Notes under the pieces: generated by a model
The model's input: only the letters and a program-made list of their open reading frames with translations
The model's database searches: none
What the model was told of the DNA's origin: nothing
Shown here: positions 1 through 64,000 of the stretch, in pieces
Layout of the letters: every line of letters starts with the position of its first letter
Position numbering within the stretch: position 1 is the stretch's first letter
Position numbers and translations under genes: made by a program
From: Alkaliphilus serpentinus
GTDB taxonomy: Bacteria; Bacillota; Clostridia; Peptostreptococcales; Natronincolaceae
Direction of reading: 5' to 3'
Assembly (NCBI RefSeq): GCF_009017255.1
Contig: NZ_WBZB01000024.1
Span: 1 to 64,000, forward strand
DNA: 64,000 nucleotides

Positions 1-76
1 AAACAAAAGTATTTTAACCATAGAAAATTAACGCATGAAATGCTTTTGTTCTAAGAAGTCAACTTGTGACCTATTG

Positions 77-1300
77 TTACTCTTCATTTAAATGGAAGGC
101 ATCGTGAAGGAGATTTACGGCTTTTATTGCATCCTCCTCTGGTACTAAGCAGGATATTGTGGAATGGGAATCGGAACTTTGTAATATCTTGACTCCTCCC
201 CTTGAAAGGGCCTCAACTATTGTGGCCATTACACCAGGAATTCCTGTAATTCTGCTGCCTACTATTGTAACCTTACTACACTTTTCCTTAATATCATAGG
301 GTATTTGAAGCTCTTCTAAAAGCTCCTTAAGTAAGGGTATCTGCCCTTCGTTAATGGTGAAAACCTTTCGATCAAGAAAGAAGTTGATCATATCAATACT
401 AATTTTAGCCTTGGCAAGGGTAGATAGGAATTCGCTTTCTCTTTTGAAATCATTATCAAATATAACAAAAACCTGAGCAATATTGTTTTGATGAGTTATG
501 GCGGTAAGGAGCCTTTTATTAATCCTATTAGAATAGGGGCTTCCTCCATTATTTTTTGAATAATGTATTGAGGTTCCAGGATGCTGGGATAGAGTATTCT
601 TAATCCTTACCAGTAGGTTTTCCCTTTGGGCAATCTCAACTGCCCTAGGATGGATAACCTTAGCACCTTTGTCGGCCATTTGAAAAACTTCTTCGTAATT
701 AATTTCATCGATGATTTTGGCTGAAGGGACAACATTTGGGTCAGCTGTCATAATTCCATCAACATCTGTGAAAATCTCAACATATTCTGCATTGAGGGCT
801 ACCCCAAGGGCCGTAGCTGTGGTATCGCTACCTCCTCTCCCAAGGGTAGTGATACTTCCCTCATTGGAAACTCCTTGAAAACCGCAAACGATAACAATAG
901 AACCTCTCTCTAAATGGGTTAATATCTTATTCTCATCTATAGATAGGATTTCGGAACTGCTAAATTGCTCATCTGTTAATATTCCGGCCTGTGCCCCTGT
1001 CATAACGATAGGCTTCTCCCCGTACTTTTCTAGAGTAGCTGCCAGAACGGCGGCAGAAATCATCTCGCCACAAGACATCAAAAAATCAAGGGTTCTAAGA
1101 CCACAGTCAGAATTGTGCTTTAATACTAAACCCCGTAGGGTGTCGGTGGCATAGGGTTCTCCCTTGCGACCCATGGCAGATACTACAACCACTACTGATT
1201 TACCTTGGGATTTTGCCTTCAAGATCTTTTCAATTACCATTTCTCTTCGTTCATCAGTTGAAAGGGAGGTTCCGCCAAACTTTTGTACTACAATATTCAA
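77..1300 (-). CDS. Aspartate kinase (aspartokinase)
   Basis: Phosphorylates L-aspartate with ATP, the first step towards lysine, threonine, methionine and diaminopimelate. Seen: N-terminal KFGGTS (residues 7-12), the kinase core with GRGGSDTTATA and TDVDGIMTADP (about 178-188), and a C-terminal third of about 130 residues fitting the paired ACT domains that bind feedback amino acids. About 407 residues is normal for the monofunctional class. I start at TTG 1300: GGGGTG lies just upstream at good spacing and it gives the family N-terminus (M)NIVVQKFGGTS. The ATG at 1318 has no ribosome site and would add six odd residues. It stands alone, divergent from the tiny hydrophobic genes. Which amino acid inhibits it cannot be read here. 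Confidence 0.95.
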   Translation of the reverse strand: MNIVVQKFGGTSLSTDERREMVIEKILKAKSQGKSVVVVVSAMGRKGEPYATDTLRGLVLKHNSDCGLRTLDFLMSCGEMISAAVLAATLEKYGEKPIVMTGAQAGILTDEQFSSSEILSIDENKILTHLERGSIVIVCGFQGVSNEGSITTLGRGGSDTTATALGVALNAEYVEIFTDVDGIMTADPNVVPSAKIIDEINYEEVFQMADKGAKVIHPRAVEIAQRENLLVRIKNTLSQHPGTSIHYSKNNGGSPYSNRINKRLLTAITHQNNIAQVFVIFDNDFKRESEFLSTLAKAKISIDMINFFLDRKVFTINEGQIPLLKELLEELQIPYDIKEKCSKVTIVGSRITGIPGVMATIVEALSRGGVKILQSSDSHSTISCLVPEEDAIKAVNLLHDAFHLNEE

Positions 1301-1355
1301 TAGTATCACCCCATACATGTGAAATAAATAATATATTAATAAAGTATGCTTTTAT

Positions 1356-1382
1356 ATTATAAATGTTCTCTAGGAAAGTCAA
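1356..1382 (-). promoter_or_regulatory. Probable sigma-A promoter of the aspartokinase gene
   Basis: On the minus strand a TTGACT box (1377-1382) is followed by TATAAT (1356-1361) with a 15-base spacer, or by TAATAT at 17 bases. It lies about 55 bases upstream of the TTG start. Boxes are seen; activity is inferred. Confidence 0.45.
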
Positions 1383-1455
1383 TATAAATAGTTATACCTA
1401 ATACTATATTGCAATTTTCTGTGGGATTATATGTGTTTTTCTCCTGTAATAAATC

Positions 1456-1482
1456 ACAACTTTTGATCTATTTCATATCATG
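1456..1482 (+). promoter_or_regulatory. Sigma-K/E-like sporulation promoter
   Basis: AC (1456-1457), 16 bases, then CATATCATG (1474-1482). The Bacillus sigma-K consensus is AC-N16-CATANNNTA; only the last base pair of the -10 box differs. It lies about 44 bases upstream of the start of the first tiny hydrophobic gene. The other three family members in the window have the same arrangement. Confidence 0.5.
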
Positions 1483-1525
1483 TATTGAGACCCAATAGGG
1501 CTTAGTAATATGGGAGGTGTTATAC

Positions 1526-1723
1526 ATGAGTGAAGCTGTAAAAGGCACAGGTGTTTTAGGAGGATTATTTAGAACAGATACCAGCTTACTGTTCTTCTTC
1601 CTACTGCTGGTAATTATCTTCTGCAACTGCAGATTATTCAAAGAATCAGGAGATAGTTTACTTTTCTTCTTCCTACTACTTGTGGTTTTATTTGGTGGTA
1701 GAGAATTATTTTGCTGGAGCTAA
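1526..1723 (+). CDS. Tiny hydrophobic protein, paralogue 1
   Basis: 65 residues from ATG 1526, preceded by GGGAGGTG (1512-1519); the upstream GTG 1517 overlaps that ribosome site and is rejected. I do not know a named family. The protein has a short soluble head (MSEAVKGTG...), then two hydrophobic segments of nearly the same sequence, SLLFFFLLLVIIF and SLLFFFLLLVVLF, separated by a Cys-containing polar link (CNC...ESGD), with a GG turn after the second. It looks like an ancient internal duplication making a two-helix membrane hairpin. Two more copies follow, and a diverged one lies at 49177. The sigma-K/E-like promoter suggests a mother-cell spore-layer protein; that is inference. Confidence 0.75.
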   Translation: MSEAVKGTGVLGGLFRTDTSLLFFFLLLVIIFCNCRLFKESGDSLLFFFLLLVVLFGGRELFCWS

Positions 1724-1753
1724 TGCTGAGTAGGGGGACTTTCCCTTCTATTA

Positions 1754-1781
1754 ACACATAAGACTTGGTACACATATACTG
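1754..1781 (+). promoter_or_regulatory. Sigma-K/E-like sporulation promoter
   Basis: AC (1754-1755), 17 bases, then CATATACTG (1773-1781), upstream of the second tiny hydrophobic gene. The spacer is one base longer than the sigma-K optimum. Its weight comes from recurrence in front of all four paralogues. Confidence 0.4.
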
Positions 1782-1810
1782 TAATATACACTTAATATGG
1801 AGGTGAGATT

Positions 1811-1990
1811 ATGGCCAATGCAACTCAAGGTTTATTTGGTGCCTTTAAAAACAATAGCCTATTATTCTTCTTCTTACTGTTGGTGATTATCTTCTGTAAT
1901 TGCCCATTGATGAGGGAATCAGGCGATAGCTTACTATTCTTCTTCTTATTATTAGTAGTTTTATTTGGCGGAAGATATTTCTTCGTATAG
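1811..1990 (+). CDS. Tiny hydrophobic protein, paralogue 2
   Basis: 59 residues, ATG 1811 to TAG 1990, with GGAGGTGAG just upstream. The start is MANATQGLFGAFKNN, then SLLFFFLLLVIIF, a link with CNCPLMRESGD, SLLFFFLLLVVLF and GGRYFFV at the end. The two hydrophobic blocks are identical to those of paralogue 1, while the head and tail differ, so the membrane hairpin is the conserved part. It lies between paralogues 1 and 3 with its own promoter-like sequence. The function is unknown; a spore-layer role is suggested only by the promoter pattern. Confidence 0.75.
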   Translation: MANATQGLFGAFKNNSLLFFFLLLVIIFCNCPLMRESGDSLLFFFLLLVVLFGGRYFFV

Positions 1991-2070
1991 TAGTGCTAAT
2001 GGGGGGTGTAGAATCACCCCTCATTCACTTAAAGGGATATACAAGAAACCAAAGGCTAGATTCATCAAGC

Positions 2071-2097
2071 ACCATTATTCATCTGTTTCATATGATA
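2071..2097 (+). promoter_or_regulatory. Sigma-K/E-like sporulation promoter
   Basis: AC (2071-2072), exactly 16 bases, then CATATGATA (2089-2097), a full match to AC-N16-CATANNNTA. The predicted leader to the ATG of the third tiny hydrophobic gene is about 80 bases. This is the best of the four matches in the window. Confidence 0.55.
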
Positions 2098-2184
2098 AAG
2101 TAAGCTGATGATTTAGTTATATACTATTTACATTTAATGAAGATGTGTAGATAGCCAATTTTATCAAATAAAGGTGGTGATAGA

Positions 2185-2376
2185 ATGAGTGAAGTAAAAG
2201 CAACCCAAGGTTTTTTAGGCGGTTTATTTGGCGGTGGAAGCAGCGTTTTATTCTTCTTCCTATTACTAGTAATCATCTTTTGCAACTGTGGTATCTTTGC
2301 AGCATCAGGTGATAGCTTATTATTCTTCTTATTATTACTAGTGGTACTTTTCGGAGGAAGTAGATTCTTTATCTAA
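2185..2376 (+). CDS. Tiny hydrophobic protein, paralogue 3
   Basis: 63 residues from ATG 2185, behind AAGGTGGTG. The head MSEVKATQGFLGG resembles both neighbours, followed by SVLFFFLLLVIIF, the link CNCGIFAASGD and SLLFFLLLLVVLF, ending GGSRFFI. It is the last of three tandem copies and is followed by an intrinsic terminator. No catalytic residues are visible. Two predicted membrane helices joined by a Cys-x-Cys turn suggest a small membrane or coat-embedded structural peptide; the role is unproven. Confidence 0.75.
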   Translation: MSEVKATQGFLGGLFGGGSSVLFFFLLLVIIFCNCGIFAASGDSLLFFLLLLVVLFGGSRFFI

Positions 2377-2392
2377 AATTAATACTACATTC

Positions 2393-2428
2393 GAAGAGGG
2401 AGGGAATACCCTCCTTCTTTTATTTTTT
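2393..2428 (+). terminator. Intrinsic terminator after the tiny-protein trio
   Basis: GGAGGG-AATA-CCCTCC hairpin, extended by weaker pairs, followed by TTCTTTTATTTTTT. It closes the trio of small genes before the PHP-domain gene. Confidence 0.75.
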
Positions 2429-2507
2429 CATAGGAAAGTTTGTTTTAAGTCCTCCATCAGAAATCTGATATAATAGTATTGGATAAAATTTGATTGGAGG
2501 CTATCTC

Positions 2508-3236
2508 ATGAGATTCATAATGGATGTACATTGTCACACAATAGCCAGTGGTCATGCTTTTAGTACAGTAATGGAGCTAGCCAATTATGCTAAGTCTATA
2601 AATTATCAGTTATTGGCAATTACAGATCACGGCCCAGCTATGCCTGGAGCCCCCAAACCTTTATATTTTAAAAATTTAAAGGCTATTCCAGAAGAAATTA
2701 ATGGAGTAAGGATTCTAAGGGGAGTGGAGGTTAATATCCTTGATTATGATGGGGGTTTAGATTTATCGGAGGATATTTTAAAGGAAATGGATTTTGTTAT
2801 TGCAAGCTTCCACAGACCTTGTATAGCTCCATCGTCGATTTTGGAGAATACAAAGGTATTAAGAAAACTAATGGAAAAACCTTATATAAGTATGATTGGT
2901 CACCCTGGTAATCCTTTATTTGAAGTGGATATCAAAAGTCTAATAAATGGGGCTAAAGAAACCGGGACTCTAATAGAAATCAATAATAGCTCTTTAAAGC
3001 CAAACAGCTTCAGGCTAGGAAGCTATGATAGATGTTATAGAATTTTAGAGGAATCATTAAAGGAAAAAATAATGGTAGCCTTTGGTAGTGATGCCCATAT
3101 AGCTATGGAAATTGGTAACTTTACCTTTGCTGAAGGGATGCTCAAGGAGCTTAAGGCCTATGATGATTTAATTGTCAACACTTCAGTAGAGAAACTATTT
3201 GAGGTATTAAGAAGGAAAGGAAATTTTAAAGGCTAA
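2508..3236 (+). CDS. PHP-domain metal-dependent phosphatase/hydrolase, YcdX type
   Basis: 242 residues from ATG 2508, placed after TTGGAGG (2494-2500); the upstream TTG 2490 overlaps the ribosome site. PHP-family metal-site motifs are visible: DVHCHT near the N-terminus, ITDHGP about residue 41, GVEVN about 75, FHRP about 105, IGHPGN about 131 and FGSDAH about 195. These His/Asp/Glu residues bind the trinuclear metal centre in YcdX-like enzymes, which hydrolyse phosphate esters. The substrate is unknown. The gene is apparently monocistronic. Confidence 0.85.
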   Translation: MRFIMDVHCHTIASGHAFSTVMELANYAKSINYQLLAITDHGPAMPGAPKPLYFKNLKAIPEEINGVRILRGVEVNILDYDGGLDLSEDILKEMDFVIASFHRPCIAPSSILENTKVLRKLMEKPYISMIGHPGNPLFEVDIKSLINGAKETGTLIEINNSSLKPNSFRLGSYDRCYRILEESLKEKIMVAFGSDAHIAMEIGNFTFAEGMLKELKAYDDLIVNTSVEKLFEVLRRKGNFKG

Positions 3237-3327
3237 ATCTTGTTAATTTTAAAAATTCTTTTTTAAGTAGCATATTAATGGGTATTCTATGAAATAATCA
3301 TGTAATATTTTGTAGGAGGTGTATATT

Positions 3328-3792
3328 ATGCTAGTTAAGGAAATTATGACCACAAATGTTATATCTGTCAACAAGGATTCTTTAGTAGGAGAAGCAATAG
3401 ATTTAATGGTGGAGCACAATGTAAGTGGATTGCCTGTTATTGATGATCATCGGGAACTGGTGGGAATACTAACAGAAACGGATCTAGTAATTGGTAGCAA
3501 GAAGTTTAGGCACATCTACTACTACCCCAGTTTCTTCCCTTTGGCAGACGTTTATAAGAACAATAAGACTATAGAGGAGAAACTCAAAAAATTAGTGGAA
3601 ACAAAAGTAGAGAAGGTAATGACAAAAAAGGTACTTGTAGTTAATGAAGAAGACTCTATAGATAATGTGGTCTCAATAATGGCAGAAAATGAAGTTCATA
3701 GGGTTCCTGTAGTAAACCAAGGAAAGCTTGTAGGAATCATTAGTCAAAGAGATATTATTAAAGCCTATGGAAAAATGAAGTTAACAAAATAA
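3328..3792 (+). CDS. CBS-domain-pair protein
   Basis: 154 residues consisting of two CBS motifs: LVKEIMTTNVISV with GLPVIDDHRELVGILTETDL in the first half, and VEKVMTKKVLVV with HRVPVVNQGKLVGIISQRDI in the second. Such stand-alone pairs bind adenine nucleotides and act as energy sensors or regulators of partner proteins. An insert of about 40 residues rich in Tyr (HIYYYPSFFPLADVY) separates the two motifs. I use ATG 3328, seven bases after AGGAGG; GTG 3319 overlaps the ribosome site. No obvious partner gene is adjacent. Confidence 0.9.
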   Translation: MLVKEIMTTNVISVNKDSLVGEAIDLMVEHNVSGLPVIDDHRELVGILTETDLVIGSKKFRHIYYYPSFFPLADVYKNNKTIEEKLKKLVETKVEKVMTKKVLVVNEEDSIDNVVSIMAENEVHRVPVVNQGKLVGIISQRDIIKAYGKMKLTK

Positions 3793-3844
3793 TATCCAAG
3801 AGTTTGACAGATTAATTAGTCTAGACATAAAATTTTAACCGATA

Positions 3845-3933
3845 AAAAACCAGCATTTCTTCTGGTGAAGCTTCCTGAAAATATAGTGTACAACTAAAAT
3901 TTCAAGGAGTTCATTTTTAGAAAGCTGGTTTTT
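3845..3933. repeat. Long-range inverted repeat between convergent genes
   Basis: AAAAACCAGC (3845-3854) is the exact reverse complement of GCTGGTTTTT (3924-3933), with looser pairing inside (ATTTCTT against AGAAA). It sits between convergently oriented genes, so it may be a bidirectional terminator with a large loop, or a small non-autonomous element. Confidence 0.5.
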
Positions 3934-3947
3934 ATTATGAATTATTT

Positions 3948-4598
3948 TTAAAGTCTGAAGGCATCCAGTGTCTTTTCGATGTAGAGAACAGTCTTATCTA
4001 TAGCTGATTTAACAGAAAGGCCGTCATTATTGATCACCTGCATCAGCATTCCTTGATAGATAAGCAAGGTCATGTCGTTTATTTCCCCTACACTTTCTTC
4101 AGATATAAAGCCTTCATCTTTAACAGATTCAAGCAAAGTGATGTTTCTAGAATAAATATCGCTTCTTAACAGCATTTTTGTTAAAAACTCAGGATGGGCG
4201 GCTATCTCTTCAGGAAATATAGAATAATATTGTTCTGCTGCTTCTTTTATTGAGTAGCTGCCATTATTAAAAAAGATCGTTTCATATACCCGAGGATTAT
4301 GAAAGGAAAAATGACAGAAGCATCTCCAAATCCTTAAATATTTCTCACGGGAGTCTCTACTTCCTTCTAGAAACTTTGGAAGGCTTTCTACATATTCCTT
4401 TAAATAGCTCATGGAATAGAAAAATAATAAATGCTGAAGATTGTCAAAATAATTATATAAAGTAGCGCTATTATAACCCGCATAGTCTGCAATTCTTCTA
4501 ACTGTGACTCCTTCAAAGCCTTCAGTATCTATAATCCTACGAGTAGCGTCAATAAAGTATCTCATCATACGTTGTTTTTGAATCTCTTTTTTCTCCAT
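3948..4598 (-). CDS. TetR-family transcriptional regulator 1
   Basis: 216 residues. The N-terminal helix-turn-helix spans about residues 10-56, with VTVRRIADYAGYNSATLYNYFDNL typical of TetR recognition helices (split here: VTVRRIADYAGYNSA then TLYNYF). The C-terminal two thirds is a ligand-binding domain without assignable specificity. It is a close paralogue of the next gene: MMRYFIDAT, the HTH, SSRNITLLE/YSRNITLLE and NDMTLLIYQGML are shared. The pair lies immediately upstream of, and divergent from, the reductase operon, so they are candidate regulators of it. The start ATG 4598 follows GGTGG. Confidence 0.9.
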   Translation of the reverse strand: MEKKEIQKQRMMRYFIDATRRIIDTEGFEGVTVRRIADYAGYNSATLYNYFDNLQHLLFFYSMSYLKEYVESLPKFLEGSRDSREKYLRIWRCFCHFSFHNPRVYETIFFNNGSYSIKEAAEQYYSIFPEEIAAHPEFLTKMLLRSDIYSRNITLLESVKDEGFISEESVGEINDMTLLIYQGMLMQVINNDGLSVKSAIDKTVLYIEKTLDAFRL

Positions 4599-4723
4599 AG
4601 CCTACCACCATTGTCGTTTTTTTCAAATACTTACCTATTATATCATAAAAATAAAAATTAGAAAGATGTTTTAATGAATAAATGCAATAAGTGATAAAGG
4701 TCTTGGCCGAAGCATGTCTTTAT

Positions 4724-4756
4724 AAAAAAATCCCAGAAGATATTCTGGGATTTTTT
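4724..4756 (-). terminator. Intrinsic terminator of TetR regulator 2
   Basis: TCCCAGAA-GATA-TTCTGGGA (4731-4750), a perfect 8-bp stem flanked by A-run and T-run, so it would work for the minus-strand gene ending at 4759 and possibly in both directions. Confidence 0.85.
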
Positions 4757-4758
4757 AT

Positions 4759-5427
4759 TTATAGTTTATCATTACCTTCATTGAAGGCCCTAATGGTATG
4801 CTTGAAGTAGGAGAGGGTTTTTTCGATTGCTTCATCAATTGTCGAATCCCATTGACTATATAAAACCCTTGATAGCATACCTTGATAAATCAATATAGTC
4901 ATGTCATTTATATCACCTATATCATCCTGTGAAATCAGACCTTCTTGACTGATAGCCTCAAGGAGAGTGATGTTTCTAGAGGATATATCATTTTTTAAGA
5001 GCATTCTTAAAAGATCCTCGGGTTGGTCTCCAAGCTCCTCTGGAAAAATAGAGTAATATTCCTTAACAGCATCCTTAATGAGGTGACTGTACCTATTAAA
5101 GAATAATATATTGTAAATTTTTGGATTGTTGTAGGAAAAGTAACAAAAACATCTCCATATTCTAAAATACTTGTCTAAAGGATCTTTACAACCTGTTAAG
5201 TATTCAGGTAAGGCTATCACATAATCCTTCAGATAGTTCATAGATGAAAAAAACAATAGATGATCTAAATTGTCGAAATAATTATAAAGGGTAGCACTAT
5301 TATAACCTGCAATATCCGCTACCTTTCGCACAGTCACTGCTTCATGTCCTTCATTTTCGACTATAGATTTAGTAGCATCTATAAAATACCTCATCATACG
5401 CTTTTTTTGAATATCTTTTTTATACAT
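4759..5427 (-). CDS. TetR-family transcriptional regulator 2
   Basis: 222 residues from ATG 5427, six bases after AGGTG; upstream GTG 5436 and ATG 5433 overlap that site. The layout matches regulator 1: MMRYFIDATKS, then an HTH with VTVRKVADIAGYNSATLYNYF at about residues 33-53, then a ligand domain with NDMTILIYQGML near the end. It is divergent from trxA; the shared upstream region (5428-5628) holds a 12-bp perfect palindrome that overlaps the trxA promoter. Autoregulation or control of the reductase operon is therefore plausible. The effector is unknown; betaine, glycine or a fermentation product are possibilities only. Confidence 0.9.
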   Translation of the reverse strand: MYKKDIQKKRMMRYFIDATKSIVENEGHEAVTVRKVADIAGYNSATLYNYFDNLDHLLFFSSMNYLKDYVIALPEYLTGCKDPLDKYFRIWRCFCYFSYNNPKIYNILFFNRYSHLIKDAVKEYYSIFPEELGDQPEDLLRMLLKNDISSRNITLLEAISQEGLISQDDIGDINDMTILIYQGMLSRVLYSQWDSTIDEAIEKTLSYFKHTIRAFNEGNDKL

Positions 5428-5535
5428 TCTCATCACCTATGTCAAATTTTAAATACATTATATCACAGTATAAGAAAAATAGCCTACTAAAACAAATATT
5501 CAAAAATTTCTAATAAAATAAACATAATTAGTATA

Positions 5536-5547
5536 TAAACATGTTTA
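5536..5547. promoter_or_regulatory. Candidate TetR operator palindrome
   Basis: TAAACATGTTTA is its own reverse complement. Its right half overlaps the -35 box of the promoter reading into trxA. A bound dimer there would block RNA polymerase. The assignment to either TetR neighbour is inference. Confidence 0.45.
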
Positions 5548-5572
5548 CTTAACATGAGCATTATGATATAAT
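5544..5572 (+). promoter_or_regulatory. Promoter of the trx-grd reductase operon
   Basis: TTTACT (5544-5549), 17 bases, then TATAAT (5567-5572) preceded by TGA, giving an extended -10 box. It lies about 55 bases upstream of the trxA ATG and matches sigma-A spacing. Confidence 0.65.
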
Positions 5573-5628
5573 TGGGATAAAGATTGTTAAATATTTAATA
5601 AACGCGTATAGGAGGGAGAATCATCACG

Positions 5629-5949
5629 ATGATTGAATTAAGTAAGGATAACTTTAAAGAAGAGGTGTTGGAGGCTAAGGGTTACATATTGGTGGACTTC
5701 TGGAGTGAAAGCTGTGAGCCCTGTAAAGCTTTTATGCCTTCTATGATGGAGTTAGAAGATCAGTACAAGGGGAAACTAAAATTTTGCAAATTAGACACCA
5801 CTAAAGCCAGACGATTGGCAATATCAGAAAAGATTCTAGGACTTCCAACTGTAGCCTTATATAAGGATGGTGTAAAGCTGGAAGTAAGGACAAAAGACGA
5901 GGTTTCAAAGGAAAGCATAGAAGAAATTATTAAGGGTGTAATTAGTTAA
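5629..5949 (+). CDS. trxA: Thioredoxin, reductase-operon type
   Basis: 106 residues with the thioredoxin fold: FWSESCEPCKAF holds the redox pair Cys29/Cys32, and the cis-Pro region LGLPTVALYKDG follows. The canonical WCGPC is replaced by SCEPC; thioredoxins from glycine-reductase operons are known to depart from WCGPC. It passes electrons from the thioredoxin reductase just downstream to the selenoproteins of the reductase. The gene heads the operon, 30 bases before trxB, with GGAGGGAG upstream of ATG 5629. Confidence 0.93.
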   Translation: MIELSKDNFKEEVLEAKGYILVDFWSESCEPCKAFMPSMMELEDQYKGKLKFCKLDTTKARRLAISEKILGLPTVALYKDGVKLEVRTKDEVSKESIEEIIKGVIS

Positions 5950-5979
5950 TTAAAAAAAAAAACCACAGGAGGGTGAGAA

Positions 5980-6942
5980 ATGGAAAAAATTTATGATGTG
6001 GTTATTATAGGTGGGGGACCAGCTGGATTATCGGCAGGTTTGTATGCGGGCAGAGGAAAAATGGATGCTTTGATAATAGAAAAGTCCAAAAGAGGTGGAC
6101 AAATTGTTTCCACCGAGGAAGTAGTAAATGTACCCTGCTCAATTCGAGAAACAACGGGACCCGCAATTATTGAAAGACTAGTGGAGCAAGTTGAAAGCTT
6201 TGGAGCCACAATAGTTAAGGATAACATACAAGAAGTAGATTTATCTGGAGAGGTAAAACTCTTAAAGGGATCAAATGGTGAATATAAGGCAAAGTCAGTA
6301 ATTATAGCCAATGGTGCTAAACCAAGATTATTAGGTGTTAAAGGAGAAGGAAAACTAACTGGAAAAGGAGTATCCTATTGCGCTACCTGTGATGGTGATT
6401 TCTTTACAGATTTAGAGGTGTTTGTAGTTGGCGGTGGAGACTCTGCAGTTGAAGAGGCAATGTTCTTAACGAAATTTGCCAGAAAGGTTACAATACTTTG
6501 TAGAGAAAGTGCGTTAACCTGCGCAAAATCTATAGCAGAAAAGGCCAACTGTCACAAAAATCTTGAGATTATATATAATACTGAAATCACTGAGATCCAT
6601 GGTGAAGATATCGTAGAAGGCATGACAATCAAAAATAATGATACCAATGAAGTTAAAAGGATTATGGCCGATGAAGAGGATGGAACCTTTGGTATATTCA
6701 TATTTATTGGCTTTATACCTCAAACCGAATTATACAAAGGTCTTCTGGAGATGGAGTATGGCTACATAGTAACCAATCAAGATATGCACACCAATATTGA
6801 AGGTGTTTATGCAGCGGGAGATTGTAGGGTTAAATCTTTGAGACAGGTGGTTACCGCCATTGCTGATGGTGCAATTGCAGCTGTGCAGGCAGAAAAATAT
6901 TTAGAATCTAAGGCGTGTAATAATATAAGTCAAGCTAGTTAA
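5980..6942 (+). CDS. trxB: Thioredoxin reductase
   Basis: 320 residues. FAD-binding GGGPAGLSAG (about 11-20), the redox pair Cys134/Cys137 in CATCDGD, the pyridine-nucleotide motif VVGGGDSAVEEA (about 149-160) and a second FAD motif GVYAAGDCR near the C-terminus match low-molecular-weight thioredoxin reductases. It reduces TrxA with NAD(P)H, or possibly with another donor; the preference is not readable. It shares the operon with trxA and grdA. Between the stop and the grdA start (6943-7027) I see only the GAAAGGGTGG ribosome site. Confidence 0.95.
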   Translation: MEKIYDVVIIGGGPAGLSAGLYAGRGKMDALIIEKSKRGGQIVSTEEVVNVPCSIRETTGPAIIERLVEQVESFGATIVKDNIQEVDLSGEVKLLKGSNGEYKAKSVIIANGAKPRLLGVKGEGKLTGKGVSYCATCDGDFFTDLEVFVVGGGDSAVEEAMFLTKFARKVTILCRESALTCAKSIAEKANCHKNLEIIYNTEITEIHGEDIVEGMTIKNNDTNEVKRIMADEEDGTFGIFIFIGFIPQTELYKGLLEMEYGYIVTNQDMHTNIEGVYAAGDCRVKSLRQVVTAIADGAIAAVQAEKYLESKACNNISQAS

Positions 6943-7027
6943 CATTAAATATTAAAGGATTGATACTACTTTAATATATTGCTCAATTTATGGGTTAATA
7001 TAAAATAATGAAGAAAGGGTGGTTACC

Positions 7028-7498
7028 ATGGGATTATTTGATGGTAAAAAGGTCATCATAATTGGTGACAGAGATGGTATACCAGGTCCTGCTATGGAGG
7101 AGTGCCTTAAGACAACTGGAGCAGAGGTTGTATTTTCAGCAACTGAATGCTTTGTCTGAACGGCTGCTGGTGCAATGGATCTGGAGAATCAAAATAGGGT
7201 TAAAAATTTAGTTGAGGACCATGGCGCGGAAAACGTCATAGTACTTCTAGGGGCTGCTGAAGCAGAAGCTGCAGGTTTAGCTGCTGAAACAGTAACCAAT
7301 GGGGACCCTACCTTCGCAGGTTCATTAGCAGGAGTCCAGTTAGGACTTCGAGTTTATCACGCTGTTGAAAGAGAATTTAAAGAAGCAGTTAATGAAGAAG
7401 TTTACGATGAGCAAATCGGCATGATGGAAATGGTTTTAGATGTTGATGCAATCACCTCTGAAATGTCATCCATTAGATCAGAATTTACAAAATATTAG
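7028..7498 (+). CDS. grdA: Reductase selenoprotein A (GrdA), UGA-decoded
   Basis: 156 residues when the in-frame TGA at 7157-7159 (codon 44) is read as selenocysteine: the start is [12 protein letters not shown] and the active site is CFVU (Cys41, Sec44), followed by [12 protein letters not shown]. GrdA is the shared small selenoprotein of glycine, sarcosine and betaine reductases: its selenol takes the carboxymethyl group from component B and passes it to component C. Ending translation at the TGA would leave 43 residues, and ATG 7175 would lack the active site. Start ATG 7028 follows AAAGGGTGG. No compact SECIS stem as clear as the one in the component B gene was found. Confidence 0.96.
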
Positions 7499-7513
7499 TA
7501 GACTATAAACTAG

Positions 7514-7583
7514 GAAAATTGCATGAGCTCATTTACAGAGAGTTATGCTATTAGAAACTATAGATAAGGATCATGCAATTTTC
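7514..7583 (+). repeat. Large hairpin between grdA and grdI
   Basis: GAAAATTGCATGA (7514-7526) pairs exactly with TCATGCAATTTTC (7571-7583) across a 44-base loop. There is no T-run after it, so it is more likely an mRNA stabiliser or processing site than a terminator. The rest of the 319-base gap (7499-7817) holds the promoter below and no gene that I can support. Confidence 0.6.
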
Positions 7584-7686
7584 TAAAATCAAATCTCTTA
7601 TGAGGGTTGACATCATAAGAATTTTTTATGAGTGGCAGATATCGAAAAATTCTAACAAAAACAAACAAGAATAAAAAATAAACACA

Positions 7687-7716
7687 TTTACAATATAATC
7701 TTGAATATGGTATACT
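7687..7716 (+). promoter_or_regulatory. Internal promoter before the component B genes
   Basis: TTTACA (7687-7692), 18 bases, then TATACT (7711-7716) preceded by TGG (extended -10). It lies about 100 bases before the start of grdI and would allow component B to be made separately from trxA-trxB-grdA. Confidence 0.55.
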
Positions 7717-7817
7717 AGTACTAAATCTGGTTATAAAAATAACATATATTAATGACAACGTTTTCAAACTAACAAAATATTAAATATTTAATGATACGAA
7801 GGGAGTGTAATTGTTAT

Positions 7818-9143
7818 ATGAAATTAGAGTTAGGAAATTTCTATGTTAAGGATATCCAATTTGGAGAAAAAACTCAATATAACAACGGTATTCTAACAAT
7901 CAACAAGAATGCTGCATTATCTGTTGTTAAGGAAGATGAGCATATTACAGAAGCAGATATCGTTATAGTAAAGCCTGGAGACAAAGTAAGATTAGTTCCA
8001 GTAAAGGAAGCAATCGAACCTAGACATAGAATTGGTGGAGGACCTCTTTTCCCAGGAGTTACCGGTGATTTATTGCAGGCAGGGGATGGAAAGAGCCATG
8101 CCTTAAAGGGCTGCAGTGTTTTAGTTGTTGGAAAGCACTGGGGAGGATTTCAAGATGGTTTAATTGATATGAGTGGTGAAGGAGCAAAATACTCCTACTA
8201 TTCACAGCTTAAGAATATTGTATTGGTTGCAGATACAGATGAAAACTTTGAAAAACGTGAGCAACAAAAGAAAAACCATGCTTTAAGATGGGCAGGAATG
8301 AGGCTAGCTGAGTACATAGGGGCAGCCGTTGCTGATTTACAGCCAGAGGAAGTAGAGGTTTATGAGCTTCCGCCTGTTACTAAAAGGAGCACAGAGACAA
8401 GTAAACTACCTAGTGTGGTGATGGTTCTTCAACCACAATCACAAATGGAAGAATTAGGATACAATGACCTATGCTATGGATGGGATTGTAACAGAATGGT
8501 ACCAACCTTTATGCATCCTAACGAGGTGTTGGATGGAGCAATGATTTCTGGATCCTTTATGCCTTGCTCATCTAAATGGTCTACCTATGATTTTCAAAAT
8601 TTTCCAATGATCAAGAGGTTGTATCAAGAGCATGGTAAGACAGTCAACTTCCTAGGGGTAATCATGTCAAATCTAAACGTTGCATTAGAGCAAAAACAAA
8701 GGGCTGCACAATTCGTTGCTCAAATGGCTAAGTCCTTAGGAGCCGATGCAGCAATTGTTGCTGAAGAAGGCTATGGAAATCCAGATGCAGACTTTATTGC
8801 TTGTATAGTGGCTTTAGAGGATGCTGGTGTTAAAACCATTGGATTAACCAATGAATGTACTGGAAGAGATGGAGCTTCACAACCTTTAGTAACCTTAGAT
8901 GCCAAAGCAGATGCAATAGTATCCTGTGGCAATGTATCTGACTTAATTATATTACCTCCAATGGAGACAGTGATTGGGGAGCTTCAAGCCCTAGCGAGAG
9001 ATGGTTTGTCTGGAGGATGGGATAACGATACTATATTAGGACCATCTGTTAGAGAAGATGGATCAATCATTATGGAAAACAATGCAATGTTCTGTAGTGA
9101 CCAAGTAGTTGGATGGTCTACTAAGACAATGAAGGAATTTTAG
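7818..9143 (+). CDS. grdI: Reductase component B proprotein (GrdI/GrdE type, probably betaine-specific)
   Basis: 441 residues from ATG 7818, behind GGGAGTG; an in-frame start at 7791 lies upstream of that site. This family is made as a proprotein cut at a cysteine to give two subunits, one carrying a pyruvoyl group that forms a Schiff base with the amine substrate. The likely processed residue is Cys250 in GSFMPCSSKW. Family members serve glycine (GrdE), sarcosine (GrdG) or betaine (GrdI). I favour betaine because a BCCT-type betaine transporter ends the gene group and no protein C genes are present. That is context-based; GrdE is the alternative. The gene is followed after 13 bases by the selenoprotein subunit. 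Confidence 0.85.
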   Translation: MKLELGNFYVKDIQFGEKTQYNNGILTINKNAALSVVKEDEHITEADIVIVKPGDKVRLVPVKEAIEPRHRIGGGPLFPGVTGDLLQAGDGKSHALKGCSVLVVGKHWGGFQDGLIDMSGEGAKYSYYSQLKNIVLVADTDENFEKREQQKKNHALRWAGMRLAEYIGAAVADLQPEEVEVYELPPVTKRSTETSKLPSVVMVLQPQSQMEELGYNDLCYGWDCNRMVPTFMHPNEVLDGAMISGSFMPCSSKWSTYDFQNFPMIKRLYQEHGKTVNFLGVIMSNLNVALEQKQRAAQFVAQMAKSLGADAAIVAEEGYGNPDADFIACIVALEDAGVKTIGLTNECTGRDGASQPLVTLDAKADAIVSCGNVSDLIILPPMETVIGELQALARDGLSGGWDNDTILGPSVREDGSIIMENNAMFCSDQVVGWSTKTMKEF

Positions 9144-9156
9144 GAGGTGTGAATAG

Positions 9157-10479
9157 ATGAAAAAGGCGATTCTATATTTAAATCAATTCTTCGGACAAAT
9201 CGGTGGAGAAGAGTTAGCAGACCATGCACCAGAAATAAGAGAAGGTTTAGTAGGACCAGCTATGGAGCTTAATAAGCAGCTGGGAGATGAAGTAGAGGTT
9301 ACCCACACCATTATCTGTGGAGACAACTTTATGGGATCTAGACAAGAGGAAGCAATTAATACCATTCTTGGATTTTTAGAAGGAAAAGAGTTTGATATAT
9401 TCTTCGCTGGACCAGCCTTTAGAGCAGGAAGATATGGTAGTGCCTGCGGTAATATCTGTAAAGCTGTTCAAGATAAGTTTAAGGTTCCTACAATAACCTC
9501 CATGAATGATGAAAATCCAGGAGTGGAGATGTTTAGAAAAGAGCTTTTCATTTTCAAGGGTGGTGCCAGTGCTGCAGCCATGAGGAATGATGTTAAAGCA
9601 ATGGCCCAGTTTGGATTAAAGCTTATAAAAAGAGAAGAGCTACTACCTGCAGAGGAGGAGGGCTACTTTGGAAGGGGCATTCGTAAACAAGTATGGTTGA
9701 ATCCTCCTGTTGTTGCAACAGAAAGGGTTATAGACATGTTATTGAAAAAGGTTCATGGACAACCCTTTGAAACAGAGCTACCTATTCCAAAGCAGGATTT
9801 AGTACCAATAGCTAAAGCTTTGACTGCTGAAGAGCTTAGCAAATTAGAGGTGGCTGTAGTTACATCTGGAGGTATCGTACCAGTAGGTAACCCAGATAGA
9901 ATCCAATCAGCCTCAGCTACTAAGTGGGGTAAGTATGACATTTCTAAGTTAGAGGATCTTGTAAAGGGTGAGTTTATGACCATCCATGCAGGCTTTGATC
10001 CAATGGCAGCAAATAATGATCCAGATGTAATCGTACCCCTTGATGCATTAAGGGCCTATGAGAAGGAAGGAAAAATTGGTGGGGTGTATAAGTATTTCTA
10101 CTCAACGGTAGGTACTGGAACAACCCAAGCAGAAGCTGCTCGTATGGGTAAAGAGATAGCTGCTGAACTTGTTGAAGCTGGGGTGAAGGCAGTAATATTA
10201 ACCTCCACCTGAGGTACCTGTACACGTTGCGGTGCAACGATGAACAAAGAAATCGAAAAAGCAGGTATAACAATCGTTCAAATGGCTAATCTTATCCCCG
10301 TTGCCAAAACCGTTGGTGCAAACAGAATGGTACCAACCATTTCCATACCTTATCCCCTAGGAGATCCTAATACTCCTAAAGAGCAACAGTGGAAGTTAAG
10401 ATATCACAGGGTGGGAGTAGCCTTAGATGCCTTAACCACTGAAGTGGATGAGCAAACCGTCTTTAAAGTAAAAATTTAA
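9157..10479 (+). CDS. grdH: Reductase component B selenoprotein (GrdH/GrdB type), UGA-decoded
   Basis: 440 residues when TGA 10210-10212 (codon 352) is read as selenocysteine. The active site is then TSTUGTCTRCGA, i.e. Sec352, Cys355, Cys358 (UxxCxxC), as in GrdB, GrdF and GrdH. The family releases the amine and leaves a carboxymethyl group on the GrdA selenol. Reading frame, protein similarity and a SECIS-like hairpin all continue across the TGA to 10479. Length fits the family. Assignment to betaine (GrdH) rests on the adjacent BCCT transporter, and glycine-specific GrdB cannot be excluded. AGGAGGTG precedes ATG 9157. Confidence 0.93.
10225..10239 (+). promoter_or_regulatory. SECIS hairpin of the component B selenoprotein
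   Basis: CGTTGC-GGT-GCAACG forms a 6-bp stem with a GGU loop. The loop begins 18 bases after the UGA codon, within the usual bacterial distance for SelB recruitment, and has the expected G/U in the apex. Confidence 0.65.
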
Positions 10480-10514
10480 TTCTGCTAGATGTAAAAAGAT
10501 ATAGTTCACCTTAG

Positions 10515-10558
10515 AGTGGTGTGCTGGTTTTTAAAAATCATTTTCCCAGCATACCACT
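10515..10558 (+). repeat. Strong hairpin between grdH and the transporter gene
   Basis: AGTGGTGTGCTGG (10515-10527) pairs with CCAGCATACCACT (10546-10558), 13 bp with one G-U pair. No T-run follows directly, so partial attenuation or RNA processing is likelier than full termination. Confidence 0.55.
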
Positions 10559-10620
10559 ATTGCATCATAGATTTTGTTAATTTTTTATCAAAAAAAATAA
10601 GAAAGAAGGGGATGTAGGAG

Positions 10621-12126
10621 ATGGTAAAAAAGGAGAATAACAATGTCTTTATTATTTCATTAATTGTGGTTTTTGCAATCGTTCTATGGGGATTAATTCT
10701 TCCAGAAAATTTTGAGTCAACAGCAACTGCACTTTTTAATTATCTTGTAGGAAACTTTGGATGGTTTTATCTTGTATCAATGTTTTCTTTTGTAGGCTTT
10801 TCAATTTGGATTGCCTTTAGTAAATATGGTAAGATCAAGCTTGGTCCAGATGACTCAAAACCAGAGTACAGCTTTATTTCATGGTTTGCAATGTTATTTA
10901 GTGCTGGTATGGGAATAGGCCTAGTTTTTTGGGGGATTGCTGAGCCCTTAAATCACTTTATTGCTCCTCTAGGCATGGAAGGGGGAACGGCAGCGGCAGC
11001 TAGCTTCGCCATGAAAAAATCCTTTTTCCATTGGGGTTTACACCCATGGGCCAACTACTGTGTATTAGCTCTAGCATTGGCCTATATGCAATTTAGAAAG
11101 GGTAAGCCAGGTCTTATCAGTAGTATTTTTATTCCTCTAATTGGAGAAGAAAGGGCTGCAGGTCCAATTGGTAAATTCATTGATATCTTAGCAGTATTTG
11201 CAACGGTTGCAGGGGTTGCCACCTCCCTGGGCTTAGGAACTCTACAAATAAATAGTGGTTTAAATTATATGTTTGGTATTCCAGAAAGCTCAACAGCTCA
11301 AATTATCATTGTGGCTGTCGTAACGGTTCTATTTATAATATCAGCCACAACTGGATTGGATAAGGGAATAAAATTCCTGTCCAATGTAAATGTAAGTCTT
11401 GCAGGAGTTCTGCTGGTTTTAACCCTTCTAGTAGGACCTACACTTCTAATTATCAACTCTTTTACAGAAGGAATTGGAATGTATCTAGGGGAGTTTATTA
11501 GAGATAGCTTCCACATAGAAGCCTTTGGTAATGGTGAATGGTTTGGTTGGTGGACAATCTTCTACTGGGCTTGGTGGATCGCATGGGCACCATTTGTAGG
11601 TACCTTTATATCCCGTATCTCTAAAGGTAGAACTATTAAAGAGTTTGTTGCTGGAGTATTATTAGCACCAACAATAGCATCCTTTATATGGTTTGCGGTA
11701 TTTGGTTCAGCTGGTATTAATTTAGGAACAGATATTGCTGCAGAAGCAATAAAGTCTACACCAACAGCCTTCTTCGTGGTAATGAGTAACTATCCTTTGG
11801 GTGGATTTATCTCTATAGTAGCGGTTATACTCCTTTGCACCTTCTTTGTAACCTCTGCAGATTCAGCTACCTTTGTTTTAGGTATGATGACCAAAAATGG
11901 TGACTTAAACCCTGATAATAAGCGGAAGGTAACATGGGGGATCATTCAATCCCTGTTGGCTTTAACATTAATGCTTGCTGGAGGAGCTGGAGGTCTTGGA
12001 ATGTTACAAACAGCTTCAATAGCTGCAGCCTTCCCCTTCGCCTTTGTAATGATCTTTGGTATGGTATCCCTTGTTATGGCCTTAAGGAAGGATTATAGTA
12101 AATTAAGTTCAAAAGATGAAGCATAA
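10621..12126 (+). CDS. BCCT-family betaine/carnitine/choline transporter
   Basis: 501 residues with the twelve-helix BCCT pattern. Signature segments are GMGIGLVFWGIAEP (about 100-113) and the Trp-rich helix WWTIFYWAWWIAWAPF (about 310-325), which lines the substrate site and binds quaternary ammonium groups. It imports betaine or a similar compound with Na+ or H+. Its position right after component B suggests fuel uptake for betaine reductase rather than osmoprotection; the short C-terminal tail (about 15 residues after the last helix) also fits a transporter lacking a long osmosensing tail. ATG 10621 follows TGTAGGAG. Confidence 0.93.
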   Translation: MVKKENNNVFIISLIVVFAIVLWGLILPENFESTATALFNYLVGNFGWFYLVSMFSFVGFSIWIAFSKYGKIKLGPDDSKPEYSFISWFAMLFSAGMGIGLVFWGIAEPLNHFIAPLGMEGGTAAAASFAMKKSFFHWGLHPWANYCVLALALAYMQFRKGKPGLISSIFIPLIGEERAAGPIGKFIDILAVFATVAGVATSLGLGTLQINSGLNYMFGIPESSTAQIIIVAVVTVLFIISATTGLDKGIKFLSNVNVSLAGVLLVLTLLVGPTLLIINSFTEGIGMYLGEFIRDSFHIEAFGNGEWFGWWTIFYWAWWIAWAPFVGTFISRISKGRTIKEFVAGVLLAPTIASFIWFAVFGSAGINLGTDIAAEAIKSTPTAFFVVMSNYPLGGFISIVAVILLCTFFVTSADSATFVLGMMTKNGDLNPDNKRKVTWGIIQSLLALTLMLAGGAGGLGMLQTASIAAAFPFAFVMIFGMVSLVMALRKDYSKLSSKDEA

Positions 12127-12142
12127 TTAATGGTTAATTTAA

Positions 12143-12172
12143 GCCTCTATTCTTTAGGATAGAGGTTTTTTT
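12143..12172 (+). terminator. Intrinsic terminator of the reductase/transporter operon
   Basis: CCTCTAT-TCTTTAG-ATAGAGG type hairpin directly followed by TTTTTTT. It closes the trx-grd-BCCT group. Confidence 0.88.
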
Positions 12173-12256
12173 ATGTGCTAAATTCAATATATGTATTATA
12201 ATGATAGAGAATAACTACTTTAATATAGAGTAGACTAAAGATAAAAAGGAGACATG

Positions 12257-13774
12257 ATGGTGAATTTTATAGATTTGGGAATAAGAGAAGAGCTTAATAA
12301 TATCCTAGAGAAGGAGGGAATCACTACACCAACACCAATACAAAGAGAGACTATTCCACTGCTTTTGAGGGGTGAAGATGTCATAGGTCAGGCCCAAACT
12401 GGTACCGGCAAAACTCTAGCATTTTTGCTGCCCATAATGGAACAAATAGATATAAATCAAAGCCACATACAGGCCCTAATTGTTACTCCTACACGAGAGC
12501 TGGCATTGCAAATAACTAAAGAAGCTCAAAAGCTAGCTAAGGTATTGGGAATCAAGACATTGGCTGCCTATGGGGGTCAAGATGTTGCGGCCCAAGTTAG
12601 AAGGCTTAAGGGTAGTATCCATTTGGTTATTGGAACTCCCGGTAGATTATTGGATCATATTGGTAGAGGAACTATAGAATTTAGCTATACCAATTTAATT
12701 GTGTTGGATGAAGCAGATATCATGTTGGATATGGGCTTCCTAAAGGATGTTGAAGAAATCATTAATGCAACAGCAGATTCTAGACAAATGATGCTGTTTT
12801 CCGCCACAATGCCAAAGGAAATTCGAGGCTTAGCAAAAAAACACATGAAGGAACCTAAGGAGATTCATGTTAAAGGTAAGAGTGTTACTTTAGAGGAAAT
12901 TAAGCAATATGTTGTTGAAATTACTGATAGGCAAAAACAGAGGGCTCTATTAGATACCCTCAAGGAACTACAGCCCTATATGGGGATTATCTTCTGTCGT
13001 ACCAAAAGAAGGGCCAAGGCCCTCAATGAAGCCCTGCATCTTCATGGCTATTCCAGTGATGAGCTTCATGGTGACCTTACCCAAGCTAAAAGGGAAAAGG
13101 TTATGAATAGCTTCCGGAAGGGGCAAATTCAATTGCTGGTTGCTACAGATATTGTTGCAAGGGGAATTGATGTTGAAGGTATTACCCATATTTTTAATTA
13201 CGATGTACCCCAGGATATTGAAGGTTATATCCATAGAATAGGTCGAACTGGTAGAGCTGGAGAAGTGGGTATGGCCATAACCTTTGCATCCCCTAAAGAC
13301 TTTGGGTTTATCAAGGATCTAGAGGCTACCGTAGGATTTAAAATTAAGCGTAGGGAATTAAAATTTGAAGTGGATGATTTACCCAAGATTAAAGACAAAA
13401 AGCCTCAAAGAAATAAGAAAGCTGATGAAAAAGCAAAGGGTAAGAGTAAAAATGACTACAGAGATGGTAAGAAGGATGATAAGAAAAAAGACTTAATGAA
13501 TAAAAAAGATTTAGATAAGAAAAAAGATTACAGGAATGAAAACAAAGATAAAAATAAGAAAAAAGATTACAGAAACGAAAAGAAGGATGGAAATAAGAAA
13601 AAAGATTATAGGAAGGAAATTAAAGATAGAGATAGAAGCGAAAACAAAGATGGTTATAAGAAACCTCATCATAAAGAGAATCAAGATCAAAAAGGTAGAG
13701 GAATTAAAAGTAATGGGAAGGGCAAGAAAAAAGACAACCCAAGAAGACCCGAGGGAAATCAAAAAAGAAAGTAA
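12257..13774 (+). CDS. DEAD-box RNA helicase with Lys-rich repeat tail
   Basis: All helicase motifs are present: Q motif PTPIQ, Walker A AQTGTGKT, PTRELA, DEAD, SAT, ATDIVARGID and HRIGRTGRAG, in about residues 1-365. It unwinds RNA with ATP, in roles such as RNA decay, ribosome assembly or cold adaptation (CshA/DeaD group). The last 130 residues are almost only K, D, N, R, E and G, with repeats of KKDYRNE/KKDYRKE, expected to be disordered and RNA-binding. The start is uncertain: AAGGAG ends at 12251, so ATG 12257 or GTG 12260 fits better than ATG 12254. Confidence 0.95.
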   Translation: MVNFIDLGIREELNNILEKEGITTPTPIQRETIPLLLRGEDVIGQAQTGTGKTLAFLLPIMEQIDINQSHIQALIVTPTRELALQITKEAQKLAKVLGIKTLAAYGGQDVAAQVRRLKGSIHLVIGTPGRLLDHIGRGTIEFSYTNLIVLDEADIMLDMGFLKDVEEIINATADSRQMMLFSATMPKEIRGLAKKHMKEPKEIHVKGKSVTLEEIKQYVVEITDRQKQRALLDTLKELQPYMGIIFCRTKRRAKALNEALHLHGYSSDELHGDLTQAKREKVMNSFRKGQIQLLVATDIVARGIDVEGITHIFNYDVPQDIEGYIHRIGRTGRAGEVGMAITFASPKDFGFIKDLEATVGFKIKRRELKFEVDDLPKIKDKKPQRNKKADEKAKGKSKNDYRDGKKDDKKKDLMNKKDLDKKKDYRNENKDKNKKKDYRNEKKDGNKKKDYRKEIKDRDRSENKDGYKKPHHKENQDQKGRGIKSNGKGKKKDNPRRPEGNQKRK

Positions 13775-13782
13775 GGTGATTT

Positions 13783-13816
13783 GGCTCCGTAGAGAACACT
13801 CTATAGGAGCTTTTTT
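13783..13816 (+). terminator. Intrinsic terminator of the helicase gene
   Basis: GCTCCGTAGAG-AACA-CTCTATAGGAGC pairs over about 11 bp and is followed by TTTTTT (13811-13816). Confidence 0.85.
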
Positions 13817-13969
13817 ACAATATTAATACTAGACTATATAGAGAATTTTAGAATATTTTTAGAGGATATTGTTGATTCTTCGGGAATTAACTACTTGTAT
13901 GATTTCTTATTAAGGGGATGATTGGATTGATATATGATGAGAAAAGAAATTTAAGGGGGATAATAGAAT

Positions 13970-14206
13970 TTGGAAAATATAGATAAAAGAAATAAATTTG
14001 AAGTAGAGGTTTTTACATTTAGAGTTACTAAGGATAACAAGGTATTTATATATTGGTATGATAAACAGGTGATGATATTAAAGGGTAAAGATAGTGAAAA
14101 GTTCCTAGCAAGGGTTTCTAGTGCAGATAACCGTGAAGCACAACTGATTATGGCAAAAATAACAGGAAATTTTAAGCGGGGCAATGAAAAAAACAATAAA
14201 AGGTAA
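13970..14206 (+). CDS. Small conserved-looking protein of unknown function
   Basis: 78 residues starting at TTG 13970, behind AAGGGGGA at good spacing. I do not recognise a named domain. The first half looks like a small beta-sheet (FEVEVFTFRVTKDNKVFIYW, then KQVMILKG), followed by a helix containing FLARVSSADNREAQLIMAKI and a basic tail NFKRGNEKNNKR. It has no signal peptide or membrane segment, so it is probably cytoplasmic; the basic tail might bind nucleic acid. It is flanked by terminators on both sides and so is transcribed alone. Confidence 0.7.
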   Translation: MENIDKRNKFEVEVFTFRVTKDNKVFIYWYDKQVMILKGKDSEKFLARVSSADNREAQLIMAKITGNFKRGNEKNNKR

Positions 14207-14277
14207 GGGATAACATTAACCAAAGGTTGTATAGAAAAGCTGATGCTAAAAAAGATAATAATATTTAATTTTATTTA

Positions 14278-14317
14278 CAGGAATAGCTTACAGGATTAGT
14301 TTATTCCTGTTTTTTTA
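14278..14317 (+). terminator. Intrinsic terminator of the small unknown gene
   Basis: CAGGAATA (14278-14285) pairs with TATTCCTG (14302-14309) and is followed by eight T residues. Confidence 0.8.
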
Positions 14318-14611
14318 TGGCAAGTTTTCTAAATATAACAAATATTTTCTAGAAGTAAAGGAAAGGGATGTAGAATTATGGAAAAACATTCCATTAAACG
14401 ACACTTAAAATAGACAAGAAAATGTCAGGGTTCTAGATAAAATAGTAAGTAAACAGATTGTACACATAAAAACTTTAATATGTATAAAGAAAATAAAAAT
14501 ATACAGGATCTCTATGCATAATAAATGAAGAAAAAAAACCTTTTGTAGGGATGTATTAACTGGCATTATTAGGCAATAATTATTCACAATATATACGAAG
14601 GGGGTAAAGGG
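14318..14611 (+). other. AT-rich leader of the surface-protein cluster
   Basis: Nearly 300 bases with no gene that I can support. A possible 11-codon leader reading frame (ATG 14379, MEKHSIKRHLK) follows GGAAAGGGATG, and a weak TTGTAC/TATAAA pair lies near 14458-14488. I see no c-di-GMP, T-box or other recognised riboswitch here. Confidence 0.4.
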
Positions 14612-15493
14612 ATGATTTACAAATTGAAGAGAAGGAAGAAATACCGATTAAGCTTTATGATTATATCTATGCTGATATTTATAATTCCTTTAGTTACTTA
14701 TGGAATGGCTACTGATATTTCAAGCCATTGGGCAGAAACTGTGATTAGCCAATGGATTGGAAAAGGATTAGCCAAAGGCTATCCAGATGGAACCTTTAGG
14801 CCTGAGAATCCTATTACTAGGGCTGAGTTTATGGCGTTAGTGAATAATGCTTTTCAGTTTTCAGAAGAAGTAGATATTGCCTTTATTGATGTTGCTGAAG
14901 ATGATTGGTACTTTAAAACAATTAAAAAGGCAAAGGCTGCAGGCTATATACAGGGTTTTCCGGATGGAACAATAAAGCCCAACAATAAGATTACTCGACA
15001 AGAGGTTGCAGTAATTATTGCTCGATTAAAGGAACTAGATACAAATGAAGGTGGAGCTAGTAGCTTTAAAGATGTAGATGCCATTGATCATTGGAGCAAG
15101 GGCTACATTGGAGCAGTTACCATCTCAGGCTATATGTCTGGATACCCTGATGGGACTTTTTCACCACAAAAACATATTACCCGAGGGGAAGCCCTTTATG
15201 CCTTAAATAATGTTATTGATAGCGGAGTTGTAGCCTTAAGTGAAGAGCATCTACTCAATGCAGTGGCTAAACAAGATTTTCTTGGAATTACCTATATTCA
15301 TGTGGAACTGGCGGAAGTAGCAAAAGCCTCGGTCGTAAGGGCAAACGATATGGACTTAACCTATGATGAAGGGGATGGAAAGTGGAAGGGGACAACATTA
15401 GGGTTAAATGTAGGCGATGTAGTAGAAATATTTATTACAGCAGAGGGAGCAGAGGTTACAAGACAGGTAATGGTAAAGAATATGACAGATTAA
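14612..15493 (+). CDS. SLH-domain cell-surface protein
   Basis: 293 residues. A basic start and hydrophobic stretch (about 10-30) form a signal peptide. Three S-layer-homology repeats follow, each with the GYPDGTF/GFPDGTI element and an ITR motif: about 34-76 (DISSHWAET..., ITRAEF), 90-135 (ITRQEV) and 150-197 (ITRGEA). Three repeats bind pyruvylated secondary wall polymers. The last 90 residues form a small Ig-like unit. It leads the surface cluster and is the only protein there with a recognised wall anchor, so it may hold the S-layer or the partner proteins. Start ATG 14612 follows GGGGGTAAAGGG. Confidence 0.93.
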   Translation: MIYKLKRRKKYRLSFMIISMLIFIIPLVTYGMATDISSHWAETVISQWIGKGLAKGYPDGTFRPENPITRAEFMALVNNAFQFSEEVDIAFIDVAEDDWYFKTIKKAKAAGYIQGFPDGTIKPNNKITRQEVAVIIARLKELDTNEGGASSFKDVDAIDHWSKGYIGAVTISGYMSGYPDGTFSPQKHITRGEALYALNNVIDSGVVALSEEHLLNAVAKQDFLGITYIHVELAEVAKASVVRANDMDLTYDEGDGKWKGTTLGLNVGDVVEIFITAEGAEVTRQVMVKNMTD

Positions 15494-15499
15494 TAATGC

Positions 15500-15544
15500 T
15501 TTTCTAGAGGATTTGGCTTTCAGCAGAGCCTATTTTCTAGAAAA
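15500..15544 (+). repeat. Nested inverted repeat after the SLH gene
   Basis: Outer arms TTTTCTAG (15500-15507) and CTAGAAAA (15537-15544) enclose an inner GGCT/AGCC stem. There is no T-run. It is one of the hairpins that follow each gene of the surface cluster. Confidence 0.45.
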
Positions 15545-15583
15545 CATCTATTAATAAATATTAAAAAATAAGGAGGTTTTAGT

Positions 15584-17158
15584 TTGAAAAGGAATGTTAA
15601 GAAAATGCTGTCTCTAGTAATAGCACTATTACTAGTAATCCCATCGATTGGTTTATCATTTGCATCATCTGAAGTAACCATTCAAAATGTTTATTTTCAG
15701 GACGATAACGGAAACATGGTGTTTGTAAACTATGCAGAAGCAATTGAACAAAGCATGAATGGCGATAATACCCTTTATAGAGGTATTCAGGAATTAGTAG
15801 GTGAAGCTGAATCAGATGGAAGCCCTATATATCTAGAAACAAATACTGGAGTGATGTTGGACTATAGAAGGGCAATAACCAACAATTTATTTAGACTACA
15901 AGACATTTTAGGTAATAATGACTATGTAGTAAGTGAAGACATTGAGTATACCCATGAGCTAAGGGTTGTAGATGGAAATGCTTCAATAGAAGAAATAGAA
16001 GAGGACTCTCAATATGTGATGACTATACATGGACCTTCGCAATTAGATTTGAATGAAGCAGGAGTCTATACAGTAAGAACCACTGGAGATGGTGCTGGAA
16101 ATGTTGATTATACTGCAATATATGAGTATAGCGTAACAGGTGGAGAAGGGCTATTAGAGTACCATGATGGAACTGAATGGGTAGGAGTACCTTTAACTGG
16201 CACCTTTGGACCAAGTGAAGGCTTTACATTAACACCAGATTGGGACGCCACAACCAATATCAGATTTACACCTAGCGTTGCTGGGGTTTACGAAATTGAA
16301 ATCTCCCTTATAGATTTAGAAGAAGATGAAGTGTTAGCAGAAGTGGACTATCAAGTTACTACAGTAGCAGAGCCAGCTATTGTTTCAATAGCGCCTGTAG
16401 ATAGTGTTGTAGTGGAAGAAGGAACTACTGAGGCAGAAGTAATTGACTTATTAGCTTTAACAACAACTATAACCGATAGTGAAGGTCAAGTACATACAGT
16501 TAGTCTACAGTGGTCTATAGAAGACTATAATGCCAATGAAGCAGGAGATTACACAGCTATAGGTACTTTTGAACTACCAGCAGGAGTTATGAATCCTTCA
16601 AACATTGAGCTACAGGTAGTTGCAACTGTAACTGTTGTTGAAATAGTAGATTGGCCCCAAGAAGTAGAAGATGTTTTTGTAGGAACCAGTGCTATTACAG
16701 GTAACACCTATGCAAATATCAATATTAAGGCTGAATATGTTGATTTCGTTGAAGAAGTTTATGTAGATGGAGAGCTTGCTACTCAAATGGAACAAGAACC
16801 TTCACAATGGAGGATCGTAGTACCAGAGGGAACTACAGCCGATGATCTAAGGGGTAGAATCGTTGTTGTAGCAGAATATCCAGAGCCAGAATTAAATGTA
16901 ACCTTTAGGGCAGGAAGTCCGTATCTACCTATACTACATTTAACAGTTGAAAGTGTTGAGAATTTAGATGAAGCTGTACAATATGATGTAACCTATATGC
17001 TTGCAGGAGGACTTACAGAAACAACTGCTAAGGCCAATATTGGTGAAGAAACAGAAGGATTCTTCTATAATGGAGTCATCTCCTCAACCGTTACAGTAAC
17101 TCTATATAATGGGGCCGGAGAAGCCATCCATTCTGAGGTGATTGTTCCAGTGCTTTAG
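15584..17158 (+). CDS. Secreted beta-rich protein of unknown function
   Basis: 524 residues starting at TTG 15584, behind AAGGAGG. The N-terminus MKRNVKKMLSLVIALLLVIP then SIGLSFASS is a clear signal peptide, probably cut after SFA. The mature protein is acidic, rich in V, T, E and Y, and without Cys. It reads as several Ig-like beta domains: for example the segment at about 150-265 with HGPSQLDLNEAGVYTVRTTG, and another at about 270-350 with TTITDSEGQVHTVSLQW. No catalytic motif or SLH repeat is visible. Its place between an SLH protein and two secreted proteases suggests an envelope or matrix role. I do not recognise a family. Confidence 0.85.
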   Translation: MKRNVKKMLSLVIALLLVIPSIGLSFASSEVTIQNVYFQDDNGNMVFVNYAEAIEQSMNGDNTLYRGIQELVGEAESDGSPIYLETNTGVMLDYRRAITNNLFRLQDILGNNDYVVSEDIEYTHELRVVDGNASIEEIEEDSQYVMTIHGPSQLDLNEAGVYTVRTTGDGAGNVDYTAIYEYSVTGGEGLLEYHDGTEWVGVPLTGTFGPSEGFTLTPDWDATTNIRFTPSVAGVYEIEISLIDLEEDEVLAEVDYQVTTVAEPAIVSIAPVDSVVVEEGTTEAEVIDLLALTTTITDSEGQVHTVSLQWSIEDYNANEAGDYTAIGTFELPAGVMNPSNIELQVVATVTVVEIVDWPQEVEDVFVGTSAITGNTYANINIKAEYVDFVEEVYVDGELATQMEQEPSQWRIVVPEGTTADDLRGRIVVVAEYPEPELNVTFRAGSPYLPILHLTVESVENLDEAVQYDVTYMLAGGLTETTAKANIGEETEGFFYNGVISSTVTVTLYNGAGEAIHSEVIVPVL

Positions 17159-17172
17159 CTAGGAATGTCTTA

Positions 17173-17202
17173 AGACCTCTAAAGGAATGCCTTTAGGGGT
17201 CT
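17173..17202 (+). repeat. Strong hairpin between surface genes
   Basis: AGACCTCTAAAGG-AATG-CCTTTAGGGGTCT, a 13-bp stem with one G-U pair, followed by CATTCTCC rather than a T-run. It could attenuate transcription or protect the upstream mRNA. Confidence 0.6.
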
Positions 17203-17308
17203 CATTCTCCTATATTATTTAGATCAGTTTGAATTATAAGATAAACGTTTTTTATCTATAATGAACTGCCAGCCATTTACAACAACTAATATGAAAGGAT
17301 GTGTTAAT

Positions 17309-20300
17309 TTGAAGACCCGTAGAGTTTTAACGTTATTGTTGATTGTTGCCTTTGTACTTTCCAATAGTCTAGCCTTTGCCGCCTCGCCAACATCAGACAA
17401 TCAGCTGGATGAGAGTATTATTTCAAGGGCAATTGAAAAGTTAAAACCAGAAGAAACTGAAGCTTCATTAAGTCGAAAACTTGAGAAATTCTTTAATGAA
17501 GATGATGAGGTTAGAATCATTGTTGAGTTGGACTCAGAGCCAACCATCCAATATGCAACAAGAATGAATAAAGGATACTCTGCCTTGTCAGTAAAGGTTG
17601 TTAGTGACCTTGAAAGAAACATTGAAAAGGAACAGCAACAGGTAAAACAAAAGATTTTAAGTAGCAAAATCAATATGGATTTTATCCATAGCTTTAAGAC
17701 AACCTTTAACGGTTTTAGCGGAATGGTTAAGGTTGAAGATATTAAAGCTATTGAAAAACTTCCAAATGTAAAGAAGGTATATCTATCTAATGAATATGAA
17801 AGACCAGAAATAGAGCCTTCCATGAATACAAGCAATGATATGATAGGAGCTCTTCCTACTTGGGATTTATCATACAAGGGGGAAGGAACTGTTATAGCTA
17901 TTATCGATACCGGTATCGATCCTAGACATAGAGATATGGTTCTTAGTGAGGGCACAGAACCAAAGCTTACCCAAGAAGATGTAGAAGGATTAAATTTGCT
18001 TGGCAGATACTTCACTGAAAAGGTACCCTATGGATACAACTACTATGACTTAAATAATGAAATATTAGATTTAGGTCCAGATCCATCAATGCATGGTATG
18101 CACGTTGCAGGTACTGCAGGAGCCAATGGCGACCCTGATAATGGCGGGATAAAAGGGGTAGCCCCTGAGTCTCAATTGCTGGCCATGAAGGTATTCTCCA
18201 ATGATCCTATATATGGCACTACCTTTAGTGACATCTACTTAGTAGCTATAGATGAAGCAGTAAGGCTTGGTGCTGATGTACTAAACATGAGCTTAGGATC
18301 TACAGCAAGCTTCTATATACCTGATTCAGCAGAGGATATTGCTATAACCAACGCTACAAACAATGGTATAGTATGCTCTGTTTCAGCTGGTAACTCCGCA
18401 ACCATCACAGATGGCTGGACAGAAACCAACTATGGATATCCATGGAGAGAAAATCCAGATATCGGTGTGGTAGGGGCACCAAGCCTTAATAAAGACACCA
18501 TCTCAGTAGCCTCCATTGAAAATACCCACCAGCAATCAAAATATTTGGTTTATGAGATCGATGGAGTTGAGCACAATGTTCCAATGGCGGTGGCGGGAAA
18601 CATAAATCCAGCTGAGGCTTTGCCAGGACTACAGGAGTTTGTAGATGGAGGTTCTGGTCATCCAACTGAGCTTACCAATGTAGCTGGAAAAGTTGCATTA
18701 ATCGTTCGTGGAGGCTTAACACCACCTTTCGTAGAAAAAATTCAAAATGCTCAAGCTGCTGGAGCAATAGGTGTTATTATACGTAACCATGAGAACGGCG
18801 GAGAAGGTTTAGTAAATATGCAAACTCCCGCAGATCAAAGCATTCCTGCAGTATTTATTGGACATCAAGGGGGATTAGCATTAATGGGATTAGAAGAGAA
18901 ATTGCTAACCTTTAGTAATGATACCATGTTAGCTCCTAATCCTGCTGGAAATACAATGTCTGACTTTACCTCATGGGGGGTTACACCATCCTTAGAGCTA
19001 AAACCAGAAATTACAGCTCCAGGAGGACAAATTTATTCAACTTTACAGGACGATGAATATGGCACTATGAGTGGTACCTCTATGGCAGCCCCTCATGTAG
19101 CTGGAGGTTCAGCCCTAGTATTAGAATATATTAAAGAAAACCCACTATATGAAAGCTTAAGCTTAGCGGAGCAGACAAGACTTGCTAAGGTCCTATTGAT
19201 GAATACGGCCAATGTTGTATATGACGGAAGCAATATTGAGGTATCACCAAGAAGACAAGGTGCAGGCCTAATGGATCTTTATGGAGCCGTAACTACCCCA
19301 GTAAGACTAGTAGATGCTACAACCAATGAAGCTAAGGTCGAGTTGAAGGACTTTGAAGATACAACCATTACTATGGACTTTAGAGCCATAAATGATTCGG
19401 ATGAAGAGGCAACCTATGATGTGAATGTAGCTGTTATTACAGATTACATCCATTCTCTAGGGTTAAATCTTCTAGAAGCGGATTACATCTATGATGCCAT
19501 CGTTGATGCACCAGCATCCATAACCGTTCCCGCCAATGACGAATATGAATTCTCAGTAACCATAGACATTGGTGAAGATGAAACCATCTATAGAAATATG
19601 TTTGTTGAGGGCTTTGTTACTCTAGTAGACCCCAACGATGAAAACCCAAGCCTTTCTGTGCCATACGTAGGTTTCTATGGTGACTGGGGCGAGCCTAACA
19701 TCCTTGATGGAATGAATTACATCGATTCTGAGGGAGAATCCTATTTCGAAGCTTCAGGCATGATTTATTGGGATGCTGAGGGCGGTGGATATTATTATTC
19801 AACTCCTCGAATCTTCATGAATCCAGGAACTGAGGCAGGATATCTAGAGGGTACAGGAAACGTTACACCTTACTTATCCTTTATGAGAAATGCAGAGTTT
19901 GTGAATTATAAAATTTTAGATGAAGAAGGTAATCATCTTAGAACCATTCTAATGCAACAGTTTGTAAGAAAGAACTTCATTGATGGTGGCGCTGAACAAC
20001 CTGTTAGAATGATATCGGCAGCTGAATGGGATGGAACTGTTAATGGAGAAGTTCTGCCTGATGGAGATTATTTCTATGAGATAGAAGCGAAGGTTCATTA
20101 TGAAGGAGCAGAAATTCAGTCAAAGAGAATCCCAATTACGATTGACACTGTTGGACCAGAGGTAACGGACTTAGCCTATGATCCCGTAACTGGTATGCTT
20201 AATTGGAACTCAATCGATGCAGCAGCAGGAATCCTTGGATTTATGTTTGAGGTTAATGGTCAAGAAGTAGAGGAAATAGTCAATGGTGAAGAAGGAGTTA

Positions 20301-21274
20301 CATCCTACAGCGTTTCCTTAAGAAATTACATTACAGAAGCCGGAGAGTATGAAATTAAGGTATTTGCTGTAGACAATATACTAAATATCAGTATGACAGT
20401 ACTAGATTACACCTTTGAAGTATACAATCCGTATATTTTTATCCTTCAACCGGGGCTACTTGATGTATATAATTCAAATGAAATAACTTTTGAAGGGTAC
20501 GTAGGTAATGATTTATATTTAGTATCTGTTCTTATTGATAGTGTTGAGGCTGACTTAGAGTTTGTTGAAGAGGCAGAGGTAAGGCATCCTGATAATAATT
20601 CTGTTCTATACACAGGACCAGCCTTTAGGTTCAGCAAAACCCTAACAATGGAGGATGGATATCAGGAAGTGAGCATTGAGTCTATATCTGCAACTGGCCT
20701 AACAGGTAGCCTAACCAGAAGATTCTATGTAGATACCACCTCTCCAGAATTAGACATTACAATAGCTTCAATAGACACTGAAGCTAAAACTGCAGAATTA
20801 CAAATTAGAATGCAGGATAATTTTGATACCTTAATACTATATCAGGGTGATAGTCAAATTTATACCCAAGAAGGACCATTGGTTACTCCAGCTCCAGCTG
20901 ATGAGACTATTAGTGTTACTGTAAATTATCAAGATGTAGATACATTTGTATTTACCCTACATGATGTTGCTGGAAATATGACAGTAATGGAAATCACCAT
21001 TGATGAGTCTTTAGTAGAACCCATACCAATGAGTGAACTACCTACTAATACAGTAATCGTAGGTGAGGAAGCCTTTGACATGGAATATCTAAACAACAAT
21101 GCCGATGCCCAAATGAAGTTAATAGAGGCTTATAATGGGGAAGATTCTGTTTACATTAAACTGGATGATGACACAATAGTTTCAGCTGACGGTAGTGTTG
21201 TTTCAATTGAAGTATTACCAGAAACAATCCTGTACTATGATGCAGATGGTAACATTTCAGTTTACTCAAAATAA
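17309..21274 (+). CDS. Large secreted subtilisin-family (S8) protease with PA domain
   Basis: 1321 residues from TTG 17309, nine bases after AAAGGA; earlier starts lack a ribosome site. Order: signal peptide (1-28), I9-like propeptide, and an S8 catalytic domain with Asp200 (IIDTGID), His262 (HGMHVAGT) and Ser591 (GTSMAAPHVAG). A PA domain (AGKVALIVRGG...GVIIRNHENGG) is inserted between His and Ser, then come an Fn3-like domain, a FlgD-like Ig unit (NGEVLPDGDYFYEIE) and further Ig-like domains. This is the lactocepin/C5a-peptidase arrangement. The usual HGTH is HGMH. The C-terminal 75 residues, starting NTVIVGEEAFDMEYLNNNAD, recur in the next protease. There is no LPXTG or SLH anchor. Likely role: extracellular protein breakdown feeding amino-acid fermentation. 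Confidence 0.95.
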   Translation: MKTRRVLTLLLIVAFVLSNSLAFAASPTSDNQLDESIISRAIEKLKPEETEASLSRKLEKFFNEDDEVRIIVELDSEPTIQYATRMNKGYSALSVKVVSDLERNIEKEQQQVKQKILSSKINMDFIHSFKTTFNGFSGMVKVEDIKAIEKLPNVKKVYLSNEYERPEIEPSMNTSNDMIGALPTWDLSYKGEGTVIAIIDTGIDPRHRDMVLSEGTEPKLTQEDVEGLNLLGRYFTEKVPYGYNYYDLNNEILDLGPDPSMHGMHVAGTAGANGDPDNGGIKGVAPESQLLAMKVFSNDPIYGTTFSDIYLVAIDEAVRLGADVLNMSLGSTASFYIPDSAEDIAITNATNNGIVCSVSAGNSATITDGWTETNYGYPWRENPDIGVVGAPSLNKDTISVASIENTHQQSKYLVYEIDGVEHNVPMAVAGNINPAEALPGLQEFVDGGSGHPTELTNVAGKVALIVRGGLTPPFVEKIQNAQAAGAIGVIIRNHENGGEGLVNMQTPADQSIPAVFIGHQGGLALMGLEEKLLTFSNDTMLAPNPAGNTMSDFTSWGVTPSLELKPEITAPGGQIYSTLQDDEYGTMSGTSMAAPHVAGGSALVLEYIKENPLYESLSLAEQTRLAKVLLMNTANVVYDGSNIEVSPRRQGAGLMDLYGAVTTPVRLVDATTNEAKVELKDFEDTTITMDFRAINDSDEEATYDVNVAVITDYIHSLGLNLLEADYIYDAIVDAPASITVPANDEYEFSVTIDIGEDETIYRNMFVEGFVTLVDPNDENPSLSVPYVGFYGDWGEPNILDGMNYIDSEGESYFEASGMIYWDAEGGGYYYSTPRIFMNPGTEAGYLEGTGNVTPYLSFMRNAEFVNYKILDEEGNHLRTILMQQFVRKNFIDGGAEQPVRMISAAEWDGTVNGEVLPDGDYFYEIEAKVHYEGAEIQSKRIPITIDTVGPEVTDLAYDPVTGMLNWNSIDAAAGILGFMFEVNGQEVEEIVNGEEGVTSYSVSLRNYITEAGEYEIKVFAVDNILNISMTVLDYTFEVYNPYIFILQPGLLDVYNSNEITFEGYVGNDLYLVSVLIDSVEADLEFVEEAEVRHPDNNSVLYTGPAFRFSKTLTMEDGYQEVSIESISATGLTGSLTRRFYVDTTSPELDITIASIDTEAKTAELQIRMQDNFDTLILYQGDSQIYTQEGPLVTPAPADETISVTVNYQDVDTFVFTLHDVAGNMTVMEITIDESLVEPIPMSELPTNTVIVGEEAFDMEYLNNNADAQMKLIEAYNGEDSVYIKLDDDTIVSADGSVVSIEVLPETILYYDADGNISVYSK

Positions 21275-21321
21275 GAGGAAACCAACTTAAAAAGAGTTAA
21301 CAAAGGATAACTAAATATATG

Positions 21322-21419
21322 AAGGGTCAGACAAAAATAAAAATACGGCTAAAATAATTTTTATAAGTAAAAAGATTAACCTTAGCATAGTATTAATTAG
21401 CAGTACAAGTCTGACCCTT
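21322..21419. mobile_element. GTCAGAC palindromic element (MITE/REP-like)
   Basis: AAGGGTCAGAC (21322-21332) and GTCTGACCCTT (21409-21419) are perfect 11-bp inverted repeats around about 76 AT-rich bases. Short GGGTCAGAC palindromes are dispersed repeats in many Firmicutes. It lies between the two protease genes. Confidence 0.55.
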
Positions 21420-21479
21420 TACATATCTATAAGGGGGATACTAATAAAAATCTAATAAATCAAAGGGGTGAATTGTTTG

Positions 21480-24400
21480 ATGTTAAAAGGAAAAAAGATT
21501 CGTAAAAGCCTAGCCATCCTAATAACGATGATGATGGTATTAGGAAGCTTTGGATCCTTTGCCTTTGCAGAAGAAATCCGCTATAACTCAGCAAAGGAAC
21601 AACTTCAAGAAGCAGCATCTATAAAGATTTCATCAGAAGTAATAAAGGATTTAGAGAAGGAAGAATATGCAGAAGTTTTGGTATATATGAAGGATCAGGT
21701 TGATACAGAAATGGTTGCTCAGGCTACAAGAAGTGCTGTAGCTACACTGATGACTCCATATAACGTAAAGCTTGAGGTTAGAAAGGGTGTTGTTGAAGCC
21801 CTAAGAGATAAAGCAGAAATCACTCAAGCAAATGTAATTAATTACCTAGAGCAGGAAAAAGCCAATGGAAATGTTGAGGAATTTACATCCTATCACATAG
21901 TGAATATGCTATATGTAAAGGCCACCAAGGAAGTAATAGAGAACATTTCCTATATGACTGAGATAGAAAAGATCAGTAAGAATAAAACCTATACAATGGA
22001 TACGCCAGAAACTAGTGGAGCTCAGCCAGAAGCAGTTGAAGGTTTAGAGTGGAATATCGAGAGAGTAAAGGCAGATCAGGTATGGGATTTAGGTTTTGAT
22101 GGAACTGGAGTAGTAGTTGCTACCCTGGATTCAGGCTCTACATGGAATCACCCAGCCCTAATGCATCAATGGAGGGGCTATGATTCTTCAACAGGAACCA
22201 CAAATCCAGAAGGAAATTGGTATGACCCATCCCATGGAACGACTTTGCCAACCGACGATCCAGCAGTTCCCCATGGAACCCATGTAATGGGAACTATATT
22301 AGGTCAAGAGCCGGATGGTAGTAATAAGATAGGCGTGGCACCAGGAGCTAAATGGATAGCTGTAAGGGTGTTTAACACCTCAGGTTCAACCACCGACGCC
22401 ATTTTATTAGATGGAGCTGAGTGGATATTGGCCCCAGGTGGAGACCCAACAATGGCCCCAGATGTTGTAAATAACTCTTGGGGTGGCGGACCAGGAATTG
22501 ATGATTGGTATAGAGATGCAGTAAGAAACTGGAGGGCGGCAGGTATATTCCCAGCCTTTTCAGCAGGAAACCAAAGGCAAGGAGAACCAGCGCCATGGCC
22601 GGGATCTATTTCAAACCCAGCCAACTACCCAGAAAGCTATGCGGTAGCAGCATTAGATATCAACAATACTCGTGCAAGCTTTTCTAAACTAGGACCTTCA
22701 CCTTACGATGAAGATCTAATCAAGCCCAATATTGCAGCCCCAGGAGTCGGTATAAGATCATCTATACCAGGTGGGTACGAAGGTGGCTGGAGTGGAACCT
22801 CAATGTCCTGTCCTGCAGTAGCGGGGGTAGTAGCCCTAATGTTATCAGCTAATAGTTCCCTTACTGTAGATGAAATAGAAGCTGTTTTAGCTGAAACTGC
22901 GGTACCATTAACAGACTCAACCTACCCAGAGGCACCAAACTTTGGTTACGGCTATGGTTTAGTTGATGCCTTTGAAGCGGTTTCATCAATAGCATCTGGA
23001 ACAGGCTTTATTGGTGGTAAAGTATTAACACCTGGTGAAGATACATCCCTACCAGTAATCCTACATCAGCAAGAAATAACAGAAGCCTATATGGGCTCAA
23101 ATATAGATATAACAGCAGAAATTATGGATGATGTTTCAGTAGTTGAAGCAGAGCTATTAGTTAAAGAAGAAGGAAAATCCTACTGGATGCTTGCTCCGAT
23201 GAAGAGAATATCAGGAGATCATAAGGATGGCATCTACAAAGGTACCATAAGCAATGATATGCTCCTTGGGGATAGCATAGTCTACAAGATTAGAGCCAGA
23301 GACTATGGCGGAGAGGTAGTAGTTACAGAGGATTATAGCATAAGTATCGCATTTGGTGTATTGCCAGGTGAATATGTTCAAGGCTTTGAAAGCCACGCTA
23401 ATGGATGGAGTCTTGATGAAGCATGGCAATGGGGAGCACCATCGGGAGCTGACCCAGAGGCCTTTGAGGGAGAACAATTGGCAGGAACAACCCTTGGTGG
23501 CAGTTATCCCAATAGTGCAGATAGCTGGATGATCACCCCACCTATTGATTTAAGGGATTCAACCCTGGCTGCTGCATCCTTAGGCTTCAACCATTGGTAT
23601 GACTTAGAAACCAATTTCGACTATGGGTATGTTTATGTCACCAATGACTTTGGAGAAAATTGGCATCAAGCGGGGCCAACCTATAACGGAACAAGTGGCC
23701 AGTGGAGGGAAGCCTTTGTAAGCTTAAATGACTTTATTGGATCGCAAAATCCAGTATATGTGGCCTATAGATTCACCTCCGACGGATCCGTAGCTAAACA
23801 AGGCTGGTACATAGATAATGTGAGAATCATGGGGCCAGACGAAGTTCCACCATCGGCTCCCACCAACTTATCTGCTGCGGGGACAGCTACGGGAGTTAGA
23901 CTTACTTGGACCCATTCTCCCGATGGCGATTTATCCCACTATAATATCTATCGATCAGTTGTATCAGGAAGTGATTATACAAAAATTACCGAAACCAACA
24001 GTAGTAGCTATTTAGATACTGACGTAGAAGAAGGCACTGTATACTACTATGTTTTAGATGCTCAAGACACCTCTGGAAATATTAGTGATTACACTGAAGA
24101 GGTTTCTGGTTCTATTGCAGTAGTGGATATATTATTTACAACAGATTTTGAAGAGGATGACGGTGGCTTCGTAACGGATGGAACAAATAATTCATGGGCT
24201 TGGGGAGCTCCAATCTCAGGACCTAATGGCGCCGCCTCTGGTGTGAACCTATGGGCTACAAACCTTGAAGATAATTATCCTTTGAGCAGTGACTCTTGGA
24301 TAGAGACTCCAGCCATAACAATACCAGAAGATAAACTTGGGGTGCTAACCTTTAACCATTGGTATGACTTTGAAGGAACTACAACCCTATGGGATTATGG

Positions 24401-27380
24401 CCAGGTTGAAATATCCACTGATGATGGAGCTACCTGGACCAATATCACTCCTGGGGGTAGGTTTGGAACCCGACTTCAAACCTGGAGGAATGAAGAGATA
24501 GCCCTTGAAGGCTATACCGGAGAAACTGTAAAAATAAGATTCTTCTTCCATTCCGATGGCTCAGTAGCTTATTTGGGCTGGTATATAGATGATGTTACAG
24601 TTATCGGCCTAGATTATGTACCGCCTCCAATAGTGGATGAAGAGGAAATAACCTATGACGATGGAAGTGCCGAGGATGCATTAGTCCTCAACCAGGCAGG
24701 CAATGGTTTAGCTGTAAGATTTACACCGAATCGTTTGGGAATGCTAGAGGGTGCCAATATCTACCTATGGGGTAATGACTTCCCAGAGCCAGGTGGAAAT
24801 CGATTAGGCTTTGTGGTTTATACCGAAGATAATGGTACACTAGCTCAGGTGGGAGATCCTATTTATGTAGATAATCTAACTAGAGGTGATTGGAACTATA
24901 TTGATTTATCCAGCTTAAACTTCTCAACCGATGGAGATTTCTATATTTCCACAATGCAGGATGATATAGGAGTTAATGTTCCTGCAACAGGAATGGATGA
25001 TAATCCTTCTTCTCCATACTCAAGATCCTTCTTGAATATAGAAGGAGAGATGGTACCAATAGCAGAAACAGGCTTCTATTATTCTACAATGATTAGAGCC
25101 ATTGTCAACTACAATTTAGATGGAATAGAAGCTGATTATAATGTAAAACCAGTTGAGAATAATAAGCTTCAAAATAACCTAGGCTTAGTAAACAACATTT
25201 CCCCTGTAAAGGCAGCCAATGAGGTTGAAGATGAAAAATCAGATTATAAATCTAAGGAACCAAGCTTTAGCTTAAAGAGAAATGTAACAAATAAATATGA
25301 GGTGGTAGAGGATACAGTTATTTCCAACACTCCAATTACCTTAAGTGGCGGTATTCCAGTGGCTGATGCTGTTGTAACAGTGTTAGAAACAGGAAGAAGC
25401 GTAAAGACGGATGTTGAAACAGGAAAATTCCTAATGAGACATCCTATCACCGAAGAGGGTGAAACCTTTACCCTAAGGGCAGAGGCCTATGGTCATTATC
25501 CACAGGAGGTAGAAATTACTCTAGGAGAAGATGAAACCATAAGTCAAATATTCGTATTAGATCCTAAGCCCCAAGGAAGCATAGAAGGTAGAATATTTGA
25601 TAGATACTATGGAAATCCTGCAGCCAATGCAGTGATTAGAGTGGTGGAGGATCCAAAGATAGCCCCAGTTGTTGCTGACGAAAATGGAAACTTTACATTT
25701 CCAGCAGTTTATGAAGGCACCTACACCTTAAAGGTAATAGCTGATGGATTTGAGCCTGGTGAAGTGGTTGTAGAGGTTGATGGTGATGAAATAACCAATG
25801 TAGAAATACCCCTTAAGAGGTTTGTTGGTTATGAAGATGAAATCGTTTATGATGACGGTACGGGTGAAAATGCTTTAGTATTAAATGCATCAGGAAATGG
25901 ATTAGCAGTAAGATTCACACCTAACCAATTTGGTAAGGTTAAGGGAGCAAATGTATACATTTGGGATACTTCATGGCCAACGCCAGGAGGAAATAGAATA
26001 GGCTTTGCAATCTATAGCACCGACGAAAATGGTACACCTTCACAGGTGGGTGACCCTATATTTGTGAATGTTGAAAGGGGAGCCTTTAACTATATCGATT
26101 TATCAAGCCATGGTTTCTCTACAGATAGAGACTTCTATATATCTACAATTCAAGATGCAGCTGGAACAAGTTGTCCAGGAACAGGAATAGATGAATCATC
26201 ACCCCATGCTGATAGGTCCTATTTAAATATAGCAGGAGACTTCATTCCCATGTCTGATGAAGATGTAGTAGGGGCTCTAATGATTAGGGCCATTATGGAG
26301 TACTCAGTATCCGTTCCCGTAATTACCAACCTTGAAGCATTAACCTATACAAATCAAGACAGTATCACTGTAGAAGGAACCGTTACTGCTGATGGGCAGG
26401 TGAATGTATATGTTAATGGAGAGGAAGCTACCAGCGTGACTACTGAAAACAGAAGCTTTACAGCAGTGGTAGATTTACCAGCCGATGAGAATACCATCAT
26501 AGTAACTGCTGAAATGGATGGAGTAGAAACAGAGCCATCTCAACCAATAACCATAATTAAGGATAAAGAAGCTCCTGTATTGGTGGTTGAAGAACCATTA
26601 GACAACGCAAAGATTAATGTAGAAGCCATTCATGTGATTGGAAACGTGTCAGATAATATACATCTTGACGGAGTACTTATCAATGGTGTTGAGGTTGTAG
26701 TCGGTGAAGACGGAAGCTTCGATGAAAGAATATTTGTAAATCAAGGTGAAAATCTTGTTACTATTGAAGCCTCAGACTATGCAGGAAATACTACTGTCAT
26801 TGAAAGAAGAGTATTTGTTGAGCTGAATGCACCAGTAATAACCAACCTTCAACCACAAGAGGATATAGAGCTTAGAGCAGGAGAAACATTGGAAATAAGC
26901 TTTGATGCCCCAACGGGTGGCGCAGGATATTATAGAATTCTCCTTCCATTTGAACCAGCTAGTGATAATCTAGGTGTTCCAATGATAGAAGTAGATGGTG
27001 TATATTCTGCAACATGGACAGTACCTGGAGGTTTGGTTGCATCTAATTTACAGGTTGAAGTAGTGTATGTAGATGAGCATGGATATCAAGTATCTAAAAT
27101 CGCCACAGGTAGGGTAACTGTTATAGGGAATATGGAAGACTTAATTGCTAATTCCGTAATTATCGGTAATGAAGCCTTTGATATTGAATATCTAAATAAT
27201 AATGCAGATGCCCAAATGAAGCTTATAGATGCTTACAATGCTGACGAGGCTGTGTATATTAAGCTTAATGCAACAACAATTGTTACCACCGATGGTAGTC
27301 TAGCCGGTATAGAAAATCTACCAGAGAGATTAACCTATTATGCTGCAGATGGTAAAACCGCCATCTATGAAAAGTACTAA
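21480..27380 (+). CDS. Giant multidomain secreted S8 protease, bacillopeptidase F type
   Basis: 1966 residues from ATG 21480 (TTG 21477 is possible; AAAGGGGTGA lies upstream). Order: signal peptide (about 1-30), propeptide to about 170, then a subtilisin domain with Asp217 (TLDSGSTWNH), His265 (PHGTHVMG) and Ser441 (GTSMSCPAVAG). Next are a MAM/jelly-roll-like domain (from GFESHANGWSLDEAWQWG), Fn3, and a second MAM-like domain. Two copies of a beta domain of about 155 residues each carry YDDG, NGLAVRFTPN and DFYIST; a carboxypeptidase-regulatory-like domain lies between them. Ig-like repeats follow, then the C-terminal module shared with the previous protease (NSVIIGNEAFDIEYLNNNAD). It probably degrades proteins outside the cell or shapes the surface. 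Confidence 0.95.
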   Translation: MLKGKKIRKSLAILITMMMVLGSFGSFAFAEEIRYNSAKEQLQEAASIKISSEVIKDLEKEEYAEVLVYMKDQVDTEMVAQATRSAVATLMTPYNVKLEVRKGVVEALRDKAEITQANVINYLEQEKANGNVEEFTSYHIVNMLYVKATKEVIENISYMTEIEKISKNKTYTMDTPETSGAQPEAVEGLEWNIERVKADQVWDLGFDGTGVVVATLDSGSTWNHPALMHQWRGYDSSTGTTNPEGNWYDPSHGTTLPTDDPAVPHGTHVMGTILGQEPDGSNKIGVAPGAKWIAVRVFNTSGSTTDAILLDGAEWILAPGGDPTMAPDVVNNSWGGGPGIDDWYRDAVRNWRAAGIFPAFSAGNQRQGEPAPWPGSISNPANYPESYAVAALDINNTRASFSKLGPSPYDEDLIKPNIAAPGVGIRSSIPGGYEGGWSGTSMSCPAVAGVVALMLSANSSLTVDEIEAVLAETAVPLTDSTYPEAPNFGYGYGLVDAFEAVSSIASGTGFIGGKVLTPGEDTSLPVILHQQEITEAYMGSNIDITAEIMDDVSVVEAELLVKEEGKSYWMLAPMKRISGDHKDGIYKGTISNDMLLGDSIVYKIRARDYGGEVVVTEDYSISIAFGVLPGEYVQGFESHANGWSLDEAWQWGAPSGADPEAFEGEQLAGTTLGGSYPNSADSWMITPPIDLRDSTLAAASLGFNHWYDLETNFDYGYVYVTNDFGENWHQAGPTYNGTSGQWREAFVSLNDFIGSQNPVYVAYRFTSDGSVAKQGWYIDNVRIMGPDEVPPSAPTNLSAAGTATGVRLTWTHSPDGDLSHYNIYRSVVSGSDYTKITETNSSSYLDTDVEEGTVYYYVLDAQDTSGNISDYTEEVSGSIAVVDILFTTDFEEDDGGFVTDGTNNSWAWGAPISGPNGAASGVNLWATNLEDNYPLSSDSWIETPAITIPEDKLGVLTFNHWYDFEGTTTLWDYGQVEISTDDGATWTNITPGGRFGTRLQTWRNEEIALEGYTGETVKIRFFFHSDGSVAYLGWYIDDVTVIGLDYVPPPIVDEEEITYDDGSAEDALVLNQAGNGLAVRFTPNRLGMLEGANIYLWGNDFPEPGGNRLGFVVYTEDNGTLAQVGDPIYVDNLTRGDWNYIDLSSLNFSTDGDFYISTMQDDIGVNVPATGMDDNPSSPYSRSFLNIEGEMVPIAETGFYYSTMIRAIVNYNLDGIEADYNVKPVENNKLQNNLGLVNNISPVKAANEVEDEKSDYKSKEPSFSLKRNVTNKYEVVEDTVISNTPITLSGGIPVADAVVTVLETGRSVKTDVETGKFLMRHPITEEGETFTLRAEAYGHYPQEVEITLGEDETISQIFVLDPKPQGSIEGRIFDRYYGNPAANAVIRVVEDPKIAPVVADENGNFTFPAVYEGTYTLKVIADGFEPGEVVVEVDGDEITNVEIPLKRFVGYEDEIVYDDGTGENALVLNASGNGLAVRFTPNQFGKVKGANVYIWDTSWPTPGGNRIGFAIYSTDENGTPSQVGDPIFVNVERGAFNYIDLSSHGFSTDRDFYISTIQDAAGTSCPGTGIDESSPHADRSYLNIAGDFIPMSDEDVVGALMIRAIMEYSVSVPVITNLEALTYTNQDSITVEGTVTADGQVNVYVNGEEATSVTTENRSFTAVVDLPADENTIIVTAEMDGVETEPSQPITIIKDKEAPVLVVEEPLDNAKINVEAIHVIGNVSDNIHLDGVLINGVEVVVGEDGSFDERIFVNQGENLVTIEASDYAGNTTVIERRVFVELNAPVITNLQPQEDIELRAGETLEISFDAPTGGAGYYRILLPFEPASDNLGVPMIEVDGVYSATWTVPGGLVASNLQVEVVYVDEHGYQVSKIATGRVTVIGNMEDLIANSVIIGNEAFDIEYLNNNADAQMKLIDAYNADEAVYIKLNATTIVTTDGSLAGIENLPERLTYYAADGKTAIYEKY

Positions 27381-27388
27381 ATAATAGT

Positions 27389-27410
27389 GGGGTCCCCAGT
27401 TGGGGACCTC
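27389..27410 (+). repeat. GC-rich hairpin after the giant protease gene
   Basis: GGGGTCCCC-AGTT-GGGGACCTC, a 9-bp stem starting nine bases after the stop codon, without a clear T-run. It may act as a weak terminator or an mRNA 3'-end stabiliser. Confidence 0.6.
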
Positions 27411-27572
27411 ATGATTTGTAATAAATGATTTCTCTATATAAGGATTCAAACAACTTCGATTTCTATTTGTTAAGGGGGTAGAGGTTGTTTTTATGAACCA
27501 TATAAATTGATTATAGCCATAAAATAGGATAAGATAGAGTAAGAAAGATTTACAGAAAAGGAGCTATTAAAG

Positions 27573-29750
27573 ATGAACTTATCCCATTTAAATCCTCAAC
27601 AGAGGGAGGCTGTTTTACATACAGAGGGGCCATTATTAATTTTAGCAGGAGCAGGCTCAGGAAAAACCAGAGTGCTAACCCATAGAATTGCACATCTGGT
27701 TGAAGAAAAAGGCATTAATCCCTATAATATTCTGGCGATAACCTTTACCAATAAGGCTGCCAGAGAAATGAAGGAAAGGGTGGAGGGCCTTTTAGGAGAC
27801 TCTCATAAAGACCTGTGGGTCAGCACCTTCCACTCCTCCTGCGTTAGAATATTAAGATATGATATAGACAAAATAGGCTATCATAAGAATTTTATAATTT
27901 ATGACACCTCTGATCAAGAGGTGGTCATTAAGGAATGCTATAAGCGGTTAAATGTAGATGAGAAGTTTCTCCATCCTAAAACCGTTTTGGCAGCTATAGG
28001 TAATGCTAAGGATCAATTGATTGGACCCAATCAGTTTATGAAGGAAAATGAACTAGACTTTAGAAAGAAGAAGATTGCCGAAATTTACAGGATGTATCAG
28101 GACAAGCTCAGAAGCAACAATGCCCTCGACTTTGATGATTTGATCATGAAGACGGTAGAGCTGTTTAAAGGAAATCCTACTATATTAAGATACTATCAAG
28201 AAAAATTTAAATACATTATGGTGGATGAGTTTCAGGATACCAACTTTTCTCAATACTCCCTAGTGAGTATGCTGTCCCAAAGTCATCAAAATCTTTGTGT
28301 GGTAGGTGATGATGACCAAAGCATTTATAGTTGGCGTGGAGCAGATATAAGGAATATTCTCGGCTTTGAAAGGGATTTTAAAAATGCAAAGGTTATAAAA
28401 CTAGAGGAAAATTATCGTTCTACCCAAAGTATTCTCGATGCTGCCAATCATGTGGTTTGTAATAATCAGCAAAGGAAAGCCAAACGGCTTCATACCCAGA
28501 ACCCCCAGGGAGAGATTATACAGTATTTTAGAGCTCCCAATGAATATGAAGAGGCCCAATATATCAGTCAAAACATTAAAAAGGAAATGAGAACCACTGA
28601 TAAATGCTATAGGGATTTTGCGGTTCTTTATAGAACCAATGCCCAGTCCCGTGTAATAGAAGAAATTTTCATGAGGGAGAATATTCCCTATAAGCTGTTT
28701 GGAGGCTTGCGATTCTACGATAGAAAGGAAATTAAGGACGTACTAAGCTACCTAAGATTAATTGACAATCCTGTGGATGACGTCAGCTTTCAAAGAATTA
28801 TTAATGTTCCCAAAAGAGGGATTGGTGTAAAATCCATAGATAAAATAAGTGATTATGCAGCCAGCAAGGGGGAAAGCTTTTTTGGGGCCCTTTTGGAGAT
28901 CGATAAAATAGATGGTCTTCCAGCTAAGGCAAAGACGGAAGCCCAAAAGCTGAAGGGTTTAATAGTAGAATTGATTGAGGCAAAAAACACCATGTCGGTT
29001 ACAGAAATATTAGATGCCATTTACCTAAAAACCGGGTATATAAAAAGCCTAGAGGCAGAAGATACAGTAGAAGCCCAGGGAAGACTAGAAAACCTACGGG
29101 AATTTCGTTCTGTAACCTTGGACTTTGACAAAAACGCAGAGACTAAAACCCTAGAGGAATTTTTAGCGAGAACCTCCTTAGAATCACCCCTAGATCAGAT
29201 GGAGGAAAGTGAAGATTATGTTGTACTAATGACCCTCCACAGCGCTAAGGGCTTGGAATTTCCCATTGTATTTATCCCAGGTATGGAGGAGGGGATTTTC
29301 CCATCCTATATGTCTCTACAGGAAAAAAATGAAGAAGAGGAAAGAAGACTCTGCTATGTTGGAATTACCCGGGCAATGGAAAAGCTATTCTTAACCCATG
29401 CCACAATGAGAACCCTTTATGGTAGAACCAGCTATAATATCATATCAAGATTTATTAATGAAATTCCTTCAGGTCTGATTACAAAGGAAGCTGCCTATGA
29501 TCTGAAAAAGGAGGTTATCAATCTTCAAACCTCACCCCTCTTTAGAGGAGACTTTATGAAGAGCCCTACTCCAACTCCGGTAGCACCAAAACCTGCCAGT
29601 GCCTTGAAGGCAGGAACAAAGGTGAAGCACCCCAAGTTTGGAGGAGGTACAATAGTGGCCGTCGATGGAGATATGATTAGTATCGCCTTCCCCAATGGAG
29701 GGATAAAAAAGATTGCAGCAACCTTTGTGAATTTGGAGATAATAAGATAA
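27573..29750 (+). CDS. pcrA: UvrD/PcrA-type ATP-dependent DNA helicase
   Basis: 725 residues with superfamily 1A motifs: Q motif LNPQQREAV, Walker A AGAGSGKT (25-32), Ia TFTNKAAREMKERV, II VDEFQDTN, III GDDDQSIYSWRGA, IV LEENYRST, V TLHSAKGLEFPIVF and VI YVGITRAMEKL. The C-terminus (about 665-725) carries the small PcrA/UvrD Tudor-like domain with VKHPKFGGGTI, which contacts RNA polymerase. It unwinds DNA 3' to 5' in repair and at stalled forks. pcrA next to ligA is a conserved Firmicute order. ATG 27573 follows AAAAGGAG. Confidence 0.97.
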   Translation: MNLSHLNPQQREAVLHTEGPLLILAGAGSGKTRVLTHRIAHLVEEKGINPYNILAITFTNKAAREMKERVEGLLGDSHKDLWVSTFHSSCVRILRYDIDKIGYHKNFIIYDTSDQEVVIKECYKRLNVDEKFLHPKTVLAAIGNAKDQLIGPNQFMKENELDFRKKKIAEIYRMYQDKLRSNNALDFDDLIMKTVELFKGNPTILRYYQEKFKYIMVDEFQDTNFSQYSLVSMLSQSHQNLCVVGDDDQSIYSWRGADIRNILGFERDFKNAKVIKLEENYRSTQSILDAANHVVCNNQQRKAKRLHTQNPQGEIIQYFRAPNEYEEAQYISQNIKKEMRTTDKCYRDFAVLYRTNAQSRVIEEIFMRENIPYKLFGGLRFYDRKEIKDVLSYLRLIDNPVDDVSFQRIINVPKRGIGVKSIDKISDYAASKGESFFGALLEIDKIDGLPAKAKTEAQKLKGLIVELIEAKNTMSVTEILDAIYLKTGYIKSLEAEDTVEAQGRLENLREFRSVTLDFDKNAETKTLEEFLARTSLESPLDQMEESEDYVVLMTLHSAKGLEFPIVFIPGMEEGIFPSYMSLQEKNEEEERRLCYVGITRAMEKLFLTHATMRTLYGRTSYNIISRFINEIPSGLITKEAAYDLKKEVINLQTSPLFRGDFMKSPTPTPVAPKPASALKAGTKVKHPKFGGGTIVAVDGDMISIAFPNGGIKKIAATFVNLEIIR

Positions 29751-29754
29751 TAAC

Positions 29755-31885
<2,131 letters not shown>

Positions 31886-31912
31886 TCAATAAAAATTAAA
31901 TAAAAAAGCAAT

Positions 31913-31941
31913 AAACCCTCTATATTTATAGGGGGTTTTTC
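31913..31941 (+). terminator. Intrinsic terminator of ligA
   Basis: ACCCTCTAT-ATTT-ATAGGGGGT, 9 bp with one G-U pair, followed by TTTT. Confidence 0.85.
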
Positions 31942-32013
31942 CATGGATGACCTTCTAAAGTTAAGGTTATATTAATAATCAATATAATTTTATTGATTAA
32001 CAATAAAAATATA

Positions 32014-32042
32014 TTGAAATACTAAAAAAATGATGGTATGAT
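32014..32042 (+). promoter_or_regulatory. Promoter of the DUF2975/HTH/DUF4173 operon
   Basis: TTGAAA (32014-32019), 17 bases, then TATGAT (32037-32042) preceded by TGG. It lies 37 bases upstream of the first gene. Confidence 0.65.
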
Positions 32043-32078
32043 ATAGCTGTAAATAAAATTATTGCGAGGAGGATGGAA

Positions 32079-32570
32079 ATGAAATATTACGGAAAAGGCT
32101 CATTATCAAGCCTTCTTAAATTAACCCTTGATATTTTATTGCTATTAGGTGTACTACTGTTTTTTTTCATTACTCAAAGAACCTTATTTGCAAAACAGGA
32201 AGAAGTAACAGTAGTCTTAGCCTTTGTTTATTTTCTATTTTTGGTAGGAGGCACATCATTAATATTTATTGTTTATAATTTAAGAAAAATTGTTCAGACC
32301 CTCTTAAAGCCCGATCCTTTTACCTATGGAAATGTTAAAAGCTTAAAGAATATATGGATTGGATGTTTTCTGATTGCTGCTTGCTACTTTATAAATTTCT
32401 TTATTAATTTTAATAAGGAAACCTTTGAGATTATTTACATTAGTACGAAGGGAATACACACGGATTTTGAGTTTTTTATATTCTTATTTGCTGGATTATT
32501 TATTTTAGTGTTAGAAAAGGTTTTTAAGGTTGCTGTTGAGTACAAAGAAGATCATGATTTAACTATATAA
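32079..32570 (+). CDS. DUF2975-type four-helix membrane protein
   Basis: 163 residues from ATG 32079, six bases after AGGAGG; ATG 32073 abuts the ribosome site. Four membrane segments are expected at about 13-35, 47-70, 95-115 and 130-150. The family is nearly always encoded next to a small Cro/C1-type HTH protein, as here (gap of 12 bases). The pair is thought to be a membrane module linked to a DNA-binding regulator, but the signal and targets are unknown. It is first in a four-gene operon. Confidence 0.8.
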   Translation: MKYYGKGSLSSLLKLTLDILLLLGVLLFFFITQRTLFAKQEEVTVVLAFVYFLFLVGGTSLIFIVYNLRKIVQTLLKPDPFTYGNVKSLKNIWIGCFLIAACYFINFFINFNKETFEIIYISTKGIHTDFEFFIFLFAGLFILVLEKVFKVAVEYKEDHDLTI

Positions 32571-32582
32571 AGGGTGATGAAT

Positions 32583-32795
32583 ATGGGTATTATCGTAAAT
32601 TTAGATGTTATGATGGCCAAAAGAAAAATATCTTTACAGGAGTTAGCCGAAAAGGTTGGTATCACCAATGCCAATCTATCAATACTAAAAACCAATAAGG
32701 CTAAGGCAATAAGATTTTCTACATTAGAGGCTATTTGTAGAGAACTCCAATGTCAGCCAGGAGATATTCTAGAATATGTTCCAGATGAGGAATAG
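32583..32795 (+). CDS. Small Cro/C1-type HTH regulator
   Basis: 70 residues from ATG 32583, behind AAGGGTGA (GTG 32574 and ATG 32577 overlap that site). It is almost entirely an XRE-like helix-turn-helix: LQELAEKVGITNANLSILKT is the HTH core, and STLEAICRELQCQPGDILEY is the conserved tail of the YozG-like family. It pairs with the DUF2975 membrane protein upstream and probably represses its own operon. No ligand domain is present. Confidence 0.9.
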   Translation: MGIIVNLDVMMAKRKISLQELAEKVGITNANLSILKTNKAKAIRFSTLEAICRELQCQPGDILEYVPDEE

Positions 32796-32815
32796 CTAAA
32801 GGGGGCACTACTTAT

Positions 32816-34789
32816 ATGGCAAACAAAGCTGTAGTGGTAATTATAAATGATGGCAAGGTGCTGATGGTGGAAGGGGTAAACCAATATGGCAGAAGAGATC
32901 ATTTTTTTATTAGTGTAGAAATAAAGGATCAAGAAAAGGAAGAGGATGCAATAATTGCACAGCTTCAGAGGCTAAAGCTACAGGCGGATAAAGTATTAAA
33001 AGCATCGCAAAAAACCAGCAATGGAGACCTATTATTTCTAGTGAATTTAGAAAATCAGAATATAAGCCTAGAGGATCATATAAAGGATATCCCATGCCTC
33101 AGTAAGGATTTTAGGGTTATAGAGGTTAAATGGGTAAGCTTAAAGGATCTCAGGGCTTTTAATCCATTCAACACCCAATGTCTAAAGCTTATCTATAAAG
33201 AAGCTATCATGGCCAATTACCAAGGTGAATGGTTAGAAGCTATACAAAAAACATTTTTTATAGGACCAATTGGAGAAGATCATTTGAAAAAAATCCATAG
33301 GGAAAAGGAAAGAAGCATAGTTGATAAAGGTGAAAGCATAAGGGGTAAAATGATGGCAATGCTCATGGCGCTAGGGTTAGGTATTGTATTTAACTACTTC
33401 TTTATTTGGGAGGCCATAGGAATCTCCAGCTTCATCTTCACCTCAGCTGTTATATTAGTTACCCTTAATAGAATTGGTTGGGGAATGGCTTTGAATAAGA
33501 AATTAAGCCTTATCTTTTTAATTCCAATTGTTCTTTTGTCCTTAAGCTTTAGTATATTTAACGATTTTGTACTAAGGGGAATAAACCTGCTGGTAATACC
33601 CTTTCTGGTGGTTTGTTATTTGCTATGTGTAAGATATGAAGACATCAATACAATTAATACTTCCCTTATATTTAGTGGATTAGATAGAATACTTCATAAA
33701 GGATTTGCTACGGCTACAAGGTATTTTAAATTTGGAAAGGAAGTCATCGAAGATAAGAGAGCCATAAAAACTAATCCTATGAGAAATAATATCCTTAAAG
33801 GAGTAATTATTTCAATTCCCCTGTTAATAGTGGTAATCTTACTGCTATCATCTGCAGATGCCATGTTCAAATACCACATTCAAAGTATTGGGGAAGTTTT
33901 TAACCAATTTCGAATTGACTATCTTATAAGGGATATGATTGTTATTACAGCTGTAACCTTATATCTTTTCGGATTTATATGGAGCTTCAAGTATCCAAGT
34001 AATCAGGTGCAAAGGACTCCTCTATTAAAGCCTTCCTGGGAGCCTATAACCATTATAACCATTGTATTTATCATCAATGTAGCCTATTTACTATTCACCA
34101 TCGTTCAGTTTTCCTACCTCTATGGAGGAGGTGGACTGCCTGAGGGTTTTACCTATGCTGAATACGCCAGAAGGGGCTTTTTCGAGCTGATTCTAGTAAC
34201 AATCATCAACTTGATCATTTTAATTTTTAGTACCAACCTTACAAAAACCGGTGGTGAGGGGGTTAACAAGTTTCTTAAAGGTTCCTATTGCCTATTAATA
34301 GCCTTTACTTTTAATATGCTGATTTCAGCAAATTATAAGATGCACTTATATGAAAAGGCCTATGGTTTTACTAGATTAAGGATTTATGTTAGAACCTTTA
34401 TGGTGTTAATTGGGGTTTCATTATTGATTATTCTGTTGGCGGTATGGATCAAGAAGATACCAGTATTTAAAAATGTCTTTATTGCCTCCCTTGCCATTTA
34501 TATGGCTTTAAATTTTATGAATGTTGATGGAATCATAGCAAGGGAAAACATTCAAAGATATATAGAAACCAATAAACTGGATTTTAACTATTTATCTAGC
34601 CTGTCCTACGATGCGATACCAGAAATAACAAAGCTAATAAATGTAGAGGATGAGGACTTGCGAGCTCGAGTAAAAAATCACCTAACCTATGAGAAAAAGA
34701 AGCTAATGGAGGATTACGATAGGTGGTTTGAATATAATTATTATAAGAATAAGCTATTGAAACTTAATTTAGAGGATCTAGAAAAGTAG
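32816..34789 (+). CDS. Degenerate Nudix domain fused to DUF4173 membrane protein
   Basis: 657 residues. About 1-150 looks like a Nudix fold (AVVVIINDGKVLMVE, then a sheet ending in VIEVKWVSLKDL). Where the catalytic Nudix box REUXEEXGU should lie, the sequence is AIIAQLQRLKLQ, without the metal-binding glutamates, so hydrolysis is unlikely. About 175-600 is a polytopic domain of roughly 12 helices ending in the DUF4153/DUF4173 signature region (ISANYKMHLYEKAYGFTRLR). A charged cytoplasmic tail follows. Function is unknown; the Nudix part may sense a nucleotide. It is third gene in the operon, 20 bases after the HTH gene. Confidence 0.75.
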   Translation: MANKAVVVIINDGKVLMVEGVNQYGRRDHFFISVEIKDQEKEEDAIIAQLQRLKLQADKVLKASQKTSNGDLLFLVNLENQNISLEDHIKDIPCLSKDFRVIEVKWVSLKDLRAFNPFNTQCLKLIYKEAIMANYQGEWLEAIQKTFFIGPIGEDHLKKIHREKERSIVDKGESIRGKMMAMLMALGLGIVFNYFFIWEAIGISSFIFTSAVILVTLNRIGWGMALNKKLSLIFLIPIVLLSLSFSIFNDFVLRGINLLVIPFLVVCYLLCVRYEDINTINTSLIFSGLDRILHKGFATATRYFKFGKEVIEDKRAIKTNPMRNNILKGVIISIPLLIVVILLLSSADAMFKYHIQSIGEVFNQFRIDYLIRDMIVITAVTLYLFGFIWSFKYPSNQVQRTPLLKPSWEPITIITIVFIINVAYLLFTIVQFSYLYGGGGLPEGFTYAEYARRGFFELILVTIINLIILIFSTNLTKTGGEGVNKFLKGSYCLLIAFTFNMLISANYKMHLYEKAYGFTRLRIYVRTFMVLIGVSLLIILLAVWIKKIPVFKNVFIASLAIYMALNFMNVDGIIARENIQRYIETNKLDFNYLSSLSYDAIPEITKLINVEDEDLRARVKNHLTYEKKKLMEDYDRWFEYNYYKNKLLKLNLEDLEK

Positions 34790-34814
34790 TTTTAATAACT
34801 GGAGGTTATTTTGA

Positions 34815-35228
34815 ATGAAGCTTATAAGGAGATATGTATTGGGGATTTACAATATCCTTTTATCACTGGGGGCCCTTTATACAGGGGCGATGATGGTTTG
34901 GGGTAATGGGATATTCGCTGAATATCCACAGGAATGGTTTGGGAAGATTCCCTTTAGTAGTTGGCTTAGCCTAGGAATAATAGGAGTCATCCTATTTGGC
35001 TTAGGAAATGCTATAGCAGCAATATTTTGCCTTAAGGAAAATAGTAACAAGCCATGGCTAATGTCTATAATTATGGGAAGCATTTTTTTAATTACCCTTC
35101 TTTATCAGAGGATGATGCTGGGAGAATGGTACCTGGCAACCCTTCAGTTTTTGATATTGAGTGTTATTCAGTTATTATTGAGCCTTTATGTCTATTTAGG
35201 TCACCAAAAGAAACTGGTAAACCTATGA
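34815..35228 (+). CDS. Small four-helix membrane protein
   Basis: 137 residues from ATG 34815, behind CTGGAGG. Four hydrophobic segments occupy nearly the whole length (about 8-28, 48-72, 79-102 and 106-130), with a short basic N-terminus and C-terminus, suggesting both ends are inside. No named family is recognised. It lies 25 bases after the DUF4173 gene and is probably the last gene of that operon. Confidence 0.7.
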   Translation: MKLIRRYVLGIYNILLSLGALYTGAMMVWGNGIFAEYPQEWFGKIPFSSWLSLGIIGVILFGLGNAIAAIFCLKENSNKPWLMSIIMGSIFLITLLYQRMMLGEWYLATLQFLILSVIQLLLSLYVYLGHQKKLVNL

Positions 35229-35332
35229 TGACTATAGTATAATATTTGAAAGATCAATAATACCAAGCTGATGAGGTCCATTAATCTTAAGGCAATTCAT
35301 TAGTTAAACCTATAGTACTAAGGAGGATAAAA

Positions 35333-35596
35333 ATGAAGAACATAATTGTATTTGGCAGTAAGCACTGACCAGACTGTGAACCTATGAAAGAGTTTCTTTC
35401 AAAAAATGATATTAAGCATACTTATATTGAAATTACCGATAGCATGGCAAATCTTAAAGCATTTTTAAAGTATCGGGATAACCGCAAGGAGTTTGATTCC
35501 ATAAAAAAATATGGTAGCGTGGGGATTCCGGCAATTGTTGTAAATGAAGGAGAAAAGATTTTCTTTGAGATACCCAATATAGATGAACTTAAATAG
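35333..35596 (+). CDS. Glutaredoxin/thioredoxin-like selenoprotein with UPDC active site
   Basis: 87 residues if TGA 35366-35368 (codon 12) is selenocysteine. Strong AGGAGG sits seven bases before ATG 35333. The start MKNIIVFGSKH leads to U12-P13-D14-C15, i.e. a CxxC redox motif with Sec in the first position, at the normal place after the first beta strand of a thioredoxin fold. VGIPAIVV near residue 64 is the cis-Pro loop. The frame stays open to 35596, and a hairpin of SECIS geometry follows the TGA. It may be a thiol/selenol oxidoreductase; partner unknown. Calling from ATG 35384 loses the active site. Confidence 0.9.
35385..35401 (+). promoter_or_regulatory. SECIS hairpin of the glutaredoxin-like selenoprotein
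   Basis: TGAAAGA-GTT-TCTTTCA is a perfect 7-bp stem with a GUU loop. The loop begins 24 bases after the UGA, inside the bacterial window, and shows the expected GU at the apex. Confidence 0.65.
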
Positions 35597-35722
35597 CTAA
35601 ATTGTAGGATATTTAATGTAGGAGCTTAAGCTCTTTCTTTCATATAAAGGGTGGTCTTTAGTGGGAGTAGGCCCTATAATAGTATTAAAAAAGTATTTTT
35701 GATTACCTAAGGGGGATAACCA

Positions 35723-36397
35723 ATGGAAAAGAGATTTATCATCATAAGCTCCATACTGGCCTGCCTGTTCTTATACTATGTAGAACAAATAATGGCTACA
35801 AGCTACATCATTAAAACCCTTTTAAAAATCATTCTATTTACAGCCATACCCTATATCTACATTCGATATATTGAGAAATCTAGCCTGAAGAAGCATTTAA
35901 AGTTTAAGGGTATGATGCTAAAACAATTGAAACTGGGGCTTCTATTAGGCTCTATAGCCTTTGTCGTAATCATCATCACCTATATCACCACCAAAGATAT
36001 TATAGATTTTAATGGAATTATACAGGAACTAGAGAATAAGTCCAAGATAACCCCGGCAAATTTCATTGCTGTAGGCTTGTATATCACCTTTGGAAACTCC
36101 TTTCTTGAAGAATTTTTCTTCAGGGGCTTTGTATTCTTAAATCTATACAATCTAAAAAATAAATGGCTAGCCTATATTTTTTCATCTACACTATTTGCTA
36201 TATACCATATTGGTATATTTAAAACCTGGTTTAATATTTGGTTAACGGGATTGGCCCTTATAGGTCTTATCGTTACAGCCTTGGTTTTAAACTGGCTTAA
36301 TACAAAATCTCAAAGCTTTCTAAATTCTTGGATTGTACATATACTAGCCGATAGTGCCATAATACTAATTGGTATGAGACTTTTTAAAATTATATAA
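35723..36397 (+). CDS. CPBP-family membrane protease (CAAX-protease-like)
   Basis: 224 residues, about six to eight membrane helices. The family's catalytic motifs are visible: EEFFFRG (EExxxR) at about 131-137, a histidine in FAIYHIGIF at about 160, and NSWIVHILADSA near the C-terminus as the third motif. Bacterial CPBP proteins are glutamic-type intramembrane proteases, or scaffolds in bacteriocin immunity and surface-protein handling. The gene is alone between the selenoprotein gene and a terminator. ATG 35723 follows AAGGGGGAT. Substrate unknown. Confidence 0.85.
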   Translation: MEKRFIIISSILACLFLYYVEQIMATSYIIKTLLKIILFTAIPYIYIRYIEKSSLKKHLKFKGMMLKQLKLGLLLGSIAFVVIIITYITTKDIIDFNGIIQELENKSKITPANFIAVGLYITFGNSFLEEFFFRGFVFLNLYNLKNKWLAYIFSSTLFAIYHIGIFKTWFNIWLTGLALIGLIVTALVLNWLNTKSQSFLNSWIVHILADSAIILIGMRLFKII

Positions 36398-36412
36398 CCT
36401 ACAATTTTCAAC

Positions 36413-36446
36413 TGTCAGAGGGAAATAATCCTCTGGCATTTTTTTA
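36413..36446 (+). terminator. Intrinsic terminator of the CPBP protease gene
   Basis: GTCAGAGG-GAAATAAT-CCTCTGGC with eight base pairs (one G-U), followed by ATTTTTTT. Confidence 0.85.
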
Positions 36447-36564
36447 TTTGATGAATAGTTCTTTCTAGCCTATATTACTTATATCCACTGGACTTCAAAG
36501 GCTAAAGGCAATTCTATATGTATATATATTCTGCATTTTTCAAAGAATATATCTAAATCAAATG

Positions 36565-36587
36565 ATGGATATAGGCCTTATATCCAT
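36565..36587 (+). promoter_or_regulatory. Leader hairpin before the sugar-nucleotidyltransferase gene
   Basis: ATGGATATA-GGCCT-TATATCCAT, a perfect 9-bp stem about 25 bases before the ribosome site, followed by TATTTT. It could be an attenuator or a protein-binding site. Confidence 0.4.
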
Positions 36588-36625
36588 TATTTTAATAGGA
36601 TTTTTTCAGATAAGGAGTGATTACA

Positions 36626-39079
36626 ATTAAGGGGATCATTATGGCAGGAGGAAAGGGCACAAGATTAAGACCACTTACCTGTAGTTTACCAAAACCAATG
36701 GTACCAATTATTAATAAACCCGTAATGGAATATACAGTGAAGCTACTGAAAAATCATAATATTACCGATGTTGCAGTGACAACGGCCTATCTACCAGAGC
36801 TTATTACAGAATATTTTAAAGGAGGAGAGGAGTGGGGGGTTCATCTTAGCTATTATATGGAGGATCATCCCCTAGGAACTGGGGGAAGTGTTAGGAATGC
36901 TGAGGAGTACATCGATGAAACCTTCATTGTTATAAGTGGAGATGCCTTAACGGACTTAAATATAACCGATGCTATAGAATATCACAGAAGAAAGAGAGCA
37001 AAGGTTACTCTGGTATTAAAAAGGGAGCCAGAGCCTATAGAATATGGAGTGGTTATCACAAATCATGAGGGTAGAATAACGAGATTTTTAGAGAAGCCCA
37101 GCTGGGGAGAAGTATTTAGCAATACCGTAAATACAGGAATTTATATTATTGAACCAGAGGTAATGAATTATTACAGCAAAGGGGATAACTTTGATTTTAG
37201 TAAGGATTTGTTCCCAAAATTATTAAAGGATCATATTCCTATGTATGGATACATAACAGAAGATTATTGGTGCGATATTGGAGATTTAAAATCCTATAAA
37301 GAAACTCAATTTGATATCTTAGAGGGAAAGGTGAAGGTTGAAATAGAGGGCAATAAAATCACCGATGGGGTGTGGATTGGCGAAGGTACAAGGGTTCATG
37401 AGGATGCAGAGATCATTCCCCCGGCATATATAGGAAGGGATTCCTCAATAGCTCCCTGTAAAATAGGACCCTATGCTGTGATATCGGATAATTGCATTAT
37501 AGAGAGGGCTGCTTCCTTTAAAAAAGCTATCATGTGGAAGGATTCAAAGATTGCTGAAGAAACTCATTTTAGTGGAGGGGTTGCCTGTAACAAGGTGGAT
37601 ATTAAGAGTAAGGTTAATTTTTTAGAGAACGCTGTTATTGGGGAAGGCAGCATGCTATCGGAGGGGGTCATGGTAAAGCCGGATATTAAAATATGGCCCC
37701 ATAAAAAGGTAGAAGCTAAAACCGTAATTAATCAAAATCTTATTTGGGGAACAAAGGCTTCTAAAACGGTTTTTGGCTATAGAGATATTTCTGGATATTT
37801 GAATTTAGATATAACCCCCGAGTTTGCAGTTGGAATGGGCTCGGCCTTTGCTACTATCCTAAAGGGAGGAACCATCGTTGTAAGTGACGATCAAACCAAT
37901 GGAAGCTTTATAGTAAGAAGCTCCATTATAACGGGGATACACGCCTCAGGTGGACAAGCAATTTATCTACCCAACTCGATTATTCCAATGAATCGCTTTG
38001 CAGTCAAGTACCATCAAGCCGATGGAGGCATCCATATCCGAACTGACTACTTAGATAAAAATAAAATCTATATTGATTTCATTGATAAGAATGGAGCCAA
38101 TATTTCTAGAAGCAAGGAAAGGGAAATGGAAAATCTATTAAATCGGGGAGATTTTTCAAGATGCAATGCCGACAGAATGAGACAAACTGTAACGATAGAG
38201 AACTTTTCATCCCTGTATATTAAAAAGGGAATCGATTTTATAGAAAATCAAGATAAAATTAAGCATAGCCAGATTAAGGTGGCCGTTGCATCCAATTCAG
38301 CAACTCAAATCAGACTGACTAAGGAGTATCTACATCAGCTGGGTTGTAGAGTAGAGGACTATAGCTCTAAGGGATTAAATTCAATGGAAGAGCACATAGA
38401 GAACTTGAAAAATCAGGTACTGGAGAAGAAGGCTAACTTTGGAGCATTGATTAGTGAAAATGGTGAAGACATTATCATAGTTGATGATCATGGGAATCTA
38501 ATAGATTTAGATAAGTATTTATTGTTGGCAGCCTTAATAGCCATGAAAAAAGAATCCAAGGATGCTATAGTTCTTCCCTATACAGCCCCCAATATCCTGG
38601 AGAGAATGGCTGAAAACTATAAGGTAGAGGTAAAGAGAACCAAGTCTAATCCCTCAAGCATTATGAATGAAATGCTAAGCCTAACCGATGAGAGTTTTCC
38701 CATACAATATGTTTTAAACTATAATGCCGTATGGGCAATGGGGATCATTATTGACTTAATCGTTGCAAAAGACTTGAAAATCAGTGATTTAGCTGAAGAG
38801 ATACCAAATTATTATTATTTGAAGGAAGAGATTCCTTGTGATTGGAAGGATAAAGGAAGGGTTATTAAGGAATTAATTGCTGAGAATAGGGAGGAAGACC
38901 TCGAGCTCTTCGAAGGTGTTAAGATAAAAGATGATAAAGGATGGGCATTAATATTGCCTGATCACGAAAAACCCATTTTTAAACTATACACTGAAGGTTT
39001 TTCAGAAGAATATGCTCAGGAGCTATCGGGATTCTTCAGTAAGAAGATTAAGGATTTGCTAGGAAATCAGAGACAATAA
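36626..39079 (+). CDS. Sugar-phosphate nucleotidyltransferase fused to phosphomannomutase-like domain
   Basis: About 817 residues. Residues 1-235 are a nucleotidyltransferase: KGIIMAGGKGTRLRPLT, SLPKPMVPI, the metal site GDALTD and the sugar loop EKPSWGE. About 250-370 form left-handed beta-helix hexapeptides. The rest resembles phosphomannomutase, but the phosphoserine loop reads GIHASGGQAI, and ISENGED stands where DxDGDR should bind metal, so mutase activity is doubtful. An in-frame TAA (36611) leaves GTG 36617, which overlaps the AAGGAG ribosome site, or ATT 36626, eight bases after it and giving the family start MKGIIMAGG. I use ATT. It probably supplies or regulates activated sugar for the glucan synthase downstream. 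Confidence 0.85.
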   Translation: MKGIIMAGGKGTRLRPLTCSLPKPMVPIINKPVMEYTVKLLKNHNITDVAVTTAYLPELITEYFKGGEEWGVHLSYYMEDHPLGTGGSVRNAEEYIDETFIVISGDALTDLNITDAIEYHRRKRAKVTLVLKREPEPIEYGVVITNHEGRITRFLEKPSWGEVFSNTVNTGIYIIEPEVMNYYSKGDNFDFSKDLFPKLLKDHIPMYGYITEDYWCDIGDLKSYKETQFDILEGKVKVEIEGNKITDGVWIGEGTRVHEDAEIIPPAYIGRDSSIAPCKIGPYAVISDNCIIERAASFKKAIMWKDSKIAEETHFSGGVACNKVDIKSKVNFLENAVIGEGSMLSEGVMVKPDIKIWPHKKVEAKTVINQNLIWGTKASKTVFGYRDISGYLNLDITPEFAVGMGSAFATILKGGTIVVSDDQTNGSFIVRSSIITGIHASGGQAIYLPNSIIPMNRFAVKYHQADGGIHIRTDYLDKNKIYIDFIDKNGANISRSKEREMENLLNRGDFSRCNADRMRQTVTIENFSSLYIKKGIDFIENQDKIKHSQIKVAVASNSATQIRLTKEYLHQLGCRVEDYSSKGLNSMEEHIENLKNQVLEKKANFGALISENGEDIIIVDDHGNLIDLDKYLLLAALIAMKKESKDAIVLPYTAPNILERMAENYKVEVKRTKSNPSSIMNEMLSLTDESFPIQYVLNYNAVWAMGIIIDLIVAKDLKISDLAEEIPNYYYLKEEIPCDWKDKGRVIKELIAENREEDLELFEGVKIKDDKGWALILPDHEKPIFKLYTEGFSEEYAQELSGFFSKKIKDLLGNQRQ

Positions 39080-39084
39080 AGAAC

Positions 39085-39200
39085 ATAGACCCTTAAAAAC
39101 CATGATTTTTTTCTTTGTTGCAGTATTCTTGCGTACATCTGCATACGCGGCAATGGCTGGTTTTCCTTACGTAACCATATTAATGGTTTTTAGGGTCTAT
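39085..39200. mobile_element. MITE-like element A
   Basis: 116 bases bounded by inverted repeats: ATAGACCCTTAAAAACCAT (39085-39103) and ATGGTTTTTAGGGTCTAT (39183-39200), 18 matches with one extra base. The core has CTTGCGTA...ATACGC.GCAA..GCTGG.TTTCC, also present in element B at 55181. No coding sequence. It separates the nucleotidyltransferase and glucan synthase genes. Confidence 0.6.
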
Positions 39201-39259
39201 ATTTAATTGGGAACCCTATGATTTTAGAAATTGCATTTGCTGAGAGGTGATTATTAAAT

Positions 39260-42200
39260 ATGCTATATAGGATGAAGGACTATTACAATGTGAAAAGGGA
39301 TAAGATTGCCTATATGAAGGATATATTATTGAACATTGAAGATTTAGGGGATCATGGAAGAGAAATTGCTAAAGAACACACTGTTGTCAGAGGAAAGAGA
39401 ACCAAAAAGCTTACATTTAGATTAGATTATAACTTCAAGGAAATTGTTGAAGTTTATTTGAGTTTAAGTGATAAAAGCAAAAATAGAAGGGAAATTTCTC
39501 CTCCGGCAGAATGGTTGTTAGACAATTTTTATAAAATAGAGGAGCAGGTTAAAGAAATAAAGCAGGCTTTAATGGCGGAAAGATATTCGCGGTTTGATCT
39601 TCTAGATAATGGCTTATTAAAGGGCTACCCCAGGGTATATGTTATTGCCATGGAGATGGTATCCCATACCGATGGTAGAATTGATGAGGACACGATTAAG
39701 CACTTTATTAGAGCCTATCAATCTAAGGCTGTACTTGCCACAAAGGAGATATGGTCGATTTCCTTGATGATTAAACTGGCTTTAATAGAAAATATCAGAG
39801 TAATTTGCGAAAGAATTAGGGCTACAGAAGGAGAATGGCTTAAGGCTGAAGGGGCTATAAATCACAAGAGTCACCAGCTACTGGAGCTGGTGAAGGAAAA
39901 CTTTGAAAATCATCAGGGAGTTAATTCATCATACATAGAGCATCTTCTTAAAAGGCTAAGACGAGAAGGAATAGAGTCGGGAGAAATAATAGGATATATT
40001 GAGAAGAGGCTTATGGATTATGATATTAGTATATCTCAGCTAATAGAAGAGGAACATCGATCACAGGCTGGAAGAAAAATATCCATAGGCAATGCTATAA
40101 CAAGCTTAAATGCTATAGCCTCCATAGATTGGAATGATATTTTTGAAAGCCTCAGCATCGTTGAAGAAATATTAAGGAAGGATCCCTTGGAGGTTTATAA
40201 GACCATGGACTTTGAGTCCAGGGATTATTATAGAAGACAAATCGATATAATAGCAAAAAAAAATCATTTATCGGAGCGCAGGGTAGCAAAGGCAGCACTG
40301 GAACTTGCCGAAGGAAGCCATAAGAAGGGTTTAAAGGATAAAACCAGTCATGTAGGCTATTATATTGTAGATAAGGGAAGAAAACAGCTTATGAGTCAAC
40401 TAGGCTTATCAAAAGACCAGGTGAGGCCTAAAAGGCTATCCCATTACTTTTTATCAATTGCCATCATAGCTGCTATTGTAATTTTGGTTAGCCTATTACA
40501 GCTACCACCTTCAGAAGCCTTAAGCCTTTATATTTTAACAATCATTTTATTAATGATTCCTGCCAGTAGTATTGCCGTTATACTAACTAATTGGAGGTAT
40601 ATGACTACAGTACCACCCGTGTTTATGCCTAGAATTGAATTTAAAGAGGGAATCCCAAGGAAGGCAGCAACAATGGTTGTGGTGCCTACTTTATTGACAA
40701 GTCCCCAAAGGGCTAAAGAGCTTACAGAAATGCTGGAGGTTTATTACTTAGCCAATAAAGAGGAAAACTTGTATTTTGCATTAGTGGGAGACTTTAAGGA
40801 TGGAGATTACGAGGATTCTCCAGAGGATGAGGAGATTCTAAATACTGCCATCGACGGAATTAAGGCTTTAAACCATAAATATAGCAAGGATGTTGAGCTG
40901 TTTCATTATTTCCATAGGAAAAGACAACTTTCTAAAACTCAGAAAAAATGGATGGGCTGGGAGCGAAAACGGGGAGCCTTGGTGGAGCTTAATCAACTGC
41001 TCAAGGGCTCAAAATCCACCAGCTATCAGACCATTACGGGGAACTTAGGAAATTTCGCCGAATTAAAATACATCATAACCATTGATGCAGATACCATCCT
41101 ACCAATAGATGCAGCTAAAAGTCTTATCGGTATAATGTCCCATCCCTTAAATCATCCAGTGGTTGACATGGAAAGAGGCATCGTTACAGAGGGATATGGA
41201 TTAATTCAACCAAGGATTAAGGAGGATTTTGAAAGCGCCAATAAATCAGCCTTCACTAAAATATTTGCTGGAGATGGAGGGATAGATCCCTACACAACTG
41301 TATTTTCTGATGTTTATCAGGATCTTTTTGGTGAGGGAATTTTTACTGGAAAGGGAATTTATCATTTAGAGTTGTTTAATAGACTATTGACCGATGCAAT
41401 ACCAGATCATACAGTATTAAGCCATGACTTGTTGGAGGGAAGCTATTTAAGAACAGGTTTAGCAACAGATGTAGAGCTAATAGATGGGTTTCCAGCTAAA
41501 TATAGCTCCTATATCAAAAGGCTTCATCGATGGGTTAGGGGAGATTGGCAACTGATAAGGTGGCTTCCATCAAGGATTCAAAACAGAAGGGGGAAAACCA
41601 TCGATAATCCCCTCTCTAGACTGTCTAAATGGAAGATTATCGATAATCTAAGGAGAAGCTTAGTATCTGTTAGTTTAACAGTACTGATTGTTGCTGCAGC
41701 CTTGATACTACCAGGAAGCTTTCTATGGTGGTTAGCTATAACCCTTTTCACCTTGAGCCTCCCCTTGCTAACGGGGGGAATCAATCAAATGAGGGGAATG
41801 ATTCATTCAACAGATGGAGTCGGTAATGGCCTTTTAGCTACTGGTTTAGGAAAAAACTTAAAGTACGTTGTATTAACCTTTGTATTTTTGCCCTTTGAAG
41901 CCTATGTCATGATGGATGCCATCATAAAGGCTCTATTCAGGATGTTTATTTCTAAGGAGAAGCTTTTAGAATGGGTTCCAATAGCTGATGTTGAGAGTAA
42001 GCAAAAAGGGGATTTTGAAAGCTTTATCTATCAAATGAAGTCGGCTCCTGTGATATCTATAGCCCTTTTGTTGGCTGTGGTTTTATATAGACCCCAACAC
42101 CTAGCTTATATTATCCCTATATGTGCTTTGTGGCTTGTCTCCCCTTGGATTGCCTATTACATCAGTAGAGAAGAAACAATAAAGCCTGAGGAGCTTTTAC

Positions 42201-45200
42201 CCCATGAGGAGAAGGTGCTAAGGCGGATAGCAAGAAAAACCTGGGGATATTTTGAAGACCTTGCCAATGAAGAGAACAATTATCTGCCTCCCGACAACCT
42301 TCAAATTGAGCCTGAAAATGGTGTTGCCCATAGAACCTCTCCAACCAACATAGGCTTTTATCTATTGGCCATTGTAACGGCCCGGGACTTTGGTTACATC
42401 ACCACCTCCAAAATGGTGGCAGACATAAAAGAATGTATAACTACAATCGAAAGAATGGAGACCTGGAAGGGTCATCTCTTTAATTGGTATGATACTAGGT
42501 CCTTAAGGGTTTTAAAGCCCAGTTATGTTTCAACCGTTGATAGTGGAAACTTCATAACCTATTTGATAACCTTAAGCTCTTCTTTGGAGGATATATTAAA
42601 TAGTCCCTTAATCAATCCTAAGCTATTGGAAGGCTTACTGGATACCATGGAGGAAGAGGAAGAAAACCATCCATATAGAAAGAGGATAGAGGAGGCTTTA
42701 AAGGATAAATTAACCCTGAATAAGTGGCTGCAATTAGTGGAGGAACTGTCGGAGTATCAAGAGAAGATCGACAAAAAAAGCCATAAAACCAGAGGTCACA
42801 TTGAAGGGATTAAAAATGATTTAGAATATTATCTACCTTCGAAAAATTATTTGGATATTATTGAGTTTCAAATTAAAGATAAAGAAGCCCAAAAGCTACT
42901 AGATGCCACTGCTTCATTAATGGAGTTGGAGGGAATCTATTTGAGTAGCATAAAGGAAATTGAAGCCTTTGATAAGGTAGATCCGAAGCTGGAGCTGCAA
43001 ATTAAATTATTGAAGGCTGAGCTGATTAACCTATTAGGTAGAGTTGAGGGCTTTAAGCTAGAGGCTATGGGTCTTAAGGACAAAATAGATAAGCTTGTGG
43101 GCCAGGTGGAGTTTACTCACTTATATGATTCAAAACGGAATCTTTTTTCTATTGGCTACAATGGCGAAGAGGAGAGGTTAACCAATTCCTATTACGACCT
43201 TTTGGCCTCAGAGGTTAGAGCCACCAGTTATTTAGCAATTGCTAGAAAGGAAGTTCCCAAGAAACATTGGTTTAGAATGGGAAGAAGGCTGGCAAGGATC
43301 AATGGCAATAAAAGCTTAATTTCTTGGACAGGAACCATGTTTGAATACTTTATGCCCTATTTAATCATGAAGGAGTATAGAGGCACCCTATGGTCTGAAA
43401 CCTATAAGGCAGTATTGAAGGCTCAAAAAAAATTTGGAGAAATCAGGCGGGCTCCTTGGGGTGTATCGGAATCCGGCTACTATGCCTTTGATCTTCAGCT
43501 GAACTATCAATACCAAGCCTTTGGTATACCTGATTTAGGACTAAAACGGGGGCTGGCGGATTATACAGTAATATCTCCCTATTCAACGCTACTGGCATTA
43601 CCTTATCAACCGAAGGAGGCCTTTAGAAATGTTACAAGGCTCATTGAGGAAGGTCTAGAGGGACAATATGGCTTCTATGAGGCTGTAGACTACTCTCCCA
43701 TTATGGTTAAGGGAAAAGGAAGAGAGATTATTAGAAGTTTTATGGCCCATCATCAGGGGATGATCTTTGTATCTTTGAATAACTACTTCCATCATCAGAT
43801 TATGCAGAGACGGTTTCATAGTCAACCTCTAATAAAGGCAGTAGAACAGTTGTTACAAGAAAAGCTACCTACTAGAGCCATCATAGCTAATGAATATATT
43901 AGCAGAACGGCACCCATCAGAGATAACGATTGTAATTTTGAAAGGAGTTACCGTGTATTGGGGGAGCCGGAGGAATATCCACCCAAATGTCATCTTCTAT
44001 CCAATGGCAGCTACTCTTTGATGATCACTTCAGGAGGGACTGGATATAGTAAAAAAGGAGAAATGCAAATAACAAGATGGAGGGAAGACCCCATCCAAGA
44101 CCAATATGGAAACTTTATATTTTTCAGAAATACTATAACCAATGATACGTGGTCTGGAACCTATGAACCCTTATATGATAAGCCAGATGGCTATAAAGTA
44201 ATATTTTCACCTGATAAAGCTGAATTTCTTTGTAGAAATGATGTTATAGACACCCATACAGAGGTGATTGTTTCACCTGAGGACAATGTTGAAATAAGAA
44301 AAACTACATTAACCAATCATAGCAATCAGCCTATCATCATTGAGGCCACCAGCTATCAGGAGGTTATTCTAAATGCAGCAGCAGCAGATATGGCCCATCC
44401 AGCCTTTAGTAATTTATTTGTCATTACAGAGGCCCTTCCTGAGTATGAAGCCCTATTGGCTTCCCGCAGAAGGAGGGAGGAAAGGGATCGTGAAAGATGG
44501 CTATTCCATACAGTGGTGATAAAGGGTGAGACCGTTGGTGGCACTCAATATGAAACCAATAGAGGTAATTTCATTGGAAGAGGTAGAGATATTTCCAATC
44601 CAGCAGCCATTACTCAACCCCTTACCAACAGTGTGGGTATTGCCATAGATCCTATTGTAAGCATAAGAAGGACTGTCAAGATAGATGGGGGAAAATCCGT
44701 AGAAATCAGTTACATCACTGGAATCGAGGATACAAAAAAAGCAGCGATAGATCTTGTTCGAAAATATAGTGATTCCTCAGCTATAGAAAGGTCATTCCAG
44801 CTGGCCCATACCAGAAGCCAGGTGGAGGCTGCCTACCTTAACCTGAAATCTGGAGAAATAACCCTATATGAGGATATGCTTTCCCACATAATTTATATCA
44901 GTCCTCTAAAGGAAAAGTATCATGAGGTTATAATGAAAAACAGCAAGGGGCAATCGGCCCTATGGCCCTATGGAATATCTGGGGATTTACCCATTATATT
45001 GATGACCATTGGAAAGGCTTCAGAAATTGATTTGGTAGAGGAGGCCCTTAAGGCCCATGAGTATTTTAAGACAAAAGGTTTACGGGTGGACTTGGTTATC
45101 CTAAATGAAGACGAATCCAATTATCTTCAATCTCTACAACGGATGCTAACAGATCTGGTTATTTCCAGTCAGGGAAGTCATCTACTGGATCAACCTGGGG

Positions 45201-47797
45201 GAGTATTTATAAGAAACACCTCCATGATGCCCAAAGAGGATATTTATTTATTCTATTCCGCTGCAAGAATGGTCCTCAAGGGGGATGGGGGTCCAATTAG
45301 TCGGCAAATGGTGGCTACAGATGTCAGAGAACTTCCACCTGAAAAGGACTTTAATGAGGCCTTTGTACAATACCCTATACAGGAGGAGCCTCTGGAGGTG
45401 GACTTCTTTAATGGTTATGGGGGCTTCAGTAAAGATGGCAAGGAGTATATCATCAAGCTGAAGGAGAATATCAATACTCCAGCACCTTGGACAAATGTTA
45501 TTGCCAACGAGACCTTTGGATTTTTAGCCACAGAGTCTGGGGCTGGGGCCATATGGGCAGAAAACAGTAGGGAAAACAAGCTGGCACCTTGGTCAAATGA
45601 TCCAGTATCCAACCCACCATCAGAGGTACTCTACATTAGAGATGATGATACAGGATCTTTTTGGACCATAACACCCCTGCCTATTAGAGAAAAAGAATGT
45701 TATATGATTCATCATGGAGGAGGTTATACCACTTATAACCACAATAGTCAGGGTATTAAGCAAAGGTTAACAATGTTTACCCCTGTATCTGAGGCTGTAA
45801 AGCTTAATTGGGTAACCTTAAAAAACACCTCCAATAAGCCACGGAATCTAACCCTCATGTATTATATGCGGCCTGTGCTGGGGGTAAACGAGGACTTAAC
45901 CCAGCAATACATTAAAACTTGGAAAATGGAGGGTGGCGGTATAGGAGCTCAAAACCCCTATAGCACAGATTTTGGTGATCGGGTGGTTTTTGTAAACACT
46001 ACTGAAGCTATTGCTTCCTATACCTGCGATAGAAGGGAGTTTATAGGTATTGGTGGAGGTTTGTCTCATCCAAGGGCATTGAAGGCAGTGGGCCTTTCCA
46101 ACACCAGTGGTTCAAGCCTTAACCCTTGTATTGCAATGGAGACTAGGCTACAGCTTAAGGAGGGTGAAGAAAGGGAATTAGCCTTTTTTATTGGACAAGA
46201 TCAATCTGAAGAGGGCTGTATAAGGCTAATGAATAAGTATAGAAATATAGAAAATATCAAAGAAGAATTTAATAATGTTAAGGAATTTTGGCATAAGACC
46301 TTATCAAAAATAGAAGTAAAAACCCCTGATTTATCAATGGATTTAATGCTGAATCAATGGCTATTATATCAAACCATAAGTTGTAGGCTTTGGGCCAGAA
46401 CAGCCTTCTATCAATCGGGAGGAGCCTATGGCTTTAGAGATCAGCTACAGGATGTAATGAGCATTATACATCTCCTTCCTGAGGTGGTGAAGAAGCAGAT
46501 TATCCTCCACAGTGAGCATCAGTTCCTAGAGGGAGACGTACAGCATTGGTGGCATCCAGGGGGTGGAGAAAAGGGAATCAGAACCCGTTTTTCAGATGAC
46601 CTGCTATGGCTACCCTATGTAACAGCAGAGTATATTGAAAAAACCCAAGACTTTGAAATTCTTCAGGAGGAAAGTCATTTCCTTGAGGATGTTCCCCTTA
46701 GTGAGGATGAGGATGAACGTTATGGTGTCCCTAAGATTTCCAATGAAAGGGCCAATATCTATCAGCATTGTATCCGGGCAATCGAACGAGGATTGAAGTT
46801 TGGAGAGCATGATATTCCCTTAATGGGCTCTGGAGATTGGAATGATGGAATGAGCACTGTAGGCAACAAGGGTAGAGGAGAAAGCGTTTGGCTTGGATGG
46901 TTTTTATATGCGATCTTAAAGCGATTTACAGCTATAACAGAGGCTATGGGAGATACTGAAAGAACCCAAAGATACGATAAAATTGCCGATGACATCGCTA
47001 AAGCTATTGAAAAAAATGCTTGGGATGGTAACTGGTACATTAGGGCCTTTTATGATGATGGTAGCCCTCTTGGATCTTCAAAAAATACAGAGTGCATCAT
47101 CGATTCCCTAGGTCAATCTTGGTCCATTATCTCTGGGGGAGGAAGCAATGAGAGAATTATGCAGGCCATGAAATCTGTAGAAGATTACCTAATTCGAAGG
47201 GAAGAGGGCCTAATTCTACTATTCACACCTCCCTTTGATAAAAGTGATCAGAATCCGGGATATATTAAAGGCTACGTTCCGGGAGTTAGGGAAAATGGTG
47301 GGCAATATAGCCATGCAGCAGCTTGGGTAATAAAGGCCTTTGCTTTAATGGGTGAGGGGGATAAAGCATGGCAGCTTTATAATATGATTAACCCGATAAA
47401 TCATTGCAGAACCCAATTGGAAGCCTCAACCTATAAGGTAGAGCCCTATGTAATGGCAGCAGATGTATATGCGGTGGCGCCCCATGTTGGTAGAGGTGGC
47501 TGGACTTGGTATACTGGAGTTGCAGGCTGGATGTACACCATTGGTATCCAACATATTTTAGGACTCAAAATAGAAGGTGATAACCTAACCCTTGACCCAT
47601 GTATTCCAAAGGATTGGAGTAGCTATAGCATAAAATATAGCTACATGGATGCTACCTATAATATCACCATAAAAAATCCTAAAGGTGTTCACAAAGGTGT
47701 AGAGAGGATTATCTTAGATGGTAAAGCCATGAATTCAAACTTTATTAAACTAGAAAATAAAGATAAAGAGCATATTGTTGAGGTTTTTTTAGGATGA
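39260..47797 (+). CDS. Cyclic beta-1,2-glucan synthase (GT84-GH94 fusion)
   Basis: 2845 residues, the size and order of the NdvB/Cgs family. About 1-390 is a helical N-terminal region. Membrane helices at about 393-445 and 805-980 flank a glycosyltransferase 84 domain (about 470-800) with TIDADT near 607 and the acceptor motif RLHRWVRGDWQL near 755. A glycoamylase-like domain lies near 1330-1500 (RAPWGVSESGYYAF, DYSP). The C-terminus is a GH94 phosphorylase with GSGDWNDGM near 2520, whose Asp is the general acid that sets chain length. It makes beta-1,2-glucan from UDP-glucose and cyclises it at the membrane. Such enzymes are best known in Rhizobium and Brucella but occur in Clostridia. ATG 39260 follows GAGAGGTGA. 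Confidence 0.95.
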   Translation: MLYRMKDYYNVKRDKIAYMKDILLNIEDLGDHGREIAKEHTVVRGKRTKKLTFRLDYNFKEIVEVYLSLSDKSKNRREISPPAEWLLDNFYKIEEQVKEIKQALMAERYSRFDLLDNGLLKGYPRVYVIAMEMVSHTDGRIDEDTIKHFIRAYQSKAVLATKEIWSISLMIKLALIENIRVICERIRATEGEWLKAEGAINHKSHQLLELVKENFENHQGVNSSYIEHLLKRLRREGIESGEIIGYIEKRLMDYDISISQLIEEEHRSQAGRKISIGNAITSLNAIASIDWNDIFESLSIVEEILRKDPLEVYKTMDFESRDYYRRQIDIIAKKNHLSERRVAKAALELAEGSHKKGLKDKTSHVGYYIVDKGRKQLMSQLGLSKDQVRPKRLSHYFLSIAIIAAIVILVSLLQLPPSEALSLYILTIILLMIPASSIAVILTNWRYMTTVPPVFMPRIEFKEGIPRKAATMVVVPTLLTSPQRAKELTEMLEVYYLANKEENLYFALVGDFKDGDYEDSPEDEEILNTAIDGIKALNHKYSKDVELFHYFHRKRQLSKTQKKWMGWERKRGALVELNQLLKGSKSTSYQTITGNLGNFAELKYIITIDADTILPIDAAKSLIGIMSHPLNHPVVDMERGIVTEGYGLIQPRIKEDFESANKSAFTKIFAGDGGIDPYTTVFSDVYQDLFGEGIFTGKGIYHLELFNRLLTDAIPDHTVLSHDLLEGSYLRTGLATDVELIDGFPAKYSSYIKRLHRWVRGDWQLIRWLPSRIQNRRGKTIDNPLSRLSKWKIIDNLRRSLVSVSLTVLIVAAALILPGSFLWWLAITLFTLSLPLLTGGINQMRGMIHSTDGVGNGLLATGLGKNLKYVVLTFVFLPFEAYVMMDAIIKALFRMFISKEKLLEWVPIADVESKQKGDFESFIYQMKSAPVISIALLLAVVLYRPQHLAYIIPICALWLVSPWIAYYISREETIKPEELLPHEEKVLRRIARKTWGYFEDLANEENNYLPPDNLQIEPENGVAHRTSPTNIGFYLLAIVTARDFGYITTSKMVADIKECITTIERMETWKGHLFNWYDTRSLRVLKPSYVSTVDSGNFITYLITLSSSLEDILNSPLINPKLLEGLLDTMEEEEENHPYRKRIEEALKDKLTLNKWLQLVEELSEYQEKIDKKSHKTRGHIEGIKNDLEYYLPSKNYLDIIEFQIKDKEAQKLLDATASLMELEGIYLSSIKEIEAFDKVDPKLELQIKLLKAELINLLGRVEGFKLEAMGLKDKIDKLVGQVEFTHLYDSKRNLFSIGYNGEEERLTNSYYDLLASEVRATSYLAIARKEVPKKHWFRMGRRLARINGNKSLISWTGTMFEYFMPYLIMKEYRGTLWSETYKAVLKAQKKFGEIRRAPWGVSESGYYAFDLQLNYQYQAFGIPDLGLKRGLADYTVISPYSTLLALPYQPKEAFRNVTRLIEEGLEGQYGFYEAVDYSPIMVKGKGREIIRSFMAHHQGMIFVSLNNYFHHQIMQRRFHSQPLIKAVEQLLQEKLPTRAIIANEYISRTAPIRDNDCNFERSYRVLGEPEEYPPKCHLLSNGSYSLMITSGGTGYSKKGEMQITRWREDPIQDQYGNFIFFRNTITNDTWSGTYEPLYDKPDGYKVIFSPDKAEFLCRNDVIDTHTEVIVSPEDNVEIRKTTLTNHSNQPIIIEATSYQEVILNAAAADMAHPAFSNLFVITEALPEYEALLASRRRREERDRERWLFHTVVIKGETVGGTQYETNRGNFIGRGRDISNPAAITQPLTNSVGIAIDPIVSIRRTVKIDGGKSVEISYITGIEDTKKAAIDLVRKYSDSSAIERSFQLAHTRSQVEAAYLNLKSGEITLYEDMLSHIIYISPLKEKYHEVIMKNSKGQSALWPYGISGDLPIILMTIGKASEIDLVEEALKAHEYFKTKGLRVDLVILNEDESNYLQSLQRMLTDLVISSQGSHLLDQPGGVFIRNTSMMPKEDIYLFYSAARMVLKGDGGPISRQMVATDVRELPPEKDFNEAFVQYPIQEEPLEVDFFNGYGGFSKDGKEYIIKLKENINTPAPWTNVIANETFGFLATESGAGAIWAENSRENKLAPWSNDPVSNPPSEVLYIRDDDTGSFWTITPLPIREKECYMIHHGGGYTTYNHNSQGIKQRLTMFTPVSEAVKLNWVTLKNTSNKPRNLTLMYYMRPVLGVNEDLTQQYIKTWKMEGGGIGAQNPYSTDFGDRVVFVNTTEAIASYTCDRREFIGIGGGLSHPRALKAVGLSNTSGSSLNPCIAMETRLQLKEGEERELAFFIGQDQSEEGCIRLMNKYRNIENIKEEFNNVKEFWHKTLSKIEVKTPDLSMDLMLNQWLLYQTISCRLWARTAFYQSGGAYGFRDQLQDVMSIIHLLPEVVKKQIILHSEHQFLEGDVQHWWHPGGGEKGIRTRFSDDLLWLPYVTAEYIEKTQDFEILQEESHFLEDVPLSEDEDERYGVPKISNERANIYQHCIRAIERGLKFGEHDIPLMGSGDWNDGMSTVGNKGRGESVWLGWFLYAILKRFTAITEAMGDTERTQRYDKIADDIAKAIEKNAWDGNWYIRAFYDDGSPLGSSKNTECIIDSLGQSWSIISGGGSNERIMQAMKSVEDYLIRREEGLILLFTPPFDKSDQNPGYIKGYVPGVRENGGQYSHAAAWVIKAFALMGEGDKAWQLYNMINPINHCRTQLEASTYKVEPYVMAADVYAVAPHVGRGGWTWYTGVAGWMYTIGIQHILGLKIEGDNLTLDPCIPKDWSSYSIKYSYMDATYNITIKNPKGVHKGVERIILDGKAMNSNFIKLENKDKEHIVEVFLG

Positions 47798-47822
47798 TGG
47801 CAATGTAGAGGTAGGTACAGGT

Positions 47823-47871
47823 AAAAAAAAGAGCCTAGCAATCCTAACGCTAAAAATGTTGGGGTGCTAGG
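47823..47871 (-). terminator. Terminator between the convergent glucan synthase and ychF genes
   Basis: CCTAGCA-ATCCTAAC pairs with GTTGGGG-TGCTAGG over about 13 bp (47834-47871). On the minus strand it is followed by CTCTTTTTTTT, so it ends ychF and may also act on the plus strand. Confidence 0.8.
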
Positions 47872-47879
47872 TATCTTAT

Positions 47880-48995
47880 TTACACATTAAATCTAAAATT
47901 AATAATATCTCCATTCTGAACAATATATTCTTTTCCCTCAAGGGTTGCCAACCCCTTTTCCTTCACCTTTACCATTGTACCCAGCTCTTTAAGATCGTTG
48001 AATCTTACAACCTCAGCTCTGATAAAGCCCTTTTCAATGTCAGAGTGGATTTTACCAGCTGCTTTTTTTGCAGGGGTATTCTTCTTGATGGTCCAGGCCC
48101 TAACCTCATCCTGACCAGCTGTTAAAAAGGACATTAAGCCCAGATAGTCATAGGCGGATTTTGCTAATTTATCGATCCCTGATTCAGTAATGCCTAACTC
48201 TGTCATAAAGATTTCCTTATCCTCAGCCTCCAACTGGTTGATTTCCAATTCAGTTTTTGCACAAATCTCTACTAAAGGAATATTTCTTTCCTTCACAAAG
48301 GCAAGGAGTTCCTCTCTTTGGGGGTAATCCTTCCCCATTAGCTGATTTTCATCAATATTGGCTACATAAATCATCGGCTTTTCCGATAAGAATCCAAAGG
48401 TCTTTAAATGCTCCCTTTCATCATCGGAAAGGTCCATGTTATGAATCAATAAGCCAGCCTCTAGGGCTTCTTTACATTTCTTTAAAACCTCCAGCTCTGC
48501 TAAATTTTCCTTTGTTACCTTCTTACCCTTTTCAATACGCTCAATACGGTTCTCAATTATGGACAGGTCTGAGAATAGCAATTCCATGTTAATGGTTTCA
48601 ATATCCCTCATTGGGTTAATACTACCCTCAGCATGGGGGACATTGGAGCTCTCAAATACTCTAATAATGTGGACCAAAGCATCAACCTTACGGATGGCCT
48701 CTAGAAATTGGTTGCCAACCCCCTTGCCAGCACTGGATCCACTTACAAGCCCCGGAACATCGGTCACCTCTATGGTGGCATGGGTGATTTTTTTAGGTTT
48801 AAACATATCCGTTAAAAAGTCGATTCTCTCATCGGGTATTTTGGCTATTCCCATATTAGCCTCAACCTTTCCTACAGAAAATTCCGAAACCTCAATATTG
48901 TTTCCCGTTAATAAGTTAAATAAAGTTGTTTTGCCTACAAGGGGTAGGCCTACTAATCCTATCTTCATTGATGGCAGGATAAAATACTCCTGCAC
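47880..48995 (-). CDS. ychF: YchF/OLA1-family P-loop NTPase
   Basis: 371 residues. Nucleotide motifs are G1 GLPLVGKTT, G3 DVPGLV and the altered G4 NIDEN, which favours ATP over GTP in this family; a C-terminal TGS domain (about 285-370) ends in ALEGKEYIVQNGDIINFRF. YchF binds ribosomes and acts in translation stress responses. The first Ala/Asn of the P-loop is Leu (LPLVGK). GTG 48995 has an excellent AAAGGAG five bases away and adds nine residues (MQEYFILPS) before the usual MKIGLVGLP; internal ATG 48968 lacks a ribosome site. Confidence 0.95.
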   Translation of the reverse strand: MQEYFILPSMKIGLVGLPLVGKTTLFNLLTGNNIEVSEFSVGKVEANMGIAKIPDERIDFLTDMFKPKKITHATIEVTDVPGLVSGSSAGKGVGNQFLEAIRKVDALVHIIRVFESSNVPHAEGSINPMRDIETINMELLFSDLSIIENRIERIEKGKKVTKENLAELEVLKKCKEALEAGLLIHNMDLSDDEREHLKTFGFLSEKPMIYVANIDENQLMGKDYPQREELLAFVKERNIPLVEICAKTELEINQLEAEDKEIFMTELGITESGIDKLAKSAYDYLGLMSFLTAGQDEVRAWTIKKNTPAKKAAGKIHSDIEKGFIRAEVVRFNDLKELGTMVKVKEKGLATLEGKEYIVQNGDIINFRFNV

Positions 48996-49118
48996 TTCAG
49001 CTCCTTTCTCTTTGGTTTTCTATATGATTTATATTTATATAAGCTTCAATTGAGCTTTTACTTTAATGGGTACATAAAGATTATACCAATTATTGCCTTA
49101 CTATGTACAGATTTTTCA

Positions 49119-49155
49119 AAAAAATAAAGGGACATCCTTAAAGGATTATCCCTTC
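49119..49155 (-). terminator. Terminator of the fourth tiny hydrophobic gene
   Basis: On the minus strand AAGGGATAATCCTT pairs with AAGGATGTCCCTT and is followed by TATTTTTTT. It lies 22 bases after the stop codon. Confidence 0.7.
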
Positions 49156-49176
49156 GATTGCTGAAAAACTCCATTA

Positions 49177-49395
49177 TTAAAACTTACAACCCTTACCGCC
49201 CTTACCACATTTGCCTCCAGAAGAGAACAAAATAAGTACGAGGATGATTAATAATATTGAGTTATCTTTACCTTTGCAATCAGACTTAAATCCTGGCTTA
49301 AAGCCTGACGGCTGACCTAATAAGAGAATAATAACTATAAATATCAACCAAAAGCTATTTCCTCCAAATAGAGATTCTATATTTATTTCTGACAT
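49177..49395 (-). CDS. Tiny two-helix hydrophobic protein with Gly/Lys/Cys tail
   Basis: 72 residues, ATG 49395 behind AGGAGGTG. It has the layout of the three proteins at 1526-2376: an MSE... head, a first hydrophobic block (FWLIFIVIILLLG), a polar link (here longer and Lys-rich, with one Cys), a second block beginning DNSILLIILVLILF with the same D-[NS]-[SD]-[IL] entry, then SGG. It ends in a Gly/Lys/Cys tail (GGKCGKGGKGCKF) resembling spore-coat or crust peptides. A sigma-K/E-like promoter lies upstream. No enzyme function is expected. Confidence 0.75.
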   Translation of the reverse strand: MSEINIESLFGGNSFWLIFIVIILLLGQPSGFKPGFKSDCKGKDNSILLIILVLILFSSGGKCGKGGKGCKF

Positions 49396-49430
49396 TTATA
49401 AGCACCTCCTAAATTTTAATGTTTTCAATT

Positions 49431-49458
49431 CATCATATGTAGTTTTAAACTCCTAGGT
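49431..49458 (-). promoter_or_regulatory. Sigma-K/E-like sporulation promoter
   Basis: On the minus strand AC (49458-49457), 17 bases, then CATATGATG (49439-49431), about 35 bases before the start of the tiny hydrophobic gene. Confidence 0.45.
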
Positions 49459-49542
49459 GAAGGTTTTTATAACTTATAGATTTAAAGATTATGAGAGAAA
49501 CTGTATACTAGAGATAAAATGATAAGGGAGGAAAAAACTGAA

Positions 49543-50214
49543 ATGTTTAATAGGTTTTTTAACATCTTCATTCCAATAATGATTTCATTAATAATTTTAC
49601 TAACTGCAGTAGAAATAATAGCCTTTAATATCAGTCATTACAAAAACTCCTTTAAAAAACAGAACATTACTGAGATAACAGGAATGGATATGGAGAACCT
49701 CAAAGCTACGATGGAGGATTTATTGCATTATCTTAAGGATGATACAGAATTATTAGATACCAAGGCAGTGGTAAAGGGAGAATTGAGGGAGGTTTATAGT
49801 CAAAGGGAAAAGCTTCATATGCTGGATGTTAAAAACCTTTTTTTAAAGGGTAGAGGATTAAGAAGAGCCTTTATCCTATTGCTGATTTTATCAATGATAT
49901 ATATCATTAGAAATAACCCAAATTGGATAAGAAGTATTGCTAAGGGATTGAAAGTAAATGCTTATGTCAATTGGATGATATTATTTTTATTTATATTAAT
50001 GGTTGCCATCGATTTTCATCGCTACTTTACCTATTTTCATTACCTATTTTTCACCAATGATCTTTGGTTATTGGACCCGTCACGGGATATCCTTATACAA
50101 ATGTTGCCAGAGGCATTTTTCTTAGAGACAGCAGTTAAAATCATGGTCCTTTATATCGGAATCATTACTCTTTTAGGAGTAGGAGGCTATTACTTAAATA
50201 AAAAAACAGCTTAA
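49543..50214 (+). CDS. DUF1461-family integral membrane protein
   Basis: 223 residues from ATG 49543, downstream of GGGAGG; ATG 49519 precedes that site. Membrane helices are expected at about 8-28, 108-128, 145-165 and 190-212. Family hallmarks are HMLDVK before the second helix and the run FHYLFFTNDLWLLDP, then MLPEAFF, in the extracytoplasmic part. It matches the Firmicute family also described as a conserved integral membrane protein of about 200 residues. Function unknown. A TTTAAA-N17-TATACT promoter lies at 49481-49509. Confidence 0.85.
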   Translation: MFNRFFNIFIPIMISLIILLTAVEIIAFNISHYKNSFKKQNITEITGMDMENLKATMEDLLHYLKDDTELLDTKAVVKGELREVYSQREKLHMLDVKNLFLKGRGLRRAFILLLILSMIYIIRNNPNWIRSIAKGLKVNAYVNWMILFLFILMVAIDFHRYFTYFHYLFFTNDLWLLDPSRDILIQMLPEAFFLETAVKIMVLYIGIITLLGVGGYYLNKKTA

Positions 50215-50229
50215 AATATATCATCAATT

Positions 50230-50260
50230 AAAGGCCATGGAAAAATTCCATAGCCTTTTC
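50230..50260 (+). terminator. Terminator of the DUF1461 gene
   Basis: AAGGC-ATGGAA pairs with TTCCAT-GCCTT with one internal mismatch and is followed by TTTTC. Confidence 0.7.
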
Positions 50261-50330
50261 TTACACTGCTTCAAACATGGAAGCTTCAATAATTCAACAT
50301 TCAACATTGAACATTATTTTTCATTCTTCC

Positions 50331-50732
50331 TTAACTTTTCTTCGCTACTAACTTCCGAATCATTTCCTTGTAGCGTCTTTCATGGTCTGCCTCGATAGTC
50401 TGCAGCTCCTTGAAAAAGTCTGCAATTTCCTCGAAGCCCTCTTCTCTGGCAACCCTGTCATATTCCTGATAAAGGGTAGTGGCCTCATAAAACTCACCCT
50501 GACTGGCATCCCTTAGGTTGGAAATAGAATCCTTAACCCCAGTAAGATAATTAAAAATTAACTTTGCATGGGTTTCCTCCTGCAGAGCTGTATCATTAAA
50601 CAATTTTGCTATTTCAACTTCTCCATCGGCTTCTGCCTTTTGTCCATAAAATATGTATTTATTCCTTGCCTGGCTTTCTCCAGCAAAGGCATTCCAAAGA
50701 TTTTGCTCTGTACGTGTACCTTTAATATTCAT
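50331..50732 (-). CDS. Rubrerythrin-family diiron protein without rubredoxin domain
   Basis: 133 residues forming only the four-helix ferritin-like domain. Diiron ligands are visible: Glu in FAGESQARNKY (about 17-21), the EETHAK motif (about 52-57), Glu in YQEYDRVAREEGF and the final EADHERRY (about 114-121). The C-terminal CxxC rubredoxin domain of classical rubrerythrin is missing, and the gene ends cleanly in KLVAKKS, so this is a short form and not a truncation. It probably reduces peroxide in this anaerobe, with electrons from a separate rubredoxin or similar donor. It is probably transcribed alone. Confidence 0.92.
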   Translation of the reverse strand: MNIKGTRTEQNLWNAFAGESQARNKYIFYGQKAEADGEVEIAKLFNDTALQEETHAKLIFNYLTGVKDSISNLRDASQGEFYEATTLYQEYDRVAREEGFEEIADFFKELQTIEADHERRYKEMIRKLVAKKS

Positions 50733-50856
50733 AACACTCCCTCCTTATGTAATTTTAATTTTAGCATATTTAATCATAATAAAACAGTTCACCTTATGAA
50801 CTGTTTATTAAAAGTACTATGAATACATAAAAGAGGGAATTGTAGGAAATATTAAC

Positions 50857-51006
50857 CTATGATTTTTCTTTTTTTAACGGGGATTCTTTGTTTTTAAAGT
50901 AGGCACAGCTTTTATTGCTGGCTTCACTAATAGAGGTAACATGTGTTAATGTGCATTGACCTTCCTGTTGATATAGGCAATTACTAGTACAATGGATAGT
51001 CATCAT
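50857..51006 (-). CDS. 49-residue Cys-motif protein (DUF1540-like)
   Basis: ATG 51006 to TAG 50857, behind AGGAGGTG at good spacing (ATG 51003 is the next codon). Sequence features: HCTSNCLYQQEGQCTL, then SNKSCAYF, i.e. Cys at 6, 10, 18 and 34 in the pattern CxxxC-x7-C...C followed by a Lys-rich tail. This is like the small four-Cys metal-binding-looking proteins common in Clostridia (DUF1540 and relatives). It probably binds zinc or iron; the role is unknown. It is divergent from the gene at 51116. Confidence 0.75.
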   Translation of the reverse strand: MMTIHCTSNCLYQQEGQCTLTHVTSISEASNKSCAYFKNKESPLKKEKS

Positions 51007-51115
51007 AAACAACACCTCCTATTAATAGGATGCAACAATATTACAAGTCAATTCAATGTAATTATTACTACTTAAATAAGATGTTGACACCATTTGAAAA
51101 TGCAGGTGATATTAA

Positions 51116-51700
51116 ATGTTTTTTTGCGATTTTTTAGAAACAGGAGTAGTTTATCATATAGCCCCAATAAACGATTTTAAAAAAATATTGGAAAGGGGAA
51201 TAGGCTATAAGGATAAGGTTAGCTACAAAAGCAAGTACATCGAGTTCCATAATTTTTTAGATTCCTTTAGAACCTCTGATATTCCAGACTGGGTAGAAAG
51301 ACAAAAGGCTATTTTTGCCTCCATGAACTTTAAAAAACATCCCTGCTTTCACGCCCACTCAGTGATACTAGCTGTTAAAGTTTATCCAGAAAGGTGTTGG
51401 ATAGCTAATGAAAACCGAGGCAACCAACTATACGAACCCTTTATATTAAAGGATATTAAAGAGTTTCGATCAGCCAATCATTACTTAAATACTAAGGGAG
51501 CTGCCATGGCCCTTCAATATTGGAAAACCTCCTTAAGCTTTCAGGATAATATAAAAAAAAGAATGGATCTGGTGAGGGGTTATGATGCGGAGGTGATGAT
51601 TTTTCATCCCATTCCTCCAGAGGATATTAAACCCCTCTTTATTGTTTCAGATCATCGCATCCTGACCATAGACCAGTGGCGACGAATATTTTGTATATAA
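51116..51700 (+). CDS. Unknown protein with ADP-ribosyltransferase-like N-terminus
   Basis: 194 residues, ATG 51116 after GCAGGTGAT. The start VYHIAPINDFKKILERGIGY resembles the first strand and helix of DarT/RES-type ADP-ribosyltransferase folds (YHxTxxxNxxSILExGL). Later segments HAHSVILAVKVYPERCW, NQLYEPFILKDI and YDAEVMIFHPIPPEDIKP are consistent with a beta-rich core carrying a possible catalytic Glu (DAEVMIF). No macrodomain antitoxin is adjacent, so a toxin role is not supported. It lies 62 bases upstream of the HypE-like gene. The fold assignment is weak. Confidence 0.7.
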   Translation: MFFCDFLETGVVYHIAPINDFKKILERGIGYKDKVSYKSKYIEFHNFLDSFRTSDIPDWVERQKAIFASMNFKKHPCFHAHSVILAVKVYPERCWIANENRGNQLYEPFILKDIKEFRSANHYLNTKGAAMALQYWKTSLSFQDNIKKRMDLVRGYDAEVMIFHPIPPEDIKPLFIVSDHRILTIDQWRRIFCI

Positions 51701-51762
51701 ATGCAAAATAGCCTATGGTATAATACCATTGAGGTTAGAGGAATTATAGGGGGGAATAATAA

Positions 51763-52761
51763 ATGAAGGTTGGAAAAATTCCATCAGAAGAGCTAAAGGA
51801 AATCGTATTCTCCAGTATAACCCATAGGCGGGAAGAGGTATTGGTAAGGCCGGGAATTGGAGAGGATTGCGCTGTTGTAGATTTTGGACAATATGCATGT
51901 GTCCTTAGTACTGATCCCATAACAGCTGCAATTAAAGATATAGGAAAGCTAGCAATACATATATCCTGTAATGATGTGGCTTCCAATGGAGTAGAGCCTC
52001 TGGGAATCATGATGACTATTTTAGCTCCAATAGGTACTACAAAGGAAGATTTAAAGCTGGTGATGGAGGATGCCAATAGGGCTGCCTCCGAAATTAATGT
52101 TGAGATAATCGGTGGACACACTGAGATTACAGATGCTGTTAATAGAATGGTGATTAGTACAACGGCAATAGGAAAACAGCCTAAAGAGAAGATGATATCA
52201 ACTAAAGGAGCCCAAGAGGGTGATATAGTGGTTATGACCAAACATGCTGGACTTGAGGGAGCATCCATCATAGCCTCCGATTACTATGATTATCTTAAGA
52301 ATAAAATGGATATTGATGCCTTACATAAAGCAAAAGATTTTAGTAAAGAGCTAAGCGTAGTTAAAGAAGGAAAAGTTGCTGGAGAACTTAGGGCCAATAG
52401 TATCCACGATGTTACGGAGGGTGGGATTCTAGGTGCCCTATGGGAGCTGGCAGAGGCCTCTTCCTTAGGAATAGAGGTGGATATAGAAGCCATACCCATC
52501 AGGCAAGAAACCTTGGAAATATGCCAAATAATGGGTATAGATCCCTATAGATTAATTTCCAGTGGGGTAATGGTTATGACTATTCCATTGGATCGCTTAG
52601 ATTCATTAATAGAAGGCCTTAAGTTTATTGGTGTTGATGGAACCCCGGTAGCCAGAATCATAAGAGGTAACCGATTGATTAAGAAAAATGGAAACTTAAT
52701 TCCATTACAGCCACCGGATACCGATGAAATATATAGGGTTTTTGACAAATCTTACAAATAA
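51763..52761 (+). CDS. AIR-synthase-related / HypE-like protein
   Basis: 332 residues with the two-domain PurM/HypE/ThiL/SelD fold: PGIGEDCAVV (about 26-35) and STDPITAA give the ATP-binding N-terminal half, GGHTEITDAV (about 118-127) is the family glycine motif, and IHDVTEGGILGALWELAEA (about 209-227) marks the C-terminal half. The HypE C-terminal Cys that is carbamoylated in hydrogenase maturation is absent (ends DEIYRVFDKSYK), and there are no hyp genes nearby. It lacks the N-terminal Cys/Sec loop of SelD. So it is an ATP-using homologue of unknown substrate. ATG 51763 follows GGGGGG. Confidence 0.85.
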   Translation: MKVGKIPSEELKEIVFSSITHRREEVLVRPGIGEDCAVVDFGQYACVLSTDPITAAIKDIGKLAIHISCNDVASNGVEPLGIMMTILAPIGTTKEDLKLVMEDANRAASEINVEIIGGHTEITDAVNRMVISTTAIGKQPKEKMISTKGAQEGDIVVMTKHAGLEGASIIASDYYDYLKNKMDIDALHKAKDFSKELSVVKEGKVAGELRANSIHDVTEGGILGALWELAEASSLGIEVDIEAIPIRQETLEICQIMGIDPYRLISSGVMVMTIPLDRLDSLIEGLKFIGVDGTPVARIIRGNRLIKKNGNLIPLQPPDTDEIYRVFDKSYK

Positions 52762-52861
52762 TATTAAATCTTTGAAAAATAGGCCTTAGGGCCTTATTTT
52801 TGTTGTGTTTTGTTACAATTACAAGTCTTTTTTACATGTTGATTACAAATGCCTGTATTTA

Positions 52862-52891
52862 TTGACATATATTTTATAAAGATGATATAAA
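52862..52891 (+). promoter_or_regulatory. Promoter of the cell-wall amidase gene
   Basis: TTGACA (52862-52867), 18 bases, then TATAAA (52886-52891) preceded by TGA. It lies 100 bases upstream of the ATG. Confidence 0.65.
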
Positions 52892-52990
52892 TAGTATATG
52901 AGAAGTCTTAAATTGTAGATATTTTAGAGTTTATGGCGATTTTTAAATGACAATATTGGTACGGTGGATACGAAATAGGGGGACAAGTTT

Positions 52991-55135
52991 ATGAAGAGAA
53001 AAATTTTACCAATAATTATAATAACAGCTTTATTAATTACATCCTTTGCTTACGCGAATACTGCAACAAAAACAATGATTACCATGCTTATGGATGGAAA
53101 AAATGTAAACTTCAATGTAGTAAAATTAATGCTTAACAATAAATTAATAGATACTGATGTGCCACCTGTTATACATAATAACCGTACTTTAGTACCCCTT
53201 AGGGCTATCATGGAAAACCTACAAGCAGATGTTACCTGGAACGGTGAGAAGAAAGAGGTATTGGTTAAAACAGAGGATAAGAGTATTACCCTTAATATTG
53301 ACAAATCCTTTGCTATCGTTAATGGAGTAAAAAAATCCCTTCCAGATAATGTGCCAGCTAAGCTTATTAATAACCGAACAATGGTACCAATAAGGTTTTT
53401 AGCAGAAGAGATAGGCTTGGAGGTTTTATGGGATGATAAAACCAGAACCGTTAATTTAAATAATGAACCTAATAACACAGATGACAATAAAGTAATTGCA
53501 ACAAAGCCAGTTACATCGAAACCTGTAATCAATCCCCCCAAGGAGGAAGAAAAGGGAGGTGGGGTACTACAGGCTGTTACAGTAAATGAGAATGTATTAC
53601 CTGAAATAAGAATTAAGCTTACCGAAGAAGTAAACTATCAGGAAATTATACTTATTAACCCCACTAGATTGGTATTAGATTTAGAGAATACAACGCTTCA
53701 GTTGGATGATCCTACTCAGTTGCTGGACAATAGTACAATGAAGCTGCCAATAAACAAAGCTGGAATTAAAGAGGCGAGAGTCTCTCAATTCTCTAAAGAG
53801 CCCCTTATTACTAGAGTGGTAATAGAAATGGAAAACAATCTTCAGCATAGCATAACCTTTGATGAAGAAACCAATGAAATGGTTATTGGCTTCACCAATT
53901 ATGTTCATAATGTTAAGGCACAAATGTTTAACACAAAAGAAATCGTCATTATTGAGGGAAATAATGTATCCAACTACAATGTTATAGAGTTGGACAATCC
54001 TAAAAGGCTTGTTGTGGATGTTCTAGATGCTTATTTGGACTCTCCAGATAGTAAATATACAGTAAACGTTGACGGAAAGGTTGTAAAAAAATTAAGGGTT
54101 TCACAATTTCAACCAGACCATCATTATAAGGCTGAGGATAAAATCGTAAGAACAGTGATTGATATTCAAGATAACCAATCATATGATGGCTACTTTATTG
54201 AGGTTAAGGGTAATCAGTTATGGGTTCACATAGAAGGAAAGCCATATGAAGCCATGGCCTATATTGAAACAGGTTGGACATCCTCTCAACTGATTTTCAA
54301 AGGCACTACTGTAACAAGATATCAGGTTAATAGAGGAGTAAATAGCAATATACTAGAGGTGGTTGTTCCAAAGGAAAATTTACCATTGGAGTTTACCAGT
54401 GTTGAAATAAATGACCATATGGTGGACAACATTTCTGTAGAAGAGGCTGATGACGAAAACTATAATATTACAATAGAATTAAAGGAAAATGTAGTTTTTG
54501 AAGTTGTTGAGGGAATGAATGCAAAGGATTTAATCCTTGAATTAAAGAACACCAATAAATATAGAGAATTGTTAATTGTAATAGATCCAGGTCATGGAGG
54601 TAAAGATGGTGGAGCAACATCGCCTAATCTAAAGATTAAAGAAAAGGATTTAGTACTGGATGTTTCTAAGAGACTTAATGAGCTATTACTAGAGGCTGGA
54701 TTTAGAACCTATATGACAAGAACCGATGATACCTTTGTAGAGCTAAAGGATAGACCAGGAGTTGCAAATCAATTGGGGGCAGACTTATTTGTAAGTGTTC
54801 ATGCCAATGCCACTGGAAAGTCCTCTATAAATGGCATAGAAAATTACTATTATCCTTCTGAAAAAAATCCTGAGGACAATAGGGACAATAAAACATTGGC
54901 CACCATATTCCAAAATACTATGACTACTATCCTTGGAGCAAATAGCCGTAGGTTAGAAGGGGTAGAAGCCTTTGTGGTAACCAGAGAGACAAAGATGCCT
55001 GCTGTATTGACGGAGATGGGATTCCTAACTAATCCAGAAGAAGAGGCCAAACTTGCTACAGATGCATACAGACAAAAGGTAGCAGAGGCCCTATTCACAT
55101 CTATCGTTAAGTATTATGATGAAATAAATAAATAA
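52991..55135 (+). CDS. Secreted N-acetylmuramoyl-L-alanine amidase
   Basis: 714 residues. Signal peptide about 1-22 (ends FAYANT). About 45-160 is a copper-amine-oxidase-N-like domain with the paired motifs NNRTLVPLRAI and NNRTMVPIRFLAEE, common in clostridial wall proteins. AMIN-type beta domains occupy about 195-510 (two or three copies). The C-terminus (530-714) is a zinc Amidase_3: VIDPGHGGKDGG, FVSVHANA and the catalytic TEMGFLTNPEE. It cuts the amide between muramic acid and the stem peptide in growth, division or sporulation. ATG 52991 follows ATAGGGGGA. Confidence 0.95.
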   Translation: MKRKILPIIIITALLITSFAYANTATKTMITMLMDGKNVNFNVVKLMLNNKLIDTDVPPVIHNNRTLVPLRAIMENLQADVTWNGEKKEVLVKTEDKSITLNIDKSFAIVNGVKKSLPDNVPAKLINNRTMVPIRFLAEEIGLEVLWDDKTRTVNLNNEPNNTDDNKVIATKPVTSKPVINPPKEEEKGGGVLQAVTVNENVLPEIRIKLTEEVNYQEIILINPTRLVLDLENTTLQLDDPTQLLDNSTMKLPINKAGIKEARVSQFSKEPLITRVVIEMENNLQHSITFDEETNEMVIGFTNYVHNVKAQMFNTKEIVIIEGNNVSNYNVIELDNPKRLVVDVLDAYLDSPDSKYTVNVDGKVVKKLRVSQFQPDHHYKAEDKIVRTVIDIQDNQSYDGYFIEVKGNQLWVHIEGKPYEAMAYIETGWTSSQLIFKGTTVTRYQVNRGVNSNILEVVVPKENLPLEFTSVEINDHMVDNISVEEADDENYNITIELKENVVFEVVEGMNAKDLILELKNTNKYRELLIVIDPGHGGKDGGATSPNLKIKEKDLVLDVSKRLNELLLEAGFRTYMTRTDDTFVELKDRPGVANQLGADLFVSVHANATGKSSINGIENYYYPSEKNPEDNRDNKTLATIFQNTMTTILGANSRRLEGVEAFVVTRETKMPAVLTEMGFLTNPEEEAKLATDAYRQKVAEALFTSIVKYYDEINK

Positions 55136-55144
55136 TAATTAATA

Positions 55145-55172
55145 AAGGCTTACCCAAATCGGTAAGTCTTTA
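55145..55172 (+). terminator. Terminator of the amidase gene
   Basis: AAGGCTTACC-CAAATC-GGTAAGTCTT with ten pairs (one G-U), followed by TAATTATT; the T-run is weak. Confidence 0.65.
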
Positions 55173-55180
55173 ATTATTAT

Positions 55181-55345
55181 CAGACTGTTGAAAAACTATC
55201 ATGTTCTTTGTTGCTGCAGAAACCTTGCACTTTCATTAACCCCTGAGAGACAGACCCTACCATATTACAGCCTTGCGTATTGCTGTATACGCTGCAACCG
55301 CTGGATTTCCTAGCGCCTCGACTCTGACAGCTTTTGAACAGTCTG
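55181..55345. mobile_element. MITE-like element B
   Basis: 165 bases with terminal inverted repeats CAGACTGTTGAAAAACT (55181-55197) and AGCTTTTGAACAGTCTG (55329-55345), 15 of 17 pairs. The inner hairpin TTGCGTAT...ATACGCTGCAA and the tail CGCTGGATTTCCTAGCG resemble the core of element A at 39085; TTCTTTGTTGC near the left end is shared too. Non-coding. Confidence 0.65.
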
Positions 55346-55440
55346 GATTTTGTGGACTTCATCCTCAATTATTATGATTAATTTGAAGTATATTGTATAA
55401 TAAATTATATATAAGCCTTAAAGGAAAGGGATGATTTAAA

Positions 55441-55962
55441 TTGGAATTATTTTTAGGATATCTTTTTATTTTTGTTGCTAGAGTCACAGATGTAAGCATG
55501 GCCACAATAAGAATGATTATGGTAGTTCGGGGTAGGCGAGCTCAAGCGGCTATGATTGGTTTTTTTGAGATAATGATTTATGTAATGGCCATAGGAAAGG
55601 TTTTAGATGGTTTAAACAATCCAATCAATCTCTTAGTATATGCATCTGGCTTTGCTACCGGTAATTTTGTAGGAATTTTTCTGGAAGAGAAGATGGCACT
55701 GGGAAGTATTATAGTACAGGTAATCTCTGATCACGATGTTTTAAAGTTGGTGGAAATCCTGAGGGAGAATGGCTTTGGAGTAACAGTAGTAGAAGGCTAT
55801 GGTAGGAATGGAATAAGACATCTATTAAACATTACACTACAAAGAAAAAACTTAGCAAAGCTCCATAACATAGTTGAAGAACATGATGCCAGCGCCTTTA
55901 TGACAGTAATGGATGCCAGATCAATAAGAGGTGGATATTTCACTGGAAACAAAAAGAAATAA
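55441..55962 (+). CDS. UPF0316 membrane protein (DUF5698-DUF2179)
   Basis: 173 residues starting at TTG 55441 behind AAAGGGATGA. The N-terminal half has three membrane helices (ELFLGYLFIFVARVTDVSMA, then the FEIMIYVMAIGKVL region and a third near 65-85). The soluble C-terminal half (about 95-165) is DUF2179, a small alpha/beta domain with GFGVTVVEGYGRNG and HDASAFMTVMDA. The same architecture is called UPF0316. DUF2179 may bind a small ligand; no activity is established. It sits between element B and gerM, in the same direction. Confidence 0.9.
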   Translation: MELFLGYLFIFVARVTDVSMATIRMIMVVRGRRAQAAMIGFFEIMIYVMAIGKVLDGLNNPINLLVYASGFATGNFVGIFLEEKMALGSIIVQVISDHDVLKLVEILRENGFGVTVVEGYGRNGIRHLLNITLQRKNLAKLHNIVEEHDASAFMTVMDARSIRGGYFTGNKKK

Positions 55963-56039
55963 TGAATAGTTGCCCCCTACTTCTAATATAAATGTACTAA
56001 GTCTTATTAGTATTAATGAATTGAGGGGGACGTGTCTAT

Positions 56040-57029
56040 ATGAAGCTTTACAAATGGAAGTTGTTACTACCAATTTTATGCCTGCTTGTTTTAATAACTG
56101 CATGCGGAAATCCCCTAAGTAAGCTTCTAGGGGAAAAAGATACAGATGTTAGTATAATAGTTAACCATAACGCTGTTGAAGAAATTGATGGAATGCGTCA
56201 AACTGTTATGTATTATCAAGATGAAAATGGATTGGTTATACCAGTAATGAAGAATATCCCTTGGGAAGAAGGAATCGCTAAATCAGCTTTGCGACATCTT
56301 ATTGATGATCCAGAGAAAGTAGGTAATGATGAAGAGGGACTATTGCCTACCCTTCCCTATGGAACCGAGGTTTTGGGAATGTCCATAAATGATGGACTAT
56401 GTAAGGTTGACTTCAATAGCAATGTATTATCCTACAATACAGAAGCAGAGGAAAAAGCAATGATTACCTCTATCGTATATACCCTAACGGAGTTCCCTGC
56501 CATTGATCGAGTTCAAATTATGGTGGAGGGTGAAATCTATGACACCTTTAGGTTTGGAACAGAGGTAGCCTTACCCCTTGAGAGGGAAAACATCAACTTG
56601 GTAGGAAGCCTTCAGGAGGATACCCTTCCAGTGGTGGTATACTATAAGGCCACCACCAATGGTGAAAACTCCTATTATATTCCTGTAACCAAGGGAATTA
56701 GCGCCCTAAAGGCAGACATTAAATCAGCCCTTGTTGCCCTTCTTGAGGGAGCACCATCAGAAACAGGACTATTTAGTGAAATTCCTGTAGGAACCGCAGT
56801 AAATGATGTTTATGTGAGGGATGGAATTGCCTACATTGACTTGACGGAAGAAATACTAAAAATGCCAGAAAACGAAGCACTACAGCAATCAATGGTATAT
56901 GAAATCGGCCTAACCTTAAGGGAAATTGAGCCAACCATAACTCAAGTAAGAATTTTAAATAACGGTAAAGAAATAGAATTAGGCTCCAATGTAGAACTCA
57001 ACCTTCCAGTATTCTCAAATGTGAAATAA
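56040..57029 (+). CDS. gerM: GerMN-domain sporulation/germination lipoprotein
   Basis: 329 residues. The lipobox LITAC places the lipidated Cys at residue 22, so the protein is anchored outside the membrane. Two GerMN repeats follow: about 65-175 (NGLVIPVMKNIPWEEGIAKS, with LCKVDFNSN) and about 200-320 (NSYYIPVTKGI, with IAYIDLTEE). GerM is needed for sporulation and germination in Bacillus, where the domain forms rings in the SpoIIIA-SpoIIQ channel. It precedes rph, rdgB and a phosphoesterase gene, the same order as gerM-rph-ysnA-ysnB in Bacillus subtilis. ATG 56040 is preceded by GAGGGGGACG. Confidence 0.92.
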   Translation: MKLYKWKLLLPILCLLVLITACGNPLSKLLGEKDTDVSIIVNHNAVEEIDGMRQTVMYYQDENGLVIPVMKNIPWEEGIAKSALRHLIDDPEKVGNDEEGLLPTLPYGTEVLGMSINDGLCKVDFNSNVLSYNTEAEEKAMITSIVYTLTEFPAIDRVQIMVEGEIYDTFRFGTEVALPLERENINLVGSLQEDTLPVVVYYKATTNGENSYYIPVTKGISALKADIKSALVALLEGAPSETGLFSEIPVGTAVNDVYVRDGIAYIDLTEEILKMPENEALQQSMVYEIGLTLREIEPTITQVRILNNGKEIELGSNVELNLPVFSNVK

Positions 57030-57052
57030 ATCCGGTATATCCGGATTTTTTC
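57029..57052 (+). terminator. Intrinsic terminator of gerM
   Basis: AATCCGG-TATAT-CCGGATT followed by TTTT (7-bp stem). It starts at the stop codon, separating gerM from rph transcription. Confidence 0.8.
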
Positions 57053-57288
57053 ATTTATACTACTATTAACCATAGTAGCTTTCTACAGTAAAGTATTAAT
57101 AACTCAAAAAATGCCAATGATACAATTAGATTTATTTTAATTTTCGCACCATTCATAGGAAAGTATGATAAAATAGTGAATGATTAATCATGTTATTCAA
57201 ATTAAGAATTAAGAATTATGAGTTGAGGATCACTCTACATTCTTCATTAACCTAAGTTATTAGTTTTATATAGAAAGGATTGATTTTT

Positions 57289-58032
57289 TTGGCTAGAATA
57301 GACGGACGAGCCTTCGATGAAATGAGAAGGGTGAAGATCACTAGAAGCTTTACTAAGCATGCCCAGGGATCAGTATTAATTGAAATGGGTGAAACAAAGG
57401 TAATATGCACTGCCACCATTGAGGATAAGGTGCCACCCTTCTTGAAGAACACAGGTAAGGGTTGGATTACAGCAGAATATTCTATGCTGCCATCATCAAC
57501 TCAAACTAGGAAAATTAGAGAATCCAGCAGGGGGAAGGTAGAGGGTAGAACCCAAGAAATACAACGTTTAATTGGTAGAGCCCTACGATCAGTTGTAGAT
57601 TTAGATGCCATTGGTGAACGGACCATATGGATTGACTGTGATGTTATACAAGCAGATGGGGGTACTAGAACAGCCTCCATTACTGGAGCCTTTGTTGCCT
57701 TAGTGGATGCCTTTAATGTATTATTGGTTAATCAACAGATAGCTAAATTACCCATAAAATCCTTTGTTTCAGCTATAAGTGTTGGGGTAATTGAAGGACA
57801 ACCTATGTTGGATTTATGCTATGAAGAAGATTCCACTGCTAAGGTGGATATGAATATTATCATGACAGATCAAGAGGAGTTTGTTGAGCTTCAAGGAACA
57901 GGTGAAGAAGCCCCTTTTAATAGCAAGGATCTAATGGAGCTCATAAGATTGGGAACCTTAGGAACAAGTATGCTTATTGAAGAGCAAAGAAAAGCCCTAG
58001 GGGAGCTGGCTGCTTTGGTAGGGGGAGAGTAG
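57289..58032 (+). CDS. rph: Ribonuclease PH
   Basis: 247 residues from TTG 57289, nine bases after AAAGGA and giving the usual start [16 protein letters not shown] 57280 touches the ribosome site. Family motifs are [51 protein letters not shown] (phosphate and RNA-binding Arg residues) and [19 protein letters not shown]. It removes nucleotides from the 3' ends of tRNA precursors by phosphorolysis, forming a hexameric ring. It is first in the rph-rdgB-phosphoesterase unit. The 57053-57288 leader is AT-rich with a simple AATTAAG repeat. Confidence 0.97.
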
Positions 58033-58033
58033 G

Positions 58034-58112
58034 TAATAAGTAATATGTAATAGGTGAGGAATAAGTAAGGTAATAAGTAATAAGTAATATGGAATAGGTA
58101 AAGAACAAGTAA
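58034..58112 (+). repeat. Imperfect tandem repeat between rph and rdgB
   Basis: Two copies of a 35-base unit, 58034-58068 and 58078-58112, both beginning TAATAAGTAATATG and ending AAGTAA, with four or five differences. Similar AATAGTGAATAATGAATAATG text lies in the tRNA spacer near 59820. Confidence 0.6.
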
Positions 58113-58162
58113 ATTTCCATCTTCAATTTTCCGTTCTCAATTTATATATGGGGGTTTTTAAG

Positions 58163-58762
58163 ATGAAGAAAGAAATACTAGTAATTGCTACAGGTAATTT
58201 ACATAAGCTAGAGGAAATCAAAAAGATTTTAGCGGATTTTCCCTATGATATAAAATCCATGAAGGATGTTGGTCTTGAGGGTCTTGAAATCATTGAGGAT
58301 GGAAGCACCTTTGAGGAAAATGCCCTAATAAAAGCAAAAACAATCATGAAAAAAACAGGCTATATGTCAATCGGTGATGATTCAGGCCTTGAGGTTGAGG
58401 CCTTAAACAATCAACCGGGCATATATTCTGCCCGCTTTGCCGGGGAGCCCAGCAATGATGAAAAAAATAACCAAAAGCTGCTGGCCTTAATGGAGGGAAT
58501 ACCCCTAGAAGACAGAGGAGGAAGATTTGTCTGTGCAATGGCTGTAGCCTTCCCCAATGGTGAAGAAATCATTTTAAGGGGAGAATGTGAGGGAGTAATT
58601 GGTTTTGAGAAAAAGGGTGTAAATGGATTTGGCTACGATCCTTTGTTTATTGTACCTCAATACAATCAAACCTTTGCAGAACTAGGCAGTGAAATTAAGA
58701 ATAAAATAAGTCATAGGGCGAAGGCTCTAGAAAAATTAAAGAAAGAATTAACACCTTCCTAA
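58163..58762 (+). CDS. rdgB: XTP/dITP diphosphatase (RdgB/HAM1, YsnA)
   Basis: 199 residues from ATG 58163, after GGGGG; ATG 58148 overlaps that site. Motifs: IATGNLHKLEEI (substrate loop), GDDSGLEVEAL with the metal-binding acid pair, GIYSARFAGE, and GFGYDPLFIV with SHRAKAL near the C-terminus. It hydrolyses inosine, xanthosine and related non-canonical NTPs to monophosphates, keeping them out of DNA and RNA. It overlaps no neighbour, and the next gene starts 16 bases later. Confidence 0.96.
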   Translation: MKKEILVIATGNLHKLEEIKKILADFPYDIKSMKDVGLEGLEIIEDGSTFEENALIKAKTIMKKTGYMSIGDDSGLEVEALNNQPGIYSARFAGEPSNDEKNNQKLLALMEGIPLEDRGGRFVCAMAVAFPNGEEIILRGECEGVIGFEKKGVNGFGYDPLFIVPQYNQTFAELGSEIKNKISHRAKALEKLKKELTPS

Positions 58763-58777
58763 AGGAGGTAGTAGCAG

Positions 58778-59242
58778 TTGAAAATTGGAGTAATTGGAGA
58801 TAGTCATCAGGTCTATCAAAACATTAAAGCTGCCATGGAAAATTTAAAGGATGTGGAGCTTATTATCCATACAGGAGATCATTATGAGGATCTGGTATTT
58901 ATAAGAAGGACTTATAATATCGAAGCTATTGGAGTTAAGGGTAATTGTGACTATACTGGTGAAGATGAAATCATCACCACAATAAATGGCAGGAATTTTT
59001 TCATCTGTCATGGTGATCATTATAATGTTAAGTTTAATTTATTTGACCTTTACAATAAAGCTAAAGAACTTAGGGCAGACGTAGCCATATTTGGCCATAC
59101 CCATATCCCCTTCAATAGGATAGAGGGTAATATTCTTTTCATAAACCCTGGGAGTATCTCATATCCCAGAGGGAGTTCGTCGAAGTGCTGCTGTATTTTA
59201 GAATTAGGTAGGGATATCAATGTAAAACATATGACTATATAG
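58778..59242 (+). CDS. YfcE/YsnB-type metallophosphoesterase
   Basis: 154 residues starting at TTG 58778, ten bases after AAAGGAGG. Metal-site motifs: GDSH (8-11, weaker than the usual SDTHG because it is GDSHQ), HTGDHYED, GVKGNCD, CHGD and GHTH. It belongs to the MJ0936/YfcE group of small phosphodiesterases, which cleave phosphodiester bonds with Mn2+ or Ni2+. The triplet SSSKCCC near residue 142 is unusual. It completes the rph-rdgB unit as in Bacillus ysnB. Confidence 0.93.
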   Translation: MKIGVIGDSHQVYQNIKAAMENLKDVELIIHTGDHYEDLVFIRRTYNIEAIGVKGNCDYTGEDEIITTINGRNFFICHGDHYNVKFNLFDLYNKAKELRADVAIFGHTHIPFNRIEGNILFINPGSISYPRGSSSKCCCILELGRDINVKHMTI

Positions 59243-59340
59243 AGGACAAATTGAAAATTGAGAATTGAAAATGAAAAGCTCATAGATTAAAATAAATAAA
59301 TTTCTTCTATAAATCCTTACAAATATACCAGTTTTTAATA

Positions 59341-59369
59341 TTGACCATCCACCAAAAACCTAGTATACT
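59341..59369 (+). promoter_or_regulatory. tRNA operon promoter P1
   Basis: TTGACC (59341-59346), 17 bases, then TATACT (59364-59369). Confidence 0.75.
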
Positions 59370-59395
59370 ATATTTCTGTCGGCAATGATAGCCAG

Positions 59396-59424
59396 TTGAC
59401 ACTGGATATACTAAGTGGTATAAT
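59396..59424 (+). promoter_or_regulatory. tRNA operon promoter P2, perfect consensus
   Basis: TTGACA (59396-59401), exactly 17 bases, then TATAAT (59419-59424) preceded by TGG (extended -10). It ends 29 bases before the first tRNA. Both boxes match the sigma-A consensus at every position, as expected of a stable-RNA promoter. Confidence 0.88.
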
Positions 59425-59453
59425 CATTTATTGTCAGGAGATAATATAGAAAT

Positions 59454-59527
59454 GCGGGTGTAGTTCAGTGGTAGAACTTCAGCCTTCCAAGCTGACCGCG
59501 AGGGTTCGATTCCCTTCACCCGCTCCA
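59454..59527 (+). tRNA. tRNA-Gly (anticodon TCC)
   Basis: Cloverleaf with 7-bp acceptor (GCGGGTG/CACCCGC), anticodon loop CTTCCAA, T-loop GGTTCGATTCC and encoded CCA. Reads GGA/GGG. First of seven tRNAs. Confidence 0.97.
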
Positions 59528-59536
59528 TTTTAATAT

Positions 59537-59613
59537 GTGCCCATAGCTCAGCTGGATAGAGCACCGGCCTTCTAAGCCGGTTGTCCGGGGTTCGAATCCC
59601 TGTGGGCACGCCA
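59537..59613 (+). tRNA. tRNA-Arg (anticodon TCT)
   Basis: Acceptor GTGCCCA/TGGGCAC, anticodon loop CTTCTAA between CCGGC/GCCGG, T-arm GGTTCGAATCC, encoded CCA. Reads AGA/AGG, the dominant Arg codons of this AT-rich genome. Confidence 0.97.
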
Positions 59614-59620
59614 TATTTAA

Positions 59621-59726
59621 TAGTCAGAGTCAGAAATCAGAGTGCCTGAGAAAGACATAAATGAATTTCCTAAGAAATTCTACATTAAGGTCTGGCTCAC
59701 CGGTTCACCGATATCCGACCTCTAAT
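59621..59726 (+). repeat. Structured spacer repeat, copy 1
   Basis: About 106 bases between tRNA-Arg and tRNA-His, similar to 60091-60199. It contains CAGAAATCAG near the left end, a GAATTTC-CTAA-GAAATTC hairpin (59663-59680), then TCTACATT, TCTGG and CTCTAATA at the right end. Confidence 0.55.
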
Positions 59727-59728
59727 AT

Positions 59729-59805
59729 GGTGGATGTAGTCAAGTGGTTAAGACACAGGATTGTGGCTCCTGCACTCGTGGGTTCGAATCCCATCATCCA
59801 CCCCA
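59729..59805 (+). tRNA. tRNA-His (anticodon GTG)
   Basis: Acceptor GTGGATG/CATCCAC with the extra G at -1 (59729) opposite discriminator C, a His-specific feature. Anticodon loop TTGTGGC between CAGGA/TCCTG, encoded CCA. Confidence 0.97.
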
Positions 59806-59904
59806 TTTTTAAAAAAACAGTGAATAGTTAATAGTGAATAATGAATAATGAAGAGTGTTTAAAACAAGTGATTTATTAGTTATTAGTTATTCATTTATTT
59901 GCAT

Positions 59905-59980
59905 TGGGATATAGCCAAGTCGGTAAGGCAACGGACTTTGACTCCGTCATCCGTAGGTTCGAGTCCTACTATCCCAGCCA
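59905..59980 (+). tRNA. tRNA-Gln (anticodon TTG)
   Basis: Acceptor TGGGATA/TATCCCA, anticodon loop CTTTGAC, T-arm GGTTCGAGTCC, encoded CCA. Reads CAA/CAG. Confidence 0.96.
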
Positions 59981-60006
59981 TCTTTGTATTATAATTTCTA
60001 TAAAAT

Positions 60007-60089
60007 GCGGGTGTGGCGGAATTGGCAGACGCACTAGACTTAGGATCTAGCGGGTTACCGTGGGGGTTCAAGTCCCTCCACCCGCACCA
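60007..60089 (+). tRNA. tRNA-Leu (anticodon TAG)
   Basis: 83 bases with the short extended variable arm of tRNA-Leu (CGGGTTACCGT region). Acceptor GCGGGTG/CACCCGC, anticodon loop CTTAGGA, encoded CCA. Reads CUN codons. Confidence 0.96.
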
Positions 60090-60090
60090 T

Positions 60091-60199
60091 ACTAGAAATC
60101 AGCAATCGGAGTGGCTGTAAGCCTGAATTGAATAGATTTTCCTTAGAAAATCTACGTTGAACTCTGGAAACTCAGACCTCTGGCAACTGACATCTAATA
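60091..60199 (+). repeat. Structured spacer repeat, copy 2
   Basis: About 109 bases between tRNA-Leu and tRNA-Gly, related to 59621-59726. The central hairpin is GATTTTC-CTTA-GAAAATC (60135-60152); compared with copy 1 the third pair has switched from A-T to T-A, keeping the stem. TCTACGTT and CATCTAATA follow. Confidence 0.55.
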
Positions 60200-60200
60200 A

Positions 60201-60275
60201 GCGGAAGTGGCTCAGTGGTAGAGCATCGCCTTGCCAAGGCGAGGGTCGCGGGTTCGAGTCCCGTCTTCCGCTCCA
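60201..60275 (+). tRNA. tRNA-Gly (anticodon GCC)
   Basis: Acceptor GCGGAAG/CTTCCGC, anticodon loop TTGCCAA between TCGCC/GGCGA, encoded CCA. Reads GGC/GGU. Confidence 0.97.
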
Positions 60276-60300
60276 ATTTAATTTAAGCAAAAATAAATAG

Positions 60301-60377
60301 GCGCCCTTAGCTCAATCGGATAGAGTTGCAGACTTCGAATCTGAAGGTTGGGGGTTCGAGTCCCTCAGGGCGCGCCA
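60301..60377 (+). tRNA. tRNA-Arg (anticodon TCG)
   Basis: Acceptor GCGCCCT/AGGGCGC, anticodon loop CTTCGAA, encoded CCA. Reads CGA/CGG. Last of the cluster. Confidence 0.96.
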
Positions 60378-60384
60378 GTGATAT

Positions 60385-60426
60385 CAAGACTTTCAGAGAA
60401 TAAATAATTCTTTGGAGGTCTTTTTT
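60385..60426 (+). terminator. Terminator of the tRNA operon
   Basis: AGACTTTCAGAGAAT (60387 onwards) pairs with ATTCTTTGGAGGTCT, including several G-U pairs, and is followed by TTTTTT. It lies eight bases after the last tRNA. Confidence 0.8.
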
Positions 60427-60663
60427 ACTACTATTTTTTTACTACAATTTTAACTACAAAAATATTAACAGCAAAATTACTAATGAAATCATGATAGATT
60501 TTTAACTCTATAGTAATGTTGAAAAGTGACCTAATGTATCACAAATGGAGGAAATAACAAGAAAGAGTAGAATTATATACATATATATTGAGCTGGTAAG
60601 GAGTTAGTATATCAGGATTCATATGGACTAATGGAATACGTTGGTTAACAGATAATTATAAAG
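60427..60663 (+). other. AT-rich leader of the two-component operon
   Basis: About 240 bases without a supported gene. I see no clear sigma-54 (GG-N10-GC) or strong sigma-A pair. The ribosome site AAAGGGAG is at its right end. Confidence 0.4.
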
Positions 60664-60675
60664 GGAGACTAAATT

Positions 60676-62631
60676 ATGAAAAAACTTTCTCATTTCTTAA
60701 TAATAATGGTCTTATTAGTTATTACCTGCAACACGGGCTATGCCAATGTTAATGAGCCTATAAGAGTAGCTGGAGATATAAACTATCCACCCTATGAGTA
60801 TTTAGATGAAAATGGTAATTACAAAGGATTTAATGTGGATATTATGAGGGCAATAGCAATTGAGCTGGGACTTGATATTGAGCTTATTCCCATGAACTGG
60901 GACCAAGCATTAGGGGCTTTACGTAAGGGCGAAGTTGATGCTATACAAGGAATGACTAAAAGTGAGATAAGAGAAGAGGTTTTTTCATTTACCTTGCCCT
61001 TAATAACAAATTCCCAAGCAATTTTTGTAAGAAGAGACAACACCTATATAAGTAATGTAAAGGATTTGACGGGTATAAAAGTAGCTTTTCAGAAGGATGA
61101 CATTAGCTATGAGTTAATTAATAATAACAACATTAATATAATACCCATTGTAAAAAGGGATCAGCCTGCTGCTATTGATGCCCTGCTTTCGGGTGAGGTT
61201 GAGGTTTTTGTTGGTAACAGGCTTACAGGACTATACTATCTTCAAAAAAATAAAAAGCTAAATGAGATTAAAATAGTTGGTGAGCCAATGTATGTAACAG
61301 AATATTGTGCAGCTACCTTAAAGGGAGATAAGGAAATATTAAATCTTTTAAACAGTGGTATAGATAAAATTAAAACAAATGGAACCTATGATAAGATCTA
61401 TAAAAAATGGTTTGGAGAAACCTTTGATCGGGACAATACCTATTGGAAGGAATTAGTACACTATACCTTACTTGGTTTTATAGCTGCTCTACTTGCTATT
61501 ATGGCCATAGGTTACTGGAATAGGCTACTTAAAAAAGAAGTTCACAAAAGAACGAACGAGTTAAGACTACAGAAAAAGATTCTTGATAAGAGTAATCGTT
61601 TAAGGGGGAATATCTTAGAAAGCATTGTTAGTGGTATTATTGCATTCAATCAAAAAGAAGAAATATTAATATCCAACTCCTTTGCCCAAGAAATTTTAAA
61701 TAAAGAGTTGAGTCCAGGCATAAGCTGGGGGGCTCTGGACTTGGACAAAATATTAGATGATGATGGGTTAAGAAAGGCGTTGTGGGGGGAGAAATGGAGA
61801 AGGAATATTCAGATAATCAAAGAAGATGGAGAAAAACACTATATAGACTGTAGCATTGCACCTATCAAAGGTCCTGATGAAATTGAAGGTGCCATTGTTC
61901 ACCTTCATGATTATACAAAGGAGAAGCAATTACAGGATATAGTAACCCATAATGATAAAATGCAAGCCCTGGGTAAGCTTTCTGCTGGAATTGCCCATGA
62001 ATTAAGAAATCCTCTTACTTCTATTAAAGCTTTTGTAGACCTTATACCCCAAAAGCTTGATGACAATATATTTCGTGAGAAGCTAATGGAAATAGTACCC
62101 CAAGAAATACAAAGATTAGATGGCTTAGTTAAGATGCTATTAGACTACTCGAAGCCTAAAGCTTCTAAACCCCAGGTTGTATTATTTAATAATATAGTTG
62201 ATGAGATATTGGGACTATTCATTCTTAAGTTAAAAAATATGGATATAAAGGTAATTAACAATTCCTCTCCACTGAGTATTTGGGTAGACAAATCACAGAT
62301 TAAGCAGGTTTTAATAAACATCATATTAAATGCCATAGATGCCATGAACCAAGGGGGGACAATTATAATAGACGGTTATCAAAAGGAAGACAACATATAT
62401 ATTATCATTACAGACGATGGTCATGGTATATCTGAAGATGTAATTGAAAAGGTTTTTGATCCTTTCTTTACCCTTAAAAAGCATGGATATGGAATTGGTC
62501 TAGCCATTAGCCATCAGCTTGTAAAGGAAAATGGCGGGGATATAAGTATTACTAGCACAATAGGTCAAGGAACACAAGTAGTCATCACATTACCACATGC
62601 TTCTAATAGAGGGGGAAAAACGCATGAATAA
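60676..62631 (+). CDS. Sensor histidine kinase with solute-binding sensor domain
   Basis: 651 residues. Signal peptide about 1-24. About 28-245 is an SBP_bac_3 domain (YPPYEYLDENGNYKGFNVDI, split by family as PPYEY and GFNVDI; GEVDAIQGMT), the type that binds amino acids or other small solutes outside the membrane. One helix (about 258-280) crosses the membrane, then a coiled stretch, a PAS domain (about 310-415), HisKA with phospho-His441 (AHELRNPLTSI), and HATPase with NIILNAIDAM, DDGHGIS and GYGIGLAIS. It phosphorylates the response regulator encoded downstream, whose start overlaps its end by eight bases. The ligand is probably an amino acid or a related nutrient; that is inference. Confidence 0.93.
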   Translation: MKKLSHFLIIMVLLVITCNTGYANVNEPIRVAGDINYPPYEYLDENGNYKGFNVDIMRAIAIELGLDIELIPMNWDQALGALRKGEVDAIQGMTKSEIREEVFSFTLPLITNSQAIFVRRDNTYISNVKDLTGIKVAFQKDDISYELINNNNINIIPIVKRDQPAAIDALLSGEVEVFVGNRLTGLYYLQKNKKLNEIKIVGEPMYVTEYCAATLKGDKEILNLLNSGIDKIKTNGTYDKIYKKWFGETFDRDNTYWKELVHYTLLGFIAALLAIMAIGYWNRLLKKEVHKRTNELRLQKKILDKSNRLRGNILESIVSGIIAFNQKEEILISNSFAQEILNKELSPGISWGALDLDKILDDDGLRKALWGEKWRRNIQIIKEDGEKHYIDCSIAPIKGPDEIEGAIVHLHDYTKEKQLQDIVTHNDKMQALGKLSAGIAHELRNPLTSIKAFVDLIPQKLDDNIFREKLMEIVPQEIQRLDGLVKMLLDYSKPKASKPQVVLFNNIVDEILGLFILKLKNMDIKVINNSSPLSIWVDKSQIKQVLINIILNAIDAMNQGGTIIIDGYQKEDNIYIIITDDGHGISEDVIEKVFDPFFTLKKHGYGIGLAISHQLVKENGGDISITSTIGQGTQVVITLPHASNRGGKTHE

Positions 62632-63976
62632 CATTTTAATAATAGATGATGAGCCGTCCATACTAACTGCATTAGAATTTGCACTAGAAGACAGCTACAA
62701 TGTATATAGCTCGCTAAATGTTACTGAGGCCCTTCAAATACTAAAAACTAAAAATATTGACATTGTACTGCTAGATCAATATCTCGGTGAATATACAGGG
62801 ATAGAGGTTTTACAAACTATAAAGACTGAGTACCCAGGGGTCTTAGTAATAGCCATGACTGCCTACGGCAGTATAGAAGCTTCTGTAGAGGCTATAAAGA
62901 GAGGAGCTTATTATTACATAACAAAGCCATTAGATATAAATGGACTTAAAATATTAATAAATAAAGCCCTTGATTATCAAAATCTAACGAATCATATTGA
63001 AAGCTTAACTAGGCAGATAATTGAAAAAGACGAAGTTTCAAAGATGATAGCTACTAGTAAGGCAATGAACGAAGTTTTTAAGATCATTGATAGAGTCAAG
63101 GATCTAGATATAAATGTAATGATAACTGGAGAAAGTGGAACAGGGAAAGAGTTAATAGCCAAAACCTTACACTATTCAGGAAAAAGGCGTTCAGGGCCTC
63201 TTGAAATTATTAACTGTGCTGCAATACCTAATAATTTACTTGAAAGTGAACTATTTGGATATGAAAAAGGGGCATTTACAGGCGCGACTCAAAAATATAA
63301 GGGAAAATTTGAACTAGCTCATAATGGGACCTTGTTTTTTGATGAAATAGGTGATATGGACTTAGGATTACAGGCAAAACTTTTACGGGCAATTCAAGAA
63401 AAACGTATAACCCCATTAGGTAGCGAAAAATCTTTAGATATAGATTGTAGGTTTGTGGCTGCAACCAACAAGGACTTAGCAGATGAAGTAAGGAAGGGAA
63501 AGTTTAGGGAAGATTTATATTTTAGATTAAATGTTATATCTATAAGGATGCCTCCCCTAAGGGAACGGCGAGAGGATATACCTGCCTTAGCAAGGTATTT
63601 TCAAGATAAATATTGTAAACTATTTAATAAGCAAATAACGGGTATCTCCCATAGTGCATCTGCGGTGTTAGAAAAGTATAACTATCCTGGAAATGTAAGA
63701 GAACTTGAGAATATTATTGAGAGAGCCATAGCTTTGTCAAACGGCAACCTTATTGAAGTGCAGGATTTGCCAAAGGAAGTGGTCGGTAGCTTGAATTTGA
63801 TCTCAACGGATTCTTGGATACCAATCTATATAGGTGAAAATCTAGAAGAGGTAACAAAAAAGGTAATCCTGGCCACCCTAGAGTACAATGAAAGGAATAA
63901 AAGGCGAACAGCGCAAGTCTTAGGCTTAAGTGAAAGACATCTCCATACAAAGCTAAAACAATATGATAAGGAGTAA
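62624..63976 (+). CDS. NtrC-family sigma-54-activating response regulator
   Basis: 450 residues from ATG 62624, behind GAGGGGGAAA and overlapping the kinase gene by eight bases; TTG 62597 is rejected. Receiver domain 1-120 with acids 8-10 and phospho-acceptor Asp51 (VLLDQYLGE). AAA+ domain about 135-370: Walker A GESGTGKE, the sigma-54 loop GAFTGA, Walker B GTLFFDEIGD, R-finger region FREDLYFRLNVI. The C-terminus is a Fis-type HTH (RRTAQVLGLSERHLHTKL). It activates sigma-54 promoters when phosphorylated; targets are outside the window or unrecognised. The stop codon lies 24 bases before the window end. Confidence 0.95.
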   Translation: MNNILIIDDEPSILTALEFALEDSYNVYSSLNVTEALQILKTKNIDIVLLDQYLGEYTGIEVLQTIKTEYPGVLVIAMTAYGSIEASVEAIKRGAYYYITKPLDINGLKILINKALDYQNLTNHIESLTRQIIEKDEVSKMIATSKAMNEVFKIIDRVKDLDINVMITGESGTGKELIAKTLHYSGKRRSGPLEIINCAAIPNNLLESELFGYEKGAFTGATQKYKGKFELAHNGTLFFDEIGDMDLGLQAKLLRAIQEKRITPLGSEKSLDIDCRFVAATNKDLADEVRKGKFREDLYFRLNVISIRMPPLRERREDIPALARYFQDKYCKLFNKQITGISHSASAVLEKYNYPGNVRELENIIERAIALSNGNLIEVQDLPKEVVGSLNLISTDSWIPIYIGENLEEVTKKVILATLEYNERNKRRTAQVLGLSERHLHTKLKQYDKE

Positions 63977-64000
63977 AACACTGAAATTATTTCATACACT

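Follow-up and report, generated by a model that had tools for sequence, protein, structure and literature searches.

A glutaredoxin-like selenoprotein gene with a UPDC active site in Alkaliphilus serpentinus

Results

The locus and its reading frame

We analyzed a 64,000-nucleotide stretch of the Alkaliphilus serpentinus genome (contig NZ_WBZB01000024.1), which is referred to in full as the window. On its forward strand, positions 35333-35596 hold a frame of 87 codons that runs from an ATG at 35333 to a TAG at 35594-35596 and contains one in-frame TGA, at codon 12. With this TGA read as selenocysteine (Sec), the product has 87 residues (MKNIIVFGSKHUPDCEPMKEF...DELK). The features of the locus are as follows.

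35320..35326, + strand: ribosome binding site AAGGAGG, 6 nt 5' of the ATG (from sequence)
35333..35596, + strand: very probable glutaredoxin-like selenoprotein gene, 87 aa (homologues, Pfam, AlphaFold2 Grx/Trx fold)
35366..35368, + strand: TGA for Sec12, opening the UPDC active site (TGA or a Cys codon there in aligned homologues)
35375..35377, + strand: TGT for the resolving Cys15 (invariant in 27 homologues)
35385..35401, + strand: SECIS hairpin, 7-bp stem, loop GUU (pair conservation in Sec forms)
35528..35530, + strand: codon of the cis-Pro candidate Pro66 in GIP (invariant column)
35620..35635, + strand: terminator-like hairpin 3' of the gene (consensus scan; weak)

The ideal ribosome site and start codon, the U12-P-D-C15 motif and the cis-Pro loop described in the first-pass annotation are all present. 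AGGAGG-type ribosome sites also precede most homologues, and the cis-Pro candidate (V63-G64-I65-P66) includes two residues, G64 and P66, that are invariant in 27 homologues. Automatic gene calling had been expected to yield only 35384-35596, and the conventional ORF list indeed contains only this frame (70 aa), which begins 3' of the TGA and lacks the active site. A terminator scan gave one site 3' of the gene against 0.7 expected in shuffles, a weak signal, and promoter matches at the gene were no commoner than in shuffles.

The neighbouring genes encode a DUF4153 protein, a CAAX-protease-like protein and a nucleotidyltransferase. When 20 neighbourhoods were compared for clues to a partner, no neighbour or operon was common beyond one genus; within one genus, an mnmA-like gene was common. 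Peroxiredoxin-like, rubrerythrin-like and flavodiiron-like neighbours (L091, L089 and L103, respectively), named by eye from sequence, were isolated cases and too few to suggest a stress-type role.

Fold and placement among selenocysteine glutaredoxins

The window protein passed the Pfam Glutaredoxin model PF00462 (33.4 bits against a gathering cut-off of 22.9), and no NCBIfam model scored over its cut-off. An AlphaFold2 model (mean pLDDT 89.9, pTM 0.77) predicted a Grx/Trx fold in which a strand, a helix and a second strand are followed by two helices, two strands and a short helix. The best solved structural match was the thioredoxin-like BC3987 of Bacillus cereus, and the dithiol glutaredoxin cGrx1 was among the first few; TM-scores of 0.6-0.7 and E-values of about 1e-3 indicate a shared fold and a kinship that is not close.

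It has been previously reported that glutaredoxin-like UxxC selenoproteins form a class (PMC13188914, PMC7642778), and Sec-containing UxxC glutaredoxins are already a listed selenoprotein family (PMC13188914). Within this known kind, the window gene is a new, unnamed subfamily; a search of the open-access literature found no paper that treats it by name. A known relative in fold is C. (Alkaliphilus) oremlandii Grx1 (cGrx1, PDB 7C10), which has been characterized in detail (PMC7642778, PMC4479559) and which shares with the window protein the glutaredoxin fold, the dithiol arrangement and Sec as the first residue of UPxC. In contrast to the UPDC of the window protein, cGrx1 carries CPHC/UPHC and is of the YruB-like type. 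In the fold comparison the two were 28% identical, and the window protein has a longer helical segment that contains the invariant residues K42, L45, R48 and D49, as well as some 10-12 additional residues after helix 2 and ahead of the cis-Pro loop.

The genome encodes two further Sec glutaredoxin-like genes, both of the UPHC type (L053 and L054); the window gene is distinct from these and brings the number to three. L054 (C15:44578-44709) has the U13/C16 spacing of cGrx1 and scores 85.7 bits against the YruB model, just below its cut-off of 88.55. The cGrx1 counterpart in this genome is probably L054 and not the window gene.

Other named families were similarly separated from the window protein. 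The YruB model TIGR02196, whose type includes C. pasteurianum Cp9, matches all 27 members of our alignment, but the window protein reaches only 37.1 bits against the cut-off of 88.55. According to PMC3720550 and its reference 29, the Cp9 gene lies between thioredoxin reductase and peroxiredoxin genes and glutathione is not needed; the window gene, unlike it, has neither a reductase nor a peroxiredoxin gene beside it. Uxx-star proteins (NF041212, NF041114) are likewise short Grx-like selenoproteins and match weakly from strand 1 across the active site, but the scores of 21.9 bits (NF041212) and 24.8 bits (NF041114) stay below the respective cut-offs, 66 and 72, and the window protein, unlike them, retains the resolving Cys (UPDC). 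The NrdH redoxin model TIGR02194 gave 20.3 bits against 85.75, and nrd genes are not beside the window gene. Glutaredoxin-related proteins with CPDC are full-length homologues that differ in having Cys for Sec and in having mostly lost the hairpin described below.

One could suppose that the window protein is a glutathione-dependent glutaredoxin proper that acts like the Sec-Grx1 of C. oremlandii, with MsrA, for example, as its target. Few solved proteins come closer to the window protein in sequence and fold than cGrx1, which, as a UPxC selenoprotein, has been proposed as an MsrA reductant (PMC4479559, PMC7642778). We nevertheless regard this as unlikely: the probable cGrx1 counterpart is the other gene, with U13-P-H-C16; the additional residues ahead of the cis-Pro loop set the window protein apart; and the MsrA of the same genome is without an in-frame TGA. 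Furthermore, two ligase models found no glutathione ligase in this genome: a profile search with PF04262 (glutamate-cysteine ligase) gave no match and the GshF model TIGR01435 was matched only over its C-terminal half and below cut-off.

Exchange of Sec and Cys at residue 12

In a search of 98 related genomes, full-length relatives whose single TGA matches that of the window gene in position were found in 13 genomes besides that of A. serpentinus, and other genomes have stop-free relatives. Further Sec and stop-free forms came from profile searches of samples drawn at class and phylum level, and GTDB contigs added Acetoanaerobium pronyense, Lutispora saccharofermentans and uncultured Clostridia. 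The protein is thus common to many anaerobic bacteria: in total, at least 33 genomes, that of A. serpentinus included, have TGA at this position, and about 40 have the stop-free form. Residue 12 is Cys in every stop-free homologue whose codon was read, a read-out that covered part of the stop-free matches. Full-length CPDC homologues, which the first-pass annotation had proposed to look for at this position, are present (L016, L019, L022-L025 and L027). Homologues align upstream of the TGA, with either TGA or Cys at the codon itself, and the selenoprotein reading survives the refutation that an absence of such homologues was to have provided. Ten columns are invariant in the 27-sequence alignment (G8, U/C12, C15, L22, K42, L45, R48, D49, G64 and P66).

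These data bear on whether the TGA is a true stop, such that the locus holds a broken glutaredoxin or makes only the 70-aa product of 35384-35596. That shorter frame is open and has an ATG start, but its product would be without strand 1 and the active site. More than 30 genomes of many families retain this TGA, and the region 5' of it is conserved as coding sequence: mean identity is 0.54 there (residues 4-11) against 0.49 on the 3' side, and substitutions by codon position are 0.25, 0.26 and 0.59. Together with hairpin conservation in excess of what the protein sequence demands (see below), this makes a true stop very improbable.

On a tree of the family, about 10 changes between Sec and Cys are needed, at least 5 of which are forced by supported branches; the tree rests on 89 columns, resolves few deep forks and includes UPHC redoxins. 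One genus has both forms, Sec in Acetoanaerobium pronyense (L039) and Cys in A. noterae (L119), and this natural pair makes a direct test of the contribution of Sec possible. A plasmid collection yielded four matches, two of them labelled glutaredoxin domain-containing protein, and the sole match in PHROGs was a general thioredoxin.

A SECIS hairpin conserved beyond the coding sequence

The perfect 7-bp SECIS-like hairpin proposed in the first-pass annotation was confirmed as an exact stem (35385-35391 paired with 35395-35401), and it is conserved across species. Its loop starts 23 nt 3' of the UGA. Among 26 Sec forms, 97.3% of pair cells are retained, compared with 47-69% in slid-partner controls, and two of the pairs show changes on both sides. 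Against a synonymous-codon null, Sec forms (n=32, including near-copies and three UPHC redoxins) keep 6.7 of 7 pairs against an expectation of 4.1, whereas Cys forms keep 4.5 of 7 against one of 3.6. Because Sec forms exceed this null and Cys forms do so much less, the hairpin is under selection at the RNA level in forms with a TGA codon. It is lost in most Cys forms. The few that retain it (L019 and L038) may be recent losses of Sec; L038 (genome G009), a Cys-form redoxin of the UPHC type, has a perfect SECIS-like hairpin with 7/7 pairs and -8.3 kcal/mol.

The bacterial SECIS model calls for a loop of 3-9 nt with G in one of its first two positions, a stem of 4-16 bp, 16-37 nt from UGA to loop and a minimum free energy of -7.5 kcal/mol or lower (PMC13188914). 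The geometry of the window hairpin agrees with this model (3-nt GUU loop, 7 bp, 23 nt), but its energy is -5.2 kcal/mol and does not reach the bSECIS cut-off; several homologue hairpins are likewise weaker than -7.5 kcal/mol. Compared with shuffles, the folding energy of the single sequence gave z -0.42 for 50 nt and z -2.6 for 27 nt centred on the hairpin. We rejected the folding energy of one sequence as proof of a SECIS, given the AT-rich context and the value for 50 nt; energy alone would not make this hairpin significant, and its significance comes from the comparison between species. Since such a clearly conserved SECIS falls short of the usual energy cut-off, energy-based searches can miss genes of this kind.

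Selenocysteine machinery

The genome encodes tRNA-Sec (72.7 bits), SelA (628.9 bits), SelB (378.9 bits) and SelD (408 bits), so the selenoprotein reading also withstands the second proposed refutation, a genome devoid of Sec machinery. The gene for SelD (L116, contig C34) has an in-frame TGA of its own (SAGUAGKIGP), and SelD is probably itself a selenoprotein. Across the family, tRNA-Sec was found in 21 of the 22 genomes that have a Sec form and in 15 of the 41 that have a stop-free form (Fisher p = 3e-6, a value that ignores kinship among genomes and is a guide only); the exception is G245, a fragmented assembly with a Sec form in which tRNA-Sec was not found. To a UGA read as another residue, by Trp recoding or by read-through without Sec, we give practically no credence, given the conserved SECIS, the presence of Cys, not Trp, in those non-TGA homologues whose codon was read, and the use of TGA as an ordinary stop in other window genes (for example, the gene ending at 35228).

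Taken together, we are highly confident that 35333-35596 encodes a selenoprotein of glutaredoxin fold, a confidence that covers Sec and the fold and is lower for donor and target. The selenoprotein reading of the first-pass annotation is therefore upheld, although the features of a single sequence, on which it had relied, could not prove as much. The standard ORF call truncates the gene and loses its active site, and NCBIfam has no model that covers it; a family model would correct the gene in at least 33 genomes of our sample.

Proposed mechanism, electron donor and target

We propose that SelB and Sec-tRNA would bind the hairpin so that the UGA at 35366-35368 is decoded as Sec, giving a small dithiol/selenol redoxin of the predicted glutaredoxin fold. 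In its presumed redox cycle, Sec12 would attack a disulfide or oxidized group on the target, Cys15 would resolve the mixed bond, and the resulting Sec12-Cys15 bond would then be re-reduced. As neither a glutathione ligase nor a conserved operon was found, we somewhat favour as donor a flavoenzyme of the thioredoxin reductase type over glutathione, by analogy with the C. pasteurianum Cp34/Cp9 system cited in PMC3720550. This suggestion draws also on the TrxA and TrxB-like genes (TrxB-like at 5980-6942) that adjoin the grd genes elsewhere in the window. The target might, as a weak guess, be a peroxidase or another oxidized protein.

It is possible, and we advance it tentatively, that the window protein belongs to a separate Sec redoxin subfamily of Clostridia and related classes, in which the invariant K-x-x-L-x-x-R-D would serve a dedicated reductase or target and which would work free of glutathione, alongside the Sec redoxins of the UPHC type that the cell also has.

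Other selenocysteine genes in the window and genome

Two grd genes of the window also contain in-frame TGA codons. In grdA (7029-7498) the TGA lies at 7157-7159 (CFVU), and the ORF call starts 3' of it, at 7175. In grdB (9157-10479; 440 aa with read-through) it lies at 10213-10215, and the Rfam model SECIS_4 matches over 10213-10250. Elsewhere in the genome, both UPHC genes have a hairpin similar to that of the window gene after their TGA. In L053, a UPHC Sec Grx-like ORF (C48:27817-27933 and downstream) with this SECIS-like hairpin, the in-frame C-terminal segment carries two CxxC pairs and matches DUF5817 weakly (26.6 of 31 bits).
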